Of a stretch of DNA of 64,000 nucleotides, positions 1 to 64,000 are shown piece by piece. A model generated the notes under the pieces. That model saw nothing but the letters and a program-made list of their open reading frames with translations, made no database searches and had not been told where the DNA came from. The position numbers and the translations under genes are program-made. How positions within the stretch are numbered: the first letter of the stretch is position 1; each line of letters begins with the position of its first letter. Source of the stretch: Dongia mobilis (lineage in GTDB: Bacteria; Pseudomonadota; Alphaproteobacteria; Dongiales; Dongiaceae); assembly GCF_004363235.1 (NCBI RefSeq), contig NZ_SNYW01000014.1:69501-133500 (forward strand), in the 5' to 3' direction.

Positions 1-1
1 G

Positions 2-223
2 GATCGATTCGGCCTGTGGCTCGGTTTCCATAACTGCGACCAGGAAACCTATTTTGCCATCATCGATGGCTATTGCCGCAGCTTCGGCCTCGACATCTCG
101 CCGGAAGACGCCCATGCGCAGGCGGTCGAATGGTCGGTAACGCGCGGCGCGCGGTCGGGCCGCGTCGCCTGGCAGTTCATCCAGGACCTTGCCGGACGCC
201 TCGGCAGGAAAATCGAGCCCTAG
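2..223 (+). CDS. DUF815-family AAA+ ATPase, C-terminal end only
   Basis: The window opens inside this gene; 73 codons and a TAG stop are present in frame 2. The visible end contains RFGLWLGFH, NCDQETYFAIIDGY and a closing VTRGARSGRVAWQF-IQDL helix, which I recognise as the C-terminus of the DUF815 family of predicted P-loop AAA+ ATPases. The Walker motifs lie upstream of the window and cannot be checked. Biochemical function in the family is not established. The stop overlaps the stop of the convergent nlpD gene: the two share CTAG at 220-223. Confidence 0.85.
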   Translation, partial: DRFGLWLGFHNCDQETYFAIIDGYCRSFGLDISPEDAHAQAVEWSVTRGARSGRVAWQFIQDLAGRLGRKIEP

Positions 224-1461
224 ACCCCGCCATCGAGATATTTCAGCGGATCGACCGCCTGTTCGCCCTTGCGGATCTCGAAATGCAGTTGGGGTGAATC
301 GACGCTGCCGGTAGAACCGACGCGGGCGATCACATCGCCCCGCTTCACCTTGGCACCCTTTTCCACCAGCATCGACTGGTTATGCGCATAGGCGGTGATG
401 AGCCCGTTCTCGTGCCGCAGCAGGATAAGGTTGCCGAAACCGCGCAGCTGGTTGCCGGCATAGGCCACGGTTCCGTCCGCAGCCGCCATGACCGGGGCGC
501 CGGCCGGTGCCGCAATATTGATGCCGTCATTGCGCAGCCCGTCCGAGGTGGTGCCGAAACGGGCAATGACCTTGCCCTGCACCGGCCAGGAAAAGCCGGC
601 CTTGCTCGGGGGGGCGATTGTTGCCGCCGCGGTTTGCGTCGGCGCGGTAGCCGGTGCCGGTTGCGCGACAGGTGCCGGTTGCGCGACAGGTGCCGGCGCC
701 CCGGTCGCAGCGGCCTGGTTGCGGGATTCTTCATAGGCGCGCTCGGCCGCCTCTTCGGCAGCTGTCAGGTCCGGTTCCAGCGGCACCGCCGTCGATTGGC
801 TGGTCGATGGGCCTGTGGTGGCACCGGCGGCCGGCAATGTCGCATTGACGGTCCCCGATGGCTGGAAGGGCTTCGCGCCGGGCTGCGCCGCTGCGCCGCC
901 GGCCACGGCACCCGATGAGGGAAGTGGCGCACTGGTCGAGCCAAGCGGTGCCGCGGTAATTTCACCAGCCGGCGCAGACTCAATCGGCTGCTGCGCCACC
1001 ATGGTCTGCTGCGGTGCCTCGATCGTACTCGGCAGGACCAAACTCTGCCCGATCCGGATGACATAGGGCGGCACCAGATCGTTGAGGTCGACCAGGGCGC
1101 TCTGCGAAACATTGAAACGCTGCGCGATCCCGCTCAGGGTATCGCCCGCCTGCACGACATAGTCCTGCCGCTGGGCTATCTGCAGCCTTTGCCCCGGCTT
1201 CAGGATATAAGGGGGCTGCAGCGCATTGTTGTCGATCAGCGCGCGGATCGGGGTATTGGTACGGGAAGAAACGGTCGCCAGCGTGTCGCCCGAGGCGACG
1301 ATGTAGTCGCCATCGACGATCTGCCCCATCTTCGCATTGGGTGGCGGGACGACGGAATCCCCCGGCAGGCCCAGGCTCGGCGCCGACATGCCACCGCAAC
1401 CGGCAAGCAATCCGCAAGCCAGCAAGGCGGCCGGAAGCCGGCCTTTCCGGAGCCTGCGCAT
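220..1461 (-). CDS. nlpD: NlpD-like LysM/M23 lipoprotein (amidase activator type)
   Basis: A predicted outer-membrane lipoprotein of about 413 residues. A signal peptide with lipobox LLAGC is followed by two LysM domains (about residues 52-96 and 101-145, each beginning with a D-Y-x-V-x-x-GDTL pattern), a long Ala/Pro/Thr-rich linker, and a C-terminal M23/LytM domain. The LytM domain has NDGINIAAPAGAPV where active peptidases have HxGxD, so zinc ligands appear lost; the HFEIR strand is kept. That pattern fits NlpD-type activators of cell-wall amidases rather than an active endopeptidase. It is last in the surE-pcm-nlpD run. I chose ATG 1461, with GGAG eight bases upstream, over TTG 1467. A perfect 18-bp tandem repeat (653-688) encodes the linker PVAQPA repeat. 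Confidence 0.88.
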   Translation of the reverse strand: MRRLRKGRLPAALLACGLLAGCGGMSAPSLGLPGDSVVPPPNAKMGQIVDGDYIVASGDTLATVSSRTNTPIRALIDNNALQPPYILKPGQRLQIAQRQDYVVQAGDTLSGIAQRFNVSQSALVDLNDLVPPYVIRIGQSLVLPSTIEAPQQTMVAQQPIESAPAGEITAAPLGSTSAPLPSSGAVAGGAAAQPGAKPFQPSGTVNATLPAAGATTGPSTSQSTAVPLEPDLTAAEEAAERAYEESRNQAAATGAPAPVAQPAPVAQPAPATAPTQTAAATIAPPSKAGFSWPVQGKVIARFGTTSDGLRNDGINIAAPAGAPVMAAADGTVAYAGNQLRGFGNLILLRHENGLITAYAHNQSMLVEKGAKVKRGDVIARVGSTGSVDSPQLHFEIRKGEQAVDPLKYLDGGV

Positions 1462-1463
1462 CG

Positions 1464-2141
1464 TCAATTCTCCGCCCGCCGCGCTGCCGTGCGCGCTTCG
1501 CCCTCGGGCAAGGCACCAGCCACCAGCGGCACAAAACGCACATCTGCGATGATCTTCGAGGCGAGGCTGCCGTCTTCGTTCTTGACCAGCTTGACCAGAA
1601 CCTGCTCGCCACGTTCGGGGCCGACCGGGATCACCATGATACCACCGATCGCCAGTTGATCCGCCAGCGTCTGCGGGATTTCGGCCGCGGCGGCCGTGAC
1701 GATGATTCGATCGAACGGAGCCTGTTCCGGCCAGCCCTTGCTACCGTCACCGCAACGGCTGGTGATGTTGTGCAGGCGCAGGTGATGAAAGCGCTGCTCG
1801 GCCTCGGCCAGCAACGACTTGTAGCGTTCGATGGTGTAGACCCGACGGCACAGTTTCGACAGCACAGCGGCCTGGTAGCCGGAACCGGTGCCGATTTCGA
1901 GCACCTTGTGGTTCTTTCTCACCTCCAGGGCTTCGGTCATCATCGCCACGATCTGCGGCTGGCTGATGGTCTGGCCATGGCTGATGGGCAGCGCCTGGTC
2001 CTCATAGGCCTGGTCGTGGAAATGGTCGAGCACGAAAAGTTCGCGCGGAACGCGCTCGATCGCGTTCAGAACAGCACCGTCAGTCAGGCCCGCGCGCCGC
2101 AGGTTCATGATCATGCGGATCTTGCGGGCATGCAGGCTCAT
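1464..2141 (-). CDS. pcm: Protein-L-isoaspartate O-methyltransferase
   Basis: Transfers a methyl group from S-adenosylmethionine to isoaspartyl residues, starting repair of aged proteins in the cytoplasm. The 225-residue protein has the usual length and the family SAM-binding signature EIGTGSGYQAAVLSKL, followed by PFDRIIVTAAAAEIP and the C-terminal GGIMVIPVG strand. The start overlaps the surE stop by four bases (ATGA), and nlpD follows directly. The surE-pcm-nlpD order is widely conserved in proteobacteria, so co-transcription is likely. Confidence 0.95.
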   Translation of the reverse strand: MSLHARKIRMIMNLRRAGLTDGAVLNAIERVPRELFVLDHFHDQAYEDQALPISHGQTISQPQIVAMMTEALEVRKNHKVLEIGTGSGYQAAVLSKLCRRVYTIERYKSLLAEAEQRFHHLRLHNITSRCGDGSKGWPEQAPFDRIIVTAAAAEIPQTLADQLAIGGIMVIPVGPERGEQVLVKLVKNEDGSLASKIIADVRFVPLVAGALPEGEARTAARRAEN

Positions 2142-3022
2142 CGCCGGCCAGCATCCTTCTTTCCCGGGCCTCTCTTGCCGGAAGTCCTCTTGGCAGCAGT
2201 CTTCTTAGCGGCGCTACGCGACGCCGGTTTCGTTCCCCTGGCGCCGGCAAAGAGACCATCGATACGACGCAGCATGGCATGATGCGTCAGGTCGAAATGC
2301 AGCGGCGTGACCGAGACCGCCTTGTTGAGAACGATGCCGAGATCGGTTTCCGGGTGTTCCGGCTCATCGGTCGGGAAATCGCCGATCCACGTTACTTCGC
2401 GTTCGAACGGATCGCGCGCATGCACCACCTCGACATGGGACATGCGGCGTCCCTGGCGTCCGGTCTCGATACCCGTCACCTCCCGCGGCGCTACCGGCGG
2501 GAAGTTGACGCTCATCAGCACGCCCTTCGGCCAGGCGACGGAGGTAAGGCGGCGGATTACTTCAGGCGCGAAGGCCGCTGCCGTCTCCCAATGCAGTTTG
2601 TCCCTGACACGCACCTGGCTGAAGGCAATCGCCGGAATGCCCAGCATGGCACCTTCCATGGCAGCGGCGACCGTGCCCGAATAGAGCACGTCCTCGCCGA
2701 GGTTGCCGCCCCGATTGATGCCGGAAAGGACCAGGTCGGGCCGACGGTCCTTCAGCAGATGGTTGACGGCGATCAGCGTGCAATCGCTGGGCGTGCCGGA
2801 GATCGCGAACCTGCGCGGGCCCACCTTGCTGATCTGCAACGGCCGGCGCAGCGTCAGCGAATGAGAAGCGCCGCTATGCTCGCTTTCAGGCGCCACCACC
2901 CAGACATCGGGCGACAGCGACCGGGCGATGCGCTCAAGCACCTTCAGGCCCGGTGCATGGATCCCGTCATCGTTGGAAACGAGGATACGCGACTTCTTCA
3001 GATCGAATGGCAGTTCAAGCAT
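2138..3022 (-). CDS. surE: 5'/3'-nucleotidase SurE with a basic C-terminal tail
   Basis: A cytoplasmic metal-dependent nucleoside monophosphate phosphatase. Family motifs are clear: [12 protein letters not shown] (metal-binding Asp pair), [15 protein letters not shown], the ISGTPSDC segment and [19 protein letters not shown]. The canonical domain ends near residue 260. About 33 further residues are almost entirely Lys, Arg, Ala, Gly, Ser and Thr ([19 protein letters not shown]), a histone H1-like tail absent from textbook SurE. It overlaps serS by eight bases upstream and pcm by four downstream. The enzyme assignment is firm; the role of the tail is unknown. Confidence 0.95.
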
Positions 3023-4292
3023 GAGCCTTGATGACCTCGAGACCGTTCATATAGGGCTGCAGGGCAGCCGGGATCAGGACGGAACCGTCTTCCTGCTGAT
3101 AGTTCTCCATCACGGCGATCAGGGCGCGGCCCACGGCGACCCCGGAGCCGTTCAGGGTATGGACCAGGCGTGTGCCCTTCTCGCCCGGCTTGCGGCAGCG
3201 TGCCTTCATGCGTCGCGCCTGGAACTCGCCGCAATTCGAGCAGCTCGAGATCTCGCGAAACATGCCCTGCCCCGGCAACCAGACTTCGATGTCATGGGTC
3301 TTCTGCGAGGCAAAGCCCATGTCACCCGTCGACAGTGTCACGACACGATAGGGAAGCTCGAGCCGCGCCAGGACGTTCTCGGCGCATTTGGTCATGCGCT
3401 GATGCTCGGCATCGGATTCATCCGGATGCGCGATCGAGACCAGTTCCACCTTGAGGAACTGGTGCTGCCGGATCATGCCGCGCGTGTCGCGCCCGGCGGC
3501 GCCGGCCTCGGAGCGGAAACATGGCGTCAACGCCGTGAAGCGCAGCGGCAACCGCGCTTCGTCGATGATCTCGTCGGCAGCGATGTTGGTCAGCGGCACC
3601 TCAGAGGTCGGGATGAGATAGTGCCCCTGCTCGGTGCGGAACAGATCCTCGGCAAACTTGGGCAGATTGCCGGTGCCGTAGAGAGAGACGTCGCGCACCA
3701 GGAAGGGCGGATTGATCTCGGTATAGCCGTGCTCGGTCGTGTGCATGTCCAGCATGAACTGGCCCAGCGCCCGCTCGAGCCGCGCCAATGCGCCTTTCAG
3801 CACGACAAAGCGCGCCCCGGAGATCTTCGCGGCCGTGGCGAAATCCATCAGGCCGAGGGCTTCCCCCAATTCGAAATGCTGCCTCGGCTGGAAGGCGAAA
3901 TTGCGGCGCTGGCCAATCTCTCGTTCGACGCGGTTGGCGCTCTCGTCGGCGCCGTCCGGCACCTCGGCAGCCGGCAGGTTCGGCTGCTGGGCAAGCAGAT
4001 CCTCAAGCTCGCGCGCCGCCTGCTGCTCGTCCAGCTCGGCACCTGCCATTTGGTCCTTCAGCGCGGCAACCTCGGCCATGACGGCGCTGGCGTCCCCGCC
4101 CTTGGCCTTCAACTGGCCGACCTGCTTGGAAAGCTCGTTGCGCCGGGCCTGCATCTCCTGCCAGGCAGTCTGCGCCGTGCGCCGCCTGGTATCGAGGGCA
4201 AGCACGGCCTCGGCAAGGGGCGGCAGGCCGCGCCGCCGACGACCCGAGTCGAAGGCATCCGGATTGTCACGAATCCATTTCGGATCAAACAT
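3015..4292 (-). CDS. serS: Serine--tRNA ligase
   Basis: Charges tRNA-Ser with serine in the cytoplasm. The 425-residue class II synthetase has the N-terminal antiparallel coiled-coil arm (about residues 30-105, rich in Lys, Glu and Gln) that contacts the tRNA long variable arm. Motif 2 is seen as [21 protein letters not shown] and motif 3 as [20 protein letters not shown] strong promoter (TTGACC, 17 bases, TATAAG) lies just upstream, so serS can head a serS-surE-pcm-nlpD transcript independent of tatABC. Confidence 0.97.
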
Positions 4293-4328
4293 CTAGCAGC
4301 TGAGCTCCAAAGCGACGATTCGGCTCAA

Positions 4329-4357
4329 CTTATATGCCGGATGCGGCGGACGGTCAA
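4329..4357 (-). promoter_or_regulatory. Sigma-70-type promoter for serS
   Basis: On the minus strand, TTGACC (4357-4352) is separated by 17 bases from TATAAG (4334-4329), a close match to consensus. The -10 box lies about 37 bases before the serS ATG. Read from sequence only. Confidence 0.7.
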
Positions 4358-4412
4358 AGCGTGAAGGCCGACCCGTGAAGGTCGTGGCAAGAAGGCGCGC
4401 GCGATGGTTCGG

Positions 4413-5216
4413 CTATGCCGGTGTCACGTCCTTGCCGGCGGTGTCATCGTCAGCCGCAGCCGCTTCGGTCCGCTTCTTCTCGATAAGGCGCGCCGTCCAG
4501 ATCGACACCTCATAGAGCGCCACCATCGGCAGCATCAGCGAAAGCATGCTGATGGCATCGGGCGGCGTCACCACCGCGGCCACGACGGTGACACCGACAA
4601 CCGCGTATCGCCGCTTTTCCCGCAGACCTTGGGACGAAACGATGCCGACCTTGGCCAGCAGCGACAGCAGGACGGGCAACTGGAAACAGAGGCCGAAGGC
4701 GAATATCAGCTTCATCACCAGGCTGACATATTCGCCGATCTTGGCGTCGAGCTGGATCGGCAATGTGCTTTCGCTGCCCTGCGTCTCGAAACCCAGGAAG
4801 AACCGCCACGCCATCGGCATCAGGACGTAATAGACAAAGGTGGCCCCCAGCGTGAACATGATCGGCGTCGCCACCAGGAAAGGCAGGAAGGCCTGCTTCT
4901 CGTGTTTGTAGAGGCCGGGCGCGATGAAGGCCCAGATCTGCGACGCGATGACCGGAAAGGACACGCACAGCGCGCCAAAGGCGCCGATCTTGAGCTGGGT
5001 GAAGAACGGTTCGGTGAGGTCGGTAAAGATCATGCGCCGGCCGGCCGGCAGCAACTCGGCCAGCGGCCGCTGCAGGAAATCCAGGATCGGCTGCGCGAAG
5101 TAGAAGCTGATCACGAAGGCGACCGCAAAACCCGCCGCAGAATAGAGCAGGCGAGAGCGCAACTCGACCAGATGGTCGAGCAGGGGCATTTTCTTGTCTT
5201 CTTCGGCGCCACTCAT
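4413..5216 (-). CDS. tatC: Sec-independent protein translocase subunit TatC
   Basis: Core membrane subunit that binds twin-arginine signal peptides with TatB. The 267-residue protein begins with the family motif MPLLDHLVELRSRLL and shows six hydrophobic segments between about residues 28 and 240, plus the conserved FxxFLxF/PVLL pattern in the fourth and fifth segments. The C-terminus is charged and Ala/Asp-rich. It is the third gene of the tatABC block, 18 bases after tatB. Confidence is high from motif, topology and neighbours. Confidence 0.96.
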   Translation of the reverse strand: MSGAEEDKKMPLLDHLVELRSRLLYSAAGFAVAFVISFYFAQPILDFLQRPLAELLPAGRRMIFTDLTEPFFTQLKIGAFGALCVSFPVIASQIWAFIAPGLYKHEKQAFLPFLVATPIMFTLGATFVYYVLMPMAWRFFLGFETQGSESTLPIQLDAKIGEYVSLVMKLIFAFGLCFQLPVLLSLLAKVGIVSSQGLREKRRYAVVGVTVVAAVVTPPDAISMLSLMLPMVALYEVSIWTARLIEKKRTEAAAADDDTAGKDVTPA

Positions 5217-5234
5217 GGAAGGATACTCACGCGA

Positions 5235-5756
5235 TCAGTTTCGTTCGGCGACGCCGGGCGCGGCATCGGCCGGCGCGGGGGCGCGCTCGGGTGCGGAACC
5301 GGCATTGCCGCCGGACGGGGCCGCGCCTGTCGCGGCACCATTCGTCGCAGCGTCAACCGAGGCCGCCGGCCGGTCTGCAATCGCCGCCACGGCAGGAGCC
5401 GATGCCGACGGGGCAGCAACACTCGCCGGCGCCTTGCTCTCGCCCTCGGTTTCGATCTTGGTCTCGGCGGCCACTTCATTCATGGCCTTCTTGATGTCGC
5501 CGGCCGGGTCGATCGCCTTTTCGATCTTCTTCTCGATCGTATGCTTGCCGATCCCCTGCAACTGCTTGCGGGCGTCCTCCAATTCGGCGTCGCGCACGAT
5601 CTCGTTGACGCCGCTCTGGAATTCGGCGCCCAACTTGCGGGCTGCGCGCATCCAGTGCGAGACCGTCTTCAGCGCATGCGGCAATTCCTTGGGGCCGAGC
5701 ACAACCAGGATGACGAGAGCAATGATCGCCATCTCGCTCCAGCCGATGTCGAACAT
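5235..5756 (-). CDS. tatB: Sec-independent protein translocase subunit TatB
   Basis: A single N-terminal membrane helix (MFDIGWSEMAIIALVILVVLGP) is followed by the amphipathic helix PKELPHALKTVSHWMRAARKL, as in TatB. TatB and TatC together form the receptor for twin-arginine substrates. The remaining 110 residues are charged helix, then a low-complexity Ala/Pro/Ser tail, common and poorly conserved in alphaproteobacterial TatB. It lies between tatA and tatC. Confidence 0.95.
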   Translation of the reverse strand: MFDIGWSEMAIIALVILVVLGPKELPHALKTVSHWMRAARKLGAEFQSGVNEIVRDAELEDARKQLQGIGKHTIEKKIEKAIDPAGDIKKAMNEVAAETKIETEGESKAPASVAAPSASAPAVAAIADRPAASVDAATNGAATGAAPSGGNAGSAPERAPAPADAAPGVAERN

Positions 5757-5858
5757 CCGACCTTACCCTTTATCATCGATGAAGCATACGTGGCACCGCC
5801 GCCGCTACCGCCATGGCACTCGCCGCGGCAGGAGCCGAAGCGCTCCGCACTCGTTCGA

Positions 5859-6080
5859 TCAGCTGCGATCGACGATGGTTTCGCGCGACTTCTCTTCGCT
5901 CTTGGCGGCCGTGGTTTCGACCTCGCCGTCGCCCTTGCCGCCATCCTTGATGTTCTTCTTGAAGTCCTTAATGCCGGCGCCAAGGTCACCCATGATCTTG
6001 GACAGCTTGCCGCCGCCGCCAAACAGGACCAGCACGACGACCAGGACGATCAGAAGATGCCAGATGCTGAAGCTACCCAT
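5859..6080 (-). CDS. tatA: Sec-independent protein translocase subunit TatA
   Basis: The 73-residue pore-forming subunit has one membrane helix ([19 protein letters not shown]) followed by the [23 protein letters not shown] hinge-amphipathic helix pattern, and a charged C-terminus. Phe-Gly at the hinge is the TatA hallmark. It is the first tat gene, preceded by a readable promoter; 102 bases separate it from tatB. Confidence 0.96.
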
Positions 6081-6141
6081 TATCGGGTCCTCTCCCTAGA
6101 ATTCGAGTTTGCCACCGGCGAAGGGCGCCGGACCCGGGCGG

Positions 6142-6170
6142 ACTATCGCAAATCCGCTGTCCGGCCACAA
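6142..6170 (-). promoter_or_regulatory. Predicted promoter for tatABC
   Basis: Minus strand TTGTGG (6170-6165), 17-base spacer, GATAGT (6147-6142). It lies in the 127-base gap before tatA, leaving a leader of about 55 bases. Moderate match to consensus. Confidence 0.5.
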
Positions 6171-6207
6171 TAGTTTGTCGCCATTTCACGATATCTTTGA
6201 CCCCGGC

Positions 6208-7341
6208 CTAACTATTTGACAAGACGGAGATTTCGTCAGAGCCACGAGCCGCCTCGGCGTCGCCGGCGGACGTGGTGGCAAAGATCAGCGCGTCGCGCGG
6301 GTCGAGCGTCAGCAGCACCCGGCCGCCGGCTTCCGGCACGTCGCGCCCGGCATGGTGGACCTTGACCGTTACGCCCGCACCGTCTGCGCCGCGCAGGCTG
6401 ACCTCGAGCCAGTGAACGCCGCCCAGAAACCGGGCTTGGGTCAGGGTACCAGCGACCACAGGCTCCGAGCCCGTTCCCGCCGGCACCAGATGGATGGCCT
6501 CCGGCCGCACCAGGACCAGCACCCGCATGCCATCGCGAAAGCCGGGTGCCGGCAGCACGCCCAGCGGCGTTGCGACCCGGCCGGCCGTCACGACCCCCGC
6601 GAACTCGTTCACCGCAGTGAAGAACCGCGCCACAAAGGGGTCGACGGGACGGCGATAGAGCGCGTCCGGCGACCCGCTCTGCACCACGCGCCCGCCTTTC
6701 ATCAGATAGATCCTGTCGGCCATGAACATGGCCTCGTCCGGGTCATGCGTCACCATCAGCGTCGCGGCGCCGCTCTGTTTGAGCACCCGCAGGGTATCCT
6801 CCCGGATCTGTTCGCGCAGGCGCGCATCGAGCCCCGAGAACGGCTCGTCCAGCAGCAGGATGCGCGGCCGCGGCGCCAGCGCCCGCGCCAGCGCAATGCG
6901 CTGCTGCTGGCCGCCGGAAAGCGCGTGCGGATAGGCTTCGGCAAAATCGCTCATGTCGACCTGGGCCAGCACTTCGGCCACCCGGTGCGGCCGCTCGCGC
7001 GGGGCGAGATCGCTCAGGCCAAAGGCGATATTTCCGGCGACGTTCAGATGCGGAAACAGGGCAAAATCCTGGAAGACCAGGCCAACGCCGCGCCGCTCCG
7101 GTGGTACCGGGATCAGCCCGCCGCCGGCTACCGTGACGCCGCCCATACGCACTTCGCCCTGCTGCAGCGGTTCGAGACCCGCGGCGATGCGCAGAATGGT
7201 GGACTTGCCGCAGCCGGATGGTCCCAGCAGGCAGACCACCTCGCCCTCATCGACATGCAGCGACGCTCCGGCCACTGCCAGGTTGTTGTCATAGGCATGG
7301 CTGATGTCGTGCAGTTCGAGTGCGGCGACGGCGACAGTCAT
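6208..7341 (-). CDS. fbpC: Iron(III)-type ABC transporter ATP-binding protein
   Basis: Hydrolyses ATP to drive uptake through the adjacent permease. The nucleotide-binding domain has Walker A GPSGCGKST, Q-loop VFQDFALFPHL, signature [15 protein letters not shown], Walker B ILLLDEPFSGLD and switch MVTHDPDEAM. The last 120 residues form a TOBE-like regulatory domain (VLVRPEAIHLVPA). This architecture and the fused two-domain permease next door match the Fbp/Afu/Sfu ferric-iron family; thiamine or 2-aminoethylphosphonate importers are less likely alternatives. The start overlaps the permease stop by four bases. No substrate-binding gene is adjacent. Confidence 0.87.
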   Translation of the reverse strand: MTVAVAALELHDISHAYDNNLAVAGASLHVDEGEVVCLLGPSGCGKSTILRIAAGLEPLQQGEVRMGGVTVAGGGLIPVPPERRGVGLVFQDFALFPHLNVAGNIAFGLSDLAPRERPHRVAEVLAQVDMSDFAEAYPHALSGGQQQRIALARALAPRPRILLLDEPFSGLDARLREQIREDTLRVLKQSGAATLMVTHDPDEAMFMADRIYLMKGGRVVQSGSPDALYRRPVDPFVARFFTAVNEFAGVVTAGRVATPLGVLPAPGFRDGMRVLVLVRPEAIHLVPAGTGSEPVVAGTLTQARFLGGVHWLEVSLRGADGAGVTVKVHHAGRDVPEAGGRVLLTLDPRDALIFATTSAGDAEAARGSDEISVLSNS

Positions 7342-9089
7342 TCGGCACCGACCCTGGCGCTGCGCCAGGAGGTACTGCCCATGGCCTCGGTTCCGACCCG
7401 GGCATCGCGGCCGGGACGAGCCACGGCGCTGGCGCGGGCCATGAGATAGACTGGCAGGATTCCGACCGCGACGATGGCAAGGGCCGGGCCGGCCGCCTCG
7501 GCCAGCCGCTCGTCGCTGGCAAGATTGTAGGTAACGACCGCGAGCGTGTCGAAGTTGAACGGCCGCAGCACCAGGGTTGCCGGCAGTTCCTTCAGCACAT
7601 CGACGAACACCACGATAGCGGCGGTAAGCAGGCTGCCCTTCATGATGGGCAGATGCACGCTGGTCAGCGTGCCGAACGGGCTGCGGCCGAGCGAACGCGC
7701 CGCATGATCCATGGACGGAGTCACCTTGCCGAGGCTGGCCTCGACGACATTCAGGCTGACGGTCATGAAGCGGACCAGATAGGCAAATGTGAGTGCAAAC
7801 AGGGTGCCGCTGAAGACGAGACCGACGCCAATGCCGAACCCGGCTTGGCTCCAGGCATTGAGCATGTGATCAATCGCGGCGAATGGCAGCAGGATACCGA
7901 TCGCCAGGACCGGGCCCGGTATGGCATAGCCGAACCCGGCAATGCGGACGGCGGCCCGCGTGGGGACCGAGGGTCGCAGACGCAGCGCATAGGCAAGGAT
8001 GGCGGCAATCGCCACGGCGAGGCAGGCGGCAAAGCCCGCCATCAGGAAGGAATTGCGGACCAGCGCGCCGAATCGATCGAACTGCCACATGTCGGCATTG
8101 GCGACCGCCCAGCTGAGCAGCACCGCGGCAGGCAGGATAAAGCCCAGGAGCACCGGCAGGGCGCAGACGGCAATGGCGATGCCGGCCCGGCTGCCCTTCA
8201 GGCGAAAGCGCGGCAGCGGCCGGTAGCGGTTGGTTGAATGGGCGAACGAGCGACGGCCGCGCGACCAGCGCTCGAGACCCAGCAGCAGAAAAACGAGAAG
8301 CAGGAGAAGGGCGGCAATCTGCGACGCCGCCACGGGGTCGCCCATGCCACGCCAGACGCGATAGATTCCGGTCGCCAGCGTCTGGACCCCGAAATAGTCG
8401 ACGGTGCCGAAATCGTTGAGCGCTTCCATCAGCGCCAGTGCGACGCCCGAGACAAGTGCCGGCCTCGCCAGGGGCAAGGCGACGCGCCAGAAACTGCGCC
8501 AGGGGGAACAGCCCAATGTGCGGCTAACTTCGAGTACGCAGGCCGATTGTTCGAGGAAGGCCGCGCGCGCCAGCAGATAGACGTAAGGATAGAGCACCAG
8601 GACCAGCATGATGATGGCACCCGGCAACGACCGGATGTCAGGCAGCCAGCGCAGACCGCCCGGTGCATCCAGGATTTCGCGCAGAAAGGACTGCACCGGC
8701 CCGGCGTAGTCGAGCAGCCCGGTATAGGTATAGGCGATGACATAGGCGGGCATCGCCATCGGCAGCAACAGGGCCCAGTCGAACCAGCGCCGACCGGGAA
8801 AGCGACAGAGTGTGACGAGCCAGGCCGTCGGCACGCCCAGGAGCAGGACACCGCACCCCACTCCCAGGGCGATCAGCACGGAATTGGCGACATACTCCGT
8901 GAGAACGGTTTCGGCGAGGTGGGACCAGACCTCGCCCTTCGGCGCAAAGACATGCGAGAGGACGACAAAAATCGGAAACGCGACGCAAGCCGCCACCAAC
9001 CAGACGGCGGCAATCCACAGCGGACCCTGCCAGGAAAGGCCCAACCGAGAGCGCCGTCCTGCGGCCGTCACACTTTCATTCGAGACCAA
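7338..9089 (-). CDS. fbpB: Iron(III)-type ABC transporter permease (two fused membrane domains)
   Basis: At 583 residues it carries two tandem BPD-transport membrane domains with about twelve hydrophobic segments. Each half has an EAA-type coupling loop: SRTLGCSPWRSFWRVALPLARP (first half) and ARSLGRSPFGTLTSVHLPI (second half). Fused permeases of this size are typical of ferric-iron importers (FbpB/SfuB). The start used is TTG 9089, the best-spaced purine-rich site being GAGAG upstream; a GTG at 9071 is an alternative. A strong promoter whose -10 box sits inside a perfect palindrome lies 70-100 bases upstream, suggesting metal-dependent repression. Confidence 0.86.
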   Translation of the reverse strand: MVSNESVTAAGRRSRLGLSWQGPLWIAAVWLVAACVAFPIFVVLSHVFAPKGEVWSHLAETVLTEYVANSVLIALGVGCGVLLLGVPTAWLVTLCRFPGRRWFDWALLLPMAMPAYVIAYTYTGLLDYAGPVQSFLREILDAPGGLRWLPDIRSLPGAIIMLVLVLYPYVYLLARAAFLEQSACVLEVSRTLGCSPWRSFWRVALPLARPALVSGVALALMEALNDFGTVDYFGVQTLATGIYRVWRGMGDPVAASQIAALLLLLVFLLLGLERWSRGRRSFAHSTNRYRPLPRFRLKGSRAGIAIAVCALPVLLGFILPAAVLLSWAVANADMWQFDRFGALVRNSFLMAGFAACLAVAIAAILAYALRLRPSVPTRAAVRIAGFGYAIPGPVLAIGILLPFAAIDHMLNAWSQAGFGIGVGLVFSGTLFALTFAYLVRFMTVSLNVVEASLGKVTPSMDHAARSLGRSPFGTLTSVHLPIMKGSLLTAAIVVFVDVLKELPATLVLRPFNFDTLAVVTYNLASDERLAEAAGPALAIVAVGILPVYLMARASAVARPGRDARVGTEAMGSTSWRSARVGAE

Positions 9090-9154
9090 GACTCACACTC
9101 TCGCTGGACCGCCACCGGGCGGATTCCGATGCCGCGGCTTTCTGCAATTGAGAA

Positions 9155-9167
9155 GCAATAATATTGC
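9155..9167. promoter_or_regulatory. Perfect palindrome GCAATA-A-TATTGC on the fbpB -10 box
   Basis: A 13-bp perfect inverted repeat (6-1-6) lies in the intergenic region between the iron transporter and the truncated globin and covers the predicted fbpB -10 box. A repressor here would block polymerase. The shape resembles AT-cored TGCAAAT/TTGCA Fur/Mur-type sites known in alphaproteobacteria; that assignment is inference. Confidence 0.55.
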
Positions 9168-9186
9168 GAGTTATTCTGACTTACAA
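9158..9186 (-). promoter_or_regulatory. Predicted promoter for fbpBC
   Basis: Minus strand TTGTAA (9186-9181), 17-base spacer, TATTAT (9163-9158). Good match to consensus, with the palindrome 9155-9167 centred on the -10 element. Confidence 0.6.
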
Positions 9187-9229
9187 CAATAAGCGGTTGG
9201 CCAGGTTGGCCCAAGCTTCATGATGTCGC

Positions 9230-9253
9230 ATTGATGACGGGACGTGCATCAAT
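9230..9253. promoter_or_regulatory. Inverted repeat ATTGATG-N10-CATCAAT upstream of the globin
   Basis: A perfect 7-bp inverted repeat with a 10-base spacer ends 36 bases before the truncated globin start. Its half-sites resemble TTGAT/ATCAA of FNR/CRP-family sites, but the spacer is 10 rather than the usual 4, so regulator identity is open. Confidence 0.4.
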
Positions 9254-9289
9254 CAGGTATCTTGCATGGCGCTTTAATCGGGATCCGAT

Positions 9290-9724
9290 ATGTCTCTTTC
9301 CAGCGACGCAATCTATACCCAGCCCAGCGAAAGCCAGATCGAGGATCTGGTCGCCACCTTTTACGCCCGCATCCGCAGCGACCCCGAATTGGGGCCGATT
9401 TTCCGCCAGGCCATCGGCGAGGATTGGGGCCCCCACCTGCGGACGATGTGCAGCTTCTGGTCCTCCGTCATGCTGACCACGGGCAAGTACAAGGGCCGCC
9501 CCATACCGGCGCACCTCAAGATCGGCGGCATCGAGCCGCGGCATTTCGCGCAATGGCTGTCCCTGTTCGAGGCGACGGCCCATGACCTGTTTCCCCCTGC
9601 CCTCGCCGCCGCCTTCGTCGAGCGCGCGAAGAAGATCGCCGAGAGCTTCAAGCTGGCCTTCGCGTTCCATTCGCCCGACCCGGCGCAATGGGCCGCCGGC
9701 TTGCCGCCGCTGGTCAGGCCGTGA
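9290..9724 (+). CDS. Group III truncated haemoglobin
   Basis: A 144-residue haem protein of the 2-on-2 globin family. The region from IEDLVATFYARIRSDPELGPIF (with helix-B Tyr) through WGPHLRTMCSFWSSVMLTTGKYKGRPIPAHLKI to EPRHFAQWLSLFEATAHDLF is characteristic of group III (Ctb-like) proteins; the His of PRHF is the expected proximal haem ligand, and the Trp of QWL the expected distal Trp. The family is linked to oxygen binding and NO or peroxide chemistry, with roles poorly defined. It is divergent from the iron transporter and translationally coupled (GTGA overlap) to the next gene. Confidence 0.92.
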   Translation: MSLSSDAIYTQPSESQIEDLVATFYARIRSDPELGPIFRQAIGEDWGPHLRTMCSFWSSVMLTTGKYKGRPIPAHLKIGGIEPRHFAQWLSLFEATAHDLFPPALAAAFVERAKKIAESFKLAFAFHSPDPAQWAAGLPPLVRP

Positions 9725-10074
9725 GCGCCGGAAAAACGGTCATTCATCGCGACATTGGCAATCTCGGCGCCGCCGAGGCAGCCTTGTCGGGCACGCCGCC
9801 CGACAAAATGGTTGAGTTGTGGTCGCCGCCGAACGCCGCCGGCACCCAGGGAATCTTGTGGTTCGTCGCCATGCAGGACGCCCTGCGTCACCGCTGCCGG
9901 GACCGGCCCTTTACCCTGGTGGTCGATTGTGGGGGCCGCGCCGATTTAGCGATCGAGGCGCTGCGCGCCGGCCTGCCTGCCGTGGCCCTCGCCGCCCGCT
10001 CCCCGGTTGCCGACAAAGTGGTTGATATTGCAGATCAATTGGGCGGAAGGGTGGTTCTAATCCCGGCCGGATAG
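9721..10074 (+). CDS. Uncharacterised 117-residue protein coupled to the globin
   Basis: I do not recognise the family. The likely GTG start (9721) overlaps the globin stop as GTGA, which argues for translational coupling. The product is soluble, without signal peptide or membrane segments. The second half, FTLVVDCGGRADLAIEALRAGLPAV-ALAA followed by VADKVVDIADQLGGRVVLIP, reads as alternating beta strands and helices, like part of a Rossmann-type or response-regulator-like fold. Only one Cys is clearly placed in that core. A role tied to globin function is inferred from coupling alone. Confidence 0.7.
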   Translation: MSAGKTVIHRDIGNLGAAEAALSGTPPDKMVELWSPPNAAGTQGILWFVAMQDALRHRCRDRPFTLVVDCGGRADLAIEALRAGLPAVALAARSPVADKVVDIADQLGGRVVLIPAG

Positions 10075-10116
10075 AACCGCGCACTTGCGGGCTGATGGCA
10101 ATGCCCCCGCCTTGCA

Positions 10117-10145
10117 TTGAACTCACGGCCAAATCTGGCTATGAA
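10117..10145 (+). promoter_or_regulatory. Predicted promoter for the class I aldolase
   Basis: TTGAAC (10117-10122), 17-base spacer, TATGAA (10140-10145), leaving about 55 bases of leader before the aldolase ATG. Within a 133-base gap. Confidence 0.55.
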
Positions 10146-10207
10146 CCGGGCCCGACCTATCACCATCCGGCCGGCGGACCGCCCCGGCCGGCAGCGGGAG
10201 CCAACGC

Positions 10208-11128
10208 ATGAAAACCACCCAAAAAGTCCGCAAGATCCTCTCCTGTTACGAATCCGATAATCCTGGCACCAAGGCCAATCTCGCCCGCATCCTGATGCAG
10301 GGCCGCCTCGGCGGTTCGGGCAAGCTGGTGATCCTGCCAGTCGACCAGGGCTTCGAGCACGGCCCGGCGCGGAGCTTCGCGCCGAACCCCGCCGCCTATG
10401 ACCCGCACTATCATTTCGAACTGGCGATCGAGGCCGGCCTTTCCGCCTATGCCGCACCGCTCGGCATGATCGAGGCCGGCGCCGACACCTTCGCCGGCCA
10501 GATACCGACCATCCTCAAGGTCAACAGTTCCAACAGCCTCGCGCGCCTCAAGGACCAGGCCATCACCGCCTCGGTCAATGATGCGCTCCGCCTCGGCTGC
10601 TCGGCCATCGGCTTCACCATCTATCCGGGCTCGGATTATGCCTTCGAGATGATGGAAGAGATCCGCGAGATGGCCGAGGAAGCCAAGGCCGCGGGCCTTG
10701 CCGTCGTGATCTGGTCCTACCCGCGTGGCGACGCCATCAGCAAGGATGGCGAGACGGCGATGGACATCTGCGCCTACGCGGCGCACATGGCGGCGCTGCT
10801 CGGCGCCCACATCATCAAGGTGAAGCCGCCCACCGCCTTCCTGGAACAGGGCGAGGCGAAGAAGGTCTATGAGAAGGAAAAGATCGACATCGCGACCATG
10901 GCGGCGCGCATCCGCCATGTGGTGCAGTCCTGCTTCAACGGCAAGCGCATCGTCGTCTTCTCGGGTGGTGCCGCCAAGGGGCTCGACGGTCTCTATGACG
11001 AGGTCCGTGGTATCCGCGACGGCGGCGGCAACGGCTCGATCATCGGCCGCAACACCTTCCAGCGTCCGCGCGAGGAGGCCTTGAAGATGCTGGATACCCT
11101 GATCCGCATCTATCAGGGCAAGGAGTAA
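10208..11128 (+). CDS. fbaB: Class I fructose-bisphosphate aldolase, DhnA/FbaB type
   Basis: Reversibly cleaves fructose 1,6-bisphosphate through a lysine Schiff base; acts in glycolysis and gluconeogenesis. The 306-residue protein has the DhnA-family segments LVILPVDQGFEHGP, KVNSSNSL, VIWSYPRG and HIIKVKPPT, the Lys of IKVKPP being the expected Schiff-base residue, then VVFSGGAAKG and IIGRNTFQR for phosphate binding. GGGAG lies ahead of the ATG. A ThiE-like gene follows with no room for a separate promoter. Confidence 0.93.
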   Translation: MKTTQKVRKILSCYESDNPGTKANLARILMQGRLGGSGKLVILPVDQGFEHGPARSFAPNPAAYDPHYHFELAIEAGLSAYAAPLGMIEAGADTFAGQIPTILKVNSSNSLARLKDQAITASVNDALRLGCSAIGFTIYPGSDYAFEMMEEIREMAEEAKAAGLAVVIWSYPRGDAISKDGETAMDICAYAAHMAALLGAHIIKVKPPTAFLEQGEAKKVYEKEKIDIATMAARIRHVVQSCFNGKRIVVFSGGAAKGLDGLYDEVRGIRDGGGNGSIIGRNTFQRPREEALKMLDTLIRIYQGKE

Positions 11129-11133
11129 CGGCG

Positions 11134-11745
11134 ATCGCCGCCGATACTTCCGCCTGCCGGCTCTATCTGACGACGCCGCCCGAGTTCATCTCGGGCGGCG
11201 TTGCCGTCCCGGCGATGGTAGCGCTGGTATTGCGCGCGGCGGCAGAACTGGACGTCGCCTGCCTGCGCATTGCGGGGCTCGACGAGGCGCGCGTCAGGAT
11301 CGCCGCCAGGGAAATTCTGCAACCGGCGCAGGATGCCGGAATCGCCGTATTGCTGGATTCCGTCGAACTTGTCAAAAGTCTGGGCGCCGATGGCGTGCAT
11401 CTCGCCGATCCGATGGATTATGCGGCGGCGCGCAGGGTACTCGGCGACCGGGCAAGCATCGGCGTCGCCTGTCCGCTGGAACGCCACATGGCGATGGAAG
11501 CCGCGGAAGCCGGCGCCGACTATGTTCAGTTCGATTACGATTTGGCGCGGGCCGGGGAGTCGCTCGACCTGATCGCCTGGTGGAGCGAGATGATGACGGT
11601 GCCCAGCGTCGTTGCCTTGCCGCCCGAACCCGTCACCGCCGGAACAGTGATGGCAGCCGGCGCCGATTTCATGGCACCGGATGCTGACCTGTGGTCCCGG
11701 CCGGATCCAATCCGCCTGCTGCGCGAGATGCTGGCTGCGGCCTGA
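11134..11745 (+). CDS. Degenerate thiamine-phosphate synthase-like (ThiE/TenI) protein
   Basis: A (beta/alpha)8-type protein of about 203 residues. Its N-terminus CRLYLTTPPEF and the GADGVHLADP segment match the ThiE/TenI family, but the catalytic pattern is altered: where ThiE has LQxRxK it has LRIAGL, and the ND pair before the Asp is LD. Activity as a ThiE is therefore doubtful. The conserved N-terminus begins upstream of the first in-frame ATG (11215), yet no ATG, GTG or TTG occurs there. ATC 11134 with AAGGAG eight bases upstream is the best-placed initiator, so the start is uncertain. It follows the aldolase directly. Confidence 0.7.
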   Translation: MAADTSACRLYLTTPPEFISGGVAVPAMVALVLRAAAELDVACLRIAGLDEARVRIAAREILQPAQDAGIAVLLDSVELVKSLGADGVHLADPMDYAAARRVLGDRASIGVACPLERHMAMEAAEAGADYVQFDYDLARAGESLDLIAWWSEMMTVPSVVALPPEPVTAGTVMAAGADFMAPDADLWSRPDPIRLLREMLAAA

Positions 11746-11760
11746 ACGCGGTGCCGCCAA

Positions 11761-12540
11761 TCAGTGATGCAGGATCTGGCTGAGGAACAGCTTGGTGCGG
11801 TCGGATTGCGGGTTGTTGAAGAATTCCTCGGGCTCGTTCTGCTCGATGATCTCGCCCCGATCCATGAAGATGACCCGGTTCGCAACCGTGCGGGCGAAAC
11901 CCATTTCGTGGGTTACGCAGATCATCGTCATGCCGGATTGTGCCAGCTCGATCATCACGTCCAGCACCTCCTTGATCATCTCGGGATCCAGTGCCGACGT
12001 CGGTTCATCGAACAGCATCACCTTGGGGCTCATGCACAGCGACCGCGCAATGGCGACGCGCTGCTGCTGGCCGCCCGAGAGTTGCCCGGGGTATTTCTGC
12101 GCCTGCTCCGGAATCTTGACGCGGTTGAGGTAATGCATGGCGGTCTCTTCCGCTTCGCGTTTTGGCACCTTTTTCACCCAGATCGGCGCCAAGGTCAGGT
12201 TCTCAAGCACGGTCAGGTGCGGGAACAGGTTGAAATGCTGGAACACCATGCCGACTTCGCGGCGCACCTTTTCGATGTTCTTCAGATCGTGGGTCAATTC
12301 GACGCCATCGACCATGATTTTTCCGCGTTGGTGCTCCTCCAGTCGGTTGATGCAGCGAATCAGGGTCGACTTGCCGGAACCAGAGGGTCCACAGATGACG
12401 ATGCGTTCGCCCTTCATCACGGTCAGGTCGATTTCCTTGAGAACGTGGAACTGCCCATACCACTTGTTCACCCCGGCCAACTGGATCATCACCTCGTCGG
12501 TGACGATCATCTCACCGGCGGCAGGCTGTGCGTTGCTCAT
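11761..12540 (-). CDS. aapP: General L-amino acid ABC transporter ATP-binding protein
   Basis: ATPase of the AapJQMP/BztABCD importer. It has Walker [11 protein letters not shown]-loop [16 protein letters not shown], signature [15 protein letters not shown], Walker [15 protein letters not shown] and switch CVTHEMGFA, all typical of the polar amino-acid (GlnQ/HisP) subfamily. At 259 residues it has the usual length. It is the last gene of the four-gene run and starts 15 bases after aapM. Confidence 0.94.
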
Positions 12541-12555
12541 CCCAAATCCTCCCGA

Positions 12556-13710
12556 TCAGTGGCGCTTGTGGCCGGTATGAAGCTTGCGCTCGATATGCAT
12601 CGAGTAACGCGACATCGCAAAACAGAAGACCCAGTAGACAAAGGCGCAGAAAACGTAGCCCTCCATCTCCGTCCCGATCCAGTTGGAGTCACGCGAACCG
12701 GCCCGGACAATGTTTAGGAAGTCGTAAAGACCCACGATTGCCACCAGGGTCGTATCCTGCGTCAGGCTGATGAAGTTGTTGACGATACCTGGAATAGCCA
12801 CGCGCAACGCCTGCGGCATGATGACGAGGCGCATCATCTGCCAGTAACCGAGCCCCATTGCCATGGCGCCCTCGTATTGACCCTTGGGCAGTGCCTGCAA
12901 ACCGCCGCGGATAACCTCGGCCATATAAGCCGACGCGAACATGGTAACGCCTACCAGGATGCGCAACAGGATGTCCGGCTCGAATTGGGGTGGCAGGAAC
13001 AGCGGCAGCATGATGTTCGCCATGAACAGAATCGTGACCAGTGGCACGCCGCGCGCAAACTCGATGAACAGGACGCAGAGCAGATGGACGATCGGCAATT
13101 GCGAGCGCCGGCCGAGTGCAAGCAGGATGCCGAGCGGCAGCGAAAACAGGATGCCGATGCCGGCAATGATCAGGGTCAGCATGATACCGCCCCAGCGCGA
13201 AGTCGGTACCTCCGGGAGCCCCAGCCCGCCATGCAAAAGGAAGAAGGCCAGGAAAGGAAAGATCACGAAAAAGAAGATCGCAACCGGCTTCTTGTTGGCA
13301 ACGCGTTGCGACAGCAGACCATAGACCGAACCCACCAGCAGGATGAAGGTCAGCACCACACGCCAGCGTTCTTCGTCAGGGTAGAAGCCAAAAATGAACT
13401 GCCAGAAGCGCGCCCGTACAAAGATCCAGCAGGCGCCACTGCTGATCGCGGTGCAATCGGCGAACTGCGGCTGTTTGCCGTCCTGCACGACCTCCGGCGA
13501 GAACTGCCAGATCGCGTCAAATACTGCCCAGTTGAGAAAAGGCGGAATGACGAGGTAGAGGATGTAGATTGCGGCGAGCGTAAGAAGAGTATCCCACCAG
13601 TTGGAAAAAAGGTTGTGGCGCATCCAGCCCAGCACGCCGGATTCGGTCACCGGCGGCGGCAGGCTCGGGCGGTTGCCCGGAATCACCTTTTCCATCGACG
13701 TATCGCTCAT
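12556..13710 (-). CDS. aapM: General L-amino acid ABC transporter permease AapM
   Basis: One of two heterologous permeases. A long N-terminal region with several hydrophobic segments precedes the HisM-type permease domain (about residues 170-375). The coupling loop EGAMAMGLGYWQMMRLVIMPQALR is plain, followed by NNFISLTQDTTLVAIVGLYD. At 384 residues it fits AapM rather than shorter GlnP-type permeases. It follows aapQ by seven bases. Confidence 0.92.
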   Translation of the reverse strand: MSDTSMEKVIPGNRPSLPPPVTESGVLGWMRHNLFSNWWDTLLTLAAIYILYLVIPPFLNWAVFDAIWQFSPEVVQDGKQPQFADCTAISSGACWIFVRARFWQFIFGFYPDEERWRVVLTFILLVGSVYGLLSQRVANKKPVAIFFFVIFPFLAFFLLHGGLGLPEVPTSRWGGIMLTLIIAGIGILFSLPLGILLALGRRSQLPIVHLLCVLFIEFARGVPLVTILFMANIMLPLFLPPQFEPDILLRILVGVTMFASAYMAEVIRGGLQALPKGQYEGAMAMGLGYWQMMRLVIMPQALRVAIPGIVNNFISLTQDTTLVAIVGLYDFLNIVRAGSRDSNWIGTEMEGYVFCAFVYWVFCFAMSRYSMHIERKLHTGHKRH

Positions 13711-13717
13711 GGCCGCC

Positions 13718-14932
13718 TTACCTTTCCACGAGCGCGACGCGCTTGTTATAGACGTTCATGATGCTGGAGATGATCAGGCTGATCATCAAGTAGAACGCCA
13801 TTAGGATTATGATGCATTCGATCGCCCTGCCGGTCTGGTTCTGCGAGGTACTGATGACCGAGAAGAGGTCAGCAAACCCGATGAAACCAGCCAGCGTGGA
13901 GTTCTTCACGACGTTGAGATACTGACTGATCATCGGCGGAATCATGACGCGCAGTGCCTGAGGCAAGACCACCAGGCGCAACGTCAGGTTCGCCTTAAGG
14001 CCGAGTGCAGATGCGGCCTCGGTCTGCCCATGGCTTACCGACATGATGCCGGCTCGCACAATTTCTGCGACATAGGCCGCGGTGCTGACGCCGAGGCCGA
14101 CAATGAGGGCCGTCATTTCAGGCTGGACTGTCAAGCCCCCCTTGAAGTTGAAGCCGCCCTTCTCCGGGATTTCCCAGCCGATCGGCTCGTGCAGGGCGAG
14201 ATAGGCCAGCAGCGGCAGCCCCATGACGATTAGCAGGTTAACCGACCAGACGGGGAATTGCTGGCCAGTAAGCATCTGCCGATTCCGTGCCCAGCGCGCG
14301 ACCATGACTGCGGCGCCGATCGCCACGACGACGACGAAGAGGAGTATGCCCGCCCCCTCTTGCAGGAACGGGCGCGGCAGAAACATGCCCTTGATGTTCA
14401 GGAACGCGACGTCGAACAGAGTGAGGCTGTCCTTGTGGCGCGGCAGTACTGTCAGAACCGCGGTGTACCAGAACACCAGTTGCAGCAGCAGCGGGATGTT
14501 GCGGATGATTTCTATGAAGGTCGCGGCGATGCGCGAAATCAGCCAGTTGTGCGAAAGGCGTAGCACGCCGACAACCAGACCCAGAAGGGTTGCAATTATG
14601 GCCGCAAAGAAGGCGACGAGCAGCGTACTGATGCCGGCTGCTACAATGAGAAGGCCGATGGGCGAATCCAGCGTAATCGGCAGCAGGGAGAAGCTGAGTT
14701 GGAAACCGGCGACGTTGTTGAGGAAATCGAAGCTGATCGCGGGGCCGGCACTGCGAGCCTGCTTCTCGAGGAAGTTCGAGATAAGAAACCAAAAGAGCCC
14801 AGCGAGGACGAGAATGGTCACGACCTGGGCAATGACGCCGCGTGTCCGCTCATCGCGCCAGAATGCGATTCTCTTTTGATGAATGGAATTTTCGCCGTTG
14901 GCTGCTGCTGCCGCGGATTTTGCTGACGCCAT
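13718..14932 (-). CDS. aapQ: General L-amino acid ABC transporter permease AapQ
   Basis: The second permease, 404 residues. An N-terminal cytoplasmic stretch is followed by a transmembrane helix near residues 32-52 and the HisM-type domain. Conserved pieces are NWLISRIAATFIEIIRNIPLLLQ, the coupling loop EAASALGLKANLTLRLVVLPQALRVMIPP, and QYLNVVKNSTLAGFIGFADL. It is separated from aapJ by a 91-base gap containing a 12-bp stem-loop. Confidence 0.92.
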   Translation of the reverse strand: MASAKSAAAAANGENSIHQKRIAFWRDERTRGVIAQVVTILVLAGLFWFLISNFLEKQARSAGPAISFDFLNNVAGFQLSFSLLPITLDSPIGLLIVAAGISTLLVAFFAAIIATLLGLVVGVLRLSHNWLISRIAATFIEIIRNIPLLLQLVFWYTAVLTVLPRHKDSLTLFDVAFLNIKGMFLPRPFLQEGAGILLFVVVVAIGAAVMVARWARNRQMLTGQQFPVWSVNLLIVMGLPLLAYLALHEPIGWEIPEKGGFNFKGGLTVQPEMTALIVGLGVSTAAYVAEIVRAGIMSVSHGQTEAASALGLKANLTLRLVVLPQALRVMIPPMISQYLNVVKNSTLAGFIGFADLFSVISTSQNQTGRAIECIIILMAFYLMISLIISSIMNVYNKRVALVER

Positions 14933-14975
14933 GTCAACGCCTCCCCACCGGGTTGCGTGAGAACAGATATATGTG

Positions 14976-15004
14976 CCTACGCCCGGCTTTTGGCCGGGCG
15001 TAGG
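14976..15004 (-). other. Intercistronic stem-loop between aapJ and aapQ
   Basis: A perfect 12-bp inverted repeat (14976-14987 with 14993-15004) with a five-base loop sits directly after the aapJ stop. On the minus strand no T-run follows, so it is more likely a 3'-end stabiliser or attenuator that keeps binding-protein mRNA abundant than a full terminator. Confidence 0.65.
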
Positions 15005-15023
15005 TTTTCAGCGAATGATTGGC

Positions 15024-16061
15024 TTAGCGCACAGGCGGTGCGTATTGCAGACCGCCCTTGGTCCACAGCGCGTTGAGGCCGCGTTCCAGGCCGATCGGCG
15101 TGTTCGGGCCGATGTTGCGGTCGAAGATTTCGCCATAATTGCCGACCGCCTTGACGATGTTATAGGCCCAATCAGCCGAAAGGCCGAGGCCCTCACCCAT
15201 TTTGTCGGTGATGCCGAGCAGGCGCTGAATCTCGGCATCAGCCGCCGTGTTGTCGGCACCGTTGGCCGCCTTTACGTCATCGACATTGGCCTGAGTGATG
15301 CCCTTTTCCTCGGCCACGAGGGTGGCGTTATGGGCCCAGCGGACGATGTCGCCCCACTGGTTGTCGCCATGACGCACGACCGGGCCGAGCGGTTCCTTGG
15401 AGATGATCTCCGGCAGGATGATGTGCGCAGCCGGGTCCTTGAGCGCCGTGCGCTCGCCGGCCAGGCCGGAGGCATCGGTGGTGTAGGCGTCGCAACGGCC
15501 TTCGTCATAGGCGCTGCGGGCCTGGTCGTTCTCCTTGAACTTGACCGGTTCGAAGCCAAGGCTGTTGGCCTTGTCGAAATCGCCCATGTTCTTCTCGGTC
15601 GTGGTGCCTTCCTGCACGCAGACCGTGGCACCTTTCAGTTCGAGCGCGCTGCTGACGCCAAGGTCCTTGCGCACCATGAAGCCCTGGCCGTCATAGTAGT
15701 TGACGCCAACGAAATCGAGACCGAGCTGGGTGTCGCGCGACAGGGTCCAGGTCGAATTGCGTGCCAGGACGTCGACTTCACCCGCCTGCAGCGCCGTGAA
15801 GCGCTGTTCTGCCGATAGCGGCTTGTACTCGACCTTGGTCGCATCGCCGAACACGGCGGCGGCGACGGCCTTGCAGAGGTCGATATCGAGCCCGGCCCAT
15901 TCGCCCTTGTCGTTGGGCGCGCCGAAACCGGCCAAGCCGGTGGTAACACCGCAAACCAGCTTGCCGCGCGCCTTGACGTCGTCAAGCGTCGCGGCCTGGG
16001 CCGCTGCGGCCATGCCAACCAGCAGCGCGGCACCAGCAACGACATACTTCATCTGTTTCAT
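15024..16061 (-). CDS. aapJ: General L-amino acid ABC transporter substrate-binding protein
   Basis: Periplasmic binding protein of 345 residues. The Sec signal peptide is MKQMKYVVAGAALLVGMAAAAQA, cleaved before ATLDDVKARGKLVCGV. SBP family 3 hallmarks follow: DIDLCKAVAAAVFG, the ARNSTWTLSRDTQLGLDF segment specific to AapJ, GATVCVQEGTTTEKN and VVRHGDNQWGDIVRWA. It heads the operon, with a promoter about 100 bases upstream. Confidence 0.95.
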   Translation of the reverse strand: MKQMKYVVAGAALLVGMAAAAQAATLDDVKARGKLVCGVTTGLAGFGAPNDKGEWAGLDIDLCKAVAAAVFGDATKVEYKPLSAEQRFTALQAGEVDVLARNSTWTLSRDTQLGLDFVGVNYYDGQGFMVRKDLGVSSALELKGATVCVQEGTTTEKNMGDFDKANSLGFEPVKFKENDQARSAYDEGRCDAYTTDASGLAGERTALKDPAAHIILPEIISKEPLGPVVRHGDNQWGDIVRWAHNATLVAEEKGITQANVDDVKAANGADNTAADAEIQRLLGITDKMGEGLGLSADWAYNIVKAVGNYGEIFDRNIGPNTPIGLERGLNALWTKGGLQYAPPVR

Positions 16062-16161
16062 CTGGATGTCCTTCCCTGGATTAATTGTTCTTCGTCACCT
16101 GCGGCATCAATGCCCCATTTTTACGGGTGCAGTTCCCAGAGATGCCAACTGGCTTGAATTT

Positions 16162-16190
16162 TCTCTAACACAGGGATTGTTGCCCTACAA
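16162..16190 (-). promoter_or_regulatory. Predicted promoter for aapJQMP
   Basis: Minus strand TTGTAG (16190-16185), 17-base spacer, TAGAGA (16167-16162). It leaves a 100-base leader. A sigma-54 site was looked for and not found with correct spacing. Confidence 0.45.
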
Positions 16191-16253
16191 GCATCCTGAC
16201 CGCCTGTTAAGCCCGGCGGAATGCCTGAAAAGACTGGCTATTCGCCACGCAGG

Positions 16254-16271
16254 AGGCGCCGGCCGGCGCCT
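16254..16271. repeat. 18-bp perfect GC palindrome in the aapJ-metC gap
   Basis: AGGCGCC-GGCC-GGCGCCT reads as a perfect palindrome within the 291-base divergent intergenic region 16062-16352. No T-run follows on either strand, so it is not a clear terminator; it may be a protein site or simply GC-rich DNA. Apart from this and the aapJ promoter I see nothing in the gap. Confidence 0.4.
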
Positions 16272-16352
16272 TGCCGAGGTGGCGCCGGGCTAGGAACGGC
16301 CGGGCAGGAATGGTAAAGCCTGCAGGGTCTCCAGCATATCCGGACCACACCC

Positions 16353-17522
16353 ATGACCAAGCGCGACCGCACCCTGGCTACCCATGCCGGCAATCACCCG
16401 AAGGCCCATCACGGCATCGTCAATCCGCCCGTATACCACGCCTCGACGGTACTTTATGACAGCGTCGCCGACATGCGGGCGCGCCACAAGGAGCGTTTCA
16501 ATACGGTCTATTACGGGCGTTACGGCACCCCGACGACCTTCGCCCTGGAAGAAGCCGTGGCCGCCCTGGAAGAGGCCGACCGGGCCGTTGCCGTGCCGTC
16601 CGGGCTTGGCGCTGTGTCCGGCGCCCTGCTGAGTTTTCTCGGCGCCGGGGACCATGTGCTGATGGTGGACTCCACCTACGAGCCCACCCGCGTGTTCTGC
16701 GACACGCAGCTTCGAAGGTTCGGCATCGAGACGACCTATTACGACCCGTCGGTCGGCGCCGGTATCGCCGCGCTCATCCGACCCAATACCAAAGTCGTAT
16801 ATCTGGAGAGTCCCGGCTCCCACACCTTCGAGATCCAGGACGTGCCCGCGATCGCCGCCGCCGCCCATGAAAGGGACTGCGTCGTCATCCTGGACAATAC
16901 CTGGGCCAGCCCCCTCTTCTTCAAACCCTACCGCCACGGAGTCGATGTCGTGGTGCATGCGGCGACCAAATACATCGTCGGCCATTCGGACGTGATGATG
17001 GGCATCATCACCATGCGCGATCGGTTCTTTACGCAGGTGAAGACCCAGGTTCACGGCATGGGCTTTGCCGTCGGTGGCGACGATTGTTATCTGGCCCTGC
17101 GCGGCCTGCGTACGATCGGCGCCCGCCTCGCCCAGCACCAGCAAACGGCACTCACCCTCGCCAACTGGCTGAAGGGACGGCCGGAAGTGGCCAGGGTGCT
17201 GCACCCCGCATTGCCGGAACATCCCGGCCATGACTTGTGGAAACGCGACTTCCTGGGTTCAAGCGGCCTCTTCGGCGTGGTCTTCAACCCGTTCGATGAT
17301 GCGCGCGTAGCCGCCATGATCGACGGCATGGAGCTTTTCGGCCTCGGGTTTTCCTGGGGCGGCTATGAAAGCCTGATGGTGCCCTCCAGCCTCGGCAGCG
17401 CGCGAACCGCCACCAGATGGCGGCAGCCGGGGCCGACGGTGCGCATCCATGCCGGGCTCGAGGATCCCGACGACCTGATCGCGGATCTGGCCCGCGGCCT
17501 CGACCGGCTGCGCGGCAACTGA
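16353..17522 (+). CDS. metC: Cystathionine beta-lyase (PLP-dependent)
   Basis: Cleaves cystathionine to homocysteine, pyruvate and ammonia in methionine synthesis. This Cys/Met-metabolism PLP enzyme of 389 residues has VYYGRYGTPTTFALEEAVAALE, the PLP-phosphate loop PSGLGAVSGALL, VILDNTWASPLFF (Asp pairing with PLP nitrogen), and HAATKYIVGHSDVMMG with the Schiff-base Lys. The GYESLMVPS segment near the C-terminus fits the beta-lyase subgroup; a gamma-synthase role is less likely. It is a single-gene unit convergent with rpsD. Confidence 0.9.
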   Translation: MTKRDRTLATHAGNHPKAHHGIVNPPVYHASTVLYDSVADMRARHKERFNTVYYGRYGTPTTFALEEAVAALEEADRAVAVPSGLGAVSGALLSFLGAGDHVLMVDSTYEPTRVFCDTQLRRFGIETTYYDPSVGAGIAALIRPNTKVVYLESPGSHTFEIQDVPAIAAAAHERDCVVILDNTWASPLFFKPYRHGVDVVVHAATKYIVGHSDVMMGIITMRDRFFTQVKTQVHGMGFAVGGDDCYLALRGLRTIGARLAQHQQTALTLANWLKGRPEVARVLHPALPEHPGHDLWKRDFLGSSGLFGVVFNPFDDARVAAMIDGMELFGLGFSWGGYESLMVPSSLGSARTATRWRQPGPTVRIHAGLEDPDDLIADLARGLDRLRGN

Positions 17523-17528
17523 AAGAAA

Positions 17529-17556
17529 AAGGGCCGGTCCCCAAGGACCGGCCCTT
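17529..17556. terminator. Bidirectional terminator between metC and rpsD
   Basis: A perfect 12-bp stem (17529-17540 with 17545-17556) and four-base loop. On the minus strand it is followed by TTTCTTTC, serving rpsD; on the plus strand by CTTGTTT, serving metC. Confidence 0.85.
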
Positions 17557-17582
17557 CTTGTTTCGCGTGGGATCGCGCCGAC

Positions 17583-18197
17583 TTAGCGCGAGTAGTATTC
17601 GACGACCAGATGCGGTTCCATGCTGACCGGGTACGGCACGTCACCCAGCTGCGGCACGCGCACGAGTCTCGCGGTCATCTTCTTGTGGTCGGTCTCGACA
17701 TATTCCGGCACATCACGCTCCTGCGACTGCGCGGCGCCGAGAACGATGGCCAGCTGCTTGGCGCGGTCGCGGACTTCCACGACATCGCCTTCCTTCAGCT
17801 GGTAGGAGCCGATATTGACGCGCTTGCCGTTCACCAGGACGTGGCCGTGGTTGACGAACTGGCGGGCGGCGAAAACGGTCGGCACGAATTTGGCGCGGTA
17901 GACGACAGTCTCCAGGCGGCGCTCGAGCAGACCGATCAGGTTTTCGGAGGTGTCGCCGCGGCGACGGGCGGCTTCTTCATAGAGCTTGCGGAACTGGCGC
18001 TCGCCGATCGAGCCGTAATAGCCCTTCAGGCGCTGCTTCGCCATCAACTGGATGCCGTAATCGGTCGGCTTCTTGCGGCGCTGGCCGTGCTGGCCGGGGC
18101 CGTATTCGCGATCGTTGACCGGGCTCTTGGGACGGCCCCACAGATTGACGCCCAAACGGCGGTCGATCTTGTGCTTGGCCTGAATACGCTTCGACAT
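17583..18197 (-). CDS. rpsD: 30S ribosomal protein S4
   Basis: A 204-residue primary 16S rRNA-binding protein that nucleates 30S assembly. The start [21 protein letters not shown] is the usual alphaproteobacterial one, with GAGAGG upstream; the longer open frame to 18422 is rejected. The S4 RNA-binding domain [34 protein letters not shown] is clear, as is the ending VVEYYSR. It is monocistronic here, with its own strong promoter and terminator. Confidence 0.98.
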
Positions 18198-18300
18198 GGA
18201 TAATCCTCTCGTTTTTGCACGACGTTTTTCATGTCCCGGCTGTCCGACCCGGTCGAAACCGGCGGCTGGACTGGGCCCAAAGGCGGTCCGGCACGGGAGC

Positions 18301-18328
18301 GGGCGGAATATAGCGGCTAATTCCGCCC
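18301..18328. promoter_or_regulatory. 9-bp inverted repeat over the rpsD promoter
   Basis: GGGCGGAAT (18301-18309) and ATTCCGCCC (18320-18328) form a perfect inverted repeat with a 10-base spacer. It covers the rpsD -10 element and the spacer up to the -35. Operator-like geometry; the binding protein is unknown. Confidence 0.5.
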
Positions 18329-18334
18329 CGTCAA
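18307..18334 (-). promoter_or_regulatory. Strong sigma-70-type promoter for rpsD
   Basis: Minus strand TTGACG (18334-18329), 16-base spacer, TATATT (18312-18307), close to consensus as expected for a ribosomal gene. Leader of about 105 bases. Confidence 0.75.
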
Positions 18335-18367
18335 GCGCCGATAAATTGGCATAACAATTTGAAATAT

Positions 18368-19432
18368 CTAGAAAATTCTGACGCAATAGACGGGCGGCAG
18401 GTGGCTGGAGAGCAGTTGCCACGCCTCCCCGCCATCGGAACTGGTCCAGAGATTGCCCGTGGTCGAGCCGAATGCCAGCTTCTCACCGGTGTCGTCCACA
18501 TCCATGGCGTGGCGCAGGACCAGGTCGAAGGCCGGCTTTTCCGGCAGGCCCTTTGTGATGGTCCGGAAGCTCCGCCCGCCATCGCTGGTCTTGGCAACAC
18601 AGAAGGTCTCGTCCTTCGGCATGCGGTACTGGTCCTTCTCGCCAGGGACGAACCAGGCGGTCAGCGGATCCCGCGGATGAACGGCAACGGCGAAGCCGAA
18701 GGCCTTGGAGATCTCCTGCCAGGTCGACCCGCCATCGGACGACGTGAAGACGGCATTGTGATGCTGGATATAGAGCCGGTCGGGATCCTGCCGCGCGCGG
18801 CGCATCTGGTGCACATCCTGCACGTTCGGGTTCTCCGCCTGGTCGGGCGGCATATAGGCGGCCCACAATCCCTTCGAGGTATTGCGCCAGCTCGCCCCCT
18901 CATCCTCGGTCTGCCAGACCCCGCCGGCGGAAATGGCGATGCCCATGCGCCGGCTGTCGTTGGGATGGATCGAGATCGAACTGACGGCTGGGGTATCATT
19001 GCCGGCGCCGCCCCATTGGGTGCGTTCCGGCAGGTTCATAAAGGACTGGTTCAGGGTCCAGCTTTCGCCCGCGTCGTCGGAGCGGAAGATCCCCGCGGGC
19101 ACCGTGCCGGCATAGATCGTGCCGGGCCGATCCGCACCCGCCGCTTCCAGCGCCCAGATGTTGAGAACCGCAGGTGCGTTGCTGGCCTCCATCTTCGGGA
19201 AGGCGGGCGTCGCGATTTCGCGCCAATTTGCGCCGTCATCGTCCGAGCGGTGCAGCTTGGGTCCGAAATGGCCGTGATCGAGGGCCGCATAGAGGCGGCC
19301 ATCACGCGGGTCGCGCATCACCATGCTGACCGGCGTGCCGCGAAAGTGGACACCCTCGTAAAGCCAGCCGCCGTCCTTCAGGCGATAGAGAATAAGCCCC
19401 TTGCGTGACGCGACTGCCAGTCTGCTTGCCAT
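18368..19432 (-). CDS. Asp-box (BNR/VPS10-like) beta-propeller protein
   Basis: A 354-residue protein built from six Asp-box repeats (S-x-D-x-G-x-x-W/F) at about residues 63-70, 118-125, 175-182, 231-238, 282-289 and 331-338, so a six- or seven-bladed propeller. Automatic annotation would call it exo-alpha-sialidase or glycosyl hydrolase, but no sialidase RIP motif or signal peptide is present, so it is probably cytoplasmic and not a secreted glycosidase. It begins 11 bases after a MoaD/ThiS-like gene ending in Gly-Gly, and the two look like one unit. Function unknown. Confidence 0.85.
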
Positions 19433-19443
19433 ATCGTTCTCCC

Positions 19444-19713
19444 TCAGCCGCCGGACAAAGCCTGCAGCACATGGATCTCGTCGTCCTCATCCACGAGATG
19501 CGAGGGCCAGTCGGCGGCAGCCAGGCGTTCACCGTTCAGGAAGATGACGACATGCTTGCGCAGGCGGTTCTGCTCGTCGACCACATAGCCGCGGAGCTTC
19601 GGATATCGGGCGAAGACGGGCTCCAGCGCATTACCAAGATTACCGGCCGCAATGTGGACAGCTTCAGTTGGTGCGACCTTGCGCAGATGCGACGTGAATG
19701 AGACGCGTGCCAT
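19444..19713 (-). CDS. MoaD/ThiS-family ubiquitin-like protein ending in Gly-Gly
   Basis: An 89-residue beta-grasp protein. VVIFLNGERLAAADWPSHLVDEDDEIHVLQALSGG matches the C-terminal half of MoaD/ThiS sulfur carriers, including the terminal Gly-Gly that an E1-like enzyme would adenylate and thiocarboxylate. No moaE, thiG, moeB or other cofactor gene is nearby; the partner gene encodes an Asp-box propeller. It may be a carrier for an undescribed sulfur-transfer or protein-tagging reaction (inference). The start is ATG 19713; the much longer frame to 20034 is antisense noise under trmJ. Confidence 0.85.
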   Translation of the reverse strand: MARVSFTSHLRKVAPTEAVHIAAGNLGNALEPVFARYPKLRGYVVDEQNRLRKHVVIFLNGERLAAADWPSHLVDEDDEIHVLQALSGG

Positions 19714-19766
19714 CCTGACCTTGTCCGGCCCGGTTTGGACCGCTTCCGCTGGGTTCGGAACGGCGG

Positions 19767-20507
19767 TTATTTTCGCGGCACACGCAGCGTTGTCAATTCC
19801 TTCACTACGCCATGCAGCGTCCGCACCTCCTGTTCGGTCAGATGCGTACGCGACCACATGTTCCGCAGGTTCCGCACCATGCTGGGCCGGGCTTCCTGGT
19901 TGCGCAGGAACCCGCAGGCATCGAGTTCGCGCTCGAAATGCGCAAAGAAGGCGTGAAGCTGTTCCTTTGTCGCCAGCGGCGACCCATTGGTGTCGAGTTG
20001 TGACGGTGGAGTGGTATCGCCGGCCTGAAACCACTCGTATCCGACAAGCAGCACCGCCTGGGCCAGGTTGAGGCTGGTGAACTCCGGGTTGAGCGGCACG
20101 GTCAGGAGCGCATCCGCCAGCGCCACATCGTCATTGACCAGGCCCATGCGCTCTGCGCCGAACAAGAAACCGATTCTGCCACCGGCCGCGATCCTTTCTT
20201 TCGCCTCGGCCGCGGCAAATCGGGCTGTCACGATGGGCTTCACCATCTTCCGGTCCCGCGCCGTGGTGGCATAGACATAGGTCAGGTCCCGGAGCGCGTC
20301 CTCGGTCTTCTCGAAGACCCGGACCGGGGGCATCATCTCGAACGCTCCCACCGCGGCGCGCTCGGCCTTCACATTTGGCCAGCCGTCGCGGGGCCCGACC
20401 AGACGCAAATCGGTGAGGCCGCAATTCAGCATGGCGCGCGCCGCCGTGCCGATGTTCTCGCCCATCTGCGGGCTAACCAGGATGATGGCGGGACCGCCCA
20501 TGCTCAT
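19767..20507 (-). CDS. trmJ: tRNA (cytidine/uridine-2'-O-)-methyltransferase TrmJ
   Basis: A SPOUT-class enzyme, 246 residues, that methylates the ribose at tRNA position 32. Seen: AIILVSPQMGENIGTAARAMLNCGL at the N-terminus, then the SAM-binding trefoil-knot motifs IGFLFGAERMGLVNDDVALADALLTVPLNPEFTSLNLAQAV. The C-terminal extension of about 80 residues fits TrmJ rather than TrmL. It begins two bases after the cimA stop. Confidence 0.9.
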   Translation of the reverse strand: MSMGGPAIILVSPQMGENIGTAARAMLNCGLTDLRLVGPRDGWPNVKAERAAVGAFEMMPPVRVFEKTEDALRDLTYVYATTARDRKMVKPIVTARFAAAEAKERIAAGGRIGFLFGAERMGLVNDDVALADALLTVPLNPEFTSLNLAQAVLLVGYEWFQAGDTTPPSQLDTNGSPLATKEQLHAFFAHFERELDACGFLRNQEARPSMVRNLRNMWSRTHLTEQEVRTLHGVVKELTTLRVPRK

Positions 20508-20509
20508 GG

Positions 20510-22111
20510 TTATTCGGCGCTCTTCGCGCCCGATTTCAGGAGCTTCCAGGTGATCGCGTCGTTGAGCGCCTCGTAGGAGGCATCGATGATATTGGGCGAG
20601 ACGCCGACCGTGCTCCAGCGCTCGCCGGCATTGTCGGCACTTTCGATCATAACGCGGGTGATGGCCTCGGTACCGGCCTGGGGCGTCAGGATGCGCACCT
20701 TGAAATCCACCAGCCGCATGTCGCCAAGCTCGGGATAATGCGGCAGCAGCGCCTTCCTGAGCGCGGTGTCCAGCGCGTTCACCGGGCCATTGCCGGTGGC
20801 GACCGTCATCAGCTGCTCGCCTTTGAGCTCGATCGTGACCGTGGCCTCGGATTCTGTCACCAGTTCACCGCGCACGTTCCAGCGCCGCTCGTCCATGACG
20901 CGGAAGCGTGCCAGCCGGAAATAGCCGGGTACCGAGCCCAGCGCGCGCCGCGCCAGCAATTCGAACGATGCCTCGGCACCGTCATAGGCATAGCCCTCGT
21001 ATTCGCGCAGTTTCACCGTCTCGACCAGCGCCGCCACCTTGCCGTCATCCGCCTCGACATCGAGCCCGACCTCGCGGAAGCGCGCCAGGATGTTGGCGCG
21101 GCCCGACTGGTCGGAGACGACGATATGGCGGCGGTTGCCGACCAGCTCAGGCTCGATATGCTCGTAGGTCCGCGGATCCTTCTCCACAGCCGAGACATGC
21201 AGCCCGCCCTTGTGGGCAAAGGCGCTCTCGCCGACATAGGCGGCGCTGCGATTGGGCGCGCGGTTGAGACGCTCGTCCAGCAGGCGCGAGACATGGGTCA
21301 GCTGCTTCAGGTCCTGCTCGGTCAGGCCGACCTTGAAGTTCGATTTCAGCATCAGCGAGGGGATGAGTGAAACCAGGTTGGCATTGCCGCAGCGCTCGCC
21401 GAGGCCGTTGAGCGTGCCCTGGATCTGCCGCACGCCCGCCCGCACGGCGGCGAGCGAGTTGGCGACGGCATTCTCGGTATCGTTATGGCAATGGATGCCA
21501 AGCCGCGCGCCAGGGATTTTCGCCGTCACCTCGCCGACGATGCGTTCCACCTCGTGCGGCAGCGTGCCGCCATTGGTGTCGCAGAGCACGATCCAACGCG
21601 CACCGGCCTGGTAGGCGGCCAGGGCGCAATCCAGCGCGTATTGCGGATTGGCCTTGTAACCGTCGAAGAAGTGCTCGGCGTCGAACATCACCTCGTCCAC
21701 GCTCTTGCCGGCATGCGCGACGCTTTCCCTGATCATGTCGATGTTCTCGCTGCGGCTGATGCCGAGGGCCACGTCGACATGGAAATCCCAGCTCTTGCCG
21801 ACCATGCAGACTGCCGGAGTCTTCGCGTTGAGAAGGGCGTTGAGGCCGGGATCGTTGGCGGCCGAGCGGCCGGGCCGGCGCGTCATGCCGAAGGCGACGA
21901 ACCTGGCCCTGTTGAAGGCGGGAGGTGCCCCGAAGAAGGCATCGTCGGTCGGGTTGGCGCCAGGCCAGCCGCCCTCGACATAGTCCACCCCGAGCCGATC
22001 CAGCGCCTGGGCGATGGCCAGCTTGTCGTTGACGCTGAAATCGACGCCCTGGGTCTGGGCACCGTCCCGCAGGGTGCTGTCGAAAAGGTATACGCGATTG
22101 TCGTCTGCCAT
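20510..22111 (-). CDS. cimA: Citramalate synthase
   Basis: Condenses pyruvate with acetyl-CoA to (R)-citramalate, the threonine-independent route to 2-oxobutyrate for isoleucine synthesis. The 533-residue protein has the DRE-TIM opening VYLFDSTLRDGAQTQGVDFS (metal Asp), GIHCHNDTENAVANSL (metal His pair), NGLGERCGNANL and a C-terminal LeuA-type allosteric domain from about residue 395. It belongs to the CimA/homocitrate-like subgroup that often replaces LeuA-like annotations. The ATG 22111 is preferred to the upstream 22162 start because similarity begins there. Confidence 0.9.
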   Translation of the reverse strand: MADDNRVYLFDSTLRDGAQTQGVDFSVNDKLAIAQALDRLGVDYVEGGWPGANPTDDAFFGAPPAFNRARFVAFGMTRRPGRSAANDPGLNALLNAKTPAVCMVGKSWDFHVDVALGISRSENIDMIRESVAHAGKSVDEVMFDAEHFFDGYKANPQYALDCALAAYQAGARWIVLCDTNGGTLPHEVERIVGEVTAKIPGARLGIHCHNDTENAVANSLAAVRAGVRQIQGTLNGLGERCGNANLVSLIPSLMLKSNFKVGLTEQDLKQLTHVSRLLDERLNRAPNRSAAYVGESAFAHKGGLHVSAVEKDPRTYEHIEPELVGNRRHIVVSDQSGRANILARFREVGLDVEADDGKVAALVETVKLREYEGYAYDGAEASFELLARRALGSVPGYFRLARFRVMDERRWNVRGELVTESEATVTIELKGEQLMTVATGNGPVNALDTALRKALLPHYPELGDMRLVDFKVRILTPQAGTEAITRVMIESADNAGERWSTVGVSPNIIDASYEALNDAITWKLLKSGAKSAE

Positions 22112-22224
22112 GATCGGCCGGCTTTTCCAGCAATTTCCGGTGATTGACCGGCTAATGACCATATGGGACTCTGCCCGTCAAGCAGCCCATGGACAGATTG
22201 TTACCCGCCTTCGAGGCCTCGGAA

Positions 22225-22857
22225 ATGCCGGATCCTGTTGCCCTTGTCCCCTTTTTCATCGCCGCCCTGGCATTGAACCTGACACCCGGCGCCGACATGA
22301 CCTATGTCATCGCCCGGGCCGCGGCACAGGGCCGCGCCGCCGGTATTGCCGCCAGCTTCGGCATCGCCGGCGGGTCTCTGGTCCATACCGCCCTTGCCGC
22401 CTTCGGAGTTTCTGCCCTGCTTGCCCATTCCGAAGCGGCCTTTGTCGCGGTGAAATCGGCTGGCGTGGCTTATCTGCTCTATCTCGCCTGGAAGGCGCTG
22501 AAGGCCGGCAAGGCCCGACTCTCCGGCTGCAGCGCGCCAGCACCAGCCGGCCTGTGGCGGGTCTTCGCGGAAGGCGCGCTGACCAACGTGCTCAACCCCA
22601 AGGTCGCCCTCTTCATCCTGGCCTTCCTGCCGCAATTCGTCGATCCCAGGGCCGGACCCGTCTGGCTGCAGATACTCGTCCTCGGCACCCTCTTCAACAT
22701 CAGCGGCACGGCGGTGAACTGCGCCGTCGCCATTTCCGCGGCAACGGCCGCGAAGCTGCTGAAGGGCTCCGCCATGGTCGGGCTGTGGCTCAACCGGCTG
22801 ACGGCACTGGTCTTCGTCGGCCTCGCCTTGCGCCTCGCCCTTGCCGAACGCCGCTGA
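22225..22857 (+). CDS. LysE/RhtB-family amino-acid exporter
   Basis: An inner-membrane exporter with about six hydrophobic segments over 210 residues. The family signature around residues 15-30, LNLTPGADMTYVIARAAAQG, and NVLNPKVALFILAFLPQF are both present. Substrate cannot be told from sequence. The start at 22225 gives the usual length; an in-frame ATG at 22189 adds 12 residues. It ends three bases before the convergent PAS gene. Confidence 0.88.
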   Translation: MPDPVALVPFFIAALALNLTPGADMTYVIARAAAQGRAAGIAASFGIAGGSLVHTALAAFGVSALLAHSEAAFVAVKSAGVAYLLYLAWKALKAGKARLSGCSAPAPAGLWRVFAEGALTNVLNPKVALFILAFLPQFVDPRAGPVWLQILVLGTLFNISGTAVNCAVAISAATAAKLLKGSAMVGLWLNRLTALVFVGLALRLALAERR

Positions 22858-22860
22858 CAC

Positions 22861-23334
22861 TCAGCGCAGCGGCAGCGGTTCGATGTCCTGGTAGATCAGC
22901 ACCTGGTCGACGCGTTCGCCGCTGCTGGAAAGGGGCAGGAACAGGGTGCCGATCTCGCGCGCAAACCCGGAGCGCGAGGGTGTGGAATCGTAGTCGAACA
23001 CGATGGATTGCTCGTCGATGGCGAGGCGATAGTTTTCCAGCACCTCTTCACGGACATTTCCGTAGAGGCCCTCTTCCACCGGTCGGCCGGTGGGATCGAA
23101 GCCGCGGTGCTGACACACCGCCGTACCAACCACGCGGTAAACGATCTTCCGCGCCGGCTTGACGTCGACGAGGACGATGCCGGGCAGCCAGGGTTTCATT
23201 TCGACGGGATCGATGTCGCAGCGTCGCGGCAGCTTGCGGCCGCACTTCTTCTTGCTCCAGTAGCGGTAGAGTGCCGCCGTCCGGAGTGAGCAACGTTCCA
23301 GAAAGTCCTCCGACGTGAGCCGCTGATAGGTCAT
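22861..23334 (-). CDS. PAS_5-type sensory domain protein
   Basis: A 157-residue stand-alone protein of the alphaproteobacterial PAS_5 (PF07310-like) type: FLERCSLRTAALYRYWSKKKCGRKLP, RRCDIDPVEMKPWLPGIVLVDV, YRVVGTAVCQHRGFDPTGRPV and the ending LPLSSSGERVDQVLIYQ. There is no output domain. Such proteins are abundant in this class, with unknown signal or partner. It starts 25 bases after cysS, so may be co-transcribed with nadE-gltX-cysS. Confidence 0.8.
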   Translation of the reverse strand: MTYQRLTSEDFLERCSLRTAALYRYWSKKKCGRKLPRRCDIDPVEMKPWLPGIVLVDVKPARKIVYRVVGTAVCQHRGFDPTGRPVEEGLYGNVREEVLENYRLAIDEQSIVFDYDSTPSRSGFAREIGTLFLPLSSSGERVDQVLIYQDIEPLPLR

Positions 23335-23359
23335 ATCAGCGCATCCTGCTAAGCCGCGT

Positions 23360-24736
23360 TTACGCCCGGCGCCACGTCGTCCCCATGGAATTATCTTCCA
23401 ACAAGATGCCCTTGGCCGCAAGGTCATTACGGATGCGGTCTGCTTCCGCAAAGTTTTTTGTCTTCTTCGCAGCAAGCCGCGCCGCAATCAGCGCCTCGAT
23501 CTCGGCCGTCTCGATGCCGGAACCACCTGATTGCAACCACTTGGCAGGATCTTGCCAGAGCAGGCCAAGCAGCTGCGCGCCACCCAATAGCTCAGTCTTG
23601 GCGACCTTTTTCTCAGTTTCATTGGTCGCCTTGTTAAGCTTCGTTACCAACTCATGCAGCTCGCTCAGCGCCAGGGGCGTGTTGAGATCGTCGGCGATGG
23701 CAGCCAGCACGTGATCCGTCGGCGCCGGATCAACGGCCATATCCGCCACCTTGGCCAGGGCGCCGTAAAAGCGATCGAGTTGCGCCTTGGCCTCGATGAT
23801 GCCCTCGCGGGTGATGTCGATCGGCTGGCGGTAATGCGCCGAAAGGAGCGCGAGGCGGATCGCCTCGCCACGGAACCCCTCCTCCAGCAATTCATGCACC
23901 GTGAAGAAGTTGCCGAGCGATTTCGACATCTTCTGCCCGTTCACCTGGACGAAGCCGTTATGCAGCCAGTAATTGGCCATGACCGGCGTGCCGTGGGCGC
24001 AACGACTCTGGGCGATCTCGTTCTCGTGATGCGGGAAGATGAGGTCGATCCCGCCGGCATGGATGTCGAATACCTCGCCGAGGATATCGCCGGACATGGC
24101 CGAGCACTCGATATGCCAGCCGGGCCGCCCCTTGCCCCAGGGGCTGTCCCAGCCGATCTGGTTGTCGGCCGAGGGCTTCCACAGCGTGAAATCGGCCGGG
24201 TGCTTCTTGTAGGGCGCCACGTCGACGCGGGCACCCGCGATCATGTCGTCGAGGCTGCGTCGCGATAATTTTCCGTAATCCTGCATTGCCGGCACGTTGA
24301 AGAGGACATGCCGCTCGGCCTCATAGGCAAAGCCCTTGGCAATGAGTTGCTCGATAAGGCGGATCATCTGCGGGACATAGGCGGTCGCGCGCGGCTCGCG
24401 ATCCGGCGGCAGTGCCCCCAGCGCCGCCATGTCGTCATGATACCATCCGGCCGTGCGCGTCGTAATGCTCTCGATGCTCTCGCCGGTCTTCTCGGCCGCC
24501 GCCATGATCTTGTCGTCGATATCGGTAATGTTGCGGGCATAGGTGACGTGATCCGGCCCATAGACATGGCGCAGCAGGCGATAGAGCACATCGAACGCCA
24601 CGACCGGGCGCGCATTGCCGATATGGGCATAGTCATAGACCGTCGGGCCGCAGACATAAATGCGCACGTTCAGGGGATCGATCGGCTGGAACACCTGCTT
24701 CTCGCGCAGCAGGGTGTTGTAGAGATGAATCGTCAT
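23360..24736 (-). CDS. cysS: Cysteine--tRNA ligase
   Basis: Class I synthetase, 458 residues. Motifs: VCGPTVYDYAHIGNARPVV (HIGH-type and zinc Cys), WHIECSAMS (zinc ligand), HAGGIDLIFPHHENEIAQS and KMSKSLGNF. The C-terminal anticodon domain includes IAARLAAKKTKNFAEADRIRNDLAAKG. Start ATG 24736 has GAGG eight bases upstream; the GTG at 24751 overlaps gltX. Third gene of nadE-gltX-cysS. Confidence 0.97.
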   Translation of the reverse strand: MTIHLYNTLLREKQVFQPIDPLNVRIYVCGPTVYDYAHIGNARPVVAFDVLYRLLRHVYGPDHVTYARNITDIDDKIMAAAEKTGESIESITTRTAGWYHDDMAALGALPPDREPRATAYVPQMIRLIEQLIAKGFAYEAERHVLFNVPAMQDYGKLSRRSLDDMIAGARVDVAPYKKHPADFTLWKPSADNQIGWDSPWGKGRPGWHIECSAMSGDILGEVFDIHAGGIDLIFPHHENEIAQSRCAHGTPVMANYWLHNGFVQVNGQKMSKSLGNFFTVHELLEEGFRGEAIRLALLSAHYRQPIDITREGIIEAKAQLDRFYGALAKVADMAVDPAPTDHVLAAIADDLNTPLALSELHELVTKLNKATNETEKKVAKTELLGGAQLLGLLWQDPAKWLQSGGSGIETAEIEALIAARLAAKKTKNFAEADRIRNDLAAKGILLEDNSMGTTWRRA

Positions 24737-24747
24737 AATCCCAATCC

Positions 24748-26088
24748 TCACGCGCTCTCGCCGCGCAGGCGGCGCAGCGCCTTGTCGCGGCCGATCAGCG
24801 GCAGCAGCAGCTTCAGTTCCGGGCCGTGGTCGAGGCCGGTGAGCGCGAGGCGCAGGGGCATGAACAAATCCTTGCCCTTGCGGCCCGTCGCAGCCTTGAC
24901 CGCATCAGTCCAGCTTTTCCAGGTGCCCTCATCCCAGGGCTCGGGCGGCAGGACATCGGCCGCTGCCCCGGCAAAGGCCGGATCGGTCACCTGAGGCGGT
25001 ATGGTTCCGCGACAGATCCGGTACCATTCGGCAACCTCCTCGACCTTCTCGACATTGGATCGTGCCACGTCCCAGAGTGCCGCATCGACACTGCCGAGGC
25101 CGAGGCTGGCAAGGTGCGCCTGCGCCTCGGCAAAGGGCAACAGGTGTAGGAGGCGCGCATTGAGGTGCAGCAACTCGACGGGGTCGAAGCGCGGGCTAGA
25201 TTTACCGAACTTGGCCAGGTCGTGGCCCGCGACCAGCTCGTCGAGATGGCGCACCGGCAGGACCGGATCGCCAGTGCCGATATGGGCGAGATAGGCGTTG
25301 AGCGCCATGGGCTCGAGCCCTTGCGCCCTGAGATCCGCAATGGAGAGCGAACCGAGCCGCTTCGACAGCCCCTCGCCGGCGGCATCCACCAGCAACGGCA
25401 GATGCGCAAACTCCGGCGCCTTGGCGCCCAATGCCTCGAAGATCTGGATCTGGGTCGCCGTGTTGGTGACGTGGTCGTTACCGCGGATCACATGGCTGAC
25501 ACCGAGCTCAATGTCGTCCACCACGGATGGCAGGGTGTAGAGATAGGTCCCGTCGGCCCGGATGAGGACGGGGTCCGACTGGCTCGAGGTGTCGATATGC
25601 TCGGCCCCGCGCACGTGGTCGTGCCATTCGACGCGGCGACCCTCCAGCCGGAAGCGCCAATGCGGCGTGATACCCGCCGCCTCCAGGCGCGCCCGGTCAC
25701 TATCGGTCAGTTTCAGCGCCGCCCGGTCATAGACCGGCGGCTTGCCCTGGCTCAACTGCACCTTGCGCTTCAGCGCCAGTTCCTCGGCCGTTTCATAGCA
25801 AGGATAGAGGCGGCCGCTCTGCTTCAACCTGGCCGCGGCGGAATCATAGGATGCGAGGCGCTGGGACTGGCGGGCGAACAGATCCCAGGCGAGACCCAGC
25901 CAGGCGAGATCCGCCTCGATGCCGGCGGCGAACTCGGCGGTGGAGCGTTCGATGTCGGTATCGTCGAGGCGCAACAGGAACGAGCCGCCGCGCTGGCGCG
26001 CGAACAGCCAGTTATTCAGGGCAACGTAGATGTTGCCGACATGCAGCCGGCCCGTGGGGCTGGGTGCGAAGCGAACGCGAACCGACAT
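24748..26088 (-). CDS. gltX: Glutamate--tRNA ligase
   Basis: Class I synthetase of 446 residues. [25 protein letters not shown] carries the HIGH-like motif; [13 protein letters not shown] and [22 protein letters not shown] follow; [21 protein letters not shown] carries the KMSKS-like loop. Alphaproteobacteria commonly hold two GltX copies with different tRNA preference; the EGLSKRLGS form belongs to one of them, and the other copy would lie outside the window. ATG 26088 is chosen, with GTG 26091 in frame just before it. Confidence 0.94.
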
Positions 26089-26135
26089 CACAACACTCGA
26101 CTTCCATCAATCTGACCCCGTCAGCCCGGCCAATC

Positions 26136-27794
26136 CTAACCAGGACGAAAGCCGTTGGTGATCGGATACCGTCGGTCCCGGCCGAAGGCGCGGCGCGATA
26201 TCTTGACCCCGGGCGGGGCCTGGCGACGCTTGTATTCAGCCAGATCCAGCATGCGCCAGACCCGGTGGACCGTGGCCCTGTCATAGCCCCTGGCGACGAT
26301 CTGGTCCACGGCCATCTCCTCCTCGACCAGGCAGGTGAGGATGCCGTCGAGGATGTCATAGGGCGGCAGGGTGTCCTGGTCGGTCTGGTCGGGCTTCAAT
26401 TCTGCCGAGGGCGGCTTGGAAATGACCCGTTCAGGCATGACCGCGCGCGCCGGCCCCAGGCAATCCGCCGGCTGGTGGTCGTTCCGCCATCGGCTCAAGG
26501 CGAAGACGGTCACCTTGTAGATGTCCTTGAGCACCGAATAGCCGCCGCACATGTCGCCATAGAGGGTCGCATAGCCGACCGACATTTCCGACTTGTTGCC
26601 GGTGGTCAGCAGCATGTGGCCGAGCTTGTTGGAGAGTGCCATCAGGGTTAGGCCGCGCGCGCGGCTCTGGATGTTTTCCTCGGTCGTGTCCGTCTGGCGC
26701 CCCGCGAACAGGGGGGCCAGCATCCCCTCGAAGGCCCGCATGGCAGGCTCGATGGAAACGACGTCATAGGCTATGCCCAGCAACTGGGCGCAGGCAGCCG
26801 CATCCTCAAGGCTCTCCCGGCTGGTATAGGGCGACGGCATCATGACGGCGCGCACCTTGTCCGGCCCAAGCGCGTCGACCGCAACCGCCGCCGACAAGGC
26901 ACTGTCGATGCCGCCGGAAAGTCCCAGGATCACGCCGGGAAAGTTGTTCTTGCGCACGTAATCGCGCAGGCCCAGCACCATCGCCTGATAGATCGAGTGC
27001 AGCCGCGGCAGGCTCTCGGTCGTCACCCCCGGCAGGCACTGCCAGCCCTCCTTGCCGCGCCGCCATTCGCTCACCTCGACCGCCTCCCGGAAGGCCGGCA
27101 GGCGCCAGCGAATCGCGCCGCCGCGGTCGAGTACGAAGGAATCGCCGTCGAAGACCAGTTCGTCCTGCCCGCCCACCTGGTTCACATAGATGATCGGCAG
27201 GCCGGTTTCCCGCTGACGTGCACGGGCGATGTCGAGGCGCTGGTCGATCTTGTCATGCTCATACGGGCTGCCATTGGGCACCACCAACAGATCGGCACCC
27301 CGCGCCCTGAGATGCGCCGCCGTGGTCGGAAACCAGAGATCCTCGCAGATCATCAGGCCGATATTCAGGCCCCCAAAGGCGACCGGTTCCAGCAATGGAC
27401 CCGGCTGGAAGACGCGCTTCTCGTCAAAGACCCCATAATTGGGCAGATCGTATTTGAAGCGCGCCGCAAGGACCCTGCCCTCGCCCAACAGAAAGGCGCC
27501 ATTGTGCAGCCTCCCCTCCTCCAGCCATGGCGCGCCGACGATGACGGCCGGCCCGCCATCGGCCGTCTCCCTTGCCAACGCCTCGACCGCCTCGCGGCAA
27601 GCTACCTGAAAGGCTGGCTTCAGGACCAGGTCCTCCGGCGGATAGCCGGAAACACCCAATTCGCCAGTAACCACCAGATCGGCACCCTTGGCCCGCGCTT
27701 CGACCCTCGCTGTCCGGATGCGCGACAGGTTGCCGGCAATGTCGCCCACCTTCGGGTTCAATTGGGCCAGAGCGATCCTGCTGGTTTCGGTCAT
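26136..27794 (-). CDS. nadE: Glutamine-dependent NAD(+) synthetase
   Basis: Final step of NAD synthesis. The 552-residue fusion has an N-terminal nitrilase-type glutaminase (catalytic Glu in GELGVSGYPPEDLVL, Lys near FKYDLPNYGVFDE, Cys in GLMICEDLWFP) and a C-terminal ATP-pyrophosphatase domain with GLSGGIDSALSAAVA and GNKSEMSVGYATLYGDMCGGYSVLKDIYK. A promoter, TTGACT-16-TAAGTT, is visible upstream. It heads nadE-gltX-cysS, and pncB, another NAD-pathway gene, lies just beyond the divergent small gene. Confidence 0.96.
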   Translation of the reverse strand: MTETSRIALAQLNPKVGDIAGNLSRIRTARVEARAKGADLVVTGELGVSGYPPEDLVLKPAFQVACREAVEALARETADGGPAVIVGAPWLEEGRLHNGAFLLGEGRVLAARFKYDLPNYGVFDEKRVFQPGPLLEPVAFGGLNIGLMICEDLWFPTTAAHLRARGADLLVVPNGSPYEHDKIDQRLDIARARQRETGLPIIYVNQVGGQDELVFDGDSFVLDRGGAIRWRLPAFREAVEVSEWRRGKEGWQCLPGVTTESLPRLHSIYQAMVLGLRDYVRKNNFPGVILGLSGGIDSALSAAVAVDALGPDKVRAVMMPSPYTSRESLEDAAACAQLLGIAYDVVSIEPAMRAFEGMLAPLFAGRQTDTTEENIQSRARGLTLMALSNKLGHMLLTTGNKSEMSVGYATLYGDMCGGYSVLKDIYKVTVFALSRWRNDHQPADCLGPARAVMPERVISKPPSAELKPDQTDQDTLPPYDILDGILTCLVEEEMAVDQIVARGYDRATVHRVWRMLDLAEYKRRQAPPGVKISRRAFGRDRRYPITNGFRPG

Positions 27795-27819
27795 GCTTTT
27801 CCTGCCTCTCGTCGCGGCA

Positions 27820-27847
27820 AACTTAACTTTTTGATTTCCCAAGTCAA
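27820..27847 (-). promoter_or_regulatory. Predicted promoter for nadE-gltX-cysS
   Basis: Minus strand TTGACT (27847-27842), 16-base spacer, TAAGTT (27825-27820), about 25 bases before the nadE ATG, in a locally AT-rich stretch. Confidence 0.6.
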
Positions 27848-27921
27848 TTGGCGAGGGGCACGCGGGGCCGGCACGGCACATGCTAGGATTGCAACAGCCA
27901 TCCCATGCCGGAGCCAGGATA

Positions 27922-28236
27922 ATGAAACGCTATCGCCCTGTAATTATTGCTGCGGTCGCCGCGCTGGTCGCCTCGGCCATGCACTTGCCCACCGCCGCGC
28001 AGGACCTGCCCGGCACCCTGACCCCCACCCCGGTGATCGAACAGGCGGGCGGCCGCTATGTGCTGATGGTACTCGATCAGGCCGATTTCGACCTCACCAA
28101 GTCGCGCTCGACCGTGAATGTCCTGCTCGATACCCGCACCGGCAAGACCTGGGTATTGCAATGGGGTGTCAAGCCAAACAGCAATGAACGCGGATATGTC
28201 TGGTCGGAGATCCCCTTCGCCGCGGCACCGAAATGA
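27922..28236 (+). CDS. Small exported protein of unknown function
   Basis: A 104-residue protein with a clear Sec signal peptide (MKRYRPVIIAAVAALVASAMHLPTAAQ, cleavage after TAAQ or nearby). The mature part of about 78 residues contains a hydrophobic beta pattern, GGRYVLMVLDQADFDL and VNVLLDTRTGKTWVLQWG, with no Cys. I do not recognise the family. The TWVLQW segment resembles small periplasmic beta proteins. Its stop abuts the stop of convergent pncB with no gap. Confidence 0.75.
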   Translation: MKRYRPVIIAAVAALVASAMHLPTAAQDLPGTLTPTPVIEQAGGRYVLMVLDQADFDLTKSRSTVNVLLDTRTGKTWVLQWGVKPNSNERGYVWSEIPFAAAPK

Positions 28237-29418
28237 TCATTCCTTCCGGAACAGGAACTCGCGACCGACCTTCACCCGCTTGACGCCGTTGTATTCGATG
28301 ATGTCGGCGGTGGCGTAGGTCTCGGTCCAGCGCTGCGGCAGGAAGGACCCGGTGCCGACCACGTCAATGGGTGCCTTGGCTTCTGCCATCACCTTGCACT
28401 TGGCCGGATCGAAACCCGACGAAGCGACGATCTTCACCTTGTGGAAGCCCTCGCGGTCGAGTGCGTCGCGCAGGTGCCAGATGGCGGCGGCCGAGACGCC
28501 GGCGCCGACCAGGCTCCTCAACTCCGCCTCGCTGCGATAGCCGCGGATCACGTTGGGCACATGCCGGTCGAGCACCGCATAGGAAGCCGGCGGGTCGAGG
28601 CCCTCAATGAAGCGGCTGCCCGGTGTATCGATGCGGACCGAGAGTTTCCCCTGCGATGCCATGGCGGCAAAGCGGCGCGCGACAGTCAGCGCATCGGTCA
28701 CTTCGCGGCCGAAATAATCGACCAGCACCGTCATCGGTTCGTCCGGGAAGGTCTCGTTGAACATCTCGGCCGCGCGCAGGGTTGAGCCGGCATAGCCGAT
28801 GAGGGCATGGGGCATGGTGCCCAACGCCCTTTCCTGGCCGAAATAATGCGCCGTCGCCTGGGTGGCATTGCCGACGAAGCCGGTGGCGCCCACTTTGCGC
28901 CGAGCCCGGTCGGACCCGACCGAGGCGGCATAGGCCATCATCTCTGCCATCTCCAGCCCGGCGCAATGGCGTGCATCCATGGCGAGGAAGGCAACCTTGG
29001 GGAGATCGGCGCACATGGTGAAGGCGTTGAACGCGGCAACGCAGGCCGGCCCCAGTTTCATCAGCAGCAGCGTCTCGAGGTCGGCCAGATGCACGAAGGA
29101 GCCGCTGACATACATGATCGGCTCGCCGGCACCGACCCAGCGGCCCTCGTCATATTGCAGATCGATCTTGAATTCGGCGCCCCGTTCGGCCGCGATGCCG
29201 TGCAGCCAGTCGATGGCGAGACGCGGCGCCGAGACCACCGGGCGCCGCATGAAGACGGCATAGGTGACCCTGCAATCGCCGAATTTCTCGACGGTCGCCT
29301 TGGTCTTCAGGAAATACTGGTCGGACCAGTCGGCAATGGCAGCGGAAGCAGGGCCTGCAACCGGCCCCGCCTCCGACCTGGCATTGTCGTTACGAGGCTT
29401 CGGCGATGCGTTGTCCAC
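28237..29418 (-). CDS. pncB: Nicotinate phosphoribosyltransferase
   Basis: Makes nicotinate mononucleotide from nicotinate and PRPP in NAD salvage. The 393-residue protein has the family segments [65 protein letters not shown] (the His of MPHA is conserved) and [11 protein letters not shown], then VGTGSFLP near the end. The start is a GTG overlapping aroG by 29 bases; the first 25 residues are low-complexity and true initiation may be a little later. Confidence 0.9.
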
Positions 29419-30769
29419 CGGCGCGCTCCGCTTTCAATTGCTCGGCAATCAGGAAGGCAAGTTCCAGGGCCTGCGTCGCATTGAGGCGCGGGTCGCAATG
29501 GGTATGATAACGGTCGGCCAGGGCATCCTCGGTCACCGCCTTGGCGCCGCCGATGCATTCGGTAACGTCCTGGCCGGTCATCTCGAAATGCACGCCGCCA
29601 GCATGGGTGCCCTCGGCGCGGTGCACGGCGAAGAAGCCCTTCACCTCGGCCAGGATCCGGTCGAAGGGCCGCGTCTTGTAGCCGGTCGAGGATTTGATCG
29701 TGTTGCCGTGCATGGGATCGCAGGACCAGACGACCTTGGCGCCGTGGCGCTTCACGGCGCGGACCAGCGGCGGCAACTTCTGCTCCACCTTGTCATGCGC
29801 CATCCGGGCGATGAGGGTGAGGCGACCCGGTATGTTCTGCGGGTTGAGGATGTCGATCAGGCGAAGCAGCTCGTCCGGCTCCATGGTGGGCCCGCATTTG
29901 ACGCCGATCGGGTTCTGGATGCCGCGCATGAACTCGACATGGGCGCCGTCCAGCTGGCGCGTGCGGTCGCCAATCCACAGCATGTGCGCCGAGCAGGCAT
30001 ACCACTTGCCGGTGAGGCTATCGACGCGGGTCAGCGTCTGCTCGAAATTGAGCAGCAGCGCCTCGTGGCTGGTGAAGAATTCGGTCTCGCGGATCTGCGG
30101 CACCGTCTCGGAGGTGAGGCCGCAGGCGGCCATGAACTCAAGTGTTTCCGAAAGCCGGTCGGCCAGTTCCTTGTAGCGGTGGCCGAGCGGGCTGTCGGCC
30201 ACGAAATCGAGGTTCCAGCGATGCACCTTGTGAAGATCGGCAAAGCCGCCCTGGGCGAAGGCGCGCAGCAGATTGAGCGTCGACGCCGACTGGTTATAGG
30301 CCTGGATGAGGCGCTCCGGGTCCGGAATGCGCGCCTCCCTGGTGAACTCGATGCCGTTCACATTGTCGCCGCGATAGCTCGGCAGTTCGACGCCGTCGAT
30401 CACCTCAGTCGGCGAGGAGCGCGGCTTGCCGAACTGGCCAGCCATGCGGCCGATCTTCACCACGGGCATGGCCGCACCGAAGGTCAGCACGACCGCCATC
30501 TGCAGCAGGACGCGGAAGGTATCGCGGATATTGTTGGCCGAGAACTCGGCGAAACTTTCGGCGCAATCGCCGCCCTGCAGCAGGAAGGCCTTCCCTTCAG
30601 CCACATTGCCCAGCACCTCGGTGAGGCGCCGCGCCTCGCCAGCAAAAACGAGCGGCGGATAGGCGCGCAGGCGCTCCTCGACCGACGCCAGCTTGGCGGC
30701 GTCCGGATATTCGGGAACCTGGGAGATCGGCTTGCCACGCCAGCTCTCCGGCGACCATTTCGTGCTCAT
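29390..30769 (-). CDS. aroG: Class II 3-deoxy-7-phosphoheptulonate synthase
   Basis: Condenses phosphoenolpyruvate and erythrose 4-phosphate, the first shikimate-pathway step. The 459-residue plant-type enzyme has [72 protein letters not shown] and CDPMHGNT (metal-binding His). No added regulatory or chorismate mutase domain is seen. ATG 30769 has AGAGG seven bases upstream; the open frame reaches 30799. A promoter with a palindrome over its -35 box lies upstream. Confidence 0.95.
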
Positions 30770-30837
30770 CTTGCAGCCTCTGCGCGCGCCCGCGCTCATG
30801 GGTTGAACCTGACAGGCTGTGGATAACAGCCGCCTTC

Positions 30838-30866
30838 GATATACGATTTATGGGCCGGCCTTGCAA
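30838..30866 (-). promoter_or_regulatory. Predicted promoter for aroG
   Basis: Minus strand TTGCAA (30866-30861), 17-base spacer, TATATC (30843-30838). Good match, in the 158-base gap between aroG and the upstream gene. Confidence 0.6.
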
Positions 30867-30875
30867 ATGATGCAA
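30861..30875. promoter_or_regulatory. Palindrome TTGCA-N5-TGCAA over the aroG -35 box
   Basis: A perfect 5-bp inverted repeat with a 5-base centre covers the -35 element of the aroG promoter. Position is suited to repression; similarity to alphaproteobacterial Fur/Mur-type boxes is suggestive only. Confidence 0.4.
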
Positions 30876-30927
30876 GAAAGGCGCGCAATTCATTGAAATA
30901 GTTGATATTTAATCCCAAACGGACGGG

Positions 30928-31389
30928 TCAACCATCGCCGCCGAATATGAACAGTGTCGGCTCCGTCAACACCATCCGTAAAGGCGTGTACCGCCAGTCA
31001 CCGTCTGTTTCCGAGTAATGCGGCTTGTTGATCATCCGACGGTGGATAAAGGACCCGCCGGCAAGATCATCCGGCGTAAACACGATCTCGCTGGAGAAGG
31101 ACTTCGCGGCCAATGTCGTCGCCGCACGGTCCGGGCTCCCGTGCTGTACGACATAGCGGAGCGAGATCGGATAGCCGCCGAGATCGATCACGGTTGCCGG
31201 CGCATCGCGGACAAGGCAGATCTCTCCGTTAGAGTGCGCCCCGAAAAGGTCGTCGATGGATGATTGGCTGGATTCGGCATAGGTGATGCGGATCGCCGCC
31301 GCGGTATTGCATTCAAGGGTATCAACATCCGCCCAGGCCGTGGACAAGGGCAACAAGAACAAGGTCGCGGTGGCAAGAAACTGCTTCAT
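30928..31389 (-). CDS. Exported protein of unknown function
   Basis: A 153-residue protein with Sec signal peptide MKQFLATATLFLLPLSTAWA, cleaved before DVDTLECN. Two Cys (ECNTAAAI and EICLVRD) could form one disulfide in the periplasm. The rest alternates beta-type segments (TVIDLGGYPISLRYVV, LRMVLTEPTLFIFGG). No family recognised. It lies 56 bases after gor in the same direction and could share its transcript; a link to redox function would be inference only. Confidence 0.75.
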   Translation of the reverse strand: MKQFLATATLFLLPLSTAWADVDTLECNTAAAIRITYAESSQSSIDDLFGAHSNGEICLVRDAPATVIDLGGYPISLRYVVQHGSPDRAATTLAAKSFSSEIVFTPDDLAGGSFIHRRMINKPHYSETDGDWRYTPLRMVLTEPTLFIFGGDG

Positions 31390-31445
31390 GTCAGCCAGTT
31401 TAGTCCGGATGGCGACGCTGGCTGATCACGACGCCGTGAATGCCA

Positions 31446-32801
31446 TCACGCCGCCACGGGATTTCGCATGGTGACGAATTCCTCGGCAGCCGTCGGGTGC
31501 ACCGCCATGGTGGCATCGAATTGCTGCTTGGTGGCGCCCATTTTCACGGCGATGCCAAGGGCCTGGATGATCTCCGGCGCGTCCTGGCCCACCATATGCG
31601 CGCCCAGCACGACCTGGCTCGCTCGATCCACCACGAGTTTCATCAAGGTCCGCTCGTCACGGCCGGAGAGCGTGTGTTTCAACGGCTTGAAATCCGCCTT
31701 GTAGATGTCGAGTTCCCTGCCCTCGCCCCGCGCCTCGGCTTCGGTCGTGCCGACGGTGCCGATCGGCGGATGGCTGAAGACGGCGGTGGCAATGACAGCA
31801 TGGTCGACCGACCAGGGCCTGTTGCCGAACACCGTATCGGCATAGGCATGGCCTTCCTTGATCGCGACCGGAGTCAGATTGACCCGGTCGGTGCAATCGC
31901 CCACGGCATGGATGTTGTCGACATTGGTCTTCGAGAACGCGTCGACCGCGATGGCGCCGCCCTTGCCGAGTGCCACACCGGCGGCTTCCAGTCCCAGGCC
32001 ATCCGTCTTTGGCCTGCGGCCGGTCGCGTACATGACGGCGTCGCATTCGATCGTGGCGCCGGATTTCAGCGTCACCCGCCGCCCTGCCCCGACCGCCTCG
32101 ATCTTCACGACATCCGCCTTGGTCTGCAGATTGATGCCCTTCTTGACGATCTCACTAGCCGCAAAATGGCGAATATCGTCATCGAAGCCGCGCAGGATCT
32201 GCTCGCCGCGATAGAGCAGATGGGTCTCGGCACCAAGGCCGTTGAAAATGCCGGCAAACTCGACCGCGATATAGCCGCCGCCGACGATGGCGACGTGCCG
32301 CGGCATTTGCTCCAGGTGGAAGGCCTCGTTCGAGGTGATGGCAAGTTCGATCCCCGGCACCGGCGGCATTTCCGGCCAGCCGCCAACGGCGACCAGGATG
32401 TTCCGTGCCGTAACGCGCCTGCCGCCGACATCCAGCGTATGCGGGTCGAGCAGCACGGCGCGGCTTTCCAGCAGCGCCACGTTCGAACCCGCTAACAGCT
32501 TCTTGTAGATGCCATTGAGGCGGTCGATCTCCCTGTCCTTGTTGGCGATCAGGGTCGGCCAGTCGAACCTCGCCTCGCCCGACGACCAGCCATAGGCGCG
32601 GGCATCCTCGAAATCCTCGTGGAAATGGGCGGCATAAGAGAGCAGCTTCTTCGGCACGCAGCCCCGGATGACGCAGGTGCCGCCGACGCGACTCTCCTCG
32701 GCGATGGCGACTTTGGCGCCATACCCGGCGGCGATCCTGGCCGCGCGCACGCCGCCCGAGCCGGCACCGATGACAAAGAGGTCGTAATCGAACTGGGACA
32801 T
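31446..32801 (-). CDS. gor: Glutathione-disulfide reductase
   Basis: NADPH-dependent flavoenzyme that regenerates glutathione. The 451-residue protein has FAD-binding GAGSGGVRAARIAAGYG, redox-active disulfide GGTCVIRGCVPKK, the NAD(P) fold VAIVGGGYIAVEFAG followed by a basic Arg loop (LLYRGEQILR) that favours NADPH, AVGDCTDRVNLTPVA, and the C-terminal catalytic HPTAAEEFVTMR. The CVIRGC and C-terminal pattern separate it from dihydrolipoamide and mercuric reductases. Confidence 0.94.
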   Translation of the reverse strand: MSQFDYDLFVIGAGSGGVRAARIAAGYGAKVAIAEESRVGGTCVIRGCVPKKLLSYAAHFHEDFEDARAYGWSSGEARFDWPTLIANKDREIDRLNGIYKKLLAGSNVALLESRAVLLDPHTLDVGGRRVTARNILVAVGGWPEMPPVPGIELAITSNEAFHLEQMPRHVAIVGGGYIAVEFAGIFNGLGAETHLLYRGEQILRGFDDDIRHFAASEIVKKGINLQTKADVVKIEAVGAGRRVTLKSGATIECDAVMYATGRRPKTDGLGLEAAGVALGKGGAIAVDAFSKTNVDNIHAVGDCTDRVNLTPVAIKEGHAYADTVFGNRPWSVDHAVIATAVFSHPPIGTVGTTEAEARGEGRELDIYKADFKPLKHTLSGRDERTLMKLVVDRASQVVLGAHMVGQDAPEIIQALGIAVKMGATKQQFDATMAVHPTAAEEFVTMRNPVAA

Positions 32802-32930
32802 CGCAAAGCTCCTGCCTTTGGCCGGCAGCTTTGCACGTTACCCCATGATTGGGTCAATCATTTCGGCCATTCATTCCGGATCTGCGGCATAACCCGTAAG
32901 GACGAAATGGATTTCGCCCTCCGGCTACTT

Positions 32931-34358
32931 TTACGCCGTCTCCGCCCCAACTTGCGGCAGGCCCGACGCGCCATGTCCTGTTGCCTGGCGCCAGAAATGC
33001 CGCACGGCGAAGGCCGCCACGGCGACCTGGAGCATGATCGGGGCAAAATTGAGCCAGGCATTGTCACCCGCCACCGGCAGAACCAGGGTGATGTAGTCGA
33101 GATAGCCGCCGAAGGTGAGAATGACGGCTAGTGGCCAGTAGACCAGGGCGAGATAGACAAGCCAGGTCATGTCCGCGCGATGGCGCCAGGGCCCGAAGCT
33201 GAGACAAAGCAGGACGAGGAGATCGCGCAGCACAAAAAGCGCCAGCAGAACTCCCGAATGCGCCAGATTCTCGAAGGACAGGAAGATGTCGAAGCGCAGC
33301 ATGGCGTAGAGCAACCCGCGCGGCAGGCCGTCCTGCGGCATGGTCAGGATGGTCGTCACCATCACCGCGCAATAGGCCAGGAAGACGACATAGCCGGACA
33401 GCCACCAAGGAGTCTCGGCGAGACCGCGCCGCAGATCGCACTGCGCCAGCGCGATCAGGCCGGAGCGGTAGCGGATCGGGTCGCGCGGATCGGCCAGGGC
33501 GGCGGCATAGACGATCAGCATCAGGATGAGCGGTACCGAAACGATCCCGACGAGATCGCTGCTGCCGGGCCAGAGCGCCACGCGCTCCGCCGCAAAAATG
33601 GCGAAGGCCAGGAACAGCAGCCAGACCCAGGGCCAGGCCCGGTATTGCAGTTCGTTGCGCATCAGCCGATAGGCCGCGATGATCGCCCAGAGGAAGAGGA
33701 AGCTGCCAAGAATGGCCCCGATCAGCGGCCAGGTGGCTTCGCTCTCGCCGATGCGGCCGATGCGGGGCGCCACGTCGACCTGCTCCAGCAGGCGCACCGA
33801 TTCTACCCCGCTGACGACGACATAGACGAAGAAGCCGATGGTCTGCGCCAGGGTGATGGTCAGGCGCCGATAGAATACCGTCTTGCGCATCAAAAGCAGC
33901 ACGATGGCGAAGGCCGTGGTATGTGCGAGTGCCGCGCCGATCAGGGCCAGATAGACCCCGAGCCAGAAGTTCCCGGCGCGGCCAGGCGGAAAATCGAGTT
34001 GTTGGCCGGCCAGCACATAGGCGAGGATCGCAAGTACACCGCAATACCAGACGAAAGCGGTACCGCCCACCAGCTTGCCCCAGACCATCGACCATGCCGA
34101 GAGGCCGGACATGCGCTGCATTTCCCAGGTGCCGGTTCCCACTTCCTCGGCCAGCGAATCCGCGGCGCGGCGCGGCCCCCACATGCCGAAGATGACCAGA
34201 ATGGCAAGATTGGCCCCGAAAAGAACTCGGGCAAAACCGCCGAAGGCATAGAGCGCATAGGCAATAGTAACGCCGACGACCAAGGCGCCGGCGAGACGCT
34301 GCCAGCCGCATTGCAGCCACAGGTTCCGGCGGAGTTCTGGGTTGAGTTCCGGCATCAT
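32931..34358 (-). CDS. ABC-2-type transporter permease
   Basis: A polytopic membrane protein of 475 residues with about 12 hydrophobic segments and no large soluble domain. The stretch SLAEEVGTGTWEMQRMSGLSAWSMVWGKL early in the protein is the kind of amphipathic coupling segment seen in ABC-2 permeases. It overlaps the adjacent ATPase gene by four bases, so the two form an exporter. Substrate is unknown; no cargo or accessory gene is adjacent. Confidence 0.8.
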   Translation of the reverse strand: MMPELNPELRRNLWLQCGWQRLAGALVVGVTIAYALYAFGGFARVLFGANLAILVIFGMWGPRRAADSLAEEVGTGTWEMQRMSGLSAWSMVWGKLVGGTAFVWYCGVLAILAYVLAGQQLDFPPGRAGNFWLGVYLALIGAALAHTTAFAIVLLLMRKTVFYRRLTITLAQTIGFFVYVVVSGVESVRLLEQVDVAPRIGRIGESEATWPLIGAILGSFLFLWAIIAAYRLMRNELQYRAWPWVWLLFLAFAIFAAERVALWPGSSDLVGIVSVPLILMLIVYAAALADPRDPIRYRSGLIALAQCDLRRGLAETPWWLSGYVVFLAYCAVMVTTILTMPQDGLPRGLLYAMLRFDIFLSFENLAHSGVLLALFVLRDLLVLLCLSFGPWRHRADMTWLVYLALVYWPLAVILTFGGYLDYITLVLPVAGDNAWLNFAPIMLQVAVAAFAVRHFWRQATGHGASGLPQVGAETA

Positions 34359-35329
34359 GTTCCGGCCTCGCCGTTTTCCGGCCCGGTCAGCAGGCCGGGC
34401 CTTGCTGGCGGCCGGTCGCGCATGCGCTCAAGATAGATATCCTGCAGGCTGCGCCGCTCCGGTGCAAAACAGGTCAGCCCCAATCCCTCTGCCGCAAGCC
34501 TGGCGAGGATAGCGGCCCGGATCGCGGGATCGTCCGTCAAACGCACCAGCGCCTCGTCCGATCCGCAGGTTATCACTTCTAGTTCCGTTATGGCTGACAG
34601 GCGTCGGCGCAGGTCCGGGATGTTCGCCGCGAATCCAAGGCGGATGTCACGCGAGGCACCGCCCTCGGCGGCGATACGTTCCAGCGAGGCATGCTCCACC
34701 ACCCGGCCGGCCTTCAGCATCAGGATATGGGTCGAATAATCCTGCAATTCGGCGAGGATATGCGAGGAGACAAGGATGGTCATCCCCTCGCCCGCCAACT
34801 GCCGCAAGACGGCGGAGAGGCCAATCCGCGCCGCCGGGTCGAGGCCGGAAGCCGGCTCGTCCAGCATCAGGAAGGCAGGATCGTGCAGGATAGCCTGGGC
34901 TATGGCGAGGCGCTGGCGAAGCCCGCGCGACAGCGTCCCGGCCCGCTGGTCGATACGGTCGGCGATCTCGAGCCGGGCAGCCGCCATCGCGACGATCGCC
35001 GCCCTTTCGGTCCGGGCGATGCCCTGGGCCGCGGCCCGGTAGTCGAGGCATTGCGCCACGGTCAGTTCGTCATAAAGGCCATAGAAATCCGGCAGAAAGC
35101 CCATGCGCCGATGCGCTGCGCGCGGATTGTCGTGAACGTTCGCGCCGGCGAGCAGGACCCTTCCGGCGAAGGGTCGCTCGAGGGCGGCGCAGACGCGCAT
35201 CAACGTGGATTTGCCGGCGCCATTCGGGCCCACCAATGCCGTGATGCTTCCCGCCTCGACCTCGAAGGAGACATCGTCCAGGGCTCGATGGCCGGGATAA
35301 TCGTAGATCAGATTCTCTACCCTCAGCAT
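34355..35329 (-). CDS. ABC exporter ATP-binding protein
   Basis: A 324-residue ATPase of the CcmA/NatA-like class. Walker A GPNGAGKST, Q-loop MGFLPDFYGLYDELTV, signature LSRGLRQRLAIAQAI, Walker B FLMLDEPASGLDP and switch VSSHILAEL are all intact. The C-terminal 100 residues form an accessory domain of unknown role. ATG 35329 begins at MLRVENLIYDYPGH where similarity starts; the frame remains open to 35437. Paired with the ABC-2 permease. Confidence 0.9.
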   Translation of the reverse strand: MLRVENLIYDYPGHRALDDVSFEVEAGSITALVGPNGAGKSTLMRVCAALERPFAGRVLLAGANVHDNPRAAHRRMGFLPDFYGLYDELTVAQCLDYRAAAQGIARTERAAIVAMAAARLEIADRIDQRAGTLSRGLRQRLAIAQAILHDPAFLMLDEPASGLDPAARIGLSAVLRQLAGEGMTILVSSHILAELQDYSTHILMLKAGRVVEHASLERIAAEGGASRDIRLGFAANIPDLRRRLSAITELEVITCGSDEALVRLTDDPAIRAAILARLAAEGLGLTCFAPERRSLQDIYLERMRDRPPARPGLLTGPENGEAGT

Positions 35330-35615
35330 GGCGCCAGTGTCGCGGCTTTGCGCCGCGAATGGAAGCCCCACTCTCGCCAGTAACCCATTGTTTTTCAGAG
35401 GATATGGTACGGGGCGCAACAATCGCGACAAGGCCATTCTCGCCAGATGACAGATACGTCACCATCCGTTAACCTTACCCCATTAGCATGTGCAGCAACG
35501 GGGGCCCGGCAGTCGCCCTGTCGCCCGCGGTAGGAGACTTGCCTGTGGCATTCGGCGGTTCGGCCGTGTCGTCGCGCATCTGCATCGAATATTCGGTTTG
35601 AAAAGGGGAAGCACA

Positions 35616-37010
35616 ATGGCTGGGAAGACCACAAAGAAGAAGGCCGCCAAGGCAAATGCGAAAGCCGGCGTCTCAAAGACCAAGAACAGCGGAATCCTGC
35701 CGGCAGCGCCCAAGCCCTATGCCGCCGCATCGGTCGTCGACAGCCGCACCGGAAAGAAGTTCGAACTGCCGATCCTGAAAGGGACGGTCGGTCCCGACGT
35801 CGTCGACATCCGCAAGCTCTATGGCGAACACGGCCTGTTCACCTATGACCCCGGCTATGGCTCAACCGGCTCGACCCAGTCGGCCATCACCTATATCGAT
35901 GGCGACGAAGGCATCCTGACCCACCGCGGCTATCGCATCGAGGATCTGGCCGAGCACAGCGACTTCATGGAAGTCTGCTATCTGCTGCTGGAAGGCGAAC
36001 TGCCGAACGCCAAGCAGAAGGCGGAGTTCGAGAAGAACATCACCTATCATACAATGCTGCACGAGCAGATCACGCGCTTCTATTCCGGCTTCCGCCGCGA
36101 CGCGCATCCGATGGCGGTGATGGTAGCAGTGGCGGGCGCGCTCTCCGCCTTCTATCACGACAGCACCGACATTCATGACCCGCGCCAACGCACCATCGCC
36201 TCGCACCGCCTGATCGCGAAGATGCCGACGATCGCTGCCATGGCCTACAAGTATTCGGTCGGCCAGCCCTTCGTCTATCCGCAGAACAAGCTGTCCTATG
36301 CCGAGAACTTCCTCAACATGACCTTCGCGGTGCCGGCCGAGGATTACAAGGTCGACCCCGTCGTGGCAAAGGCCATGGACAAGATCTTCATCCTGCACGC
36401 CGACCACGAGCAGAACGCGTCCACGTCGACCGTGCGCATGGCTGGGTCATCCGGCGCCAATCCCTTCGCCTGCATTGCCGCCGGTATCGCCTGCCTTTGG
36501 GGTCCCGCCCATGGCGGCGCCAACGAGGCGGTCCTCAAGATGCTGCACGAGATCGGCTCGACCGCGAACATCAAGGAATACATCGCCAAGGTGAAGTCGA
36601 AGCAGGACAACACCCGACTGATGGGCTTCGGCCACCGCGTCTACAAGAATTACGACCCGCGTGCCTCGGTGATGCGTAAATCCTGCCACGAGGTGCTGGA
36701 CGCGCTCGGCATGCGCAACGACCCGCTGCTGAAGCTGGCCATGGAGCTTGAGAAGATCGCGCTCAATGACGAGTACTTCATCTCGCACAAGCTCTATCCG
36801 AACGTCGACTTCTATTCCGGCATCATTCTGCAGGCGATCGGCTTCCCGACCTCGATGTTCACCGTGCTGTTCGCCCTGGCCCGCACCGTGGGCTGGGTGG
36901 CGCAGTGGAAGGAGATGATCGAGGATCCCAGCCAGCGCATTGGCCGCCCGCGCCAGCTCTATACCGGCTATGGCGAACGGCCCTATGTGCCGATGAACAA
37001 GCGCAAATAG
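35616..37010 (+). CDS. gltA: Citrate synthase (type I) with basic N-terminal extension
   Basis: First enzyme of the TCA cycle. The type I (hexameric-class) enzyme of 464 residues has [42 protein letters not shown], the catalytic His region [29 protein letters not shown] and the Asp-containing VDFYSGI. The first 36 residues are Lys/Ala-rich ([17 protein letters not shown]), an extension not in E. coli GltA. AAGGGGAAG precedes ATG 35616. In the 286-base upstream gap a weak promoter, ATGACA-17-TAACCT (35447-35475), is possible. Confidence 0.96.
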
Positions 37011-37035
37011 GCCGAGCCGGCACTATTCCGAAAAG

Positions 37036-37072
37036 GGCGATGGCCGGGCTGCCGCCGGCCATCGCCACTTTC
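37036..37072 (+). terminator. Probable terminator after gltA
   Basis: A 12-bp stem (37036-37047 with 37055-37066), seven-base loop, then ACTTTCC. The T-run is short, so efficiency is uncertain. Confidence 0.55.
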
Positions 37073-37106
37073 CGACACGAATTACTCCTGGCCGACGGAT
37101 CGTTGC

Positions 37107-37718
37107 GTGAGTCAATACTTCATCGCCATCGCCCGGGCGCTGTACGACTTCACCTCGCGCCAGAAATCCGCCGATGGCGAGCTCGACTCTGCCATCCGGC
37201 ACATGGCCCGATCGGCGCTGGAGGCAAGGCCCAATCCGGCCTATACGCCCACTGTCCCCTTGCGCACCTACAACCACCTTCTCGAGCCCGCGCTCGATCT
37301 GGCCGAGGATTTTGTGCTGGCAGATGTGGCGCGCGCCACGCGCCCCGTGATGGGCGCACTGCCCTGGCACTACAATTATCCCGCCCATGACGGCGATCAG
37401 GACCTCGGCGCGAACATTGCCTTTGCCGAATTCGCCGGCCCGATGGGGCCGCTGCAGACCGCACACGCACGGCTCGGCTTTACGCTGATCGGGCCGGACA
37501 CCTTCTATCCGATGCACGCGCACCCGGCCGTCGAGCTCTACCTGGTCGTGTCGGGTCATGCGACCTGGCAGGTTCCGGGCGAAGCGCGCGTGGTTCCGCC
37601 GGGCGGCTTTGTGCTGCACCGGTCTGGCCAGCCCCATGCCATGCAGACCCATAGCGAGCCATTGCTGGCAGTCTATGCGTGGCAGGGGGATCTCGACGCG
37701 CCGTCGGTCTATCTCTAG
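37107..37718 (+). CDS. Cupin protein related to DMSP lyases (DddL/DddQ-like)
   Basis: A 203-residue protein with a C-terminal cupin. Metal-binding residues are readable: H137 and H139 with E143 and Y145 in MHAHPAVELY, and H177 in QPHAMQ. The helical N-terminus with LRTYNHLLE, the FTLIGPDTFYPMHAHP start of the cupin and the closing VYAWQGDLD match the DMSP-lyase cupin superfamily (DddL/DddQ/DddW). In that family, homologues outside marine Rhodobacterales may act on other substrates, so DMSP cleavage is inference. The start is GTG 37107. No dimethylsulfide or acrylate genes are adjacent. Confidence 0.75.
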   Translation: MSQYFIAIARALYDFTSRQKSADGELDSAIRHMARSALEARPNPAYTPTVPLRTYNHLLEPALDLAEDFVLADVARATRPVMGALPWHYNYPAHDGDQDLGANIAFAEFAGPMGPLQTAHARLGFTLIGPDTFYPMHAHPAVELYLVVSGHATWQVPGEARVVPPGGFVLHRSGQPHAMQTHSEPLLAVYAWQGDLDAPSVYL

Positions 37719-37743
37719 ACCTTTCCGTGCCGGCGGAGGGCCG

Positions 37744-38133
37744 CTATTTCTGGATCAGCTCGATCTTGTAGCCGTCCGGATCCTCGATGAAGGCGATGAC
37801 CGAGCCGCCATGGGCCATTGGACCGGCCGGGCGCGGAATTTTGACGCCTTCCTTGGCGAGGCGCTCGCAGGTGCCATAGATGTCATCGACGCCGATCGCG
37901 AGGTGGCCGAACGCCGTGCCGATCTCGTATGGCTCCTCGCGGCCCCAGTTATGGGTCAGCTCTATCACCGCATTGTCGTCCTCGCCGCCATAGCCGACGA
38001 AAGCCAGGGTGAACTTGCCGGTCGGATAATCCTTCCTGCGCAGCAGCTGCATGCCGAGCTGGCGCGTATAGAAATCGATCGACTTGTCCATGTCCATGAC
38101 GCGGATCATGGTATGCAGCAGGCGATTGGGCAT
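37744..38133 (-). CDS. gloA: Lactoylglutathione lyase (glyoxalase I)
   Basis: Converts the methylglyoxal-glutathione hemithioacetal to S-lactoylglutathione. The 129-residue vicinal-oxygen-chelate protein has LLHTMIRVMDMDKSIDFYTRQLGM (metal His), VIELTHNWG (metal Glu), AFGHLAIGVDDIY (second metal His) and IAFIEDPDGYKIELIQ (second Glu), all four ligands present. It is 37 bases after glmM in the same direction. Confidence 0.96.
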   Translation of the reverse strand: MPNRLLHTMIRVMDMDKSIDFYTRQLGMQLLRRKDYPTGKFTLAFVGYGGEDDNAVIELTHNWGREEPYEIGTAFGHLAIGVDDIYGTCERLAKEGVKIPRPAGPMAHGGSVIAFIEDPDGYKIELIQK

Positions 38134-38170
38134 TCTCTCTTCCTCTTTCCTGGGCTTGGCGGCAGAACCG

Positions 38171-39523
38171 TCAGCGGGCGACCGCCTCGACGGCAGCCAC
38201 GATGTCGTCTACGACGCGGGCGACCAGAGCCTCATCCTCGCCTTCGGCCATGACTCGGATGAGCGGCTCGGTGCCGGACTTGCGGATCAGCAGGCGACCG
38301 CAGCCATCGAGCGCGGCCTCGCCCGCCGCGATGGCTGCCTTGACCGATTGCTGGTCGAGCGGCGGTTGCGTACCCGCGCCGAAGCGCACGTTCTTCAGCA
38401 TTTGCGGCAGTGGCGCAAAGGCGCGCCCGGCTTCGCTGGCGGCACGCCCGGACTTCCTCAGTACGGCCAAGACCTGCAGGGCGGCGATAAGCCCGTCGCC
38501 GGTAGTCGCGAAATCGCTGAGCACGATATGGCCGGATTGCTCGCCCCCCAGATTGAGGCCGAAGCGGCGCATCGCCTCGACCACATAGCGGTCGCCGACC
38601 GGGGTGCGATAGAGGGCGATGCCGAGACCCTGCAGGTAGCGTTCCAGCCCGAGGTTTGACATGACGGTGGCCGCGATACCGCCGCCTGCAAGCCGTTCGG
38701 TCGCCCGCCAATCGGCCGCGATCAGCGCCATCAATTGGTCGCCGTCGATGACGGCACCGGTCTCGTCGGCGACGATCACCCGGTCGGCGTCGCCATCGAG
38801 GGCGATGCCGAGATCAGCCTTTTCGCGGATCACGGTCTGGCACAGCTTTTCGGTATGAACCGCCCCGCAGCCGGCATTGATATTGGTGCCATTGGGTTCA
38901 TTCGCGATCGCCACCACCTCGGCACCCAATTCCCAGAGGACGGTGGGGGCCACCTTATAGGCGGCGCCGTGCGCACAATCGATGACGACCTTGAGGCCCT
39001 CCAGGCTGAGCCCCTTGGGGAAGCTGGCCTTGACGAATTCCATATACCGGCCGGGCGCATCATCGATGCGCTTGGCGCGGCCGAGTTGGGCGGATGGCGC
39101 CAGGTTCTGCACCTCGTCCGCCGCCATGCGCGCCTCGATCTCGGCCTCGATCTCGTCCGAGAGCTTGTAGCCATCGGGGCCGAACAGCTTGATGCCGTTG
39201 TCCTCATAGGGATTGTGGGAGGCCGAGATCATGACGCCGATATCGGCGCGCATCGAGCGGGTCAGCATGGCGACCGCGGGGGTCGGCAGGGGCCCCAGCA
39301 GCATCACGTCCATGCCCATGGAGAGGAAGCCGGACGTGAGGGCCGTTTCCAGCATGTAGCCGGAAAGGCGGGTGTCCTTGCCGATGATGACGCGATGCCG
39401 ATGGCGCCCGCGCCGGAAATGCGCGCCGGCGGCCAGCGCCAGCTTCAGCGCGGTCATCGCCGTGATGGGCTCGGCATTGGCGAGCCCGCGCACACCATCG
39501 GTACCGAAGAATTTGCGGGTCAT
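38171..39523 (-). CDS. glmM: Phosphoglucosamine mutase
   Basis: Interconverts glucosamine 6-phosphate and 1-phosphate for UDP-GlcNAc, feeding peptidoglycan and lipopolysaccharide. The 450-residue protein has the phosphoserine loop [20 protein letters not shown], metal-binding [12 protein letters not shown], sugar-binding GGEQSGHI and the phosphate loop [16 protein letters not shown]. Second in folP-glmM-gloA. All key residues are intact. Confidence 0.97.
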
Positions 39524-39555
39524 CTGGGAATTTGCCTCATGATCTGGCGCGTACT

Positions 39556-40605
39556 CTAAGCCCCGGCGCCGGCCAGCGCCAGAACCATAGCGCGGGCCTG
39601 GAAGGTCGCCGCGACATCATGCACCCGGACAATCTGGACGCCCCGGTCCAGGGCCAGTGCGGCAATCGCAACCGACCCTCCCAGCCTCTCCTTCGGCGCC
39701 TCGCCCCGCGACAGGCGACCGATGAAACTCTTGCGGGAGACGCCCAGGGTGAGCGGACAGCCGAATCCGTGAAAGGCGGCAAGCTCGTTCAGGATCAGCA
39801 GGTTGTGCGGATCCTTCTTGCCAAAGCCGATGCCGGGGTCGAGCGACACCCGCGCGCGGTCGACACCCAGCGCCTCAAGCCGGGCGATCCGCGCCGCGAA
39901 ATAGTCGATGAGGTCCAGCGTCGCATCGGCATAGACCGGATCGGCCTGCATGGTCCGCGGCTCGCCCTGCATGTGCATCAGGATGATGGCGGCGCCGGAA
40001 CGGGCAGCGACCGCCTCCGCCGCGGGATCGCCGGTAAGGGCCGTCACGTCATTGATGATGCGCGCGCCTGCCTCGACCGCCGCCGCCATGACCGCGGCAT
40101 GGCGCGTATCGACCGAGACGCAATGGCCTCGTTCCGCCAGCGCCCGGATCACCGGGATGACGCGGTTCAGTTCCTCCTCGACCGTCACCGGGGCAGCGCC
40201 CGGCCGGGTCGATTCCCCGCCGATATCGAGGATGTCGGCGCCGGCTGCGGCAAGGGCAACGCCCCGGGCGATCGCCGCCGCGGGGTCAGCATAGTCGCCG
40301 CCATCCGAGAAGCTGTCCGGCGTCACATTGACGATGCCCATGATGCGCGGCATGCCGAGGTCTAGGCCCGCCCATTGGGCGCGCGGGCGCAGAAAGCCAG
40401 CCAGGAGGTCGGCAGAATGACGTTCGATCTCGGTCAGCGAGGCTGCCTCGCGCACGCCCTGCCCGGCTCCATCACGACGCACGATTTCCCCGCCGCCGAA
40501 GGCGACCGGCCCGCCGGCCAGCGGCAGCGCAGTCCCAGCCGCGATCGCCCGCGCGGCGGCGGCCCCGGTCAGCATTCCCGTTGGAACGAGATAATCTGCG
40601 GACAC
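39556..40605 (-). CDS. folP: Dihydropteroate synthase
   Basis: Joins p-aminobenzoate to hydroxymethyl-dihydropterin diphosphate in folate synthesis; the sulfonamide target. The catalytic TIM barrel starts near residue 85 with [17 protein letters not shown], then [20 protein letters not shown]-type [38 protein letters not shown] and IVRVHDVA. The roughly 80-residue N-terminal extension is common in alphaproteobacterial FolP. The start codon is GTG. 32 bases separate it from glmM. Confidence 0.95.
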
Positions 40606-40676
40606 GTCTTTCCCTCAATGCAGAAGCCCCGCCGGTCAAGCGGGGCTTCGCGTTGCGTCACGGCAGGCTGGCCCGA

Positions 40677-42593
<1,917 letters not shown>

Positions 42594-42670
42594 AATCTTA
42601 ATCCCTATCCCGTGGCGATCTGGCAACGGCACCCCGGCTCAAGCCATAGGCCGACCGCTGTCCACGACAG

Positions 42671-42699
42671 TTAAATAGTGTGAGGCACGATTTACGCAA
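42671..42699 (-). promoter_or_regulatory. Possible heat-shock-type promoter for ftsH
   Basis: Minus strand GTTGCGT (-35 region, TTGCGT at 42699-42694), 16 bases, CTATTTAA (-10, TATTTA at 42677-42672). The CTATTT form resembles alphaproteobacterial RpoH sites. The -35 overlaps the tilS stop. Confidence 0.4.
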
Positions 42700-44005
42700 C
42701 TGTAAAGCCGATTGATGTCGCCGAATTATACGGGTCGAATCGGCAATTCAGTTCATTCCGGCAGCCAACGGGGTCATATCCGGTAAACGGGACCAGGATG
42801 AGGCGACCTGTCGCATCCCTGAAAACCGGCAGCGACGGGCGCGCCAGGGCTGGAATCGGCCCCAGAAACTGGCTGGATTCCGGGGTTTTTTCCAGTTCGC
42901 GCAGGCCTCGCTCGCCCAATTGCCCGATCTCAAGCGGAAAGCCGGCGGGACCTCCGGCGCCGCAGGTCACCCGGAAGCGGCGATCCCACATGAAGGAGCC
43001 CGGCCCCTCGACGATCCCGGCCGCCGCGCCGGTTTCGCGGCAGATGAGGAGTCGCTGCCGCCAGAGCCCGAAGAGACATCCGGCGAGCGACCGCACCCCT
43101 TTTCCGGCCAGGGCGACCGTCATGTCGCGGCGCAGCGCTGCCCGGGCCGGACGGTAGGAGCCGCCACCCACCATCATGAGAACCTGACCAAGGGCCCATT
43201 CAGCAACCTCCACCGCCGCTGCCCGGATCGGCACCGGATCGAGCAGCACATATCCGGCGGGCGCAATTTCCGCCGCGCACATGAGCAGATCTGCCGCCGC
43301 AAATTCAAGCCTCCGACGCCGCTCACCGGCCGTCTGAATGTCGGCCCCATCCGGCAACCGGCCCATCAGCCCGCTGCGCCAGCGGACGCGCTCGAAGCGC
43401 AGGGACCGGTTGCTGGGATCCTCGATCCAGTCCTGGCCGATCCGGTCCAGATAGGCGGCGATCGAGGCGCGGCAGAAGCCGAGCATCGGCCGCAGCAGCC
43501 GGATGCCGTGACGCACGGTGATGGCACTCATGCCGGCGAGTCCCGGGCCCGGCGGCTCGTCCTTCCCTGCCCGCGCCTGCCGCATGGCGACGGTCTCGCG
43601 CTGGTCGTCGGCCTGGTGCGCCAGGGCAAGGTGCAGCACGTCGGCCCGGCGACACCAATCCGTCAACAATTCGTACCGCATTTGCCGCGCGGCGGCCTGC
43701 AGCCCCGATTGCGGCTTCTCCCCCAGCCAGGTGAGAATTACCGCCGACGCGCCGATCCCGCGCGCCCAGCCGGCGACCTTTTGCGCCTCCGCGCCCGATT
43801 CCGGGCGCAGGCCGTGATCGACCGTGACAGCAGTCAGATGCCCCCCTCGCGCGCGGCACCAGGCGGTCAGCAGATGCATCAATGCTAGGGAATCCGGCCC
43901 GCCGGAGACCGCCACCGCGATATGCGGGCGCGCCTCGAACGGCCCCAGGCAATCCATCACCCGGGCAAAGCCGGCATCCGACAATTCTGCCGGCGACTCG
44001 CTCAA
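42692..44005 (-). CDS. tilS: tRNA(Ile)-lysidine synthase
   Basis: Makes lysidine at C34 of the minor tRNA-Ile so that it reads AUA. The PP-loop ATPase motif AVSGGPDSLALMHLL is followed by TAVTVDHGLRPESGAEAQ and HLALAHQADDQRETVAMRQARA. The C-terminal half is less conserved, as is common. The start is a TTG at 44005 without a clear Shine-Dalgarno; a later ATG (43957) is possible but would cut into the domain edge. It lies 33 bases after cpoB and upstream of ftsH, a common order. Confidence 0.92.
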   Translation of the reverse strand: MSESPAELSDAGFARVMDCLGPFEARPHIAVAVSGGPDSLALMHLLTAWCRARGGHLTAVTVDHGLRPESGAEAQKVAGWARGIGASAVILTWLGEKPQSGLQAAARQMRYELLTDWCRRADVLHLALAHQADDQRETVAMRQARAGKDEPPGPGLAGMSAITVRHGIRLLRPMLGFCRASIAAYLDRIGQDWIEDPSNRSLRFERVRWRSGLMGRLPDGADIQTAGERRRRLEFAAADLLMCAAEIAPAGYVLLDPVPIRAAAVEVAEWALGQVLMMVGGGSYRPARAALRRDMTVALAGKGVRSLAGCLFGLWRQRLLICRETGAAAGIVEGPGSFMWDRRFRVTCGAGGPAGFPLEIGQLGERGLRELEKTPESSQFLGPIPALARPSLPVFRDATGRLILVPFTGYDPVGCRNELNCRFDPYNSATSIGFTVA

Positions 44006-44038
44006 TGAAGGTGGACGGGACTTATCCCCAAGTCAGGC

Positions 44039-45046
44039 TCACTTGCACTCGTAGCGCTGCTTGGCCCGCTGGGCGCGGTCCTTGATCGCCTGGGAGGCGT
44101 CGGGGAACCGCTTGTCCAACTGCGCGAAGGCCGTGCAGGCGTCCTGCTTGCGGCCGGTCTGGCCGAGCGACATGCCGAGTTTGAGGAGGTTGTCCGGTGC
44201 CTTGCTGCTTTGCGGATATTTCTGGAAGCCGGCCGCAAAGGCGACAGCCGCATTCTTAAAATCGCTGCGCACGTAATAGGTCTCGCCCAGCCAGTACTGC
44301 GCATTGCCAGCCAGCGGATCGCCGGGATACTGCTCGACAAAGGATTTGAGCGCGATCTCGGCCTCGGCATAGGCCCCGCGCTGGAGCAGGCCGGTGGCGT
44401 AATTGTACTGCTCCTGCGGCGTATTGCCGGGCAGCACCACGGTAGCAGCCGCGGCACTGGCGGCCTGCTCGGCGGCACCAGCCGGCGCCTGCGGCAGGTT
44501 CTGCATCTGCTCGGCGCTTAAAGTGCCAAGGACGCCGGGCTGGGTCGGCGCGGGCGGCGCCGCGGTCGCTTCCGTCCCCATCCCGCTGGTGGGCGCGGCT
44601 CCGGCGGTGGCTGCCCCCGCCTCGCCTGTTGCCATCGCGTCGGCGCCCATCGGCATGCCGGCAGCGCGGCTTTCCAGTTCGCTCAGGCGGAATTCGGTAT
44701 CCTTCTGCATGCGCTCGATCTTCTGGGCGAGATCGTTAAGCTGCAATTCGACCCGTTCGATCTGGCCGACCACTTGCGCGATGCGCTGGTCGAATTGCTG
44801 GAAGCGGACCTCGTTCTGCGCCGCTACGGTACCGCCGGCGGCTACCCCGGTCTGGGCCCCGCCCTGCGGGATCTGGTTTTGCAGGAACAGCATCTGCTGC
44901 TTGAGGCGTTCCACCTCGGCGCGCAGATCGTCGACCTCGTCCGCCTGCACCGACCCAACACCGGCCATTGCCAGGACAGCGACGACCAGCGAGGCGCGGA
45001 GAACCCCCTTCATGTGTCGTCCCAGCATCAGAGCATGCATACCCAT
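44039..45046 (-). CDS. cpoB: Cell division coordinator CpoB (YbgF)
   Basis: Periplasmic TolA-binding protein that links Tol-Pal to peptidoglycan synthesis at the septum. About 335 residues: Sec signal peptide ending SVQA; coiled coil EVDDLRAEVERLKQQMLFLQNQI and a second coil EVRFQQFDQRIAQVVGQIERVELQL; an Ala/Pro linker; then TPR repeats starting at EQYNYATGLLQRGAYAEAEIALKSFVEQYP. ATG 45046 has AGGTG eight bases upstream; ATG 45013 (MKGVLRASL) is an alternative with a shorter signal. It follows pal2. Confidence 0.92.
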   Translation of the reverse strand: MGMHALMLGRHMKGVLRASLVVAVLAMAGVGSVQADEVDDLRAEVERLKQQMLFLQNQIPQGGAQTGVAAGGTVAAQNEVRFQQFDQRIAQVVGQIERVELQLNDLAQKIERMQKDTEFRLSELESRAAGMPMGADAMATGEAGAATAGAAPTSGMGTEATAAPPAPTQPGVLGTLSAEQMQNLPQAPAGAAEQAASAAAATVVLPGNTPQEQYNYATGLLQRGAYAEAEIALKSFVEQYPGDPLAGNAQYWLGETYYVRSDFKNAAVAFAAGFQKYPQSSKAPDNLLKLGMSLGQTGRKQDACTAFAQLDKRFPDASQAIKDRAQRAKQRYECK

Positions 45047-45245
45047 CGGATGATCACCTTCCCGTCCCGTGCAGCAGGGTCCCAAGCCCGATGCTGCGGG
45101 CGGAAACCGGCAGAAATATGGCGTGCGCCGGCCTTGCGGACGACCTCCGGCATCACGAATTGGCGAGCCGACAATGCCAAAGGGACTCGGTCGGATGCAA
45201 GTTGGCGCCGGGGCCGGCCAGGCCGCCCCCGGTGCCATCCGGCAT

Positions 45246-45758
45246 CTAGGGGTTGAGGGCACTGACACCGCGCCGGTTCTGCGCCCAGCAGGCCTCCGCC
45301 GCCTCGCTGCACAGGGGCCTTTCCCTGCCAAAGGAGAGTGTGCTTAGACGGCCCGGAATCACGCCCAGGGCGGCGAGATAGCCGGCGATCGCATTGGCCC
45401 GGCGTTCGCCGAGCCCCAGATTGTATTCGCGCGTCCCGCGCTCGTCGGCATGGCCCTCGATGGTCAACGTATATGTCGGGTTCCGGGCCAGCCATTGCGC
45501 CTGGCGCTGCAAGACGGCCTCGGCGGTGGCCGTCAAGACCGATGAATTGGTCTCGAAATAGACGGTGTTGCCGATCGTTCCATTGAACTCGGCCAGCGGG
45601 TCGACGGTCATCGCGGTCGGGCTGCCATCGATAACTGGCGGAATCTCGGGCGGGGTCGTGGCGGTGTCGGCAACCTGCCTGCCCTGGCAGGCGGCGAGCA
45701 GCAGAACCATGGGCAAGACCGACCGGGCAAAAGTCCGGCGGCCGCGCTTCTTCATCAT
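45246..45758 (-). CDS. Second Pal-like OmpA-family lipoprotein
   Basis: A 170-residue outer-membrane lipoprotein (lipobox LLAAC) with an OmpA-type peptidoglycan-binding domain. It is a paralogue of the next gene upstream: GHADERGTREYNLGLGERRANAIAGYLAALGV and the ending CWAQNRRGVSALNP match nearly residue for residue. It differs in the first strand (VYFETNSSVL instead of VYFDYDSYSL) and in its N-terminal linker, which is Pro/Thr-rich. The diaminopimelate-binding Asp and Arg are kept. A terminator separates it from the tol-pal operon, so it is probably transcribed with cpoB. Confidence 0.9.
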   Translation of the reverse strand: MMKKRGRRTFARSVLPMVLLLAACQGRQVADTATTPPEIPPVIDGSPTAMTVDPLAEFNGTIGNTVYFETNSSVLTATAEAVLQRQAQWLARNPTYTLTIEGHADERGTREYNLGLGERRANAIAGYLAALGVIPGRLSTLSFGRERPLCSEAAEACWAQNRRGVSALNP

Positions 45759-45842
45759 GGGTGTCCCCTATTCAAGGTTGAATTTTCCAACCGGGAGACA
45801 CTCGACGGCAAAATGGGCCGGATTGCGGCGGAAGTGGCGCGA

Positions 45843-45860
45843 GATCACGAAAAAGTGATC
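45843..45860 (-). other. Small hairpin upstream of the second pal gene
   Basis: GATCAC (45843-45848) and GTGATC (45855-45860) flank a six-base A-rich loop, about 90 bases before the second pal gene and just beyond the pal terminator in the direction of transcription. Role unknown. Confidence 0.4.
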
Positions 45861-45874
45861 GTGCGCAAAACGAA

Positions 45875-45904
45875 ACGCCGGCCCGGGTTGCCCCGGGCCG
45901 GCGT
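45875..45904 (-). terminator. Terminator after pal
   Basis: A perfect 13-bp GC-rich stem (45875-45887 with 45892-45904) with a four-base loop, followed on the minus strand by TTTCGTTTTG. It closes the tolQRAB-pal operon before the second pal copy. Confidence 0.8.
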
Positions 45905-45932
45905 CCAATTCACCAACCTGGAAGGCGGCGAA

Positions 45933-46439
45933 TTACTGGTTGATCGCGCTCACGCCGCGACGGTTCTGCGACCAGCAGGACTCGTCGGACTGCACGCAGA
46001 GCGGACGCTCCTTGCCGTAGGAGATCACGCTGAGGCGGTTCGAGTTGACGCCGAGCGCAACCAGGTAGTTGGCGACCGCATTGGCGCGGCGCTCACCCAA
46101 GGCGAGGTTGTACTCGCGGGTGCCGCGCTCGTCGCAATGGCCCTCGATGGTGAGGGTCGCGGCCGGGAACTGCTGCAGCCAGGCGCCCTGGCGCTGCAAC
46201 TGGCTCTGGGCCTCCGAGGTCAGGCTGTAGCTGTCATAGTCGAAATAGACAGTGTTGCCGACTTCGGCGTCGAACTGCTCCTTGGAGCCCGGCGCATATT
46301 GGGTAATGCCCGAGCTGTCCGTGGTACCCGCCGTCTGGGCACCTGAACCGGCGCCGCCGGCATCGTTAACGGGAACGTCGGAGGAGCAGGCTGCCAGGAG
46401 AGCGGCCGCAGCAAAGGCCGACAGGATCGAAAGACGCAT
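45933..46439 (-). CDS. pal: Peptidoglycan-associated lipoprotein Pal
   Basis: Outer-membrane lipoprotein (lipobox LLAAC) that ties the outer membrane to peptidoglycan and binds TolB. The 168-residue protein has an OmpA-like domain with VYFDYDSYSLTSEA, IEGHCDERGTREYNLALGERRAN and CWSQNRRGVSAINQ. The start ATG 46439 is set by the signal peptide MRLSILSAFAAAALLAAC. It follows tolB by 161 bases and is followed by a strong terminator. Confidence 0.96.
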   Translation of the reverse strand: MRLSILSAFAAAALLAACSSDVPVNDAGGAGSGAQTAGTTDSSGITQYAPGSKEQFDAEVGNTVYFDYDSYSLTSEAQSQLQRQGAWLQQFPAATLTIEGHCDERGTREYNLALGERRANAVANYLVALGVNSNRLSVISYGKERPLCVQSDESCWSQNRRGVSAINQ

Positions 46440-46600
46440 TTCTAAGTTTCCTCTGTGTCCATCTTTGACTTCGCGTACCGCCCTGCCTGCACCCCCCGGT
46501 TGCAAGACATGAACGGCCCGAAGCCGAGAATTTTCCGCGCTGAATCAATCTATTCCATGGTCAAGCTGACCTAGGAAACGGGGCGGAACATAATCCATTC

Positions 46601-47926
46601 TCAGTTCTGTAGCAAGGGCGACCAGGCCGGATCCGAACCATCCAGCGGCGTTTTCATGACGCGCTCATTGAAGCCGGTCAGGTCGATGCTGTGGAGCTGG
46701 GTCTTGCCGCTCTGCTCCTGCTTGAAGAAGGCGAGGACGCGCCCATTGGGCGCCCAGGTCGGCCCCTCGATCAGCCAGCCCTGGGAGAGCATCCGCTCGC
46801 CCGAGCCGTCCGGGCGCATGACACCGATATAGAAGCTGCCCTGAAAGATACGGGTAAAGGCAATGAGATCGCCGCGCGGCGACCAGACCGGGGTGCCGTA
46901 ATTGCCCTGGCCCTTGCTGATGCGGCGCGGGTTGGAGCCGTCCGCATTCATCACATAGATCTGCTGCGAGCCGCCGCGATCGCTCTCGAAGGTGATCTGC
47001 GACCCGTCCGGGGAATAGCTGGGCGCCGTATCGATGCCCGGCGAATTGGTGATGCGCTGGCTGCTGCGGGTGGCGAGATTCATCACATAGATGTCGGTGT
47101 TGCCGCTCTGCGCCATGCTCATGATCACCCGACTGCCATCCGGCGAAAAACGCGGGGCGAAGGTCATGCCCGGGAAATCGCCCAGGATCTCCTGCTGGCC
47201 GGTATCGAGGCTGAACAGATAGACCCGCGGCTTGTTGCCGTAATAGGACATATAGGTGATTTCCTGCTTCGACGGCGAGAAGCGCGGGGTCAGCACCAGG
47301 GACGAGCCGTCGGTCAGGTTCTTATGGTTTTCGCCGTCCTGGTCCATGATGGCGAGGCGCTTGATGCGCTGCTGCTTGGGCCCGGTCTCGGACACGTAGA
47401 CGATGCGCGAATCGAAATACCCTTCCTCGCCCGTGATACGCTTGTAGATCTCGTCGGCGATCTTGTGGGCGACCCGGCGCCAGTTGGTGGCGACCGCGTT
47501 GTAGCGGAAGCCGGTCATCTGCTGCTCGCCGAAGACGTCGAACAGGCGGAACTCGACCGAGATCTGGCCGCTGGACTGGGTCGTCACGTTGCCGGAGACC
47601 AGCGCCTCGGCATTGATCAGGCGCCAGTCCTGATAGCGCGGCCCCTGCTGCAACGAGGCTGAATCCTGGATAAAGGCGCGTTTGTCGATGGGGGCAAAGA
47701 GGCCCGAACGCTCGAGATCGGCCGCCACCACCATGGCGATGTCCCGGGCCACCTGGCCATCGGCCGGCGAGGCGCCGAAGAAATCCGGGACCGCGATCGG
47801 CATGGGGGTCGGCTGCTTGCCGGGCTGGATGATGATCCTCGGCTCGGCCGATGCCGTCATCGGCAGCATCAGGACTACGAGCAGAACACTCAGTCCCCGA
47901 ATCGCCAGCCTCATAGCTTGCGTCAT
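46601..47926 (-). CDS. tolB: Tol-Pal system protein TolB
   Basis: Periplasmic beta-propeller that binds Pal. Signal peptide [27 protein letters not shown], the TolB N-terminal domain (PIAVPDFFG onward), then propeller repeats with the [27 protein letters not shown] pattern repeated about five times. Length 441 is typical. Between tolA and pal as usual. Confidence 0.96.
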
Positions 47927-48027
47927 TGCTCTTGCCTCACTTCGCTTGGCTATTGCGCATATCTGTACAAATCACAGCAGGAACCGGCGATTCTGTCCAT
48001 CGCCTGACGATGTCGGCTGCGGTTCGC

Positions 48028-48939
48028 TCAAAAGCCGGCATAACGGGGATCGCAACCGAACTGAATGACCGGCTGCTCCTTGCCGGGCGGGAACTGTACA
48101 CGTTCCGTGATCATGAAAGCGCGCCGGCAGGATTCCGCCACCATCCGGTAGCGCGGATCGGACATGCGGCCCGGCTCCATGAATTCCACACCGAGAACCC
48201 TACCGGCCCCGTCGAACTTCACCCTGACCCAAGCAAGATATTGCGATGGGTCCGGCAGCGAACCAATGTCCACCGACCAGTTTTTGCCGATTTGGGCGCC
48301 GATATTGTCGGCATCCATCGCACTCAGCGGCACGACCGAGAGCTCCGCCGTCTGCGGTCCGGTGGTCGGCTCGGCCGGCTCCGGCCTGGCCTGGTTCTTA
48401 GGCTTCTCCGGAGTAGGTTCCGCCGCCGGTTCGTCCAGAACGGTGTTCAACAATGCGGCAAGCGGATCCGGCTCTTCTTTGGGCTGTTCCTTGGGTTTAT
48501 CTTTGGGCTTTTCCTTTGGCTTTTCTTCTGCCTTGGGTTTTTCCGGCTCTTTTTCCTTCGGTTTTTCTTCTTCCTTAGGTTTTTCCTTGTCCGGCAACGC
48601 GACCACTTTTTCCTCGGGTGGTGGCGGGGGCGGCGTCACGGAGGCGGTCTGCTTCGGTTTTTCCGGTGCCGGTGCCGTTTCCTTCTTCTTGGTCTGCTCG
48701 GCCTGCTGCTGCTTCGGTTTTTCCGTCGGCTTGCCCGCCTTGTCGACCTTCGGCGCCGCGGTGATGTCGGAAACGAGGGCCGCCTCGATCCCCATCGGCG
48801 CCACGATGATTTCATCCTCGAAGATGTTGGGGACGCCGAAATAGACCACCAGAAGCAAGGCAATGTGGAATACCACCGAGGCCATCAGGCCCTGGTTAAG
48901 CTCCGGTTCCCAGCCCAGCTTTTCCTCAAGAAAACTCAT
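48028..48939 (-). CDS. tolA: Tol-Pal system protein TolA
   Basis: Energy-transducing inner-membrane protein of 303 residues. An N-terminal membrane anchor (GLMASVVFHIALLLVVYFGV) with the conserved Ser-His pair contacts TolQR. A Lys/Glu/Pro-rich spacer of about 110 residues (repeats such as EKPKEEEKPKEKEPEKPKAE) crosses the periplasm. The C-terminal domain has YLAWVRVKFDGAGRVLGVEF. The spacer DNA is repetitive and strongly purine/pyrimidine-skewed. Confidence 0.94.
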   Translation of the reverse strand: MSFLEEKLGWEPELNQGLMASVVFHIALLLVVYFGVPNIFEDEIIVAPMGIEAALVSDITAAPKVDKAGKPTEKPKQQQAEQTKKKETAPAPEKPKQTASVTPPPPPPEEKVVALPDKEKPKEEEKPKEKEPEKPKAEEKPKEKPKDKPKEQPKEEPDPLAALLNTVLDEPAAEPTPEKPKNQARPEPAEPTTGPQTAELSVVPLSAMDADNIGAQIGKNWSVDIGSLPDPSQYLAWVRVKFDGAGRVLGVEFMEPGRMSDPRYRMVAESCRRAFMITERVQFPPGKEQPVIQFGCDPRYAGF

Positions 48940-48941
48940 GC

Positions 48942-49421
48942 CTAGTTCGCATCCTGCGCCGGCTCGCCCGTGGCCGCACCGTCCTTGGTATCGGTGACGA
49001 TGCCGACCTTGGTGAATCCATTAGCCTGCAATTCCGCCAAAACTTGGGCAATGCCGTCCCAATTGGCCTGGGCGTCGCCGCGGACATAGATGGTGGTGTC
49101 CGGCTTGTTCGACGTAATGGCAACGAGGCGCGGACCCAATTCCTCGATATTGATCTGGGTCTCCTGCAGGAAGACGACATTGTCGCTCCGCACGGTGACC
49201 ACCAGCGGTTCTTCCGGGTTCGGCATCGCCTCGGCACTGGTCTTGGGCAGCTCAACCTCGACACCGACCGTCAGCAGCGGCGCCGTCACCATGAAGATGA
49301 TGAGCAGCACCAGCATGACGTCGACCATCGGCGTCACGTTGATCTCGGACATCGGCGTGAATTTGCGCCGGGCCGAATGCCCGCGGGACGGGCTGCCGCC
49401 GCCGCCGAGCTTGATCGCCAT
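48942..49421 (-). CDS. tolR: Tol-Pal system protein TolR
   Basis: ExbD-like subunit of the proton-driven motor. A single N-terminal membrane segment EINVTPMVDVMLVLLIIFMVTAPLL contains the conserved Asp needed for proton use. Length 159. It shares one base with the tolQ stop (TGATG) and stops two bases before tolA. Confidence 0.96.
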   Translation of the reverse strand: MAIKLGGGGSPSRGHSARRKFTPMSEINVTPMVDVMLVLLIIFMVTAPLLTVGVEVELPKTSAEAMPNPEEPLVVTVRSDNVVFLQETQINIEELGPRLVAITSNKPDTTIYVRGDAQANWDGIAQVLAELQANGFTKVGIVTDTKDGAATGEPAQDAN

Positions 49422-50209
49422 CAGTGCTTCTCCTCAAGCTGGCGCGAGAGGATTGCGCCGAACTCGCCGGCAAAGGCCTCCAGGCGGTTGCCGTAGCGGT
49501 TGATGTCGCCGGAAAGCTTGTTATAGGCCAGCACCGCCGGGATGGCGGCGACGAGACCAAGGGCCGTCGCGAACAGCGCCTCGGCAATGCCCGGCGCCAC
49601 GACCGCGAGCGTCGTGTTCTTCGAACCGGCAATGGCAGCAAAGCTGTTCATGATGCCCCAGACCGTGCCGAAAAGGCCGATGAAGGGGGCAGCCGATCCG
49701 ACCGAGGCGAGAAAGCCCATATAGCGCTCGATCTGGTCCATCTCGCGGCCCAGCGTGATGTTCATGACGCGCTCGATGCGGTCCTGCAGGTTCTCGCGCA
49801 GATGCTCGGAGGCGAGCAGCCCCTTGGCGGCCGAGCGGCGCCATTCGCGCATGGCGGCGACGAAGATCGAGGACATCGGGTCGGCCGGCCGATTGCTGAT
49901 GCGGTCGTAGAGGTCCTCCAGCGAACCGCCGGACCAGAACGCTTCCTCGAACTGGCGGGCCTGCTCGCGCAGGCGGCGGATGCGGATGATCTTGTCGAAG
50001 ATGATCGCCCAGGACCAGATCGAGGCCAGGATCAGGAAGATCATGACTGATTTGACGATCCAGTCGGCCTGCAGGAACAGGCCCCAGACCGAGAGGTCAT
50101 GCGCGACGCTGGGCAGGCCGACGGCGCCCTGGGCGGCGGCTTGCACACCTTCGAGGGCAGCGCCATCGACGGCTTCAACGGGTACGGCTGGCGGGGTTTG
50201 CGGATCCAT
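49421..50209 (-). CDS. tolQ: Tol-Pal system protein TolQ
   Basis: ExbB-like motor subunit, 262 residues, with three membrane segments (about residues 55-75, 165-185 and 200-220). SVGSAAPFIGLFGTVWGIMNSF and GIAEALFATALGLVAAIPAVLAYN are family hallmarks. The first 45 residues are Ala/Pro-rich and variable. Nine bases separate it from ybgC. Confidence 0.95.
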   Translation of the reverse strand: MDPQTPPAVPVEAVDGAALEGVQAAAQGAVGLPSVAHDLSVWGLFLQADWIVKSVMIFLILASIWSWAIIFDKIIRIRRLREQARQFEEAFWSGGSLEDLYDRISNRPADPMSSIFVAAMREWRRSAAKGLLASEHLRENLQDRIERVMNITLGREMDQIERYMGFLASVGSAAPFIGLFGTVWGIMNSFAAIAGSKNTTLAVVAPGIAEALFATALGLVAAIPAVLAYNKLSGDINRYGNRLEAFAGEFGAILSRQLEEKH

Positions 50210-50218
50210 GGGGTGTCT

Positions 50219-50662
50219 TCACTTCCGTAGGGCTGGGTCGGTTGAGAGAACGCTGCGCAGGGCCGCGGGCAGCCGGACCGGCCGCCCGTCGCGGCCCACG
50301 CAGGCAATGGTGACATCGACGCGGCAGAGTTCATCGCCGCCGCGCCGGATGGATTGGGCAAGATCGATGGTGGCGGCACCGAGGCCGCCGATCCGCGTCG
50401 AAACGCTGAGCTGGTCATCGAGTTTCGCGGGCTTCAGATACTCGGCCGAACAGCGCCGCACAGCGAGGATGATGGCGTCCTGCTCCAGCATCGCCGTGTG
50501 ATGGAAGCCCGCTTCGCGCAGCATCTCGGTCCGCGCCCGCTCGGCAAATTTCAGATAGTTGGCGTAATAGACGATGCCGCCGGCATCGGTGTCCTCGTAA
50601 TAGACACGGATGGGGAAAATGTGCGCTGGCTCGGGCTGCGGCTTCAGGGCGGTGAGGGTCAT
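50219..50662 (-). CDS. ybgC: Acyl-CoA thioesterase YbgC
   Basis: Hot-dog-fold thioesterase associated with the Tol-Pal locus; it hydrolyses acyl-CoA or acyl-ACP. The catalytic region is VYYEDTDAGGIVYYANYLKFAERARTEML, containing the conserved Asp. ATG 50662 is used because GGAGG lies six bases upstream, with a GTG three bases earlier. It shares one base with the ruvB stop, linking the ruv and tol genes. Confidence 0.94.
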   Translation of the reverse strand: MTLTALKPQPEPAHIFPIRVYYEDTDAGGIVYYANYLKFAERARTEMLREAGFHHTAMLEQDAIILAVRRCSAEYLKPAKLDDQLSVSTRIGGLGAATIDLAQSIRRGGDELCRVDVTIACVGRDGRPVRLPAALRSVLSTDPALRK

Positions 50663-51726
50663 CACGCCTCCTCCCCCACATTCGGTCCCAGCAGATCGGC
50701 CTGCGCAGCGTTTGAAGAGGGCGTCAGCCCCAGATGCTTGTAGCCATTCAGGGTCAGCATGCGGCCGCGCGGCGTCCGCTGCAGCAGGCCCTGCTGGATC
50801 AGATAGGGCTCGATCGCATCCTCGATCGTGTCGCGCTGTTCCGAGAGAGCGGCCGCCATGGTCTCCACGCCGACCGGCCCGCCGTCGTAATTCTCGGCGA
50901 TGCAGGTGAGATAGCGCCGGTCCATGGCATCAAGGCCCAACTGGTCCACCTCCAGTCGGTTGAGCGCCTGGTCGGCAAGCTTGGCGTCCACCCTGCCCGC
51001 CTTGGCGACCGCCGCAAAATCGCGCACGCGCCGCAGCAGGCGGCCGGCGACGCGCGGCGTTCCCCGCGCGCGCCGCGCGATCTCGAGGGCGCCGCTGTCG
51101 GCAAGATCAAGGCCGAGGACACGGGCGCCACGCCGCACGATCAGTTCCAGCTCGGCATGGGTATAGAAATTGAGCCGCTGCGGAATGCCGAAACGCTCGC
51201 GCAGCGGCGTCGTGATCATGCCGAGGCGGGTGGTGGCGCCGACCAGGGTAAAGCGCGGCAGGTCGATCCGCACCGAGCGCGCCGCCGGCCCCTCGCCGAT
51301 GATGAGGTCGAGGTGGAAATCCTCCATTGCCGGATAAAGGATCTCCTCGACCGCCGGCGACAGGCGGTGGATCTCGTCGATAAAAAGCACGTCGCGCGGC
51401 TGCAGGTTGGTCAGCAGGGCGGCAAGATCGCCAGCCCGCGCGATGACCGGACCGGAGGTCGCCCGGAAGCCGACGCCAAGCTCGCGCGCCACGATCTGCG
51501 ACAGGGTCGTCTTGCCGAGGCCGGGCGGGCCATAGAACAGGACATGGTCGAGGGCCTCGCCGCGCGCCTTCGCCGCCTCGATGAAGACGCCGAGATTCTC
51601 GCGCAGCTTCGCCTGGCCGATGAATTCGGTGAGGGCCAGCGGCCGCAGGCTCTGCTCGCCACTGTCCTCCGGCGCCTGTTCGGCGGCGATCATGCGCGGT
51701 CCGGTCATGCTTTCGGGCGAGCTCAT
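50662..51726 (-). CDS. ruvB: Holliday junction branch migration helicase RuvB
   Basis: AAA+ motor of the RuvABC resolvasome. Walker [14 protein letters not shown], Walker [10 protein letters not shown], sensor 1 [19 protein letters not shown] and a C-terminal winged helix ([18 protein letters not shown]). Length 354 is standard. The start overlaps ruvA by four bases. Confidence 0.97.
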
Positions 51727-52331
51727 TGCGCCAGTTCCTTGAGCCCGTGCACGATGAGGTCATTGAGCGCCGCATCGGCACCCTGCTTCTGCATCACTCG
51801 GGTGACGGCACCATAGGCCTCGGCGCGGCGATAGCCCAGATTGACCAGCGCCGACACCGCGTCATTCATCGGCCCGTCTGCCGCCGCCGGTGCGGCGCCC
51901 GCGACAGGGGCCGAGATGCCGAGCGAGATGCCGCCCACCTTGTCCTTCATTTCGGCAACGACGCGCTGCGCAAGTTTGGGGCCAACGCCATTGGCGCGCG
52001 CCACCGCCGCCTTGTCCTGGGCAGCGACCGCACGGGCAAGTTCATCCGGCGCCAGCACCGAGAGGATGCTCAGCGCCACCCTGGCACCGACACCCTGGAC
52101 ATTGAGCAGCGCGCGGAACCAGTCACGCTCGGTCGCATCGGCGAAACCATAGAGCGAGATCGCATCCTCGCGCACATGGGTGTCGATCAGCAGGCTGGCC
52201 GCACTGCCGCGATTGCCGAGGCGTGCCAGGGTCTTGCCGCTCGCAAAGACGACATAGCCGACACCGCCCACATCGATAATCGCATGGTCGCCGGCAATGC
52301 TGTCGACCTGGCCGGTAAGCTTCCCAATCAC
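51723..52331 (-). CDS. ruvA: Holliday junction branch migration subunit RuvA
   Basis: Tetrameric junction-binding protein of 202 residues. GTG 52331 begins the family N-terminus [28 protein letters not shown]; the helix-hairpin-helix pair [14 protein letters not shown] and [19 protein letters not shown] follows, then the RuvB-binding C-terminal helices. GTGA overlap with ruvC. Confidence 0.96.
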
Positions 52332-52843
52332 CGGGCGACCTCGCGGAAATCCCGGGCGCCCCATTTGCCGAGCGTGCCCATGTGATGGGCATGGCAGATG
52401 GCAACCGCCAGCGCGTCGGCGGCGTCGCTGCTCTTCTGGTCGCGCGCCGGCGGCAGCAGCATGCCGACCATCATCTTGATCTGCTCCTTGTCGGCGTGCC
52501 CGGCCCCCACCACGGATTTCTTGACGAGGTTGGTGGGATACTCCGCCACACGCAGCTTGTAGAGCGCCGGCACCAGCAGGGATACGCCGCGGGCGAGGCC
52601 CAGTTTCAGGGTCGAACTCGGGTTCTTGTTGACGAAGGTCTCTTCGACCGCGGCTTCGTCCGGCTGGTGGGCGTCGATCACGTCGCGCAATCCGTCATGG
52701 ATCTCCACCAGGCGCATGGCGAGGTCGAGTTTGGCATTGGAATGCACCACGCCGGCCGCGACAAAAGTCAGGCGCGAACCGACGGCATCAATGACGCCCC
52801 AACCGGTATGCTGCAGACCGGGATCCAGTCCGAGAATTCGCAT
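52328..52843 (-). CDS. ruvC: Crossover junction endodeoxyribonuclease RuvC
   Basis: Resolves Holliday junctions by paired nicks. Catalytic acids are visible: Asp in [18 protein letters not shown], Glu in [12 protein letters not shown], and the Asp pair in [16 protein letters not shown]. Length 171. It heads ruvCAB, 44 bases after yebC. Confidence 0.97.
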
Positions 52844-52887
52844 GCCGCCAATGGTCGTAATGGCTGGGCTCCTTCCGGTGGCGGCTG

Positions 52888-53637
52888 TCAGGCCGTCAAC
52901 TTGGCCAGTATTTCGTCCGACACTTCGACATTGGTGCTGACGGTCTGGACGTCGTCATTATCCTCCAGCACGTCGATCAGCTTGAACAGGCTCTCCGCGG
53001 TGTCGGCATCCACCGGCGCCGTGGTCACGGGGCGCCACTGCAGCCGCGATTCCCGCGCCGCACCGAATTTCCCCTCGAGCACGTCGCGCACTGCCGAGAA
53101 ATCGCCCGGGGCACAGGTGACCTCATGGGCCTCGGCATCGGATTCGACGTTGTCCGCACCGGCTTCCAGCGCCGCCTCGAACATGGCATCGGCGCCGGCC
53201 GCCTTGGTTTCGTAACGGATGACACCCTTGCGCTCGAACATGAAGGCGACCGAGTTGGTCTCGCCCAGATTGCCACCCGCCTTGCCGAAGGCAGCTCGCA
53301 CTTCGGACGCCGTACGATTGCGATTGTCGGTCAGGGCCTCGACGATGATGGCAACGCCGCCGGGGCCGTAACCCTCGTAGCGCACTTCCTCATAAGCCGT
53401 GTTGTCCTCGCCGCCGGCGCCGCGCTTGATGGCGCGTTCCATCGTGTCCTTCGGCATGTTGGCTTCGCGTGCGGCGATCATGGCGGCGCGCAGGCGCGGA
53501 TTGGCATCCGGGTCTGCCGAGCCCATTTTTGCCGCCACGGTCAACTCGCGGATGATCTTGGTAAAGACCTTGGCGCGCTTCGCATCCTGCGCACCCTTGC
53601 GGTACATGATATTCTTGAATTGGGAATGGCCAGCCAT
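52888..53637 (-). CDS. yebC: YebC/PmpR-family transcriptional or translational regulator
   Basis: A 249-residue acidic DUF28 protein. [27 protein letters not shown] is the classic YebC start, with [17 protein letters not shown] and [19 protein letters not shown] following. Family members act as DNA-binding regulators and, in some species, relieve ribosome stalling on proline runs. It is upstream of ruvCAB as in many proteobacteria. Confidence 0.95.
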
Positions 53638-53997
53638 CGGGTCTGTTCCTGAACGCAAAACCTAGTAGAATCTAACGGCCAATCCTTACCATATATTGGG
53701 GCCGATGGCGTCCAACGGCGGACCCTAGACCGCGAATATGGCAGGATTTTGACGCCTTTTAGCACATCTTCCCGCGCTGCCAAGCCCGCCGCCTGACCGA
53801 CTTGTCCCGGCCCGCAAGCTACACTCGGCTGTATTGCTTGAAGATAATTCTGAAGCGTCGGTCGGAAATTCACTTCTTCTTTACGCTCCGCAACGTATAA
53901 AGTTTAGCAATTCCTTCCGATTCGGGGCAAAAACCCACGAAAAGCCCAAGAATTCGGGAAAGATGAAACCGTCCGCCATCCCGTCGTTAGGTGCCGC
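53638..53997. other. 360-base gene-free region upstream of yebC and the coiled-coil gene
   Basis: Locally AT-richer than the flanking genes, especially 53835-53960. It should hold divergent promoters. On the plus strand TATAAA (53896-53901) is a possible -10 box for the small gene at 53998, with only a weak -35. No convincing RNA gene or repeat was seen. Confidence 0.4.
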
Positions 53998-54267
53998 ATG
54001 TCGCGTACGATCTCAGAGGCCAGCAATGCCTCGCAATCGGTCGATCTCGAGGCCGAGATTCGCCGCATGGCGGAGTTCGTGACCCAGGTCGCACGCCAGA
54101 TGGGCCTGGAAGGCATTGCCGGCGCGATCAAGATCGTCGCCGACGAAACGCCCAGCGCCAGTGACCGTGTTCATGAAATGGCGCGCCAGTTCCGGGAGCG
54201 GACAGTGCAAATGGAAGACGAAGTTGCCCGCTTCCGCGCCGTGGCCGGCGGCCGGCGCAGCGCCTGA
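53998..54267 (+). CDS. Small predicted coiled-coil protein
   Basis: An 89-residue soluble protein, almost all helical: VDLEAEIRRMAEFVTQVARQ, then VHEMARQFRERTVQMEDEVARFRAV with regular hydrophobic spacing. The ending resembles the last helix of methyl-accepting chemotaxis proteins (LxxEVxxF) but there is no hairpin tip. AGGTG lies five bases before the ATG. It converges on the MHYT histidine kinase, 17 bases apart. Family not recognised; a signalling adaptor is speculation. Confidence 0.6.
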   Translation: MSRTISEASNASQSVDLEAEIRRMAEFVTQVARQMGLEGIAGAIKIVADETPSASDRVHEMARQFRERTVQMEDEVARFRAVAGGRRSA

Positions 54268-54284
54268 GCCAACCCTTCGGCTGC

Positions 54285-56249
54285 CTAGGAAGCGGCGGCG
54301 CCGCCCTGGCTCAACTCGACGAATTTGACGCGGTCCCGGGGGAAACGTACCTGGACCAGGGTGCCGACGCCGCGCGCACTTTCAATCGACAATTCGCCCT
54401 GGTGCAGGGATATCAGCGCCCTGGTCAGCGGCAGCCCCAATCCGGTTCCCTCGAATGACCGGCTGAGACCGCCTTGCGCCTGGTGGAAGGGTTGCAGCGC
54501 CTGGGCAATCTCGTCATCGCTCATGCCGATGCCCGAATCCTGCACCGACAAGATGCAGCAGCCGCCGGAATCGACCTCGCCGGCAATGCGGATGCGCCCG
54601 CCTTCCGGCGTGAATTTCACCGCGTTCGAAATCAGATGGATCAGGATCTGGCGCAGCTTGCTGCGGTCGGCCAGCAACAGACATCGGCCTTGGAAAGGCT
54701 CGACCACAACCTGCAGGGCCTTTGCCTGGATCTGTTCCTGGTGCAGGCGACGGCATGCCTCCGCCTCCGCCATCGGTTCCACCAGGATGCTGTCCAGTTC
54801 CAGGCTGCCCGATTCGGCGCGGGAGTATTCCAGGATGCTGTTGATGACGGTCAGCAATTGCTTGCCGCTGACATTGATGTCGCGGGCGAAATCGACGTAG
54901 CTCTCCTGGATCGGCCCGTTTGGTTGCGCCAGCAGCAGATCCGAGAAGCCGATGATGGAATTGAGTGGTGTTCGCAATTCATGGCTGACATTGGCCAGAA
55001 AGGTGGATTTCGCCCGGCTGGCCGCTTCGGCACGCTCCTTGGCCGCCAGCAATTCCTCGGCGATCCGCTTCTTGTCGGTGACGTCATGCAGTTTCACGAC
55101 CAGCGCATTGAGATGCGGGTCGTCCAGCAGATTCCTGATCGTCATGTCCATGAAGCAGCGGTCGCCGGCGGCATTGCGCATCGGCAGTTCATTCGCGGCC
55201 TGCGGTTCGGAACCATGCTCGAGGCAGGCCGACAGCAACCCGGCCACTCGGTTGCGGGATTCGGGCGGCGCCAGTTGCGTAAAAGGCCGCCCAACAACCT
55301 CGTCCGGCGCAAGACCGAGGATCCGCCCCAGCGCCGGAGAGACATAGATGATGCGCCCGCCTCGATCCAGCAGCAGGATGATGTCCGTCATGCTGGTGAC
55401 GATGGCCTCGAAGCGGCTTTCGCTGCGCGCATGATGCACGGCGGCCCTTTGCGACTGGCGGTCCATGCGCCGATCGCCGATCGCCGAGATGAAGCCGATG
55501 GCAAGGATCAGCATCGTGACGACGGCCAGGCTGCCGGCCATCAGGGTCGCCGGTGTCCCCTCCTCGAAGGCCGACGGATAGTTGCGCATTGCGCTAACGA
55601 GGCGCACGGCTGCCATGCCGGTGTAATGCATGCCGGTGATGGCCGCGCCCATGACCAGCGCGGCGGCAGCCTTGTGCCAGGCTCTGTCGAGCTTGAGGCT
55701 GAGCCAGAAGGCAGCGGTGGCTGCCACCACGGCCACCACGACCGAGGCACTGACCAGCACCGGGTCATATTCGATGCGTGCCTGAACGACGAGGGCCGCC
55801 ATGCCGGTATAATGCATGCCGGCGACACCGGCGCCGGTGATGCCGCCGGCGAGCAACAGACGCAGCCCGTTGATGCCCGAGGCAAGGCCGCCACCGCGGT
55901 GCGGCGGGGCATCTCCGCGCCGATAGGCGGCGACGAAATAGCCCACCATGGTCGAGGCGATCGCCAGCAGCAGCGACAACAGGGTGAGGAAGGTGTCGTA
56001 GGTGAAGTGAACCGGCGCCCCATAGGCCAGCATGGCGATGAAATGCATCGACCAGATGCCGCCGCCCAGGGTCACGCCCGCCGCCGACAGCCAGAGCCAC
56101 CAGTTCCGGCCCGCGGCGCCGCGCAGGCGCTCGGCGACATCCAGCGAGACGAAGGACGCGACAACCGCGACGAGGATCGAAAGCAGGACGATCAGCGGGT
56201 CATGGCTGGTGCTGAGATAGGTCACCTTGGGGTCCGGGCGCAGTTCCAA
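54285..56249 (-). CDS. MHYT-PAS hybrid-less sensor histidine kinase
   Basis: A 654-residue membrane kinase. Seven or so N-terminal hydrophobic segments carry the MHYT sensor motif three times (MHFIAM near 68, MHYTGM near 145 and 207), thought to bind a metal and sense a diatomic gas. A PAS domain (about 278-395) precedes HisKA with phospho-acceptor H423 in SHELRTPLNSIIGFSDLL, and an HATPase domain with N-box HLISNAVKFTPEGG, G1 VQDSGIGM and G2 GTGLGLPL. No receiver domain or adjacent response regulator exists, so it is an orphan kinase. Confidence 0.9.
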   Translation of the reverse strand: MELRPDPKVTYLSTSHDPLIVLLSILVAVVASFVSLDVAERLRGAAGRNWWLWLSAAGVTLGGGIWSMHFIAMLAYGAPVHFTYDTFLTLLSLLLAIASTMVGYFVAAYRRGDAPPHRGGGLASGINGLRLLLAGGITGAGVAGMHYTGMAALVVQARIEYDPVLVSASVVVAVVAATAAFWLSLKLDRAWHKAAAALVMGAAITGMHYTGMAAVRLVSAMRNYPSAFEEGTPATLMAGSLAVVTMLILAIGFISAIGDRRMDRQSQRAAVHHARSESRFEAIVTSMTDIILLLDRGGRIIYVSPALGRILGLAPDEVVGRPFTQLAPPESRNRVAGLLSACLEHGSEPQAANELPMRNAAGDRCFMDMTIRNLLDDPHLNALVVKLHDVTDKKRIAEELLAAKERAEAASRAKSTFLANVSHELRTPLNSIIGFSDLLLAQPNGPIQESYVDFARDINVSGKQLLTVINSILEYSRAESGSLELDSILVEPMAEAEACRRLHQEQIQAKALQVVVEPFQGRCLLLADRSKLRQILIHLISNAVKFTPEGGRIRIAGEVDSGGCCILSVQDSGIGMSDDEIAQALQPFHQAQGGLSRSFEGTGLGLPLTRALISLHQGELSIESARGVGTLVQVRFPRDRVKFVELSQGGAAAS

Positions 56250-56329
56250 TGGCGGATGAAAATTCCGCCCGCATTCTATCGCCGGGCCCTTAAGCTAACA
56301 TTAAGGTATTGATATTCAGAGAAAGTCCC

Positions 56330-57148
56330 TCAAGCCGGTACGGGCATGGCCGGCGCCAGTCGACCACCCAGACGAACCGGGCTGATGCGTCGGGCAAGCC
56401 CGCTGCCTTCGTCGATCTCGACCACCACCCCGCAGAGGGTTCCGTCGCCATTGGCGGGGCTCAGCCGCTCGGTCGGCAGCTTTCGGGTAAAGCGCTGGAT
56501 GGGGATGGTTTTTTCCATCCCGATGACAGAATCATAATCGCCGCACATGCCCGCATCGGTCTGATAGGCGGTGCCATTGGCGAGGATCATGGCATCGGCC
56601 GTCGGTACATGGGTATGGGTGCCCACGACAAAACTGGCGCGGCCGTCAACGAAATGGCCGAATGCCATCTTCTCGCTCGTCGCCTCTGCGTGAATATCGA
56701 ACATGATCGCATCGACATTGCCGCCAAGCCGGTAGGTCTTTAGCAATGCCTCCGCCGCGGCAAAGGGATCATCGAGGGGATCCATGAAAAGCCGGCCCAT
56801 CAGATTGGCCACCAGGACCTTTTTCCCGCGCTGGGTCTGGTAGACATGGGCGCCGCGACCGGGCGTCCCAGCCGGAAAGTTGATCGGGCGCAGCAGCCGC
56901 GCCTCGTTGCCGATGAAGCCCACCGTTTCCTTCTGGTCCCAGACATGGTTCCCCGTCGTCGCGCAATCGACTCCGGCGGCGAAGAGTTCACCCAGCAGCT
57001 TCTGCGTAATGCCGAACCCGCCCGCCGCATTCTCGACATTGGCAACGACGAAATCGAGGCCGAGGTCGCGTCGCAATGCCGGCAGATTCGCCACGACGAC
57101 ATCGCGGCCCGCACGCCCCACCAAATCACCCAGAAACAGCAGATTCAT
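56330..57148 (-). CDS. YmdB-type metallophosphoesterase (TIGR00282 family)
   Basis: A 272-residue calcineurin-like enzyme. Metal ligands appear in order: FLGDLVGRAGRD (Asp), VVANVENAAGGFG (Glu and Asn), TTGNHVWDQKE (Asn-His), DIHAEATSEK (His) and GTHTHVPTAD (His pair). In Bacillus, YmdB hydrolyses 2',3'-cyclic nucleotides and affects RNA turnover; the role in alphaproteobacteria is unproven. ATG 57148 lies just after the 5-FCL stop, so the two are coupled. Confidence 0.9.
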   Translation of the reverse strand: MNLLFLGDLVGRAGRDVVVANLPALRRDLGLDFVVANVENAAGGFGITQKLLGELFAAGVDCATTGNHVWDQKETVGFIGNEARLLRPINFPAGTPGRGAHVYQTQRGKKVLVANLMGRLFMDPLDDPFAAAEALLKTYRLGGNVDAIMFDIHAEATSEKMAFGHFVDGRASFVVGTHTHVPTADAMILANGTAYQTDAGMCGDYDSVIGMEKTIPIQRFTRKLPTERLSPANGDGTLCGVVVEIDEGSGLARRISPVRLGGRLAPAMPVPA

Positions 57149-57151
57149 CAA

Positions 57152-57766
57152 TCAATTCTCTGATCTTGCAGCAAATTCAAAAGCGGATCGCTCGGTAACG
57201 ACCCAATCGAGGGGCTGGTCATGGGGCCCGTGCGGCACCATCGGCATCTCCTGTGCGGCATAGGCGATGCCGATGGCAAGGGGTACCGGGCGCCCTTCCC
57301 GCTGCGCCCGCCGGCGCAGCTGGTCCAGTGTACGGTCATAAAAGCCGCCGCCATAGCCCAAGCGGTAGCCGTCCGGGTCATAGGCCAGCATCGGCACCAG
57401 CAGGACATCGGGAACGACCTCGGGCGCCTCGGGCGGCGGCGTCATGACATTGAACTTCCCGGTTTGGAGGGCATCCTGCGGGCGCCACTGCCGGAAGACC
57501 AGCGGTTCGTGGCGCCGGACGACGACCGGCAAGCCGATCGGGTGCCCCTGGTCACGCAGCAAGTCCAACAACGGACGGACATCCAGTTCGCCCGGCAATG
57601 GCCAATAGCCGGAGACAGACAGGCTCGGGGCAATTGCGATGGCCCGCTGGAACTGCTGGGCAAGGGCGGCGCCGGCCTCCGGATCGGCCGCGAAGGCTGC
57701 GGCGCGCTGCGCTGTCGCCAGTGCCCGGCACTCGGATTTCAAGTCCGCTATATACTTACTTTCCAT
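57152..57766 (-). CDS. 5-formyltetrahydrofolate cyclo-ligase
   Basis: Converts 5-formyl-THF to 5,10-methenyl-THF using ATP. The 204-residue protein has the family segments SGYWPLPGELDVRPLL, VVPDVLLVPMLAYDPDGYRLGYGGGFYDRTL and IGIAYAAQEM. It corresponds to E. coli ygfA (fau), which also follows 6S RNA. ATG 57766 is preferred to an upstream in-frame start at 57781. Confidence 0.93.
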   Translation of the reverse strand: MESKYIADLKSECRALATAQRAAAFAADPEAGAALAQQFQRAIAIAPSLSVSGYWPLPGELDVRPLLDLLRDQGHPIGLPVVVRRHEPLVFRQWRPQDALQTGKFNVMTPPPEAPEVVPDVLLVPMLAYDPDGYRLGYGGGFYDRTLDQLRRRAQREGRPVPLAIGIAYAAQEMPMVPHGPHDQPLDWVVTERSAFEFAARSEN

Positions 57767-57837
57767 GATATTAGAGGCCAAAGTTCAGGTGACTTGCCAG
57801 GACCACGGCAGCCATGGCGAACAAGGTTACCTGATTG

Positions 57838-57990
57838 CGCGGGAGATGCCTGAGCGCTGTTAGCTCGAGAATTGGGTGGGCGGCGCCACATAGGCCGGCG
57901 GCACGTCTGAATCCTCTGTGGCCTGCTTAAGCAGGTGGGCGCCGTGTACCGGGACCACGATCCAGGCAGGGACAGCTCCCTAGAGGTTTA
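57838..57990 (-). ncRNA. ssrS: 6S RNA (RNA polymerase-sequestering regulator)
   Basis: The 287-base gap between zapA and 5-FCL is where proteobacteria carry 6S RNA, on the same strand as both genes. Here the minus-strand transcript can form a closing helix (GGGAG 57980-57976 with CTCCC 57845-57841; TGCCTG 57968-57963 with CAGGCA 57852-57847), a large interrupted middle, and an apical hairpin CCTGC-TTAA-GCAGG (57922-57935). The 3' end GGCATCTCC matches the E. coli 6S 3' end pattern. A -10-like TTAAAC (57991-57986) sits just upstream. Ends are approximate; the strand is set by synteny because the fold is nearly symmetrical. Confidence 0.75.
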
Positions 57991-58053
57991 AGTATTGGCC
58001 CCAGGGATTTCACGACCGGATCGCACCAAGCAGCTCTCCGCCCGGGAGAGTAC

Positions 58054-58383
58054 TTAGGCTGCTTCCAGCCGGGCCGCAATAGCCTCGATCTTGACGGCAA
58101 GGCGCTCGATCGTGTCCGCTAGGGCTACTTCGCGCCGCTGCATCATCTCGCTCTGTTCGGCCTGCAGGCCCTCTATGGCACGATTCTTCTGGTCGAGTTC
58201 GTCGCTGAGCAACAGCGCGGTCAGGGCGAACAGCAGATTCTCGGCCACCGGGCCGGAATGCTTGACCAGTCCTTCCATGCGGCGGCGCACTTCGCCCGCC
58301 AGTTCCTGCACCCGCGCCTCTTCGCCCTCGCCGCAGGCGATGTCGTAATTCCGGCCATTGAGGGCAATGGTGACGGTCGGCAA
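58054..58383 (-). CDS. zapA: Cell division protein ZapA
   Basis: Cytoplasmic FtsZ-ring stabiliser, 109 residues. The N-terminal MPTVTIALNGRNYDIACGEGEE sheet and the following VQELAGEVRRRMEGL helix are typical, with a long C-terminal coiled coil (LLSDELDQKNRAIEGLQAEQSEMMQRREV). Two bases separate it from the upstream DUF4164 gene. 6S RNA follows. Confidence 0.93.
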   Translation of the reverse strand: MPTVTIALNGRNYDIACGEGEEARVQELAGEVRRRMEGLVKHSGPVAENLLFALTALLLSDELDQKNRAIEGLQAEQSEMMQRREVALADTIERLAVKIEAIAARLEAA

Positions 58384-58385
58384 GG

Positions 58386-58613
58386 TCAGGCTCCTTCCGC
58401 CACGGCATGCATGCGGCCGATGACCTGGTCGAGCCGGTCGGATACCAGCCGCGCCTCGGATTGCAGCAGGGAATAGGTCTGCCGCAGGACGGCGAGCTCC
58501 GTCTGCAGGATTTCACGGTCGTGAAAACCACGGGTGGAACTGTCCGCAACGGCTGCATCAAGTCGTGCCATGGCCGCGTCGAGACGGTCGATCGCTGCTT
58601 CCAACCTGGACAT
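58386..58613 (-). CDS. DUF4164-type small coiled-coil protein
   Basis: A 75-residue helical protein, SRLEAAIDRLDAAMARLDAAV then ILQTELAVLRQTYSLLQSEARLVSDRLDQVIGRM, with heptad spacing. Position directly before zapA matches the alphaproteobacterial DUF4164 family, which may be a ZapB-like partner of ZapA (inference). ATG 58613 is chosen; a TTG at 58646 would add 11 residues. Confidence 0.8.
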   Translation of the reverse strand: MSRLEAAIDRLDAAMARLDAAVADSSTRGFHDREILQTELAVLRQTYSLLQSEARLVSDRLDQVIGRMHAVAEGA

Positions 58614-59002
58614 GAGGTTCGGTTCCGGCCCCCAGACTGTCGTCAAATTCTTGTGCGGCGTGGGTCGCCTGTTTCCATCGGTTTACTCGACCTGTTCAAG
58701 CGACGTCAACCGATGCAAATGGCACCCCCGCCAGCAAGCCGCGACCGCACCACGTCGCAAACCCTGCACTTGCTCATCAATCGCCTCAAATGCAGCCGGA
58801 GCCGTCCCGTCGCCGACCCAAGTCTACAGGCCGAGTCAGGCCGCATTCTCGACCGGATTTTCCACCGGATTCCGCAGTTGACCTGACGCCCCCACGCGGG
58901 CATCTTCCGCCGCGATCCGGTGGCCGGATCGGTCGGCCACCATTTTTCGCGATTCCAGGGCCCTGCGTGCCGCCAGATGGAGTCCGCGGCCAAGGAATGA
59001 TG
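58614..59002. other. 389-base divergent intergenic region before tkt
   Basis: Contains the promoters of the zapA unit and of tkt. On the plus strand TTGACC (58878-58883), 17 bases, CATCTT (58901-58906) is a plausible tkt promoter with a 96-base leader. The tkt frame stays open through part of it, but similarity begins only at 59003. Nothing else was recognised. Confidence 0.45.
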
Positions 59003-60997
59003 ATGGACGCTAAATCGGCCCCCGCCACCCAATCAATCCCGCAACGTGATCTTGCCAACGCCATCCGGGCGCTGGCGATGGATGCCGTCGAAGCGGCGAA
59101 GTCCGGCCATCCCGGCATGCCAATGGGCATGGCCGATGTCGCCACTGTGCTGTTCCAGCGGCATCTGAAATTCGACGCGGCCCAACCCGACTGGCCCGAC
59201 CGCGACCGTTTCGTTCTCTCGGCCGGCCACGGCTCGATGCTGATCTATGCGCTTCTCCACCTTACCGGCTATCCGGAGATGACGCTGGAGGAGTTGAAGA
59301 ATTTCCGCCAATGGGGCTCGAAGACAGCCGGTCACCCGGAATTCGGCCATGCCCCCGGCATCGAAACCACAACCGGCCCGCTCGGCCAGGGTCTCGCCAA
59401 CGCGGTCGGCATGGCGCTGGCCGAGCGCATCCTGAACGCCCGCTTCGGCGACGACCTGGTCGATCACCACACCTATGTCATCGCGGGCGATGGCTGCCTG
59501 ATGGAAGGCATCAGCCACGAGGCGATATCACTTGCCGGCCATCTCAAGCTCAACAAGCTGATCGTCCTCTTCGATGACAACGGCATCTCGATCGACGGCG
59601 CCGTCTCGCTCTCCTGTTCCGACGACCAGCTGGCGCGCTTTGCCGCCAGCGGCTGGGCGACGGCGCGGGTGGACGGCCATGATCCGGAAGCCGTCTCCGC
59701 AGCGATCGAGGCCGCCAAGAAGTCCGACCGGCCTTCGCTCATCGCCTGCAGGACCGTGATCGGCTACGGCGCGCCGAATAAGGCCGGTTCCTCGTCAAGT
59801 CACGGCTCGCCGCTGGGCAAGGACGAGATCGCCGGCGCCCGCGAGAAGCTGGGCTGGAGCCATGCCCCGTTCGACATCCCGGCGCCGATCCGCGCTGCCT
59901 GGGCCGAGATCGGCCGACGCGGCACCAGCGCCGCCGCCGCCTGGGCCAAGCGGCTGGAGAGCAATGCCCAGAAGGCCGAATTCACCCGGGTCATGGCCGG
60001 CGAGTTGCCGGCGAATTTCGCCGAGGTCGTGGGCGACCTCAAATCGGCGATCGCCAAGGACGCCCCCAAGATCGCCACCCGCCAGTCCTCGCAGCTGGCA
60101 CTCGATTCCCTGGTGCCGGCGATGCCAGAGCTGATCGGTGGCTCGGCCGACCTCACCGGCTCCAACAACACCAAGGCCAAGACGGCAAAGCCGGTCCAGG
60201 CCGGCGCCTATGGCGGCAGCTACATCTATTACGGCATCCGCGAGCACGGCATGGCGGCGGCAATGAACGGCATGGCGCTGCATGGCGGCATCATTCCGTT
60301 CGGCGGAACCTTCCTGGTGTTCACCGATTACTGCCGTCCCGCCATCCGCCTCTCGGCGCTGATGAAACAGCGAGTCGTCTATGTGATGACGCACGATTCC
60401 ATCGGCCTCGGCGAGGACGGGCCGACGCACCAGCCGGTCGAGCATCTGGCCGCCTTGCGTGCCATTCCCAACCTGCTGGTGTTCCGTCCCTGCGACACGA
60501 TGGAAACGGCCGAATGCTGGGCCCTTGCGCTCAGCAACAAGGAGCGGCCGTCGGTCCTTGCCCTCACCCGCCAGGCGTTGCCGCTGCTGCGTGCCGATGC
60601 GGCCAGTGCCAACCATTGTGCCCGCGGCGCCTATGTCATCCGCCCGACCCAGAAGGAGCGGAAGGTGACACTGCTGGCGACCGGCTCCGAGGTCGAGATC
60701 GCGGTCGAGGCGCAGAAGCAGCTCGAGGAAAAGGGCATCGGCACCGCCGTTGTCTCTATGCCCAGCTGGGAATTGTTCGAGGAGCAATCTGCCGCCTACA
60801 TGCAGGAAGTCCTGGGTTCGGGCCTTCGAGTTGCGGTCGAAGCCGCCGCGAGCTTCGGCTGGGAGCGCTATATCGGCAGCGACGGCATCTTCATCGGCAT
60901 GAAGGGCTTCGGCGCTTCGGCCCCGATTGCCGACCTCTACAAGAATTTCGGCATCACGCCGGCGGCCATTGTCCAGGCCGTCACGGCGAAACTTTGA
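59003..60997 (+). CDS. tkt: Transketolase
   Basis: Thiamine-diphosphate enzyme moving two-carbon units between sugar phosphates in the pentose phosphate and related pathways. The 664-residue protein has [23 protein letters not shown], the TPP motif [18 protein letters not shown] to [14 protein letters not shown], the pyrimidine-domain [16 protein letters not shown], and [27 protein letters not shown] sits six bases before the third of three consecutive ATGs (59003). Forms a tkt-gap unit. Confidence 0.96.
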
Positions 60998-61025
60998 CAA
61001 TCAGGGATCAGGAAAGGCAGCAATC

Positions 61026-62033
61026 ATGGCAGTTCGGGTAGCGATCAACGGGTTTGGCCGCATCGGCCGTCTGGTCTTGCGGGCGATGATGGAGTCCGGC
61101 CGCAAGGATCTGGAAGTCGTCGCCATCAACGATCTCGGCCCGGTCGAGACCAACGCCCACCTCTTCCGCCGGGATTCTATCCACGGCCCCTTCCCCGGCA
61201 ATGTGAAGACCAAGACGGGCGCCATGGATGTTGGGCGCGGCTGGATCAGCGTTACGGCCGAGCGCGATCCGGCCAAGTTGCCGTGGAAGGATTTGAAGGT
61301 CGACGTGGTTGCCGAATGCACCGGCCTCTTCACCGATCGCGAGAAGGCCAAGCTGCATCTCGCGGCTGGCGCCAAGCGCGTACTGATCTCGGCACCGGCA
61401 ACCAATGCCGACCTTACCGTGGTCTATGGCGTCAACCACGCCAAGCTGAAGAAGGTGCATACCATCGTCTCGAACGCGTCCTGCACCACCAATTGCCTGG
61501 CGCCGGTCGCCGCCGTCCTGCACAAGGCGGTCGGCATCGAGCATGGTTACATGACCACGATCCATTCCTATACCGGGGATCAGCCGACACTCGACACCAT
61601 GCACAAGGACCTCTACCGCGCCCGCGCCGCGGCCCTCAACATGATCCCGACCACGACCGGTGCGGCGAAGGCCGTCGGCCTCGTGCTGCCGGAACTGGCC
61701 GGCAAGCTGGACGGGTCGTCGATCCGCGTGCCGACACCCAATGTCTCGGTCGTCGATTTCAAATTCGTCGCCAAGAAGCCGACCACCAAGGAGAAGGTCA
61801 ACGCGGCGATCATCAAGGCCGCAGGCGGCCCGCTGAAGGGCGTCCTTGGCACCAATGACCAGCCGCTGGTCTCGATCGACTTCAACCACAATGCCAACAG
61901 CTCGACCTTCGACCTGACCCAGACCCAGGTGATCGACGGCACCTTCGTGCGCGTGCTCTCCTGGTATGACAACGAGTGGGGCTTCTCGAACCGCATGTGC
62001 GACACCGCCGTTGCCCTCGGCAAGCTCGGTTAG
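61026..62033 (+). CDS. gap: Glyceraldehyde-3-phosphate dehydrogenase, type I
   Basis: Phosphorylating NAD-dependent enzyme of glycolysis and gluconeogenesis, 335 residues. [18 protein letters not shown] is the nucleotide-binding start, [19 protein letters not shown] holds the catalytic Cys, followed by the His of [11 protein letters not shown] and [13 protein letters not shown]. It lies 28 bases after tkt; the Calvin/glycolytic order tkt-gap(-pgk) is common, but no pgk follows here. An excellent terminator ends the unit. Confidence 0.97.
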
Positions 62034-62055
62034 CGCTCCGGTCTCGTTTGGTATA

Positions 62056-62092
62056 AACCCCCGTCCGGGCGCTCGGGCGGGGGTTTTCTTTT
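62056..62092 (+). terminator. Intrinsic terminator after gap
   Basis: A 12-bp stem with one G-T pair (62056-62067 with 62074-62085), six-base loop, then TTCTTTT. Confidence 0.88.
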
Positions 62093-62416
62093 AAGCGCAG
62101 ATTTCATCGGCGATCACCCGGCCCGATTGGCCCGGCCCGGCCCGGCCCTACCCGGCCCGACTGGCCTCAAACCCGACATATTGTTCTTGCCTTCCAAGGA
62201 GCGAGGTTGGTAGAAAGAAATTGCGAATGGTTCTTAGTTGCTTTTCCCTTTGAGTGGCATCGCACTTGTTTCATTCGCCTACCGGATGATGGGGTATCCG
62301 GTTCGCTCACCTAGCCAGCCAGCTACCGCAAGCGCCAGGCATTGCCCGCGCTGCCGGCACTGCCAGAGCCACGCCAGGAAATATCGCAAACCTGACAGTG
62401 CTTGGGGACGACCGGC
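62093..62416. other. Long leader region before the TonB-dependent receptor
   Basis: Part of a 383-base gap. It opens with a CCCGG-rich repeat block (62117-62166), then an AT-richer stretch (62175-62280) where a promoter is expected; none matches consensus well. TTGCGAATGGTTCTTAG near 62220 weakly resembles iron-regulatory boxes. No riboswitch core could be completed. Confidence 0.4.
62117..62166. repeat. CCCGG-rich direct repeats
   Basis: Two 16-bp copies (62117-62132 and 62151-62166) differ at one base and flank an 18-base run of the same CCCGG/GGCCC units. Probably slippage-prone DNA or a relic of repeat expansion; no function visible. Confidence 0.75.
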
Positions 62417-64000
62417 ATGCCTGCAACCATGATTCAATTTCGCCCGCGCCTGATGGCGTCGAGCGCCCTTTTCGCCCTTATGATGTGGCCCTCCTGGCCG
62501 GCTATCGCGCAGGAGGCCACACCTCCCGCCGAGGAATTACTGCCGCCGGCCGGGGCGGACCAGCCGGCGCCGCCGGCTATCACGCCGCTCGACCCGATCA
62601 CCGTGACCGGCACCAAGACGCCGCGCAGTCGCAGCGAGGTACCGGCGACGATCGACGTGATCGATCAGGAACAGATCGAACGCAAACAGCCCCAGACGGT
62701 CGGCGATCTTCTCAATGACCTGCCCGGCGTGGAAATGGAGGGTGGCAACAAGGGCTCCGGCAGCCAGCCCAATATCCGCGGCATGGGCTCGACCGGCTGG
62801 GGCAGCAACCGCGTCGTCACCTCAATCGACGGTGCAAGGCAGAATGTCGGATCCGGCCATGGCGGCATGATGTTCATCGATCCCGATATGGTGAAGCAGA
62901 TCGAGGTCATGAAGGGGCCCGGCTCGACCCTCTACGGCTCAGGCGCCATCGGTGGCGTCATCGCGATCGAGACAAAGGATGCAGAGGATTACATCGCCGA
63001 TGGCGACACCTTTGGCCTGCGTGGCAAGGTCGGCTTCCACTCGGTCAACAAGGAGCCGGTCCTCTCCGGCACCTTCGCCGTAAAGCCGCTGGATGAAATC
63101 GACTTCCTTGGCAGCATCGTCTGGCGCGACAGCATCAACTACAAGGGCGGCGATGACGGCGACCGCATCGACAACACAGAGGTGGACATCCTTTCCGGCC
63201 TGATGAAGTTGGGGATCGAGCCGGCCGAGGGTCATCGCATCGAACTTGCGGGGCTGATCTACGAGAATGACGAGGACGATACCTTCGCCAACGTCGATGT
63301 CGCAAACAACCCCGATTATGACGGCGTGCACGCCATCAGCAAGAGCACAGCCACGCTCAGCTATTCGTTCGACAGCCCGGACACCGACCTGATCAACCTG
63401 AAGGCCACCGCCTATCGCGACGACACCGACACGAAGGATACGGGCAACGACATTGACCGGGTGATGGAAACCCGCCTGACGACCACCGGCATCGATGTCA
63501 ACAATACGTTCGAGTTCGATACCGGGTGGGCGACGCACGCGACGACATTCGGCACAGAGTACTATCATGATTCAGGCGAAGGGCGCCTGAACGGCGATGT
63601 GCGGGCGCAGTTTCCCGATGCGACGCAGGACGTGGTCGGTGTCTATCTGCAGCACGAGATCAAGCTCTTCGATCAGCTGTCACTGACGCCAGGCGTGCGC
63701 TGGGACTACTACAAGAACAACCCCGAAAGCGACGAATTCGGCAGCCAGTCCCATGACCGGGTCTCGCCCAAGATCGGCGTCAGCTGGGAACCCTTCGAAT
63801 GGATCAACCTCTATGCAAGCTATGCGGAGGGTTATCGGGCGCCATCCGTCTCGGAACTCTATATTGGCGGGACGCATTTCCGCGTCGGCGCGTTGAGCAA
63901 CGTCTTTGTCCCCAACCCCGACCTCAAGCCAGAGACGGCAAAGACATGGGAAGGTGGCGTCAAGCTAAGTTTCGGCGACGTCGTGCTGGACGATGATGCC
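62417..64000 (+). CDS. TonB-dependent haem/haemoglobin-type outer-membrane receptor, 5' part
   Basis: The reading frame is open from ATG 62417 to the window end (528 codons, no stop). A signal peptide ends at PAIAQ. The TonB box region PLDPITVTGTKTPRSRSE starts the plug, which contains VGDLLNDLPGVEMEGG, PNIRGMGSTGWGSNRVVTSIDG and IEVMKGPGSTLYGSGAIGGVIAIET. Barrel strands follow, including the YAEGYRAPSVSELYIGG and VPNPDLKPETAKTWEGG pair typical of haem/haemoglobin and lactoferrin-type receptors (FRAP-NPNL-like). A vitamin B12 or siderophore substrate is a weaker alternative. Asp-rich extracellular loops are prominent. Confidence 0.88.
   Translation, partial: MPATMIQFRPRLMASSALFALMMWPSWPAIAQEATPPAEELLPPAGADQPAPPAITPLDPITVTGTKTPRSRSEVPATIDVIDQEQIERKQPQTVGDLLNDLPGVEMEGGNKGSGSQPNIRGMGSTGWGSNRVVTSIDGARQNVGSGHGGMMFIDPDMVKQIEVMKGPGSTLYGSGAIGGVIAIETKDAEDYIADGDTFGLRGKVGFHSVNKEPVLSGTFAVKPLDEIDFLGSIVWRDSINYKGGDDGDRIDNTEVDILSGLMKLGIEPAEGHRIELAGLIYENDEDDTFANVDVANNPDYDGVHAISKSTATLSYSFDSPDTDLINLKATAYRDDTDTKDTGNDIDRVMETRLTTTGIDVNNTFEFDTGWATHATTFGTEYYHDSGEGRLNGDVRAQFPDATQDVVGVYLQHEIKLFDQLSLTPGVRWDYYKNNPESDEFGSQSHDRVSPKIGVSWEPFEWINLYASYAEGYRAPSVSELYIGGTHFRVGALSNVFVPNPDLKPETAKTWEGGVKLSFGDVVLDDDA

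Follow-up and report, generated by a model that had tools for sequence, protein, structure and literature searches.

A conserved bacterial gene pair of a MoaD/ThiS-like Gly-Gly protein and an Asp-box beta-propeller, with a possible role in sulfur transfer

Few clients are known for the ubiquitin-like carriers of bacteria, and the carrier described here is widespread and goes with a client of the 3b7f family, for which a structure has been solved without a function. Among the described acceptor enzymes, BexX borrows its carrier and its E1 from primary metabolism. In operons of the thioquinolobactin/PDTC type, a ThiS/MoaD-like carrier is accompanied by an E1-rhodanese and often by a JAB protein (Iyer et al. 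2006, PMC1779556), and the words 'propeller', 'sialidase' and 'BNR' are absent from the main text of that article. On the propeller side, the function of 3b7f is listed as not known (PMC2716378). No paper describing a pair of the two proteins was found in the open-licence PMC literature searched. In Pseudomonas aeruginosa the pair is PA1355 and PA1356. PMC11538994 names PA1356 once.

The locus studied here lies in a window (the whole stretch of DNA analysed) of 64,000 nucleotides from Dongia mobilis. Its features, in the numbering of the window, are as follows.

18368..19432, minus strand: seven-bladed Asp-box beta-propeller of 354 residues with the signature of the linked family (profiles, model, fold match, alignment)
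19439..19443, minus strand: GGGAG, likely Shine-Dalgarno sequence of the propeller gene, inside the 11-base gap (read from the sequence)
19444..19713, minus strand: 89-residue protein of the MoaD/ThiS fold (CysO/SAMP1-like) with a C-terminal Gly-Gly, the proposed carrier (PF02597, model, fold matches)
19447..19452, minus strand: codons GGC GGC of Gly88-Gly89, with the TGA stop directly after (sequence)
19719..19722, minus strand: AAGG, likely Shine-Dalgarno sequence of the MoaD-like gene (read from the sequence)

The propeller gene follows the MoaD-like gene on the same strand after an intergenic gap of 11 bases (19433-19443). The preliminary description of this DNA had reported an 89-residue ubiquitin-fold protein ending in LSGG and, 11 bases later, a propeller with six Asp-boxes, and both were borne out: the first protein ends in ...LQALSGG before the stop codon, matches PF02597 and gives a CysO/SAMP1-like model, and six boxes of the pattern [ST]xDxGxx[WF] were counted in the second. 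Likewise, its statement that molybdopterin and thiamine genes are absent nearby is correct as far as the four neighbours annotated with Pfam and NCBIfam are concerned, which encode TrmJ, citramalate synthase, ribosomal S4 and cystathionine beta-lyase. The nearest named relatives found were Dongia and Rhodospirillaceae MAGs. The cystathionine beta-lyase gene (window 16353-17522, plus strand, NCBIfam on the window copy) lies about 850 bases past the propeller, and five further loci of two families (L004, L025, L026, L029 and L030) have relatives of it close to the pair.

The small protein belongs to the MoaD/ThiS superfamily by its profile score (PF02597, 30.1 bits against a cut-off of 22.5) and by its C-terminal Gly-Gly (LSGG, then the stop codon), and with the SAMP1 equivalog model NF041918 it reaches 46.4 bits, below the cut-off of 60. 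Its structural model (pLDDT 91.4) matches 4n6e_B best (Z 13.0, rmsd 2.2, 88 aligned residues), followed by 1v8c (Z 12.8), 3dwg_C (Z 12.6), 3po0 (Z 12.3) and E. coli MoaD 1fm0 (Z 9.6), where matches within 1 unit of Z count as tied, which sets 4n6e_B level with 1v8c, 3dwg, 3dwm, 3po0 and 2l52. CysO bound to BexX and CysO bound to CysM are thus among the closest folds. In an alignment of 16 diverse members of the family, D46, R52, G88 and G89 are invariant and H54 nearly so.

Nearly every carrier read retains the Gly-Gly. The frame extends 6 to 24 residues beyond it in L034, L036 and L038, which come from three genomes of a single family, and likewise in L053, L147, L152, L154 and L191, so that trimming would be needed to expose the Gly-Gly in these proteins. 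The paired carrier of Nonomuraea gerenzanensis (L057:9069-9380, plus strand) ends in ...VYVLPALA, without a terminal Gly-Gly. Where the two genes nearly abut (L027, L031, L034-L038), the Ser-Gly-Gly codons TC[A/C/G]GGAGG[G/A] double as the Shine-Dalgarno sequence of the propeller. The idea that the Gly-Gly is kept merely for that purpose was rejected, as other loci, and those with the propeller gene first, keep it with other codons or positions.

A different identity for the small protein, that of the genome's only molybdopterin-synthase small subunit, was raised in the preliminary description as one of the outcomes that would undo its proposal, and it was likewise rejected. There are three PF02597 matches in the window's genome, one of them a moaD immediately upstream of moaE on contig C10 and another a second moaD on contig C2, beside a molybdenum hydroxylase identified by reading; C10 is also the only place with a MoaE match, and the window carrier has neither a MoaE partner nor the place of the genome's MoaD. 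As regards activating enzymes, one MoeB/ThiF protein scores over the cut-off in this genome (C10, 266 bits). PF00899 was found over its cut-off in 40 of 40 genomes, 39 of which carry the pair; these were chosen for completeness from the 53 carrier genomes, G051 included, and the weak cases are two fragments (G200, G231) and a 34-residue match (G370). MoaE occurs in 50 of the 52 pair genomes of the class sample and in 212 of the 333 others, as raw counts uncorrected for genome size and completeness, and the two pair genomes without it (G127, G205) are 74% and 91% complete.

The propeller is modelled with seven blades (pLDDT 86.8, pTM 0.89). By sequence, the PDB contains one relative up to E 0.1, namely 3b7f (E 5.7e-52, covering query residues 22-352), and 3b7f also comes far ahead of all others in the fold comparison (Z 45.1, rmsd 2.3, 343 aligned residues, the next row being at Z 28.5), so that the window protein belongs to the 3b7f family by sequence and by fold across the propeller. 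GH74 xyloglucanases have tandem propellers with a catalytic Asp pair; in a comparison of fold, the single window propeller aligns with some 300 residues of GH74 chains (Z 24.6-28.4). The model of the F510_1955 family glycosylhydrolase, NF045728, gives 61.8 bits against a cut-off of 175. The identification as a sialidase was rejected, since no sialidase (GH33) family profile matched the propeller in Pfam at E<=0.001 or in NCBIfam up to E 0.1; the names sialidase and glycosyl hydrolase are probably database misnomers for this clade. No signal peptide was recognised on reading its N-terminus.

Across 63 family propellers, solitary ones included, K11, W140, S168, H208, Q223, H225, R270 and R307 are 98-100% identical. 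Among 11 distant, unlinked Asp-box relatives, in a rough alignment, H208 is kept in 10, W140 in 7, K11 and R270 in 2 each and S168 in 1, while none has Q223, H225 or R307. At position 151, 87% of the family propellers have His and the window protein has Ser. According to the secondary structure of the model, the signature residues are mostly found in B-C turns, D-A loops and the starts of inner strands, which would place them on the face opposite the Asp-box hairpins, in a putative pocket deduced from this structure and the alignment. The active site of glycosidase Asp-box propellers likewise lies opposite the Asp-boxes (PMC2716378). Mean loop conservation is 0.57 (B-C) and 0.49 (D-A) at the top and 0.48 (A-B) and 0.54 (C-D) at the bottom; the top loops overall are not clearly above the bottom ones, so that the argument is carried by the named residues.

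To what extent the two genes belong together was surveyed in one set of 385 genomes from the class of the window, searched both with the propeller and with a family profile of the MoaD-like protein. Fifty-two of the 54 carrier matches, from 53 genomes, adjoin a propeller on the same strand, the remaining two being a fragment at a contig edge (G220) and a carrier adjoining an E1-rhodanese (G051). Seen from the propeller side, in a tally of the best 74 propeller rows (E up to 6.0e-12) that counts same-strand neighbours only, the MoaD-like gene comes first in 28 of 29 cases below E 1e-90, with gaps of 4-45 nt including the stop codon, and the pair is found with the propeller first in 21 of 25 cases between E 1e-90 and 1e-40. 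A partner is present in one of two propellers between E 1e-40 and 1e-27 and in just 2 of 18 between 1e-27 and 6e-12, which marks the latter as generic Asp-box propellers without a partner. The closer unpartnered propellers of G315 and G226 sit at contig ends. Four other solitary propellers (G117, G222, G252 and G122) have the full signature, and no carrier match at E<=1e-6 was found anywhere in their genomes. In a tree of 68 carriers, those encoded before their propeller form one clade (98/99) and those encoded after it fall into several, with the reservation that the tree has few columns, long branches and unsettled bootstrap values, and was built without the Acidobacteriota loci.

In a sample of 259 genomes of the phylum, 12 have a propeller at E<=1e-30 and in 11 of these the carrier adjoins it, and the carrier profile matched 66 more genomes without a propeller neighbour. 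Five loci of the commonest groups of the latter were read: in L102 and L103 two PLP-enzyme genes surround the carrier together with a ThiF gene (Pfam, L102 only), and L105 and L107 are partly similar. The preliminary description had mentioned, for other bacteria, a 'MoaD/ThiS family' annotation next to 'exo-alpha-sialidase', and this was indeed seen on plasmids of Pseudomonas and Mitsuaria, where a 'MoaD/ThiS family protein' adjoins an 'exo-alpha-sialidase'; on a Burkholderia plasmid the neighbour is a hypothetical protein, and in Cupriavidus metallidurans CH34, whose megaplasmid carries the pair, the two matches adjoin each other at a place for which the record lists no genes. Three Rhodobacterales plasmids have a family propeller and no carrier in the stretch read. 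In one solitary case, a plasmid of Rhodobacter sp. CZR27 (L125), the propeller adjoins the ergothioneine genes egtD and egtB.

The pair is present in at least five bacterial phyla and in both gene orders. Beyond the window's phylum, it was found in Actinomycetota, Acidobacteriota, Gemmatimonadota and Dormibacterota. An initial propeller match led to a search of three genomes; it was a family member truncated at the edge of a contig in one case (L008) and a weaker, different propeller in the two others (L013, L020). All three genomes proved to contain the pair. They are Sulfidibacter corallicola (Acidobacteriota) and two MAGs, one of Gemmatimonadetes and one of Dormibacterota; in the Dormibacterota MAG the propeller runs off one contig while its end and the carrier open another. 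For Actinomycetota the evidence comes from plasmids: the genes are paired in Arthrobacter and in Nonomuraea, the latter with the carrier lacking Gly-Gly, and in the stretches read Streptomyces BHT-5-2 has a propeller alone and S. clavuligerus a carrier alone.

Acidobacteriota were read more closely, with a carrier-profile match at E<=1e-10 in 124 of 232 genomes. Contexts were read for 71 carriers among the matches listed, namely the best 30 plus 41 picked by score and open-frame length, a non-random choice, and the labels CysO-type and QbsE-type were assigned by genomic surroundings. Of these 71 carriers, 41 adjoin a propeller, although in L163 a YciI gene intervenes, and one forms a fusion with it, and all 42 propeller-linked carriers end in Ser-Gly-Gly. 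All 27 carriers with Ala-Gly-Gly are without a propeller, 22 of them being beside or fused to an E1 or a cysteine-synthase-like gene, and two Ser-Gly-Gly carriers also lack a propeller. One of these two is encoded at L182:2499-4430 (minus strand), where a nitrite/sulfite reductase carries at its C-terminal end a MoaD-like domain that closes with ALSGG. Near two of the propeller-linked carriers (L181, L191), the same stretch contains a cysteine-synthase-like match. Fusions of MoaD to E1 with an internal AGG were observed in L156, L170, L172-L178 and others, many near a cysteine-synthase-like gene; in L170 the ThiS, ThiF and rhodanese domains were confirmed by Pfam. Outside Acidobacteriota the paired carriers do not always end in SGG, with AGG in L084 and L123 and TGG in L029 and L030. 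Some of the Acidobacteriota carriers that come first and end in PAVSGG may represent a second origin of that gene order.

Two loci connect the carrier with the propeller on the one hand and with an activating enzyme on the other. In G699 (Acidobacteriota), a single open reading frame of 528 residues begins its conserved part with a MoaD domain (69-154) ending in ISGG and continues, after some 20 linker residues, with the propeller (175-527), with Pfam ThiS and BNR matches on the same chain; such a fusion was seen once. In Sulfidibacter, also once, a divergent E1-rhodanese gene (ThiF 279 bits, Rhodanese 53 bits) lies 38 bases from the carrier. A polyketide synthase gene is found near this Sulfidibacter locus.

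As for the wider neighbourhood, clustering the neighbours of 75 loci gave no third gene common to all. Counts over 79 loci are rough, with flanks of different length and some places entered twice: a MarR gene stands beside the pair in 14, divergently in 9, and VOC (4), DUF1428 (4) and YciI with an ECF sigma factor (3) recur. Queries for MoeB, JAB and CysM (cysteine synthase) gave no match in the 79 pair loci, and the E1-rhodanese query gave one rhodanese-sized stretch, L068:5054-5404 (minus strand, E 1e-13), about 1.5 kb from the pair, which is probably a rhodanese. The linkage to cysteine synthase, JAB or E1 that goes with CysO-type systems is thus absent from the window's flanks and the 79 loci, Sulfidibacter being the exception. 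An anti-phage ubiquitin-like system was rejected as an identity, no PADLOC model matching either protein up to E 0.1.

Altogether, carrier and propeller very probably form a dedicated functional partnership. It had been asked whether the adjacency reaches beyond close relatives, and it does, with 52 of 54 carriers in the 385 genomes, two gene orders, other phyla and one fusion. This partnership is real but unstudied, most likely one of a sulfur-donor protein with the enzyme that uses it. The reading preferred here, to which we give a probability of roughly 0.48, is by analogy that of a two-component module in which a CysO-like carrier would be charged by the housekeeping MoeB and the propeller would be its dedicated sulfur acceptor. 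Gly89 would be adenylated and converted to a thiocarboxylate by a housekeeping E1 of the MoeB type, or in Sulfidibacter by the E1-rhodanese of the neighbouring gene. Once charged, the tail would dock on the propeller face opposite the Asp-boxes, at the conserved Lys, His, Gln and two Arg, and the propeller, acting as MoaE does to MoaD or BexX to CysO, would use the thiocarboxylate on some small molecule. The MarR regulator beside the module in some relatives suggests an inducible accessory function. Sulfur transfer is made plausible by the CysO-like fold, by the Gly-Gly in nearly all carriers, by PF00899 in every genome scanned for it and by the E1 found once beside the pair. The solitary propellers, the pair without Gly-Gly and the internal Gly-Gly of the fusion hold the mechanism at about even odds. 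Counted against a sulfur relay are those solitary propellers with their signature, the tails past the Gly-Gly though the 79 loci have no JAB match, and the fact that an E1 stands beside the pair once; tail chemistry may not be universal, given the Nonomuraea carrier and the fusion. A wider claim can be made tentatively, namely that the propeller could represent a class of enzymes that take sulfur from a ubiquitin-like thiocarboxylate at a Lys-His-Gln-His-Arg-Arg site, spread over at least five phyla and under MarR control in some lineages, for making or detoxifying a metabolite.

Rather unlikely, though the strongest of the alternatives, is a non-catalytic pairing, in which the MoaD-like protein would be a binding or regulatory subunit and its Gly-Gly tail a structural plug in the propeller channel, with no sulfur chemistry. 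The Nonomuraea pair, the internal Gly-Gly of the G699 fusion, the C-terminal tails of several carriers and the solitary propellers with an intact signature all fit such a role. It accounts less well for a Gly-Gly present in nearly all carriers with differing codons, which make it more than a ribosome-binding site, for a carrier fold closest to known thiocarboxylate carriers and SAMP1, and for the E1 that adjoins the pair in Sulfidibacter. The preliminary description had proposed a sulfur-carrier or protein-conjugation module; its first half gains from the CysO-like fold, the retained Gly-Gly, the presence of PF00899 in the genomes scanned and the single neighbouring E1, whereas conjugation found no specific support here. 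For such conjugation, in which an E1-charged tail would be attached to lysines, either those of other proteins or those of a propeller in the role of client or receptor, one may cite SAMP1 among the closest profile and fold matches, the conserved K11 of the linked propellers and the resemblance of the extended tails to precursors in need of processing, but no JAB gene was matched in the 79 pair loci and the conserved residues resemble a site of binding or catalysis more than a lone acceptor lysine, which leaves it improbable. The chances are similarly slim for a branch of molybdenum-cofactor synthesis in which the pair would modify or deliver molybdopterin, with the propeller in place of MoaE or as an insertion chaperone: the excess of MoaE among pair genomes, in raw counts, is in its favour, but is equally expected if the carrier merely borrows MoeB, and moaD-moaE, as well as another moaD next to a molybdenum hydroxylase, are already present in the genome of the window, with no molybdenum-cofactor gene among the annotated neighbours of the window pair or of the three annotated plasmid pairs. 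Chance adjacency or inherited synteny, for which one could plead that no third gene is common and the locus has no other hallmark, is in practice excluded and was rejected on the class survey and the Acidobacteriota reading, because the pair stays while its neighbours differ, in two orders, across phyla and in one fusion.

Such a partnership would give a role to a clade of propellers and add a pathway of sulfur relay or conjugation that may draw on the E1 of molybdenum-cofactor synthesis. The pair lends itself to direct tests, as two small proteins with a defined tail and defined residues.

A comparison with known systems shows both likeness and difference. On the propeller side, 3b7f (Reut_B4987, 'putative glycosyl hydrolase with BNR repeats') belongs to the same family over nearly its whole length, and the signature H, Q, H, R and R is visible in its alignment with the window propeller. 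SAMP1 is close in profile and fold, with 16 of 16 carrier members scanned matching the NCBIfam SAMP1 model at E<=0.01 and a fold Z of 12.3, but the window carrier stays below the cut-off of that model, and conjugation is a feature of SAMP1 that is hypothetical for the pair. MoaD-MoaE molybdopterin synthase shares the MoaD fold and a two-gene logic of carrier and acceptor, but no MoaE adjoins the window carrier and the genome encodes moaD-moaE separately. Thioquinolobactin/PDTC-type systems are alike in having ThiS/MoaD-like accessory carriers outside molybdenum-cofactor and thiamine synthesis; their operons include an E1-rhodanese, whereas among the pair loci tested only Sulfidibacter has one. 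The CysO-type carriers read in Acidobacteriota end in Ala-Gly-Gly and the pair carrier usually in Ser-Gly-Gly, and unlike CysO systems the 79 pair loci have no cysteine synthase or JAB match, the Acidobacteriota loci L181 and L191 being those with a cysteine-synthase-like one. The closest parallels are CysO-CysM (3dwg) and BexX-CysO (4n6e), which share with the pair the carrier fold (Z 12.6 and 13.0), the terminal Gly-Gly and an acceptor enzyme, dedicated or borrowing, the partner there being a PLP or ThiG-type enzyme and here a beta-propeller.
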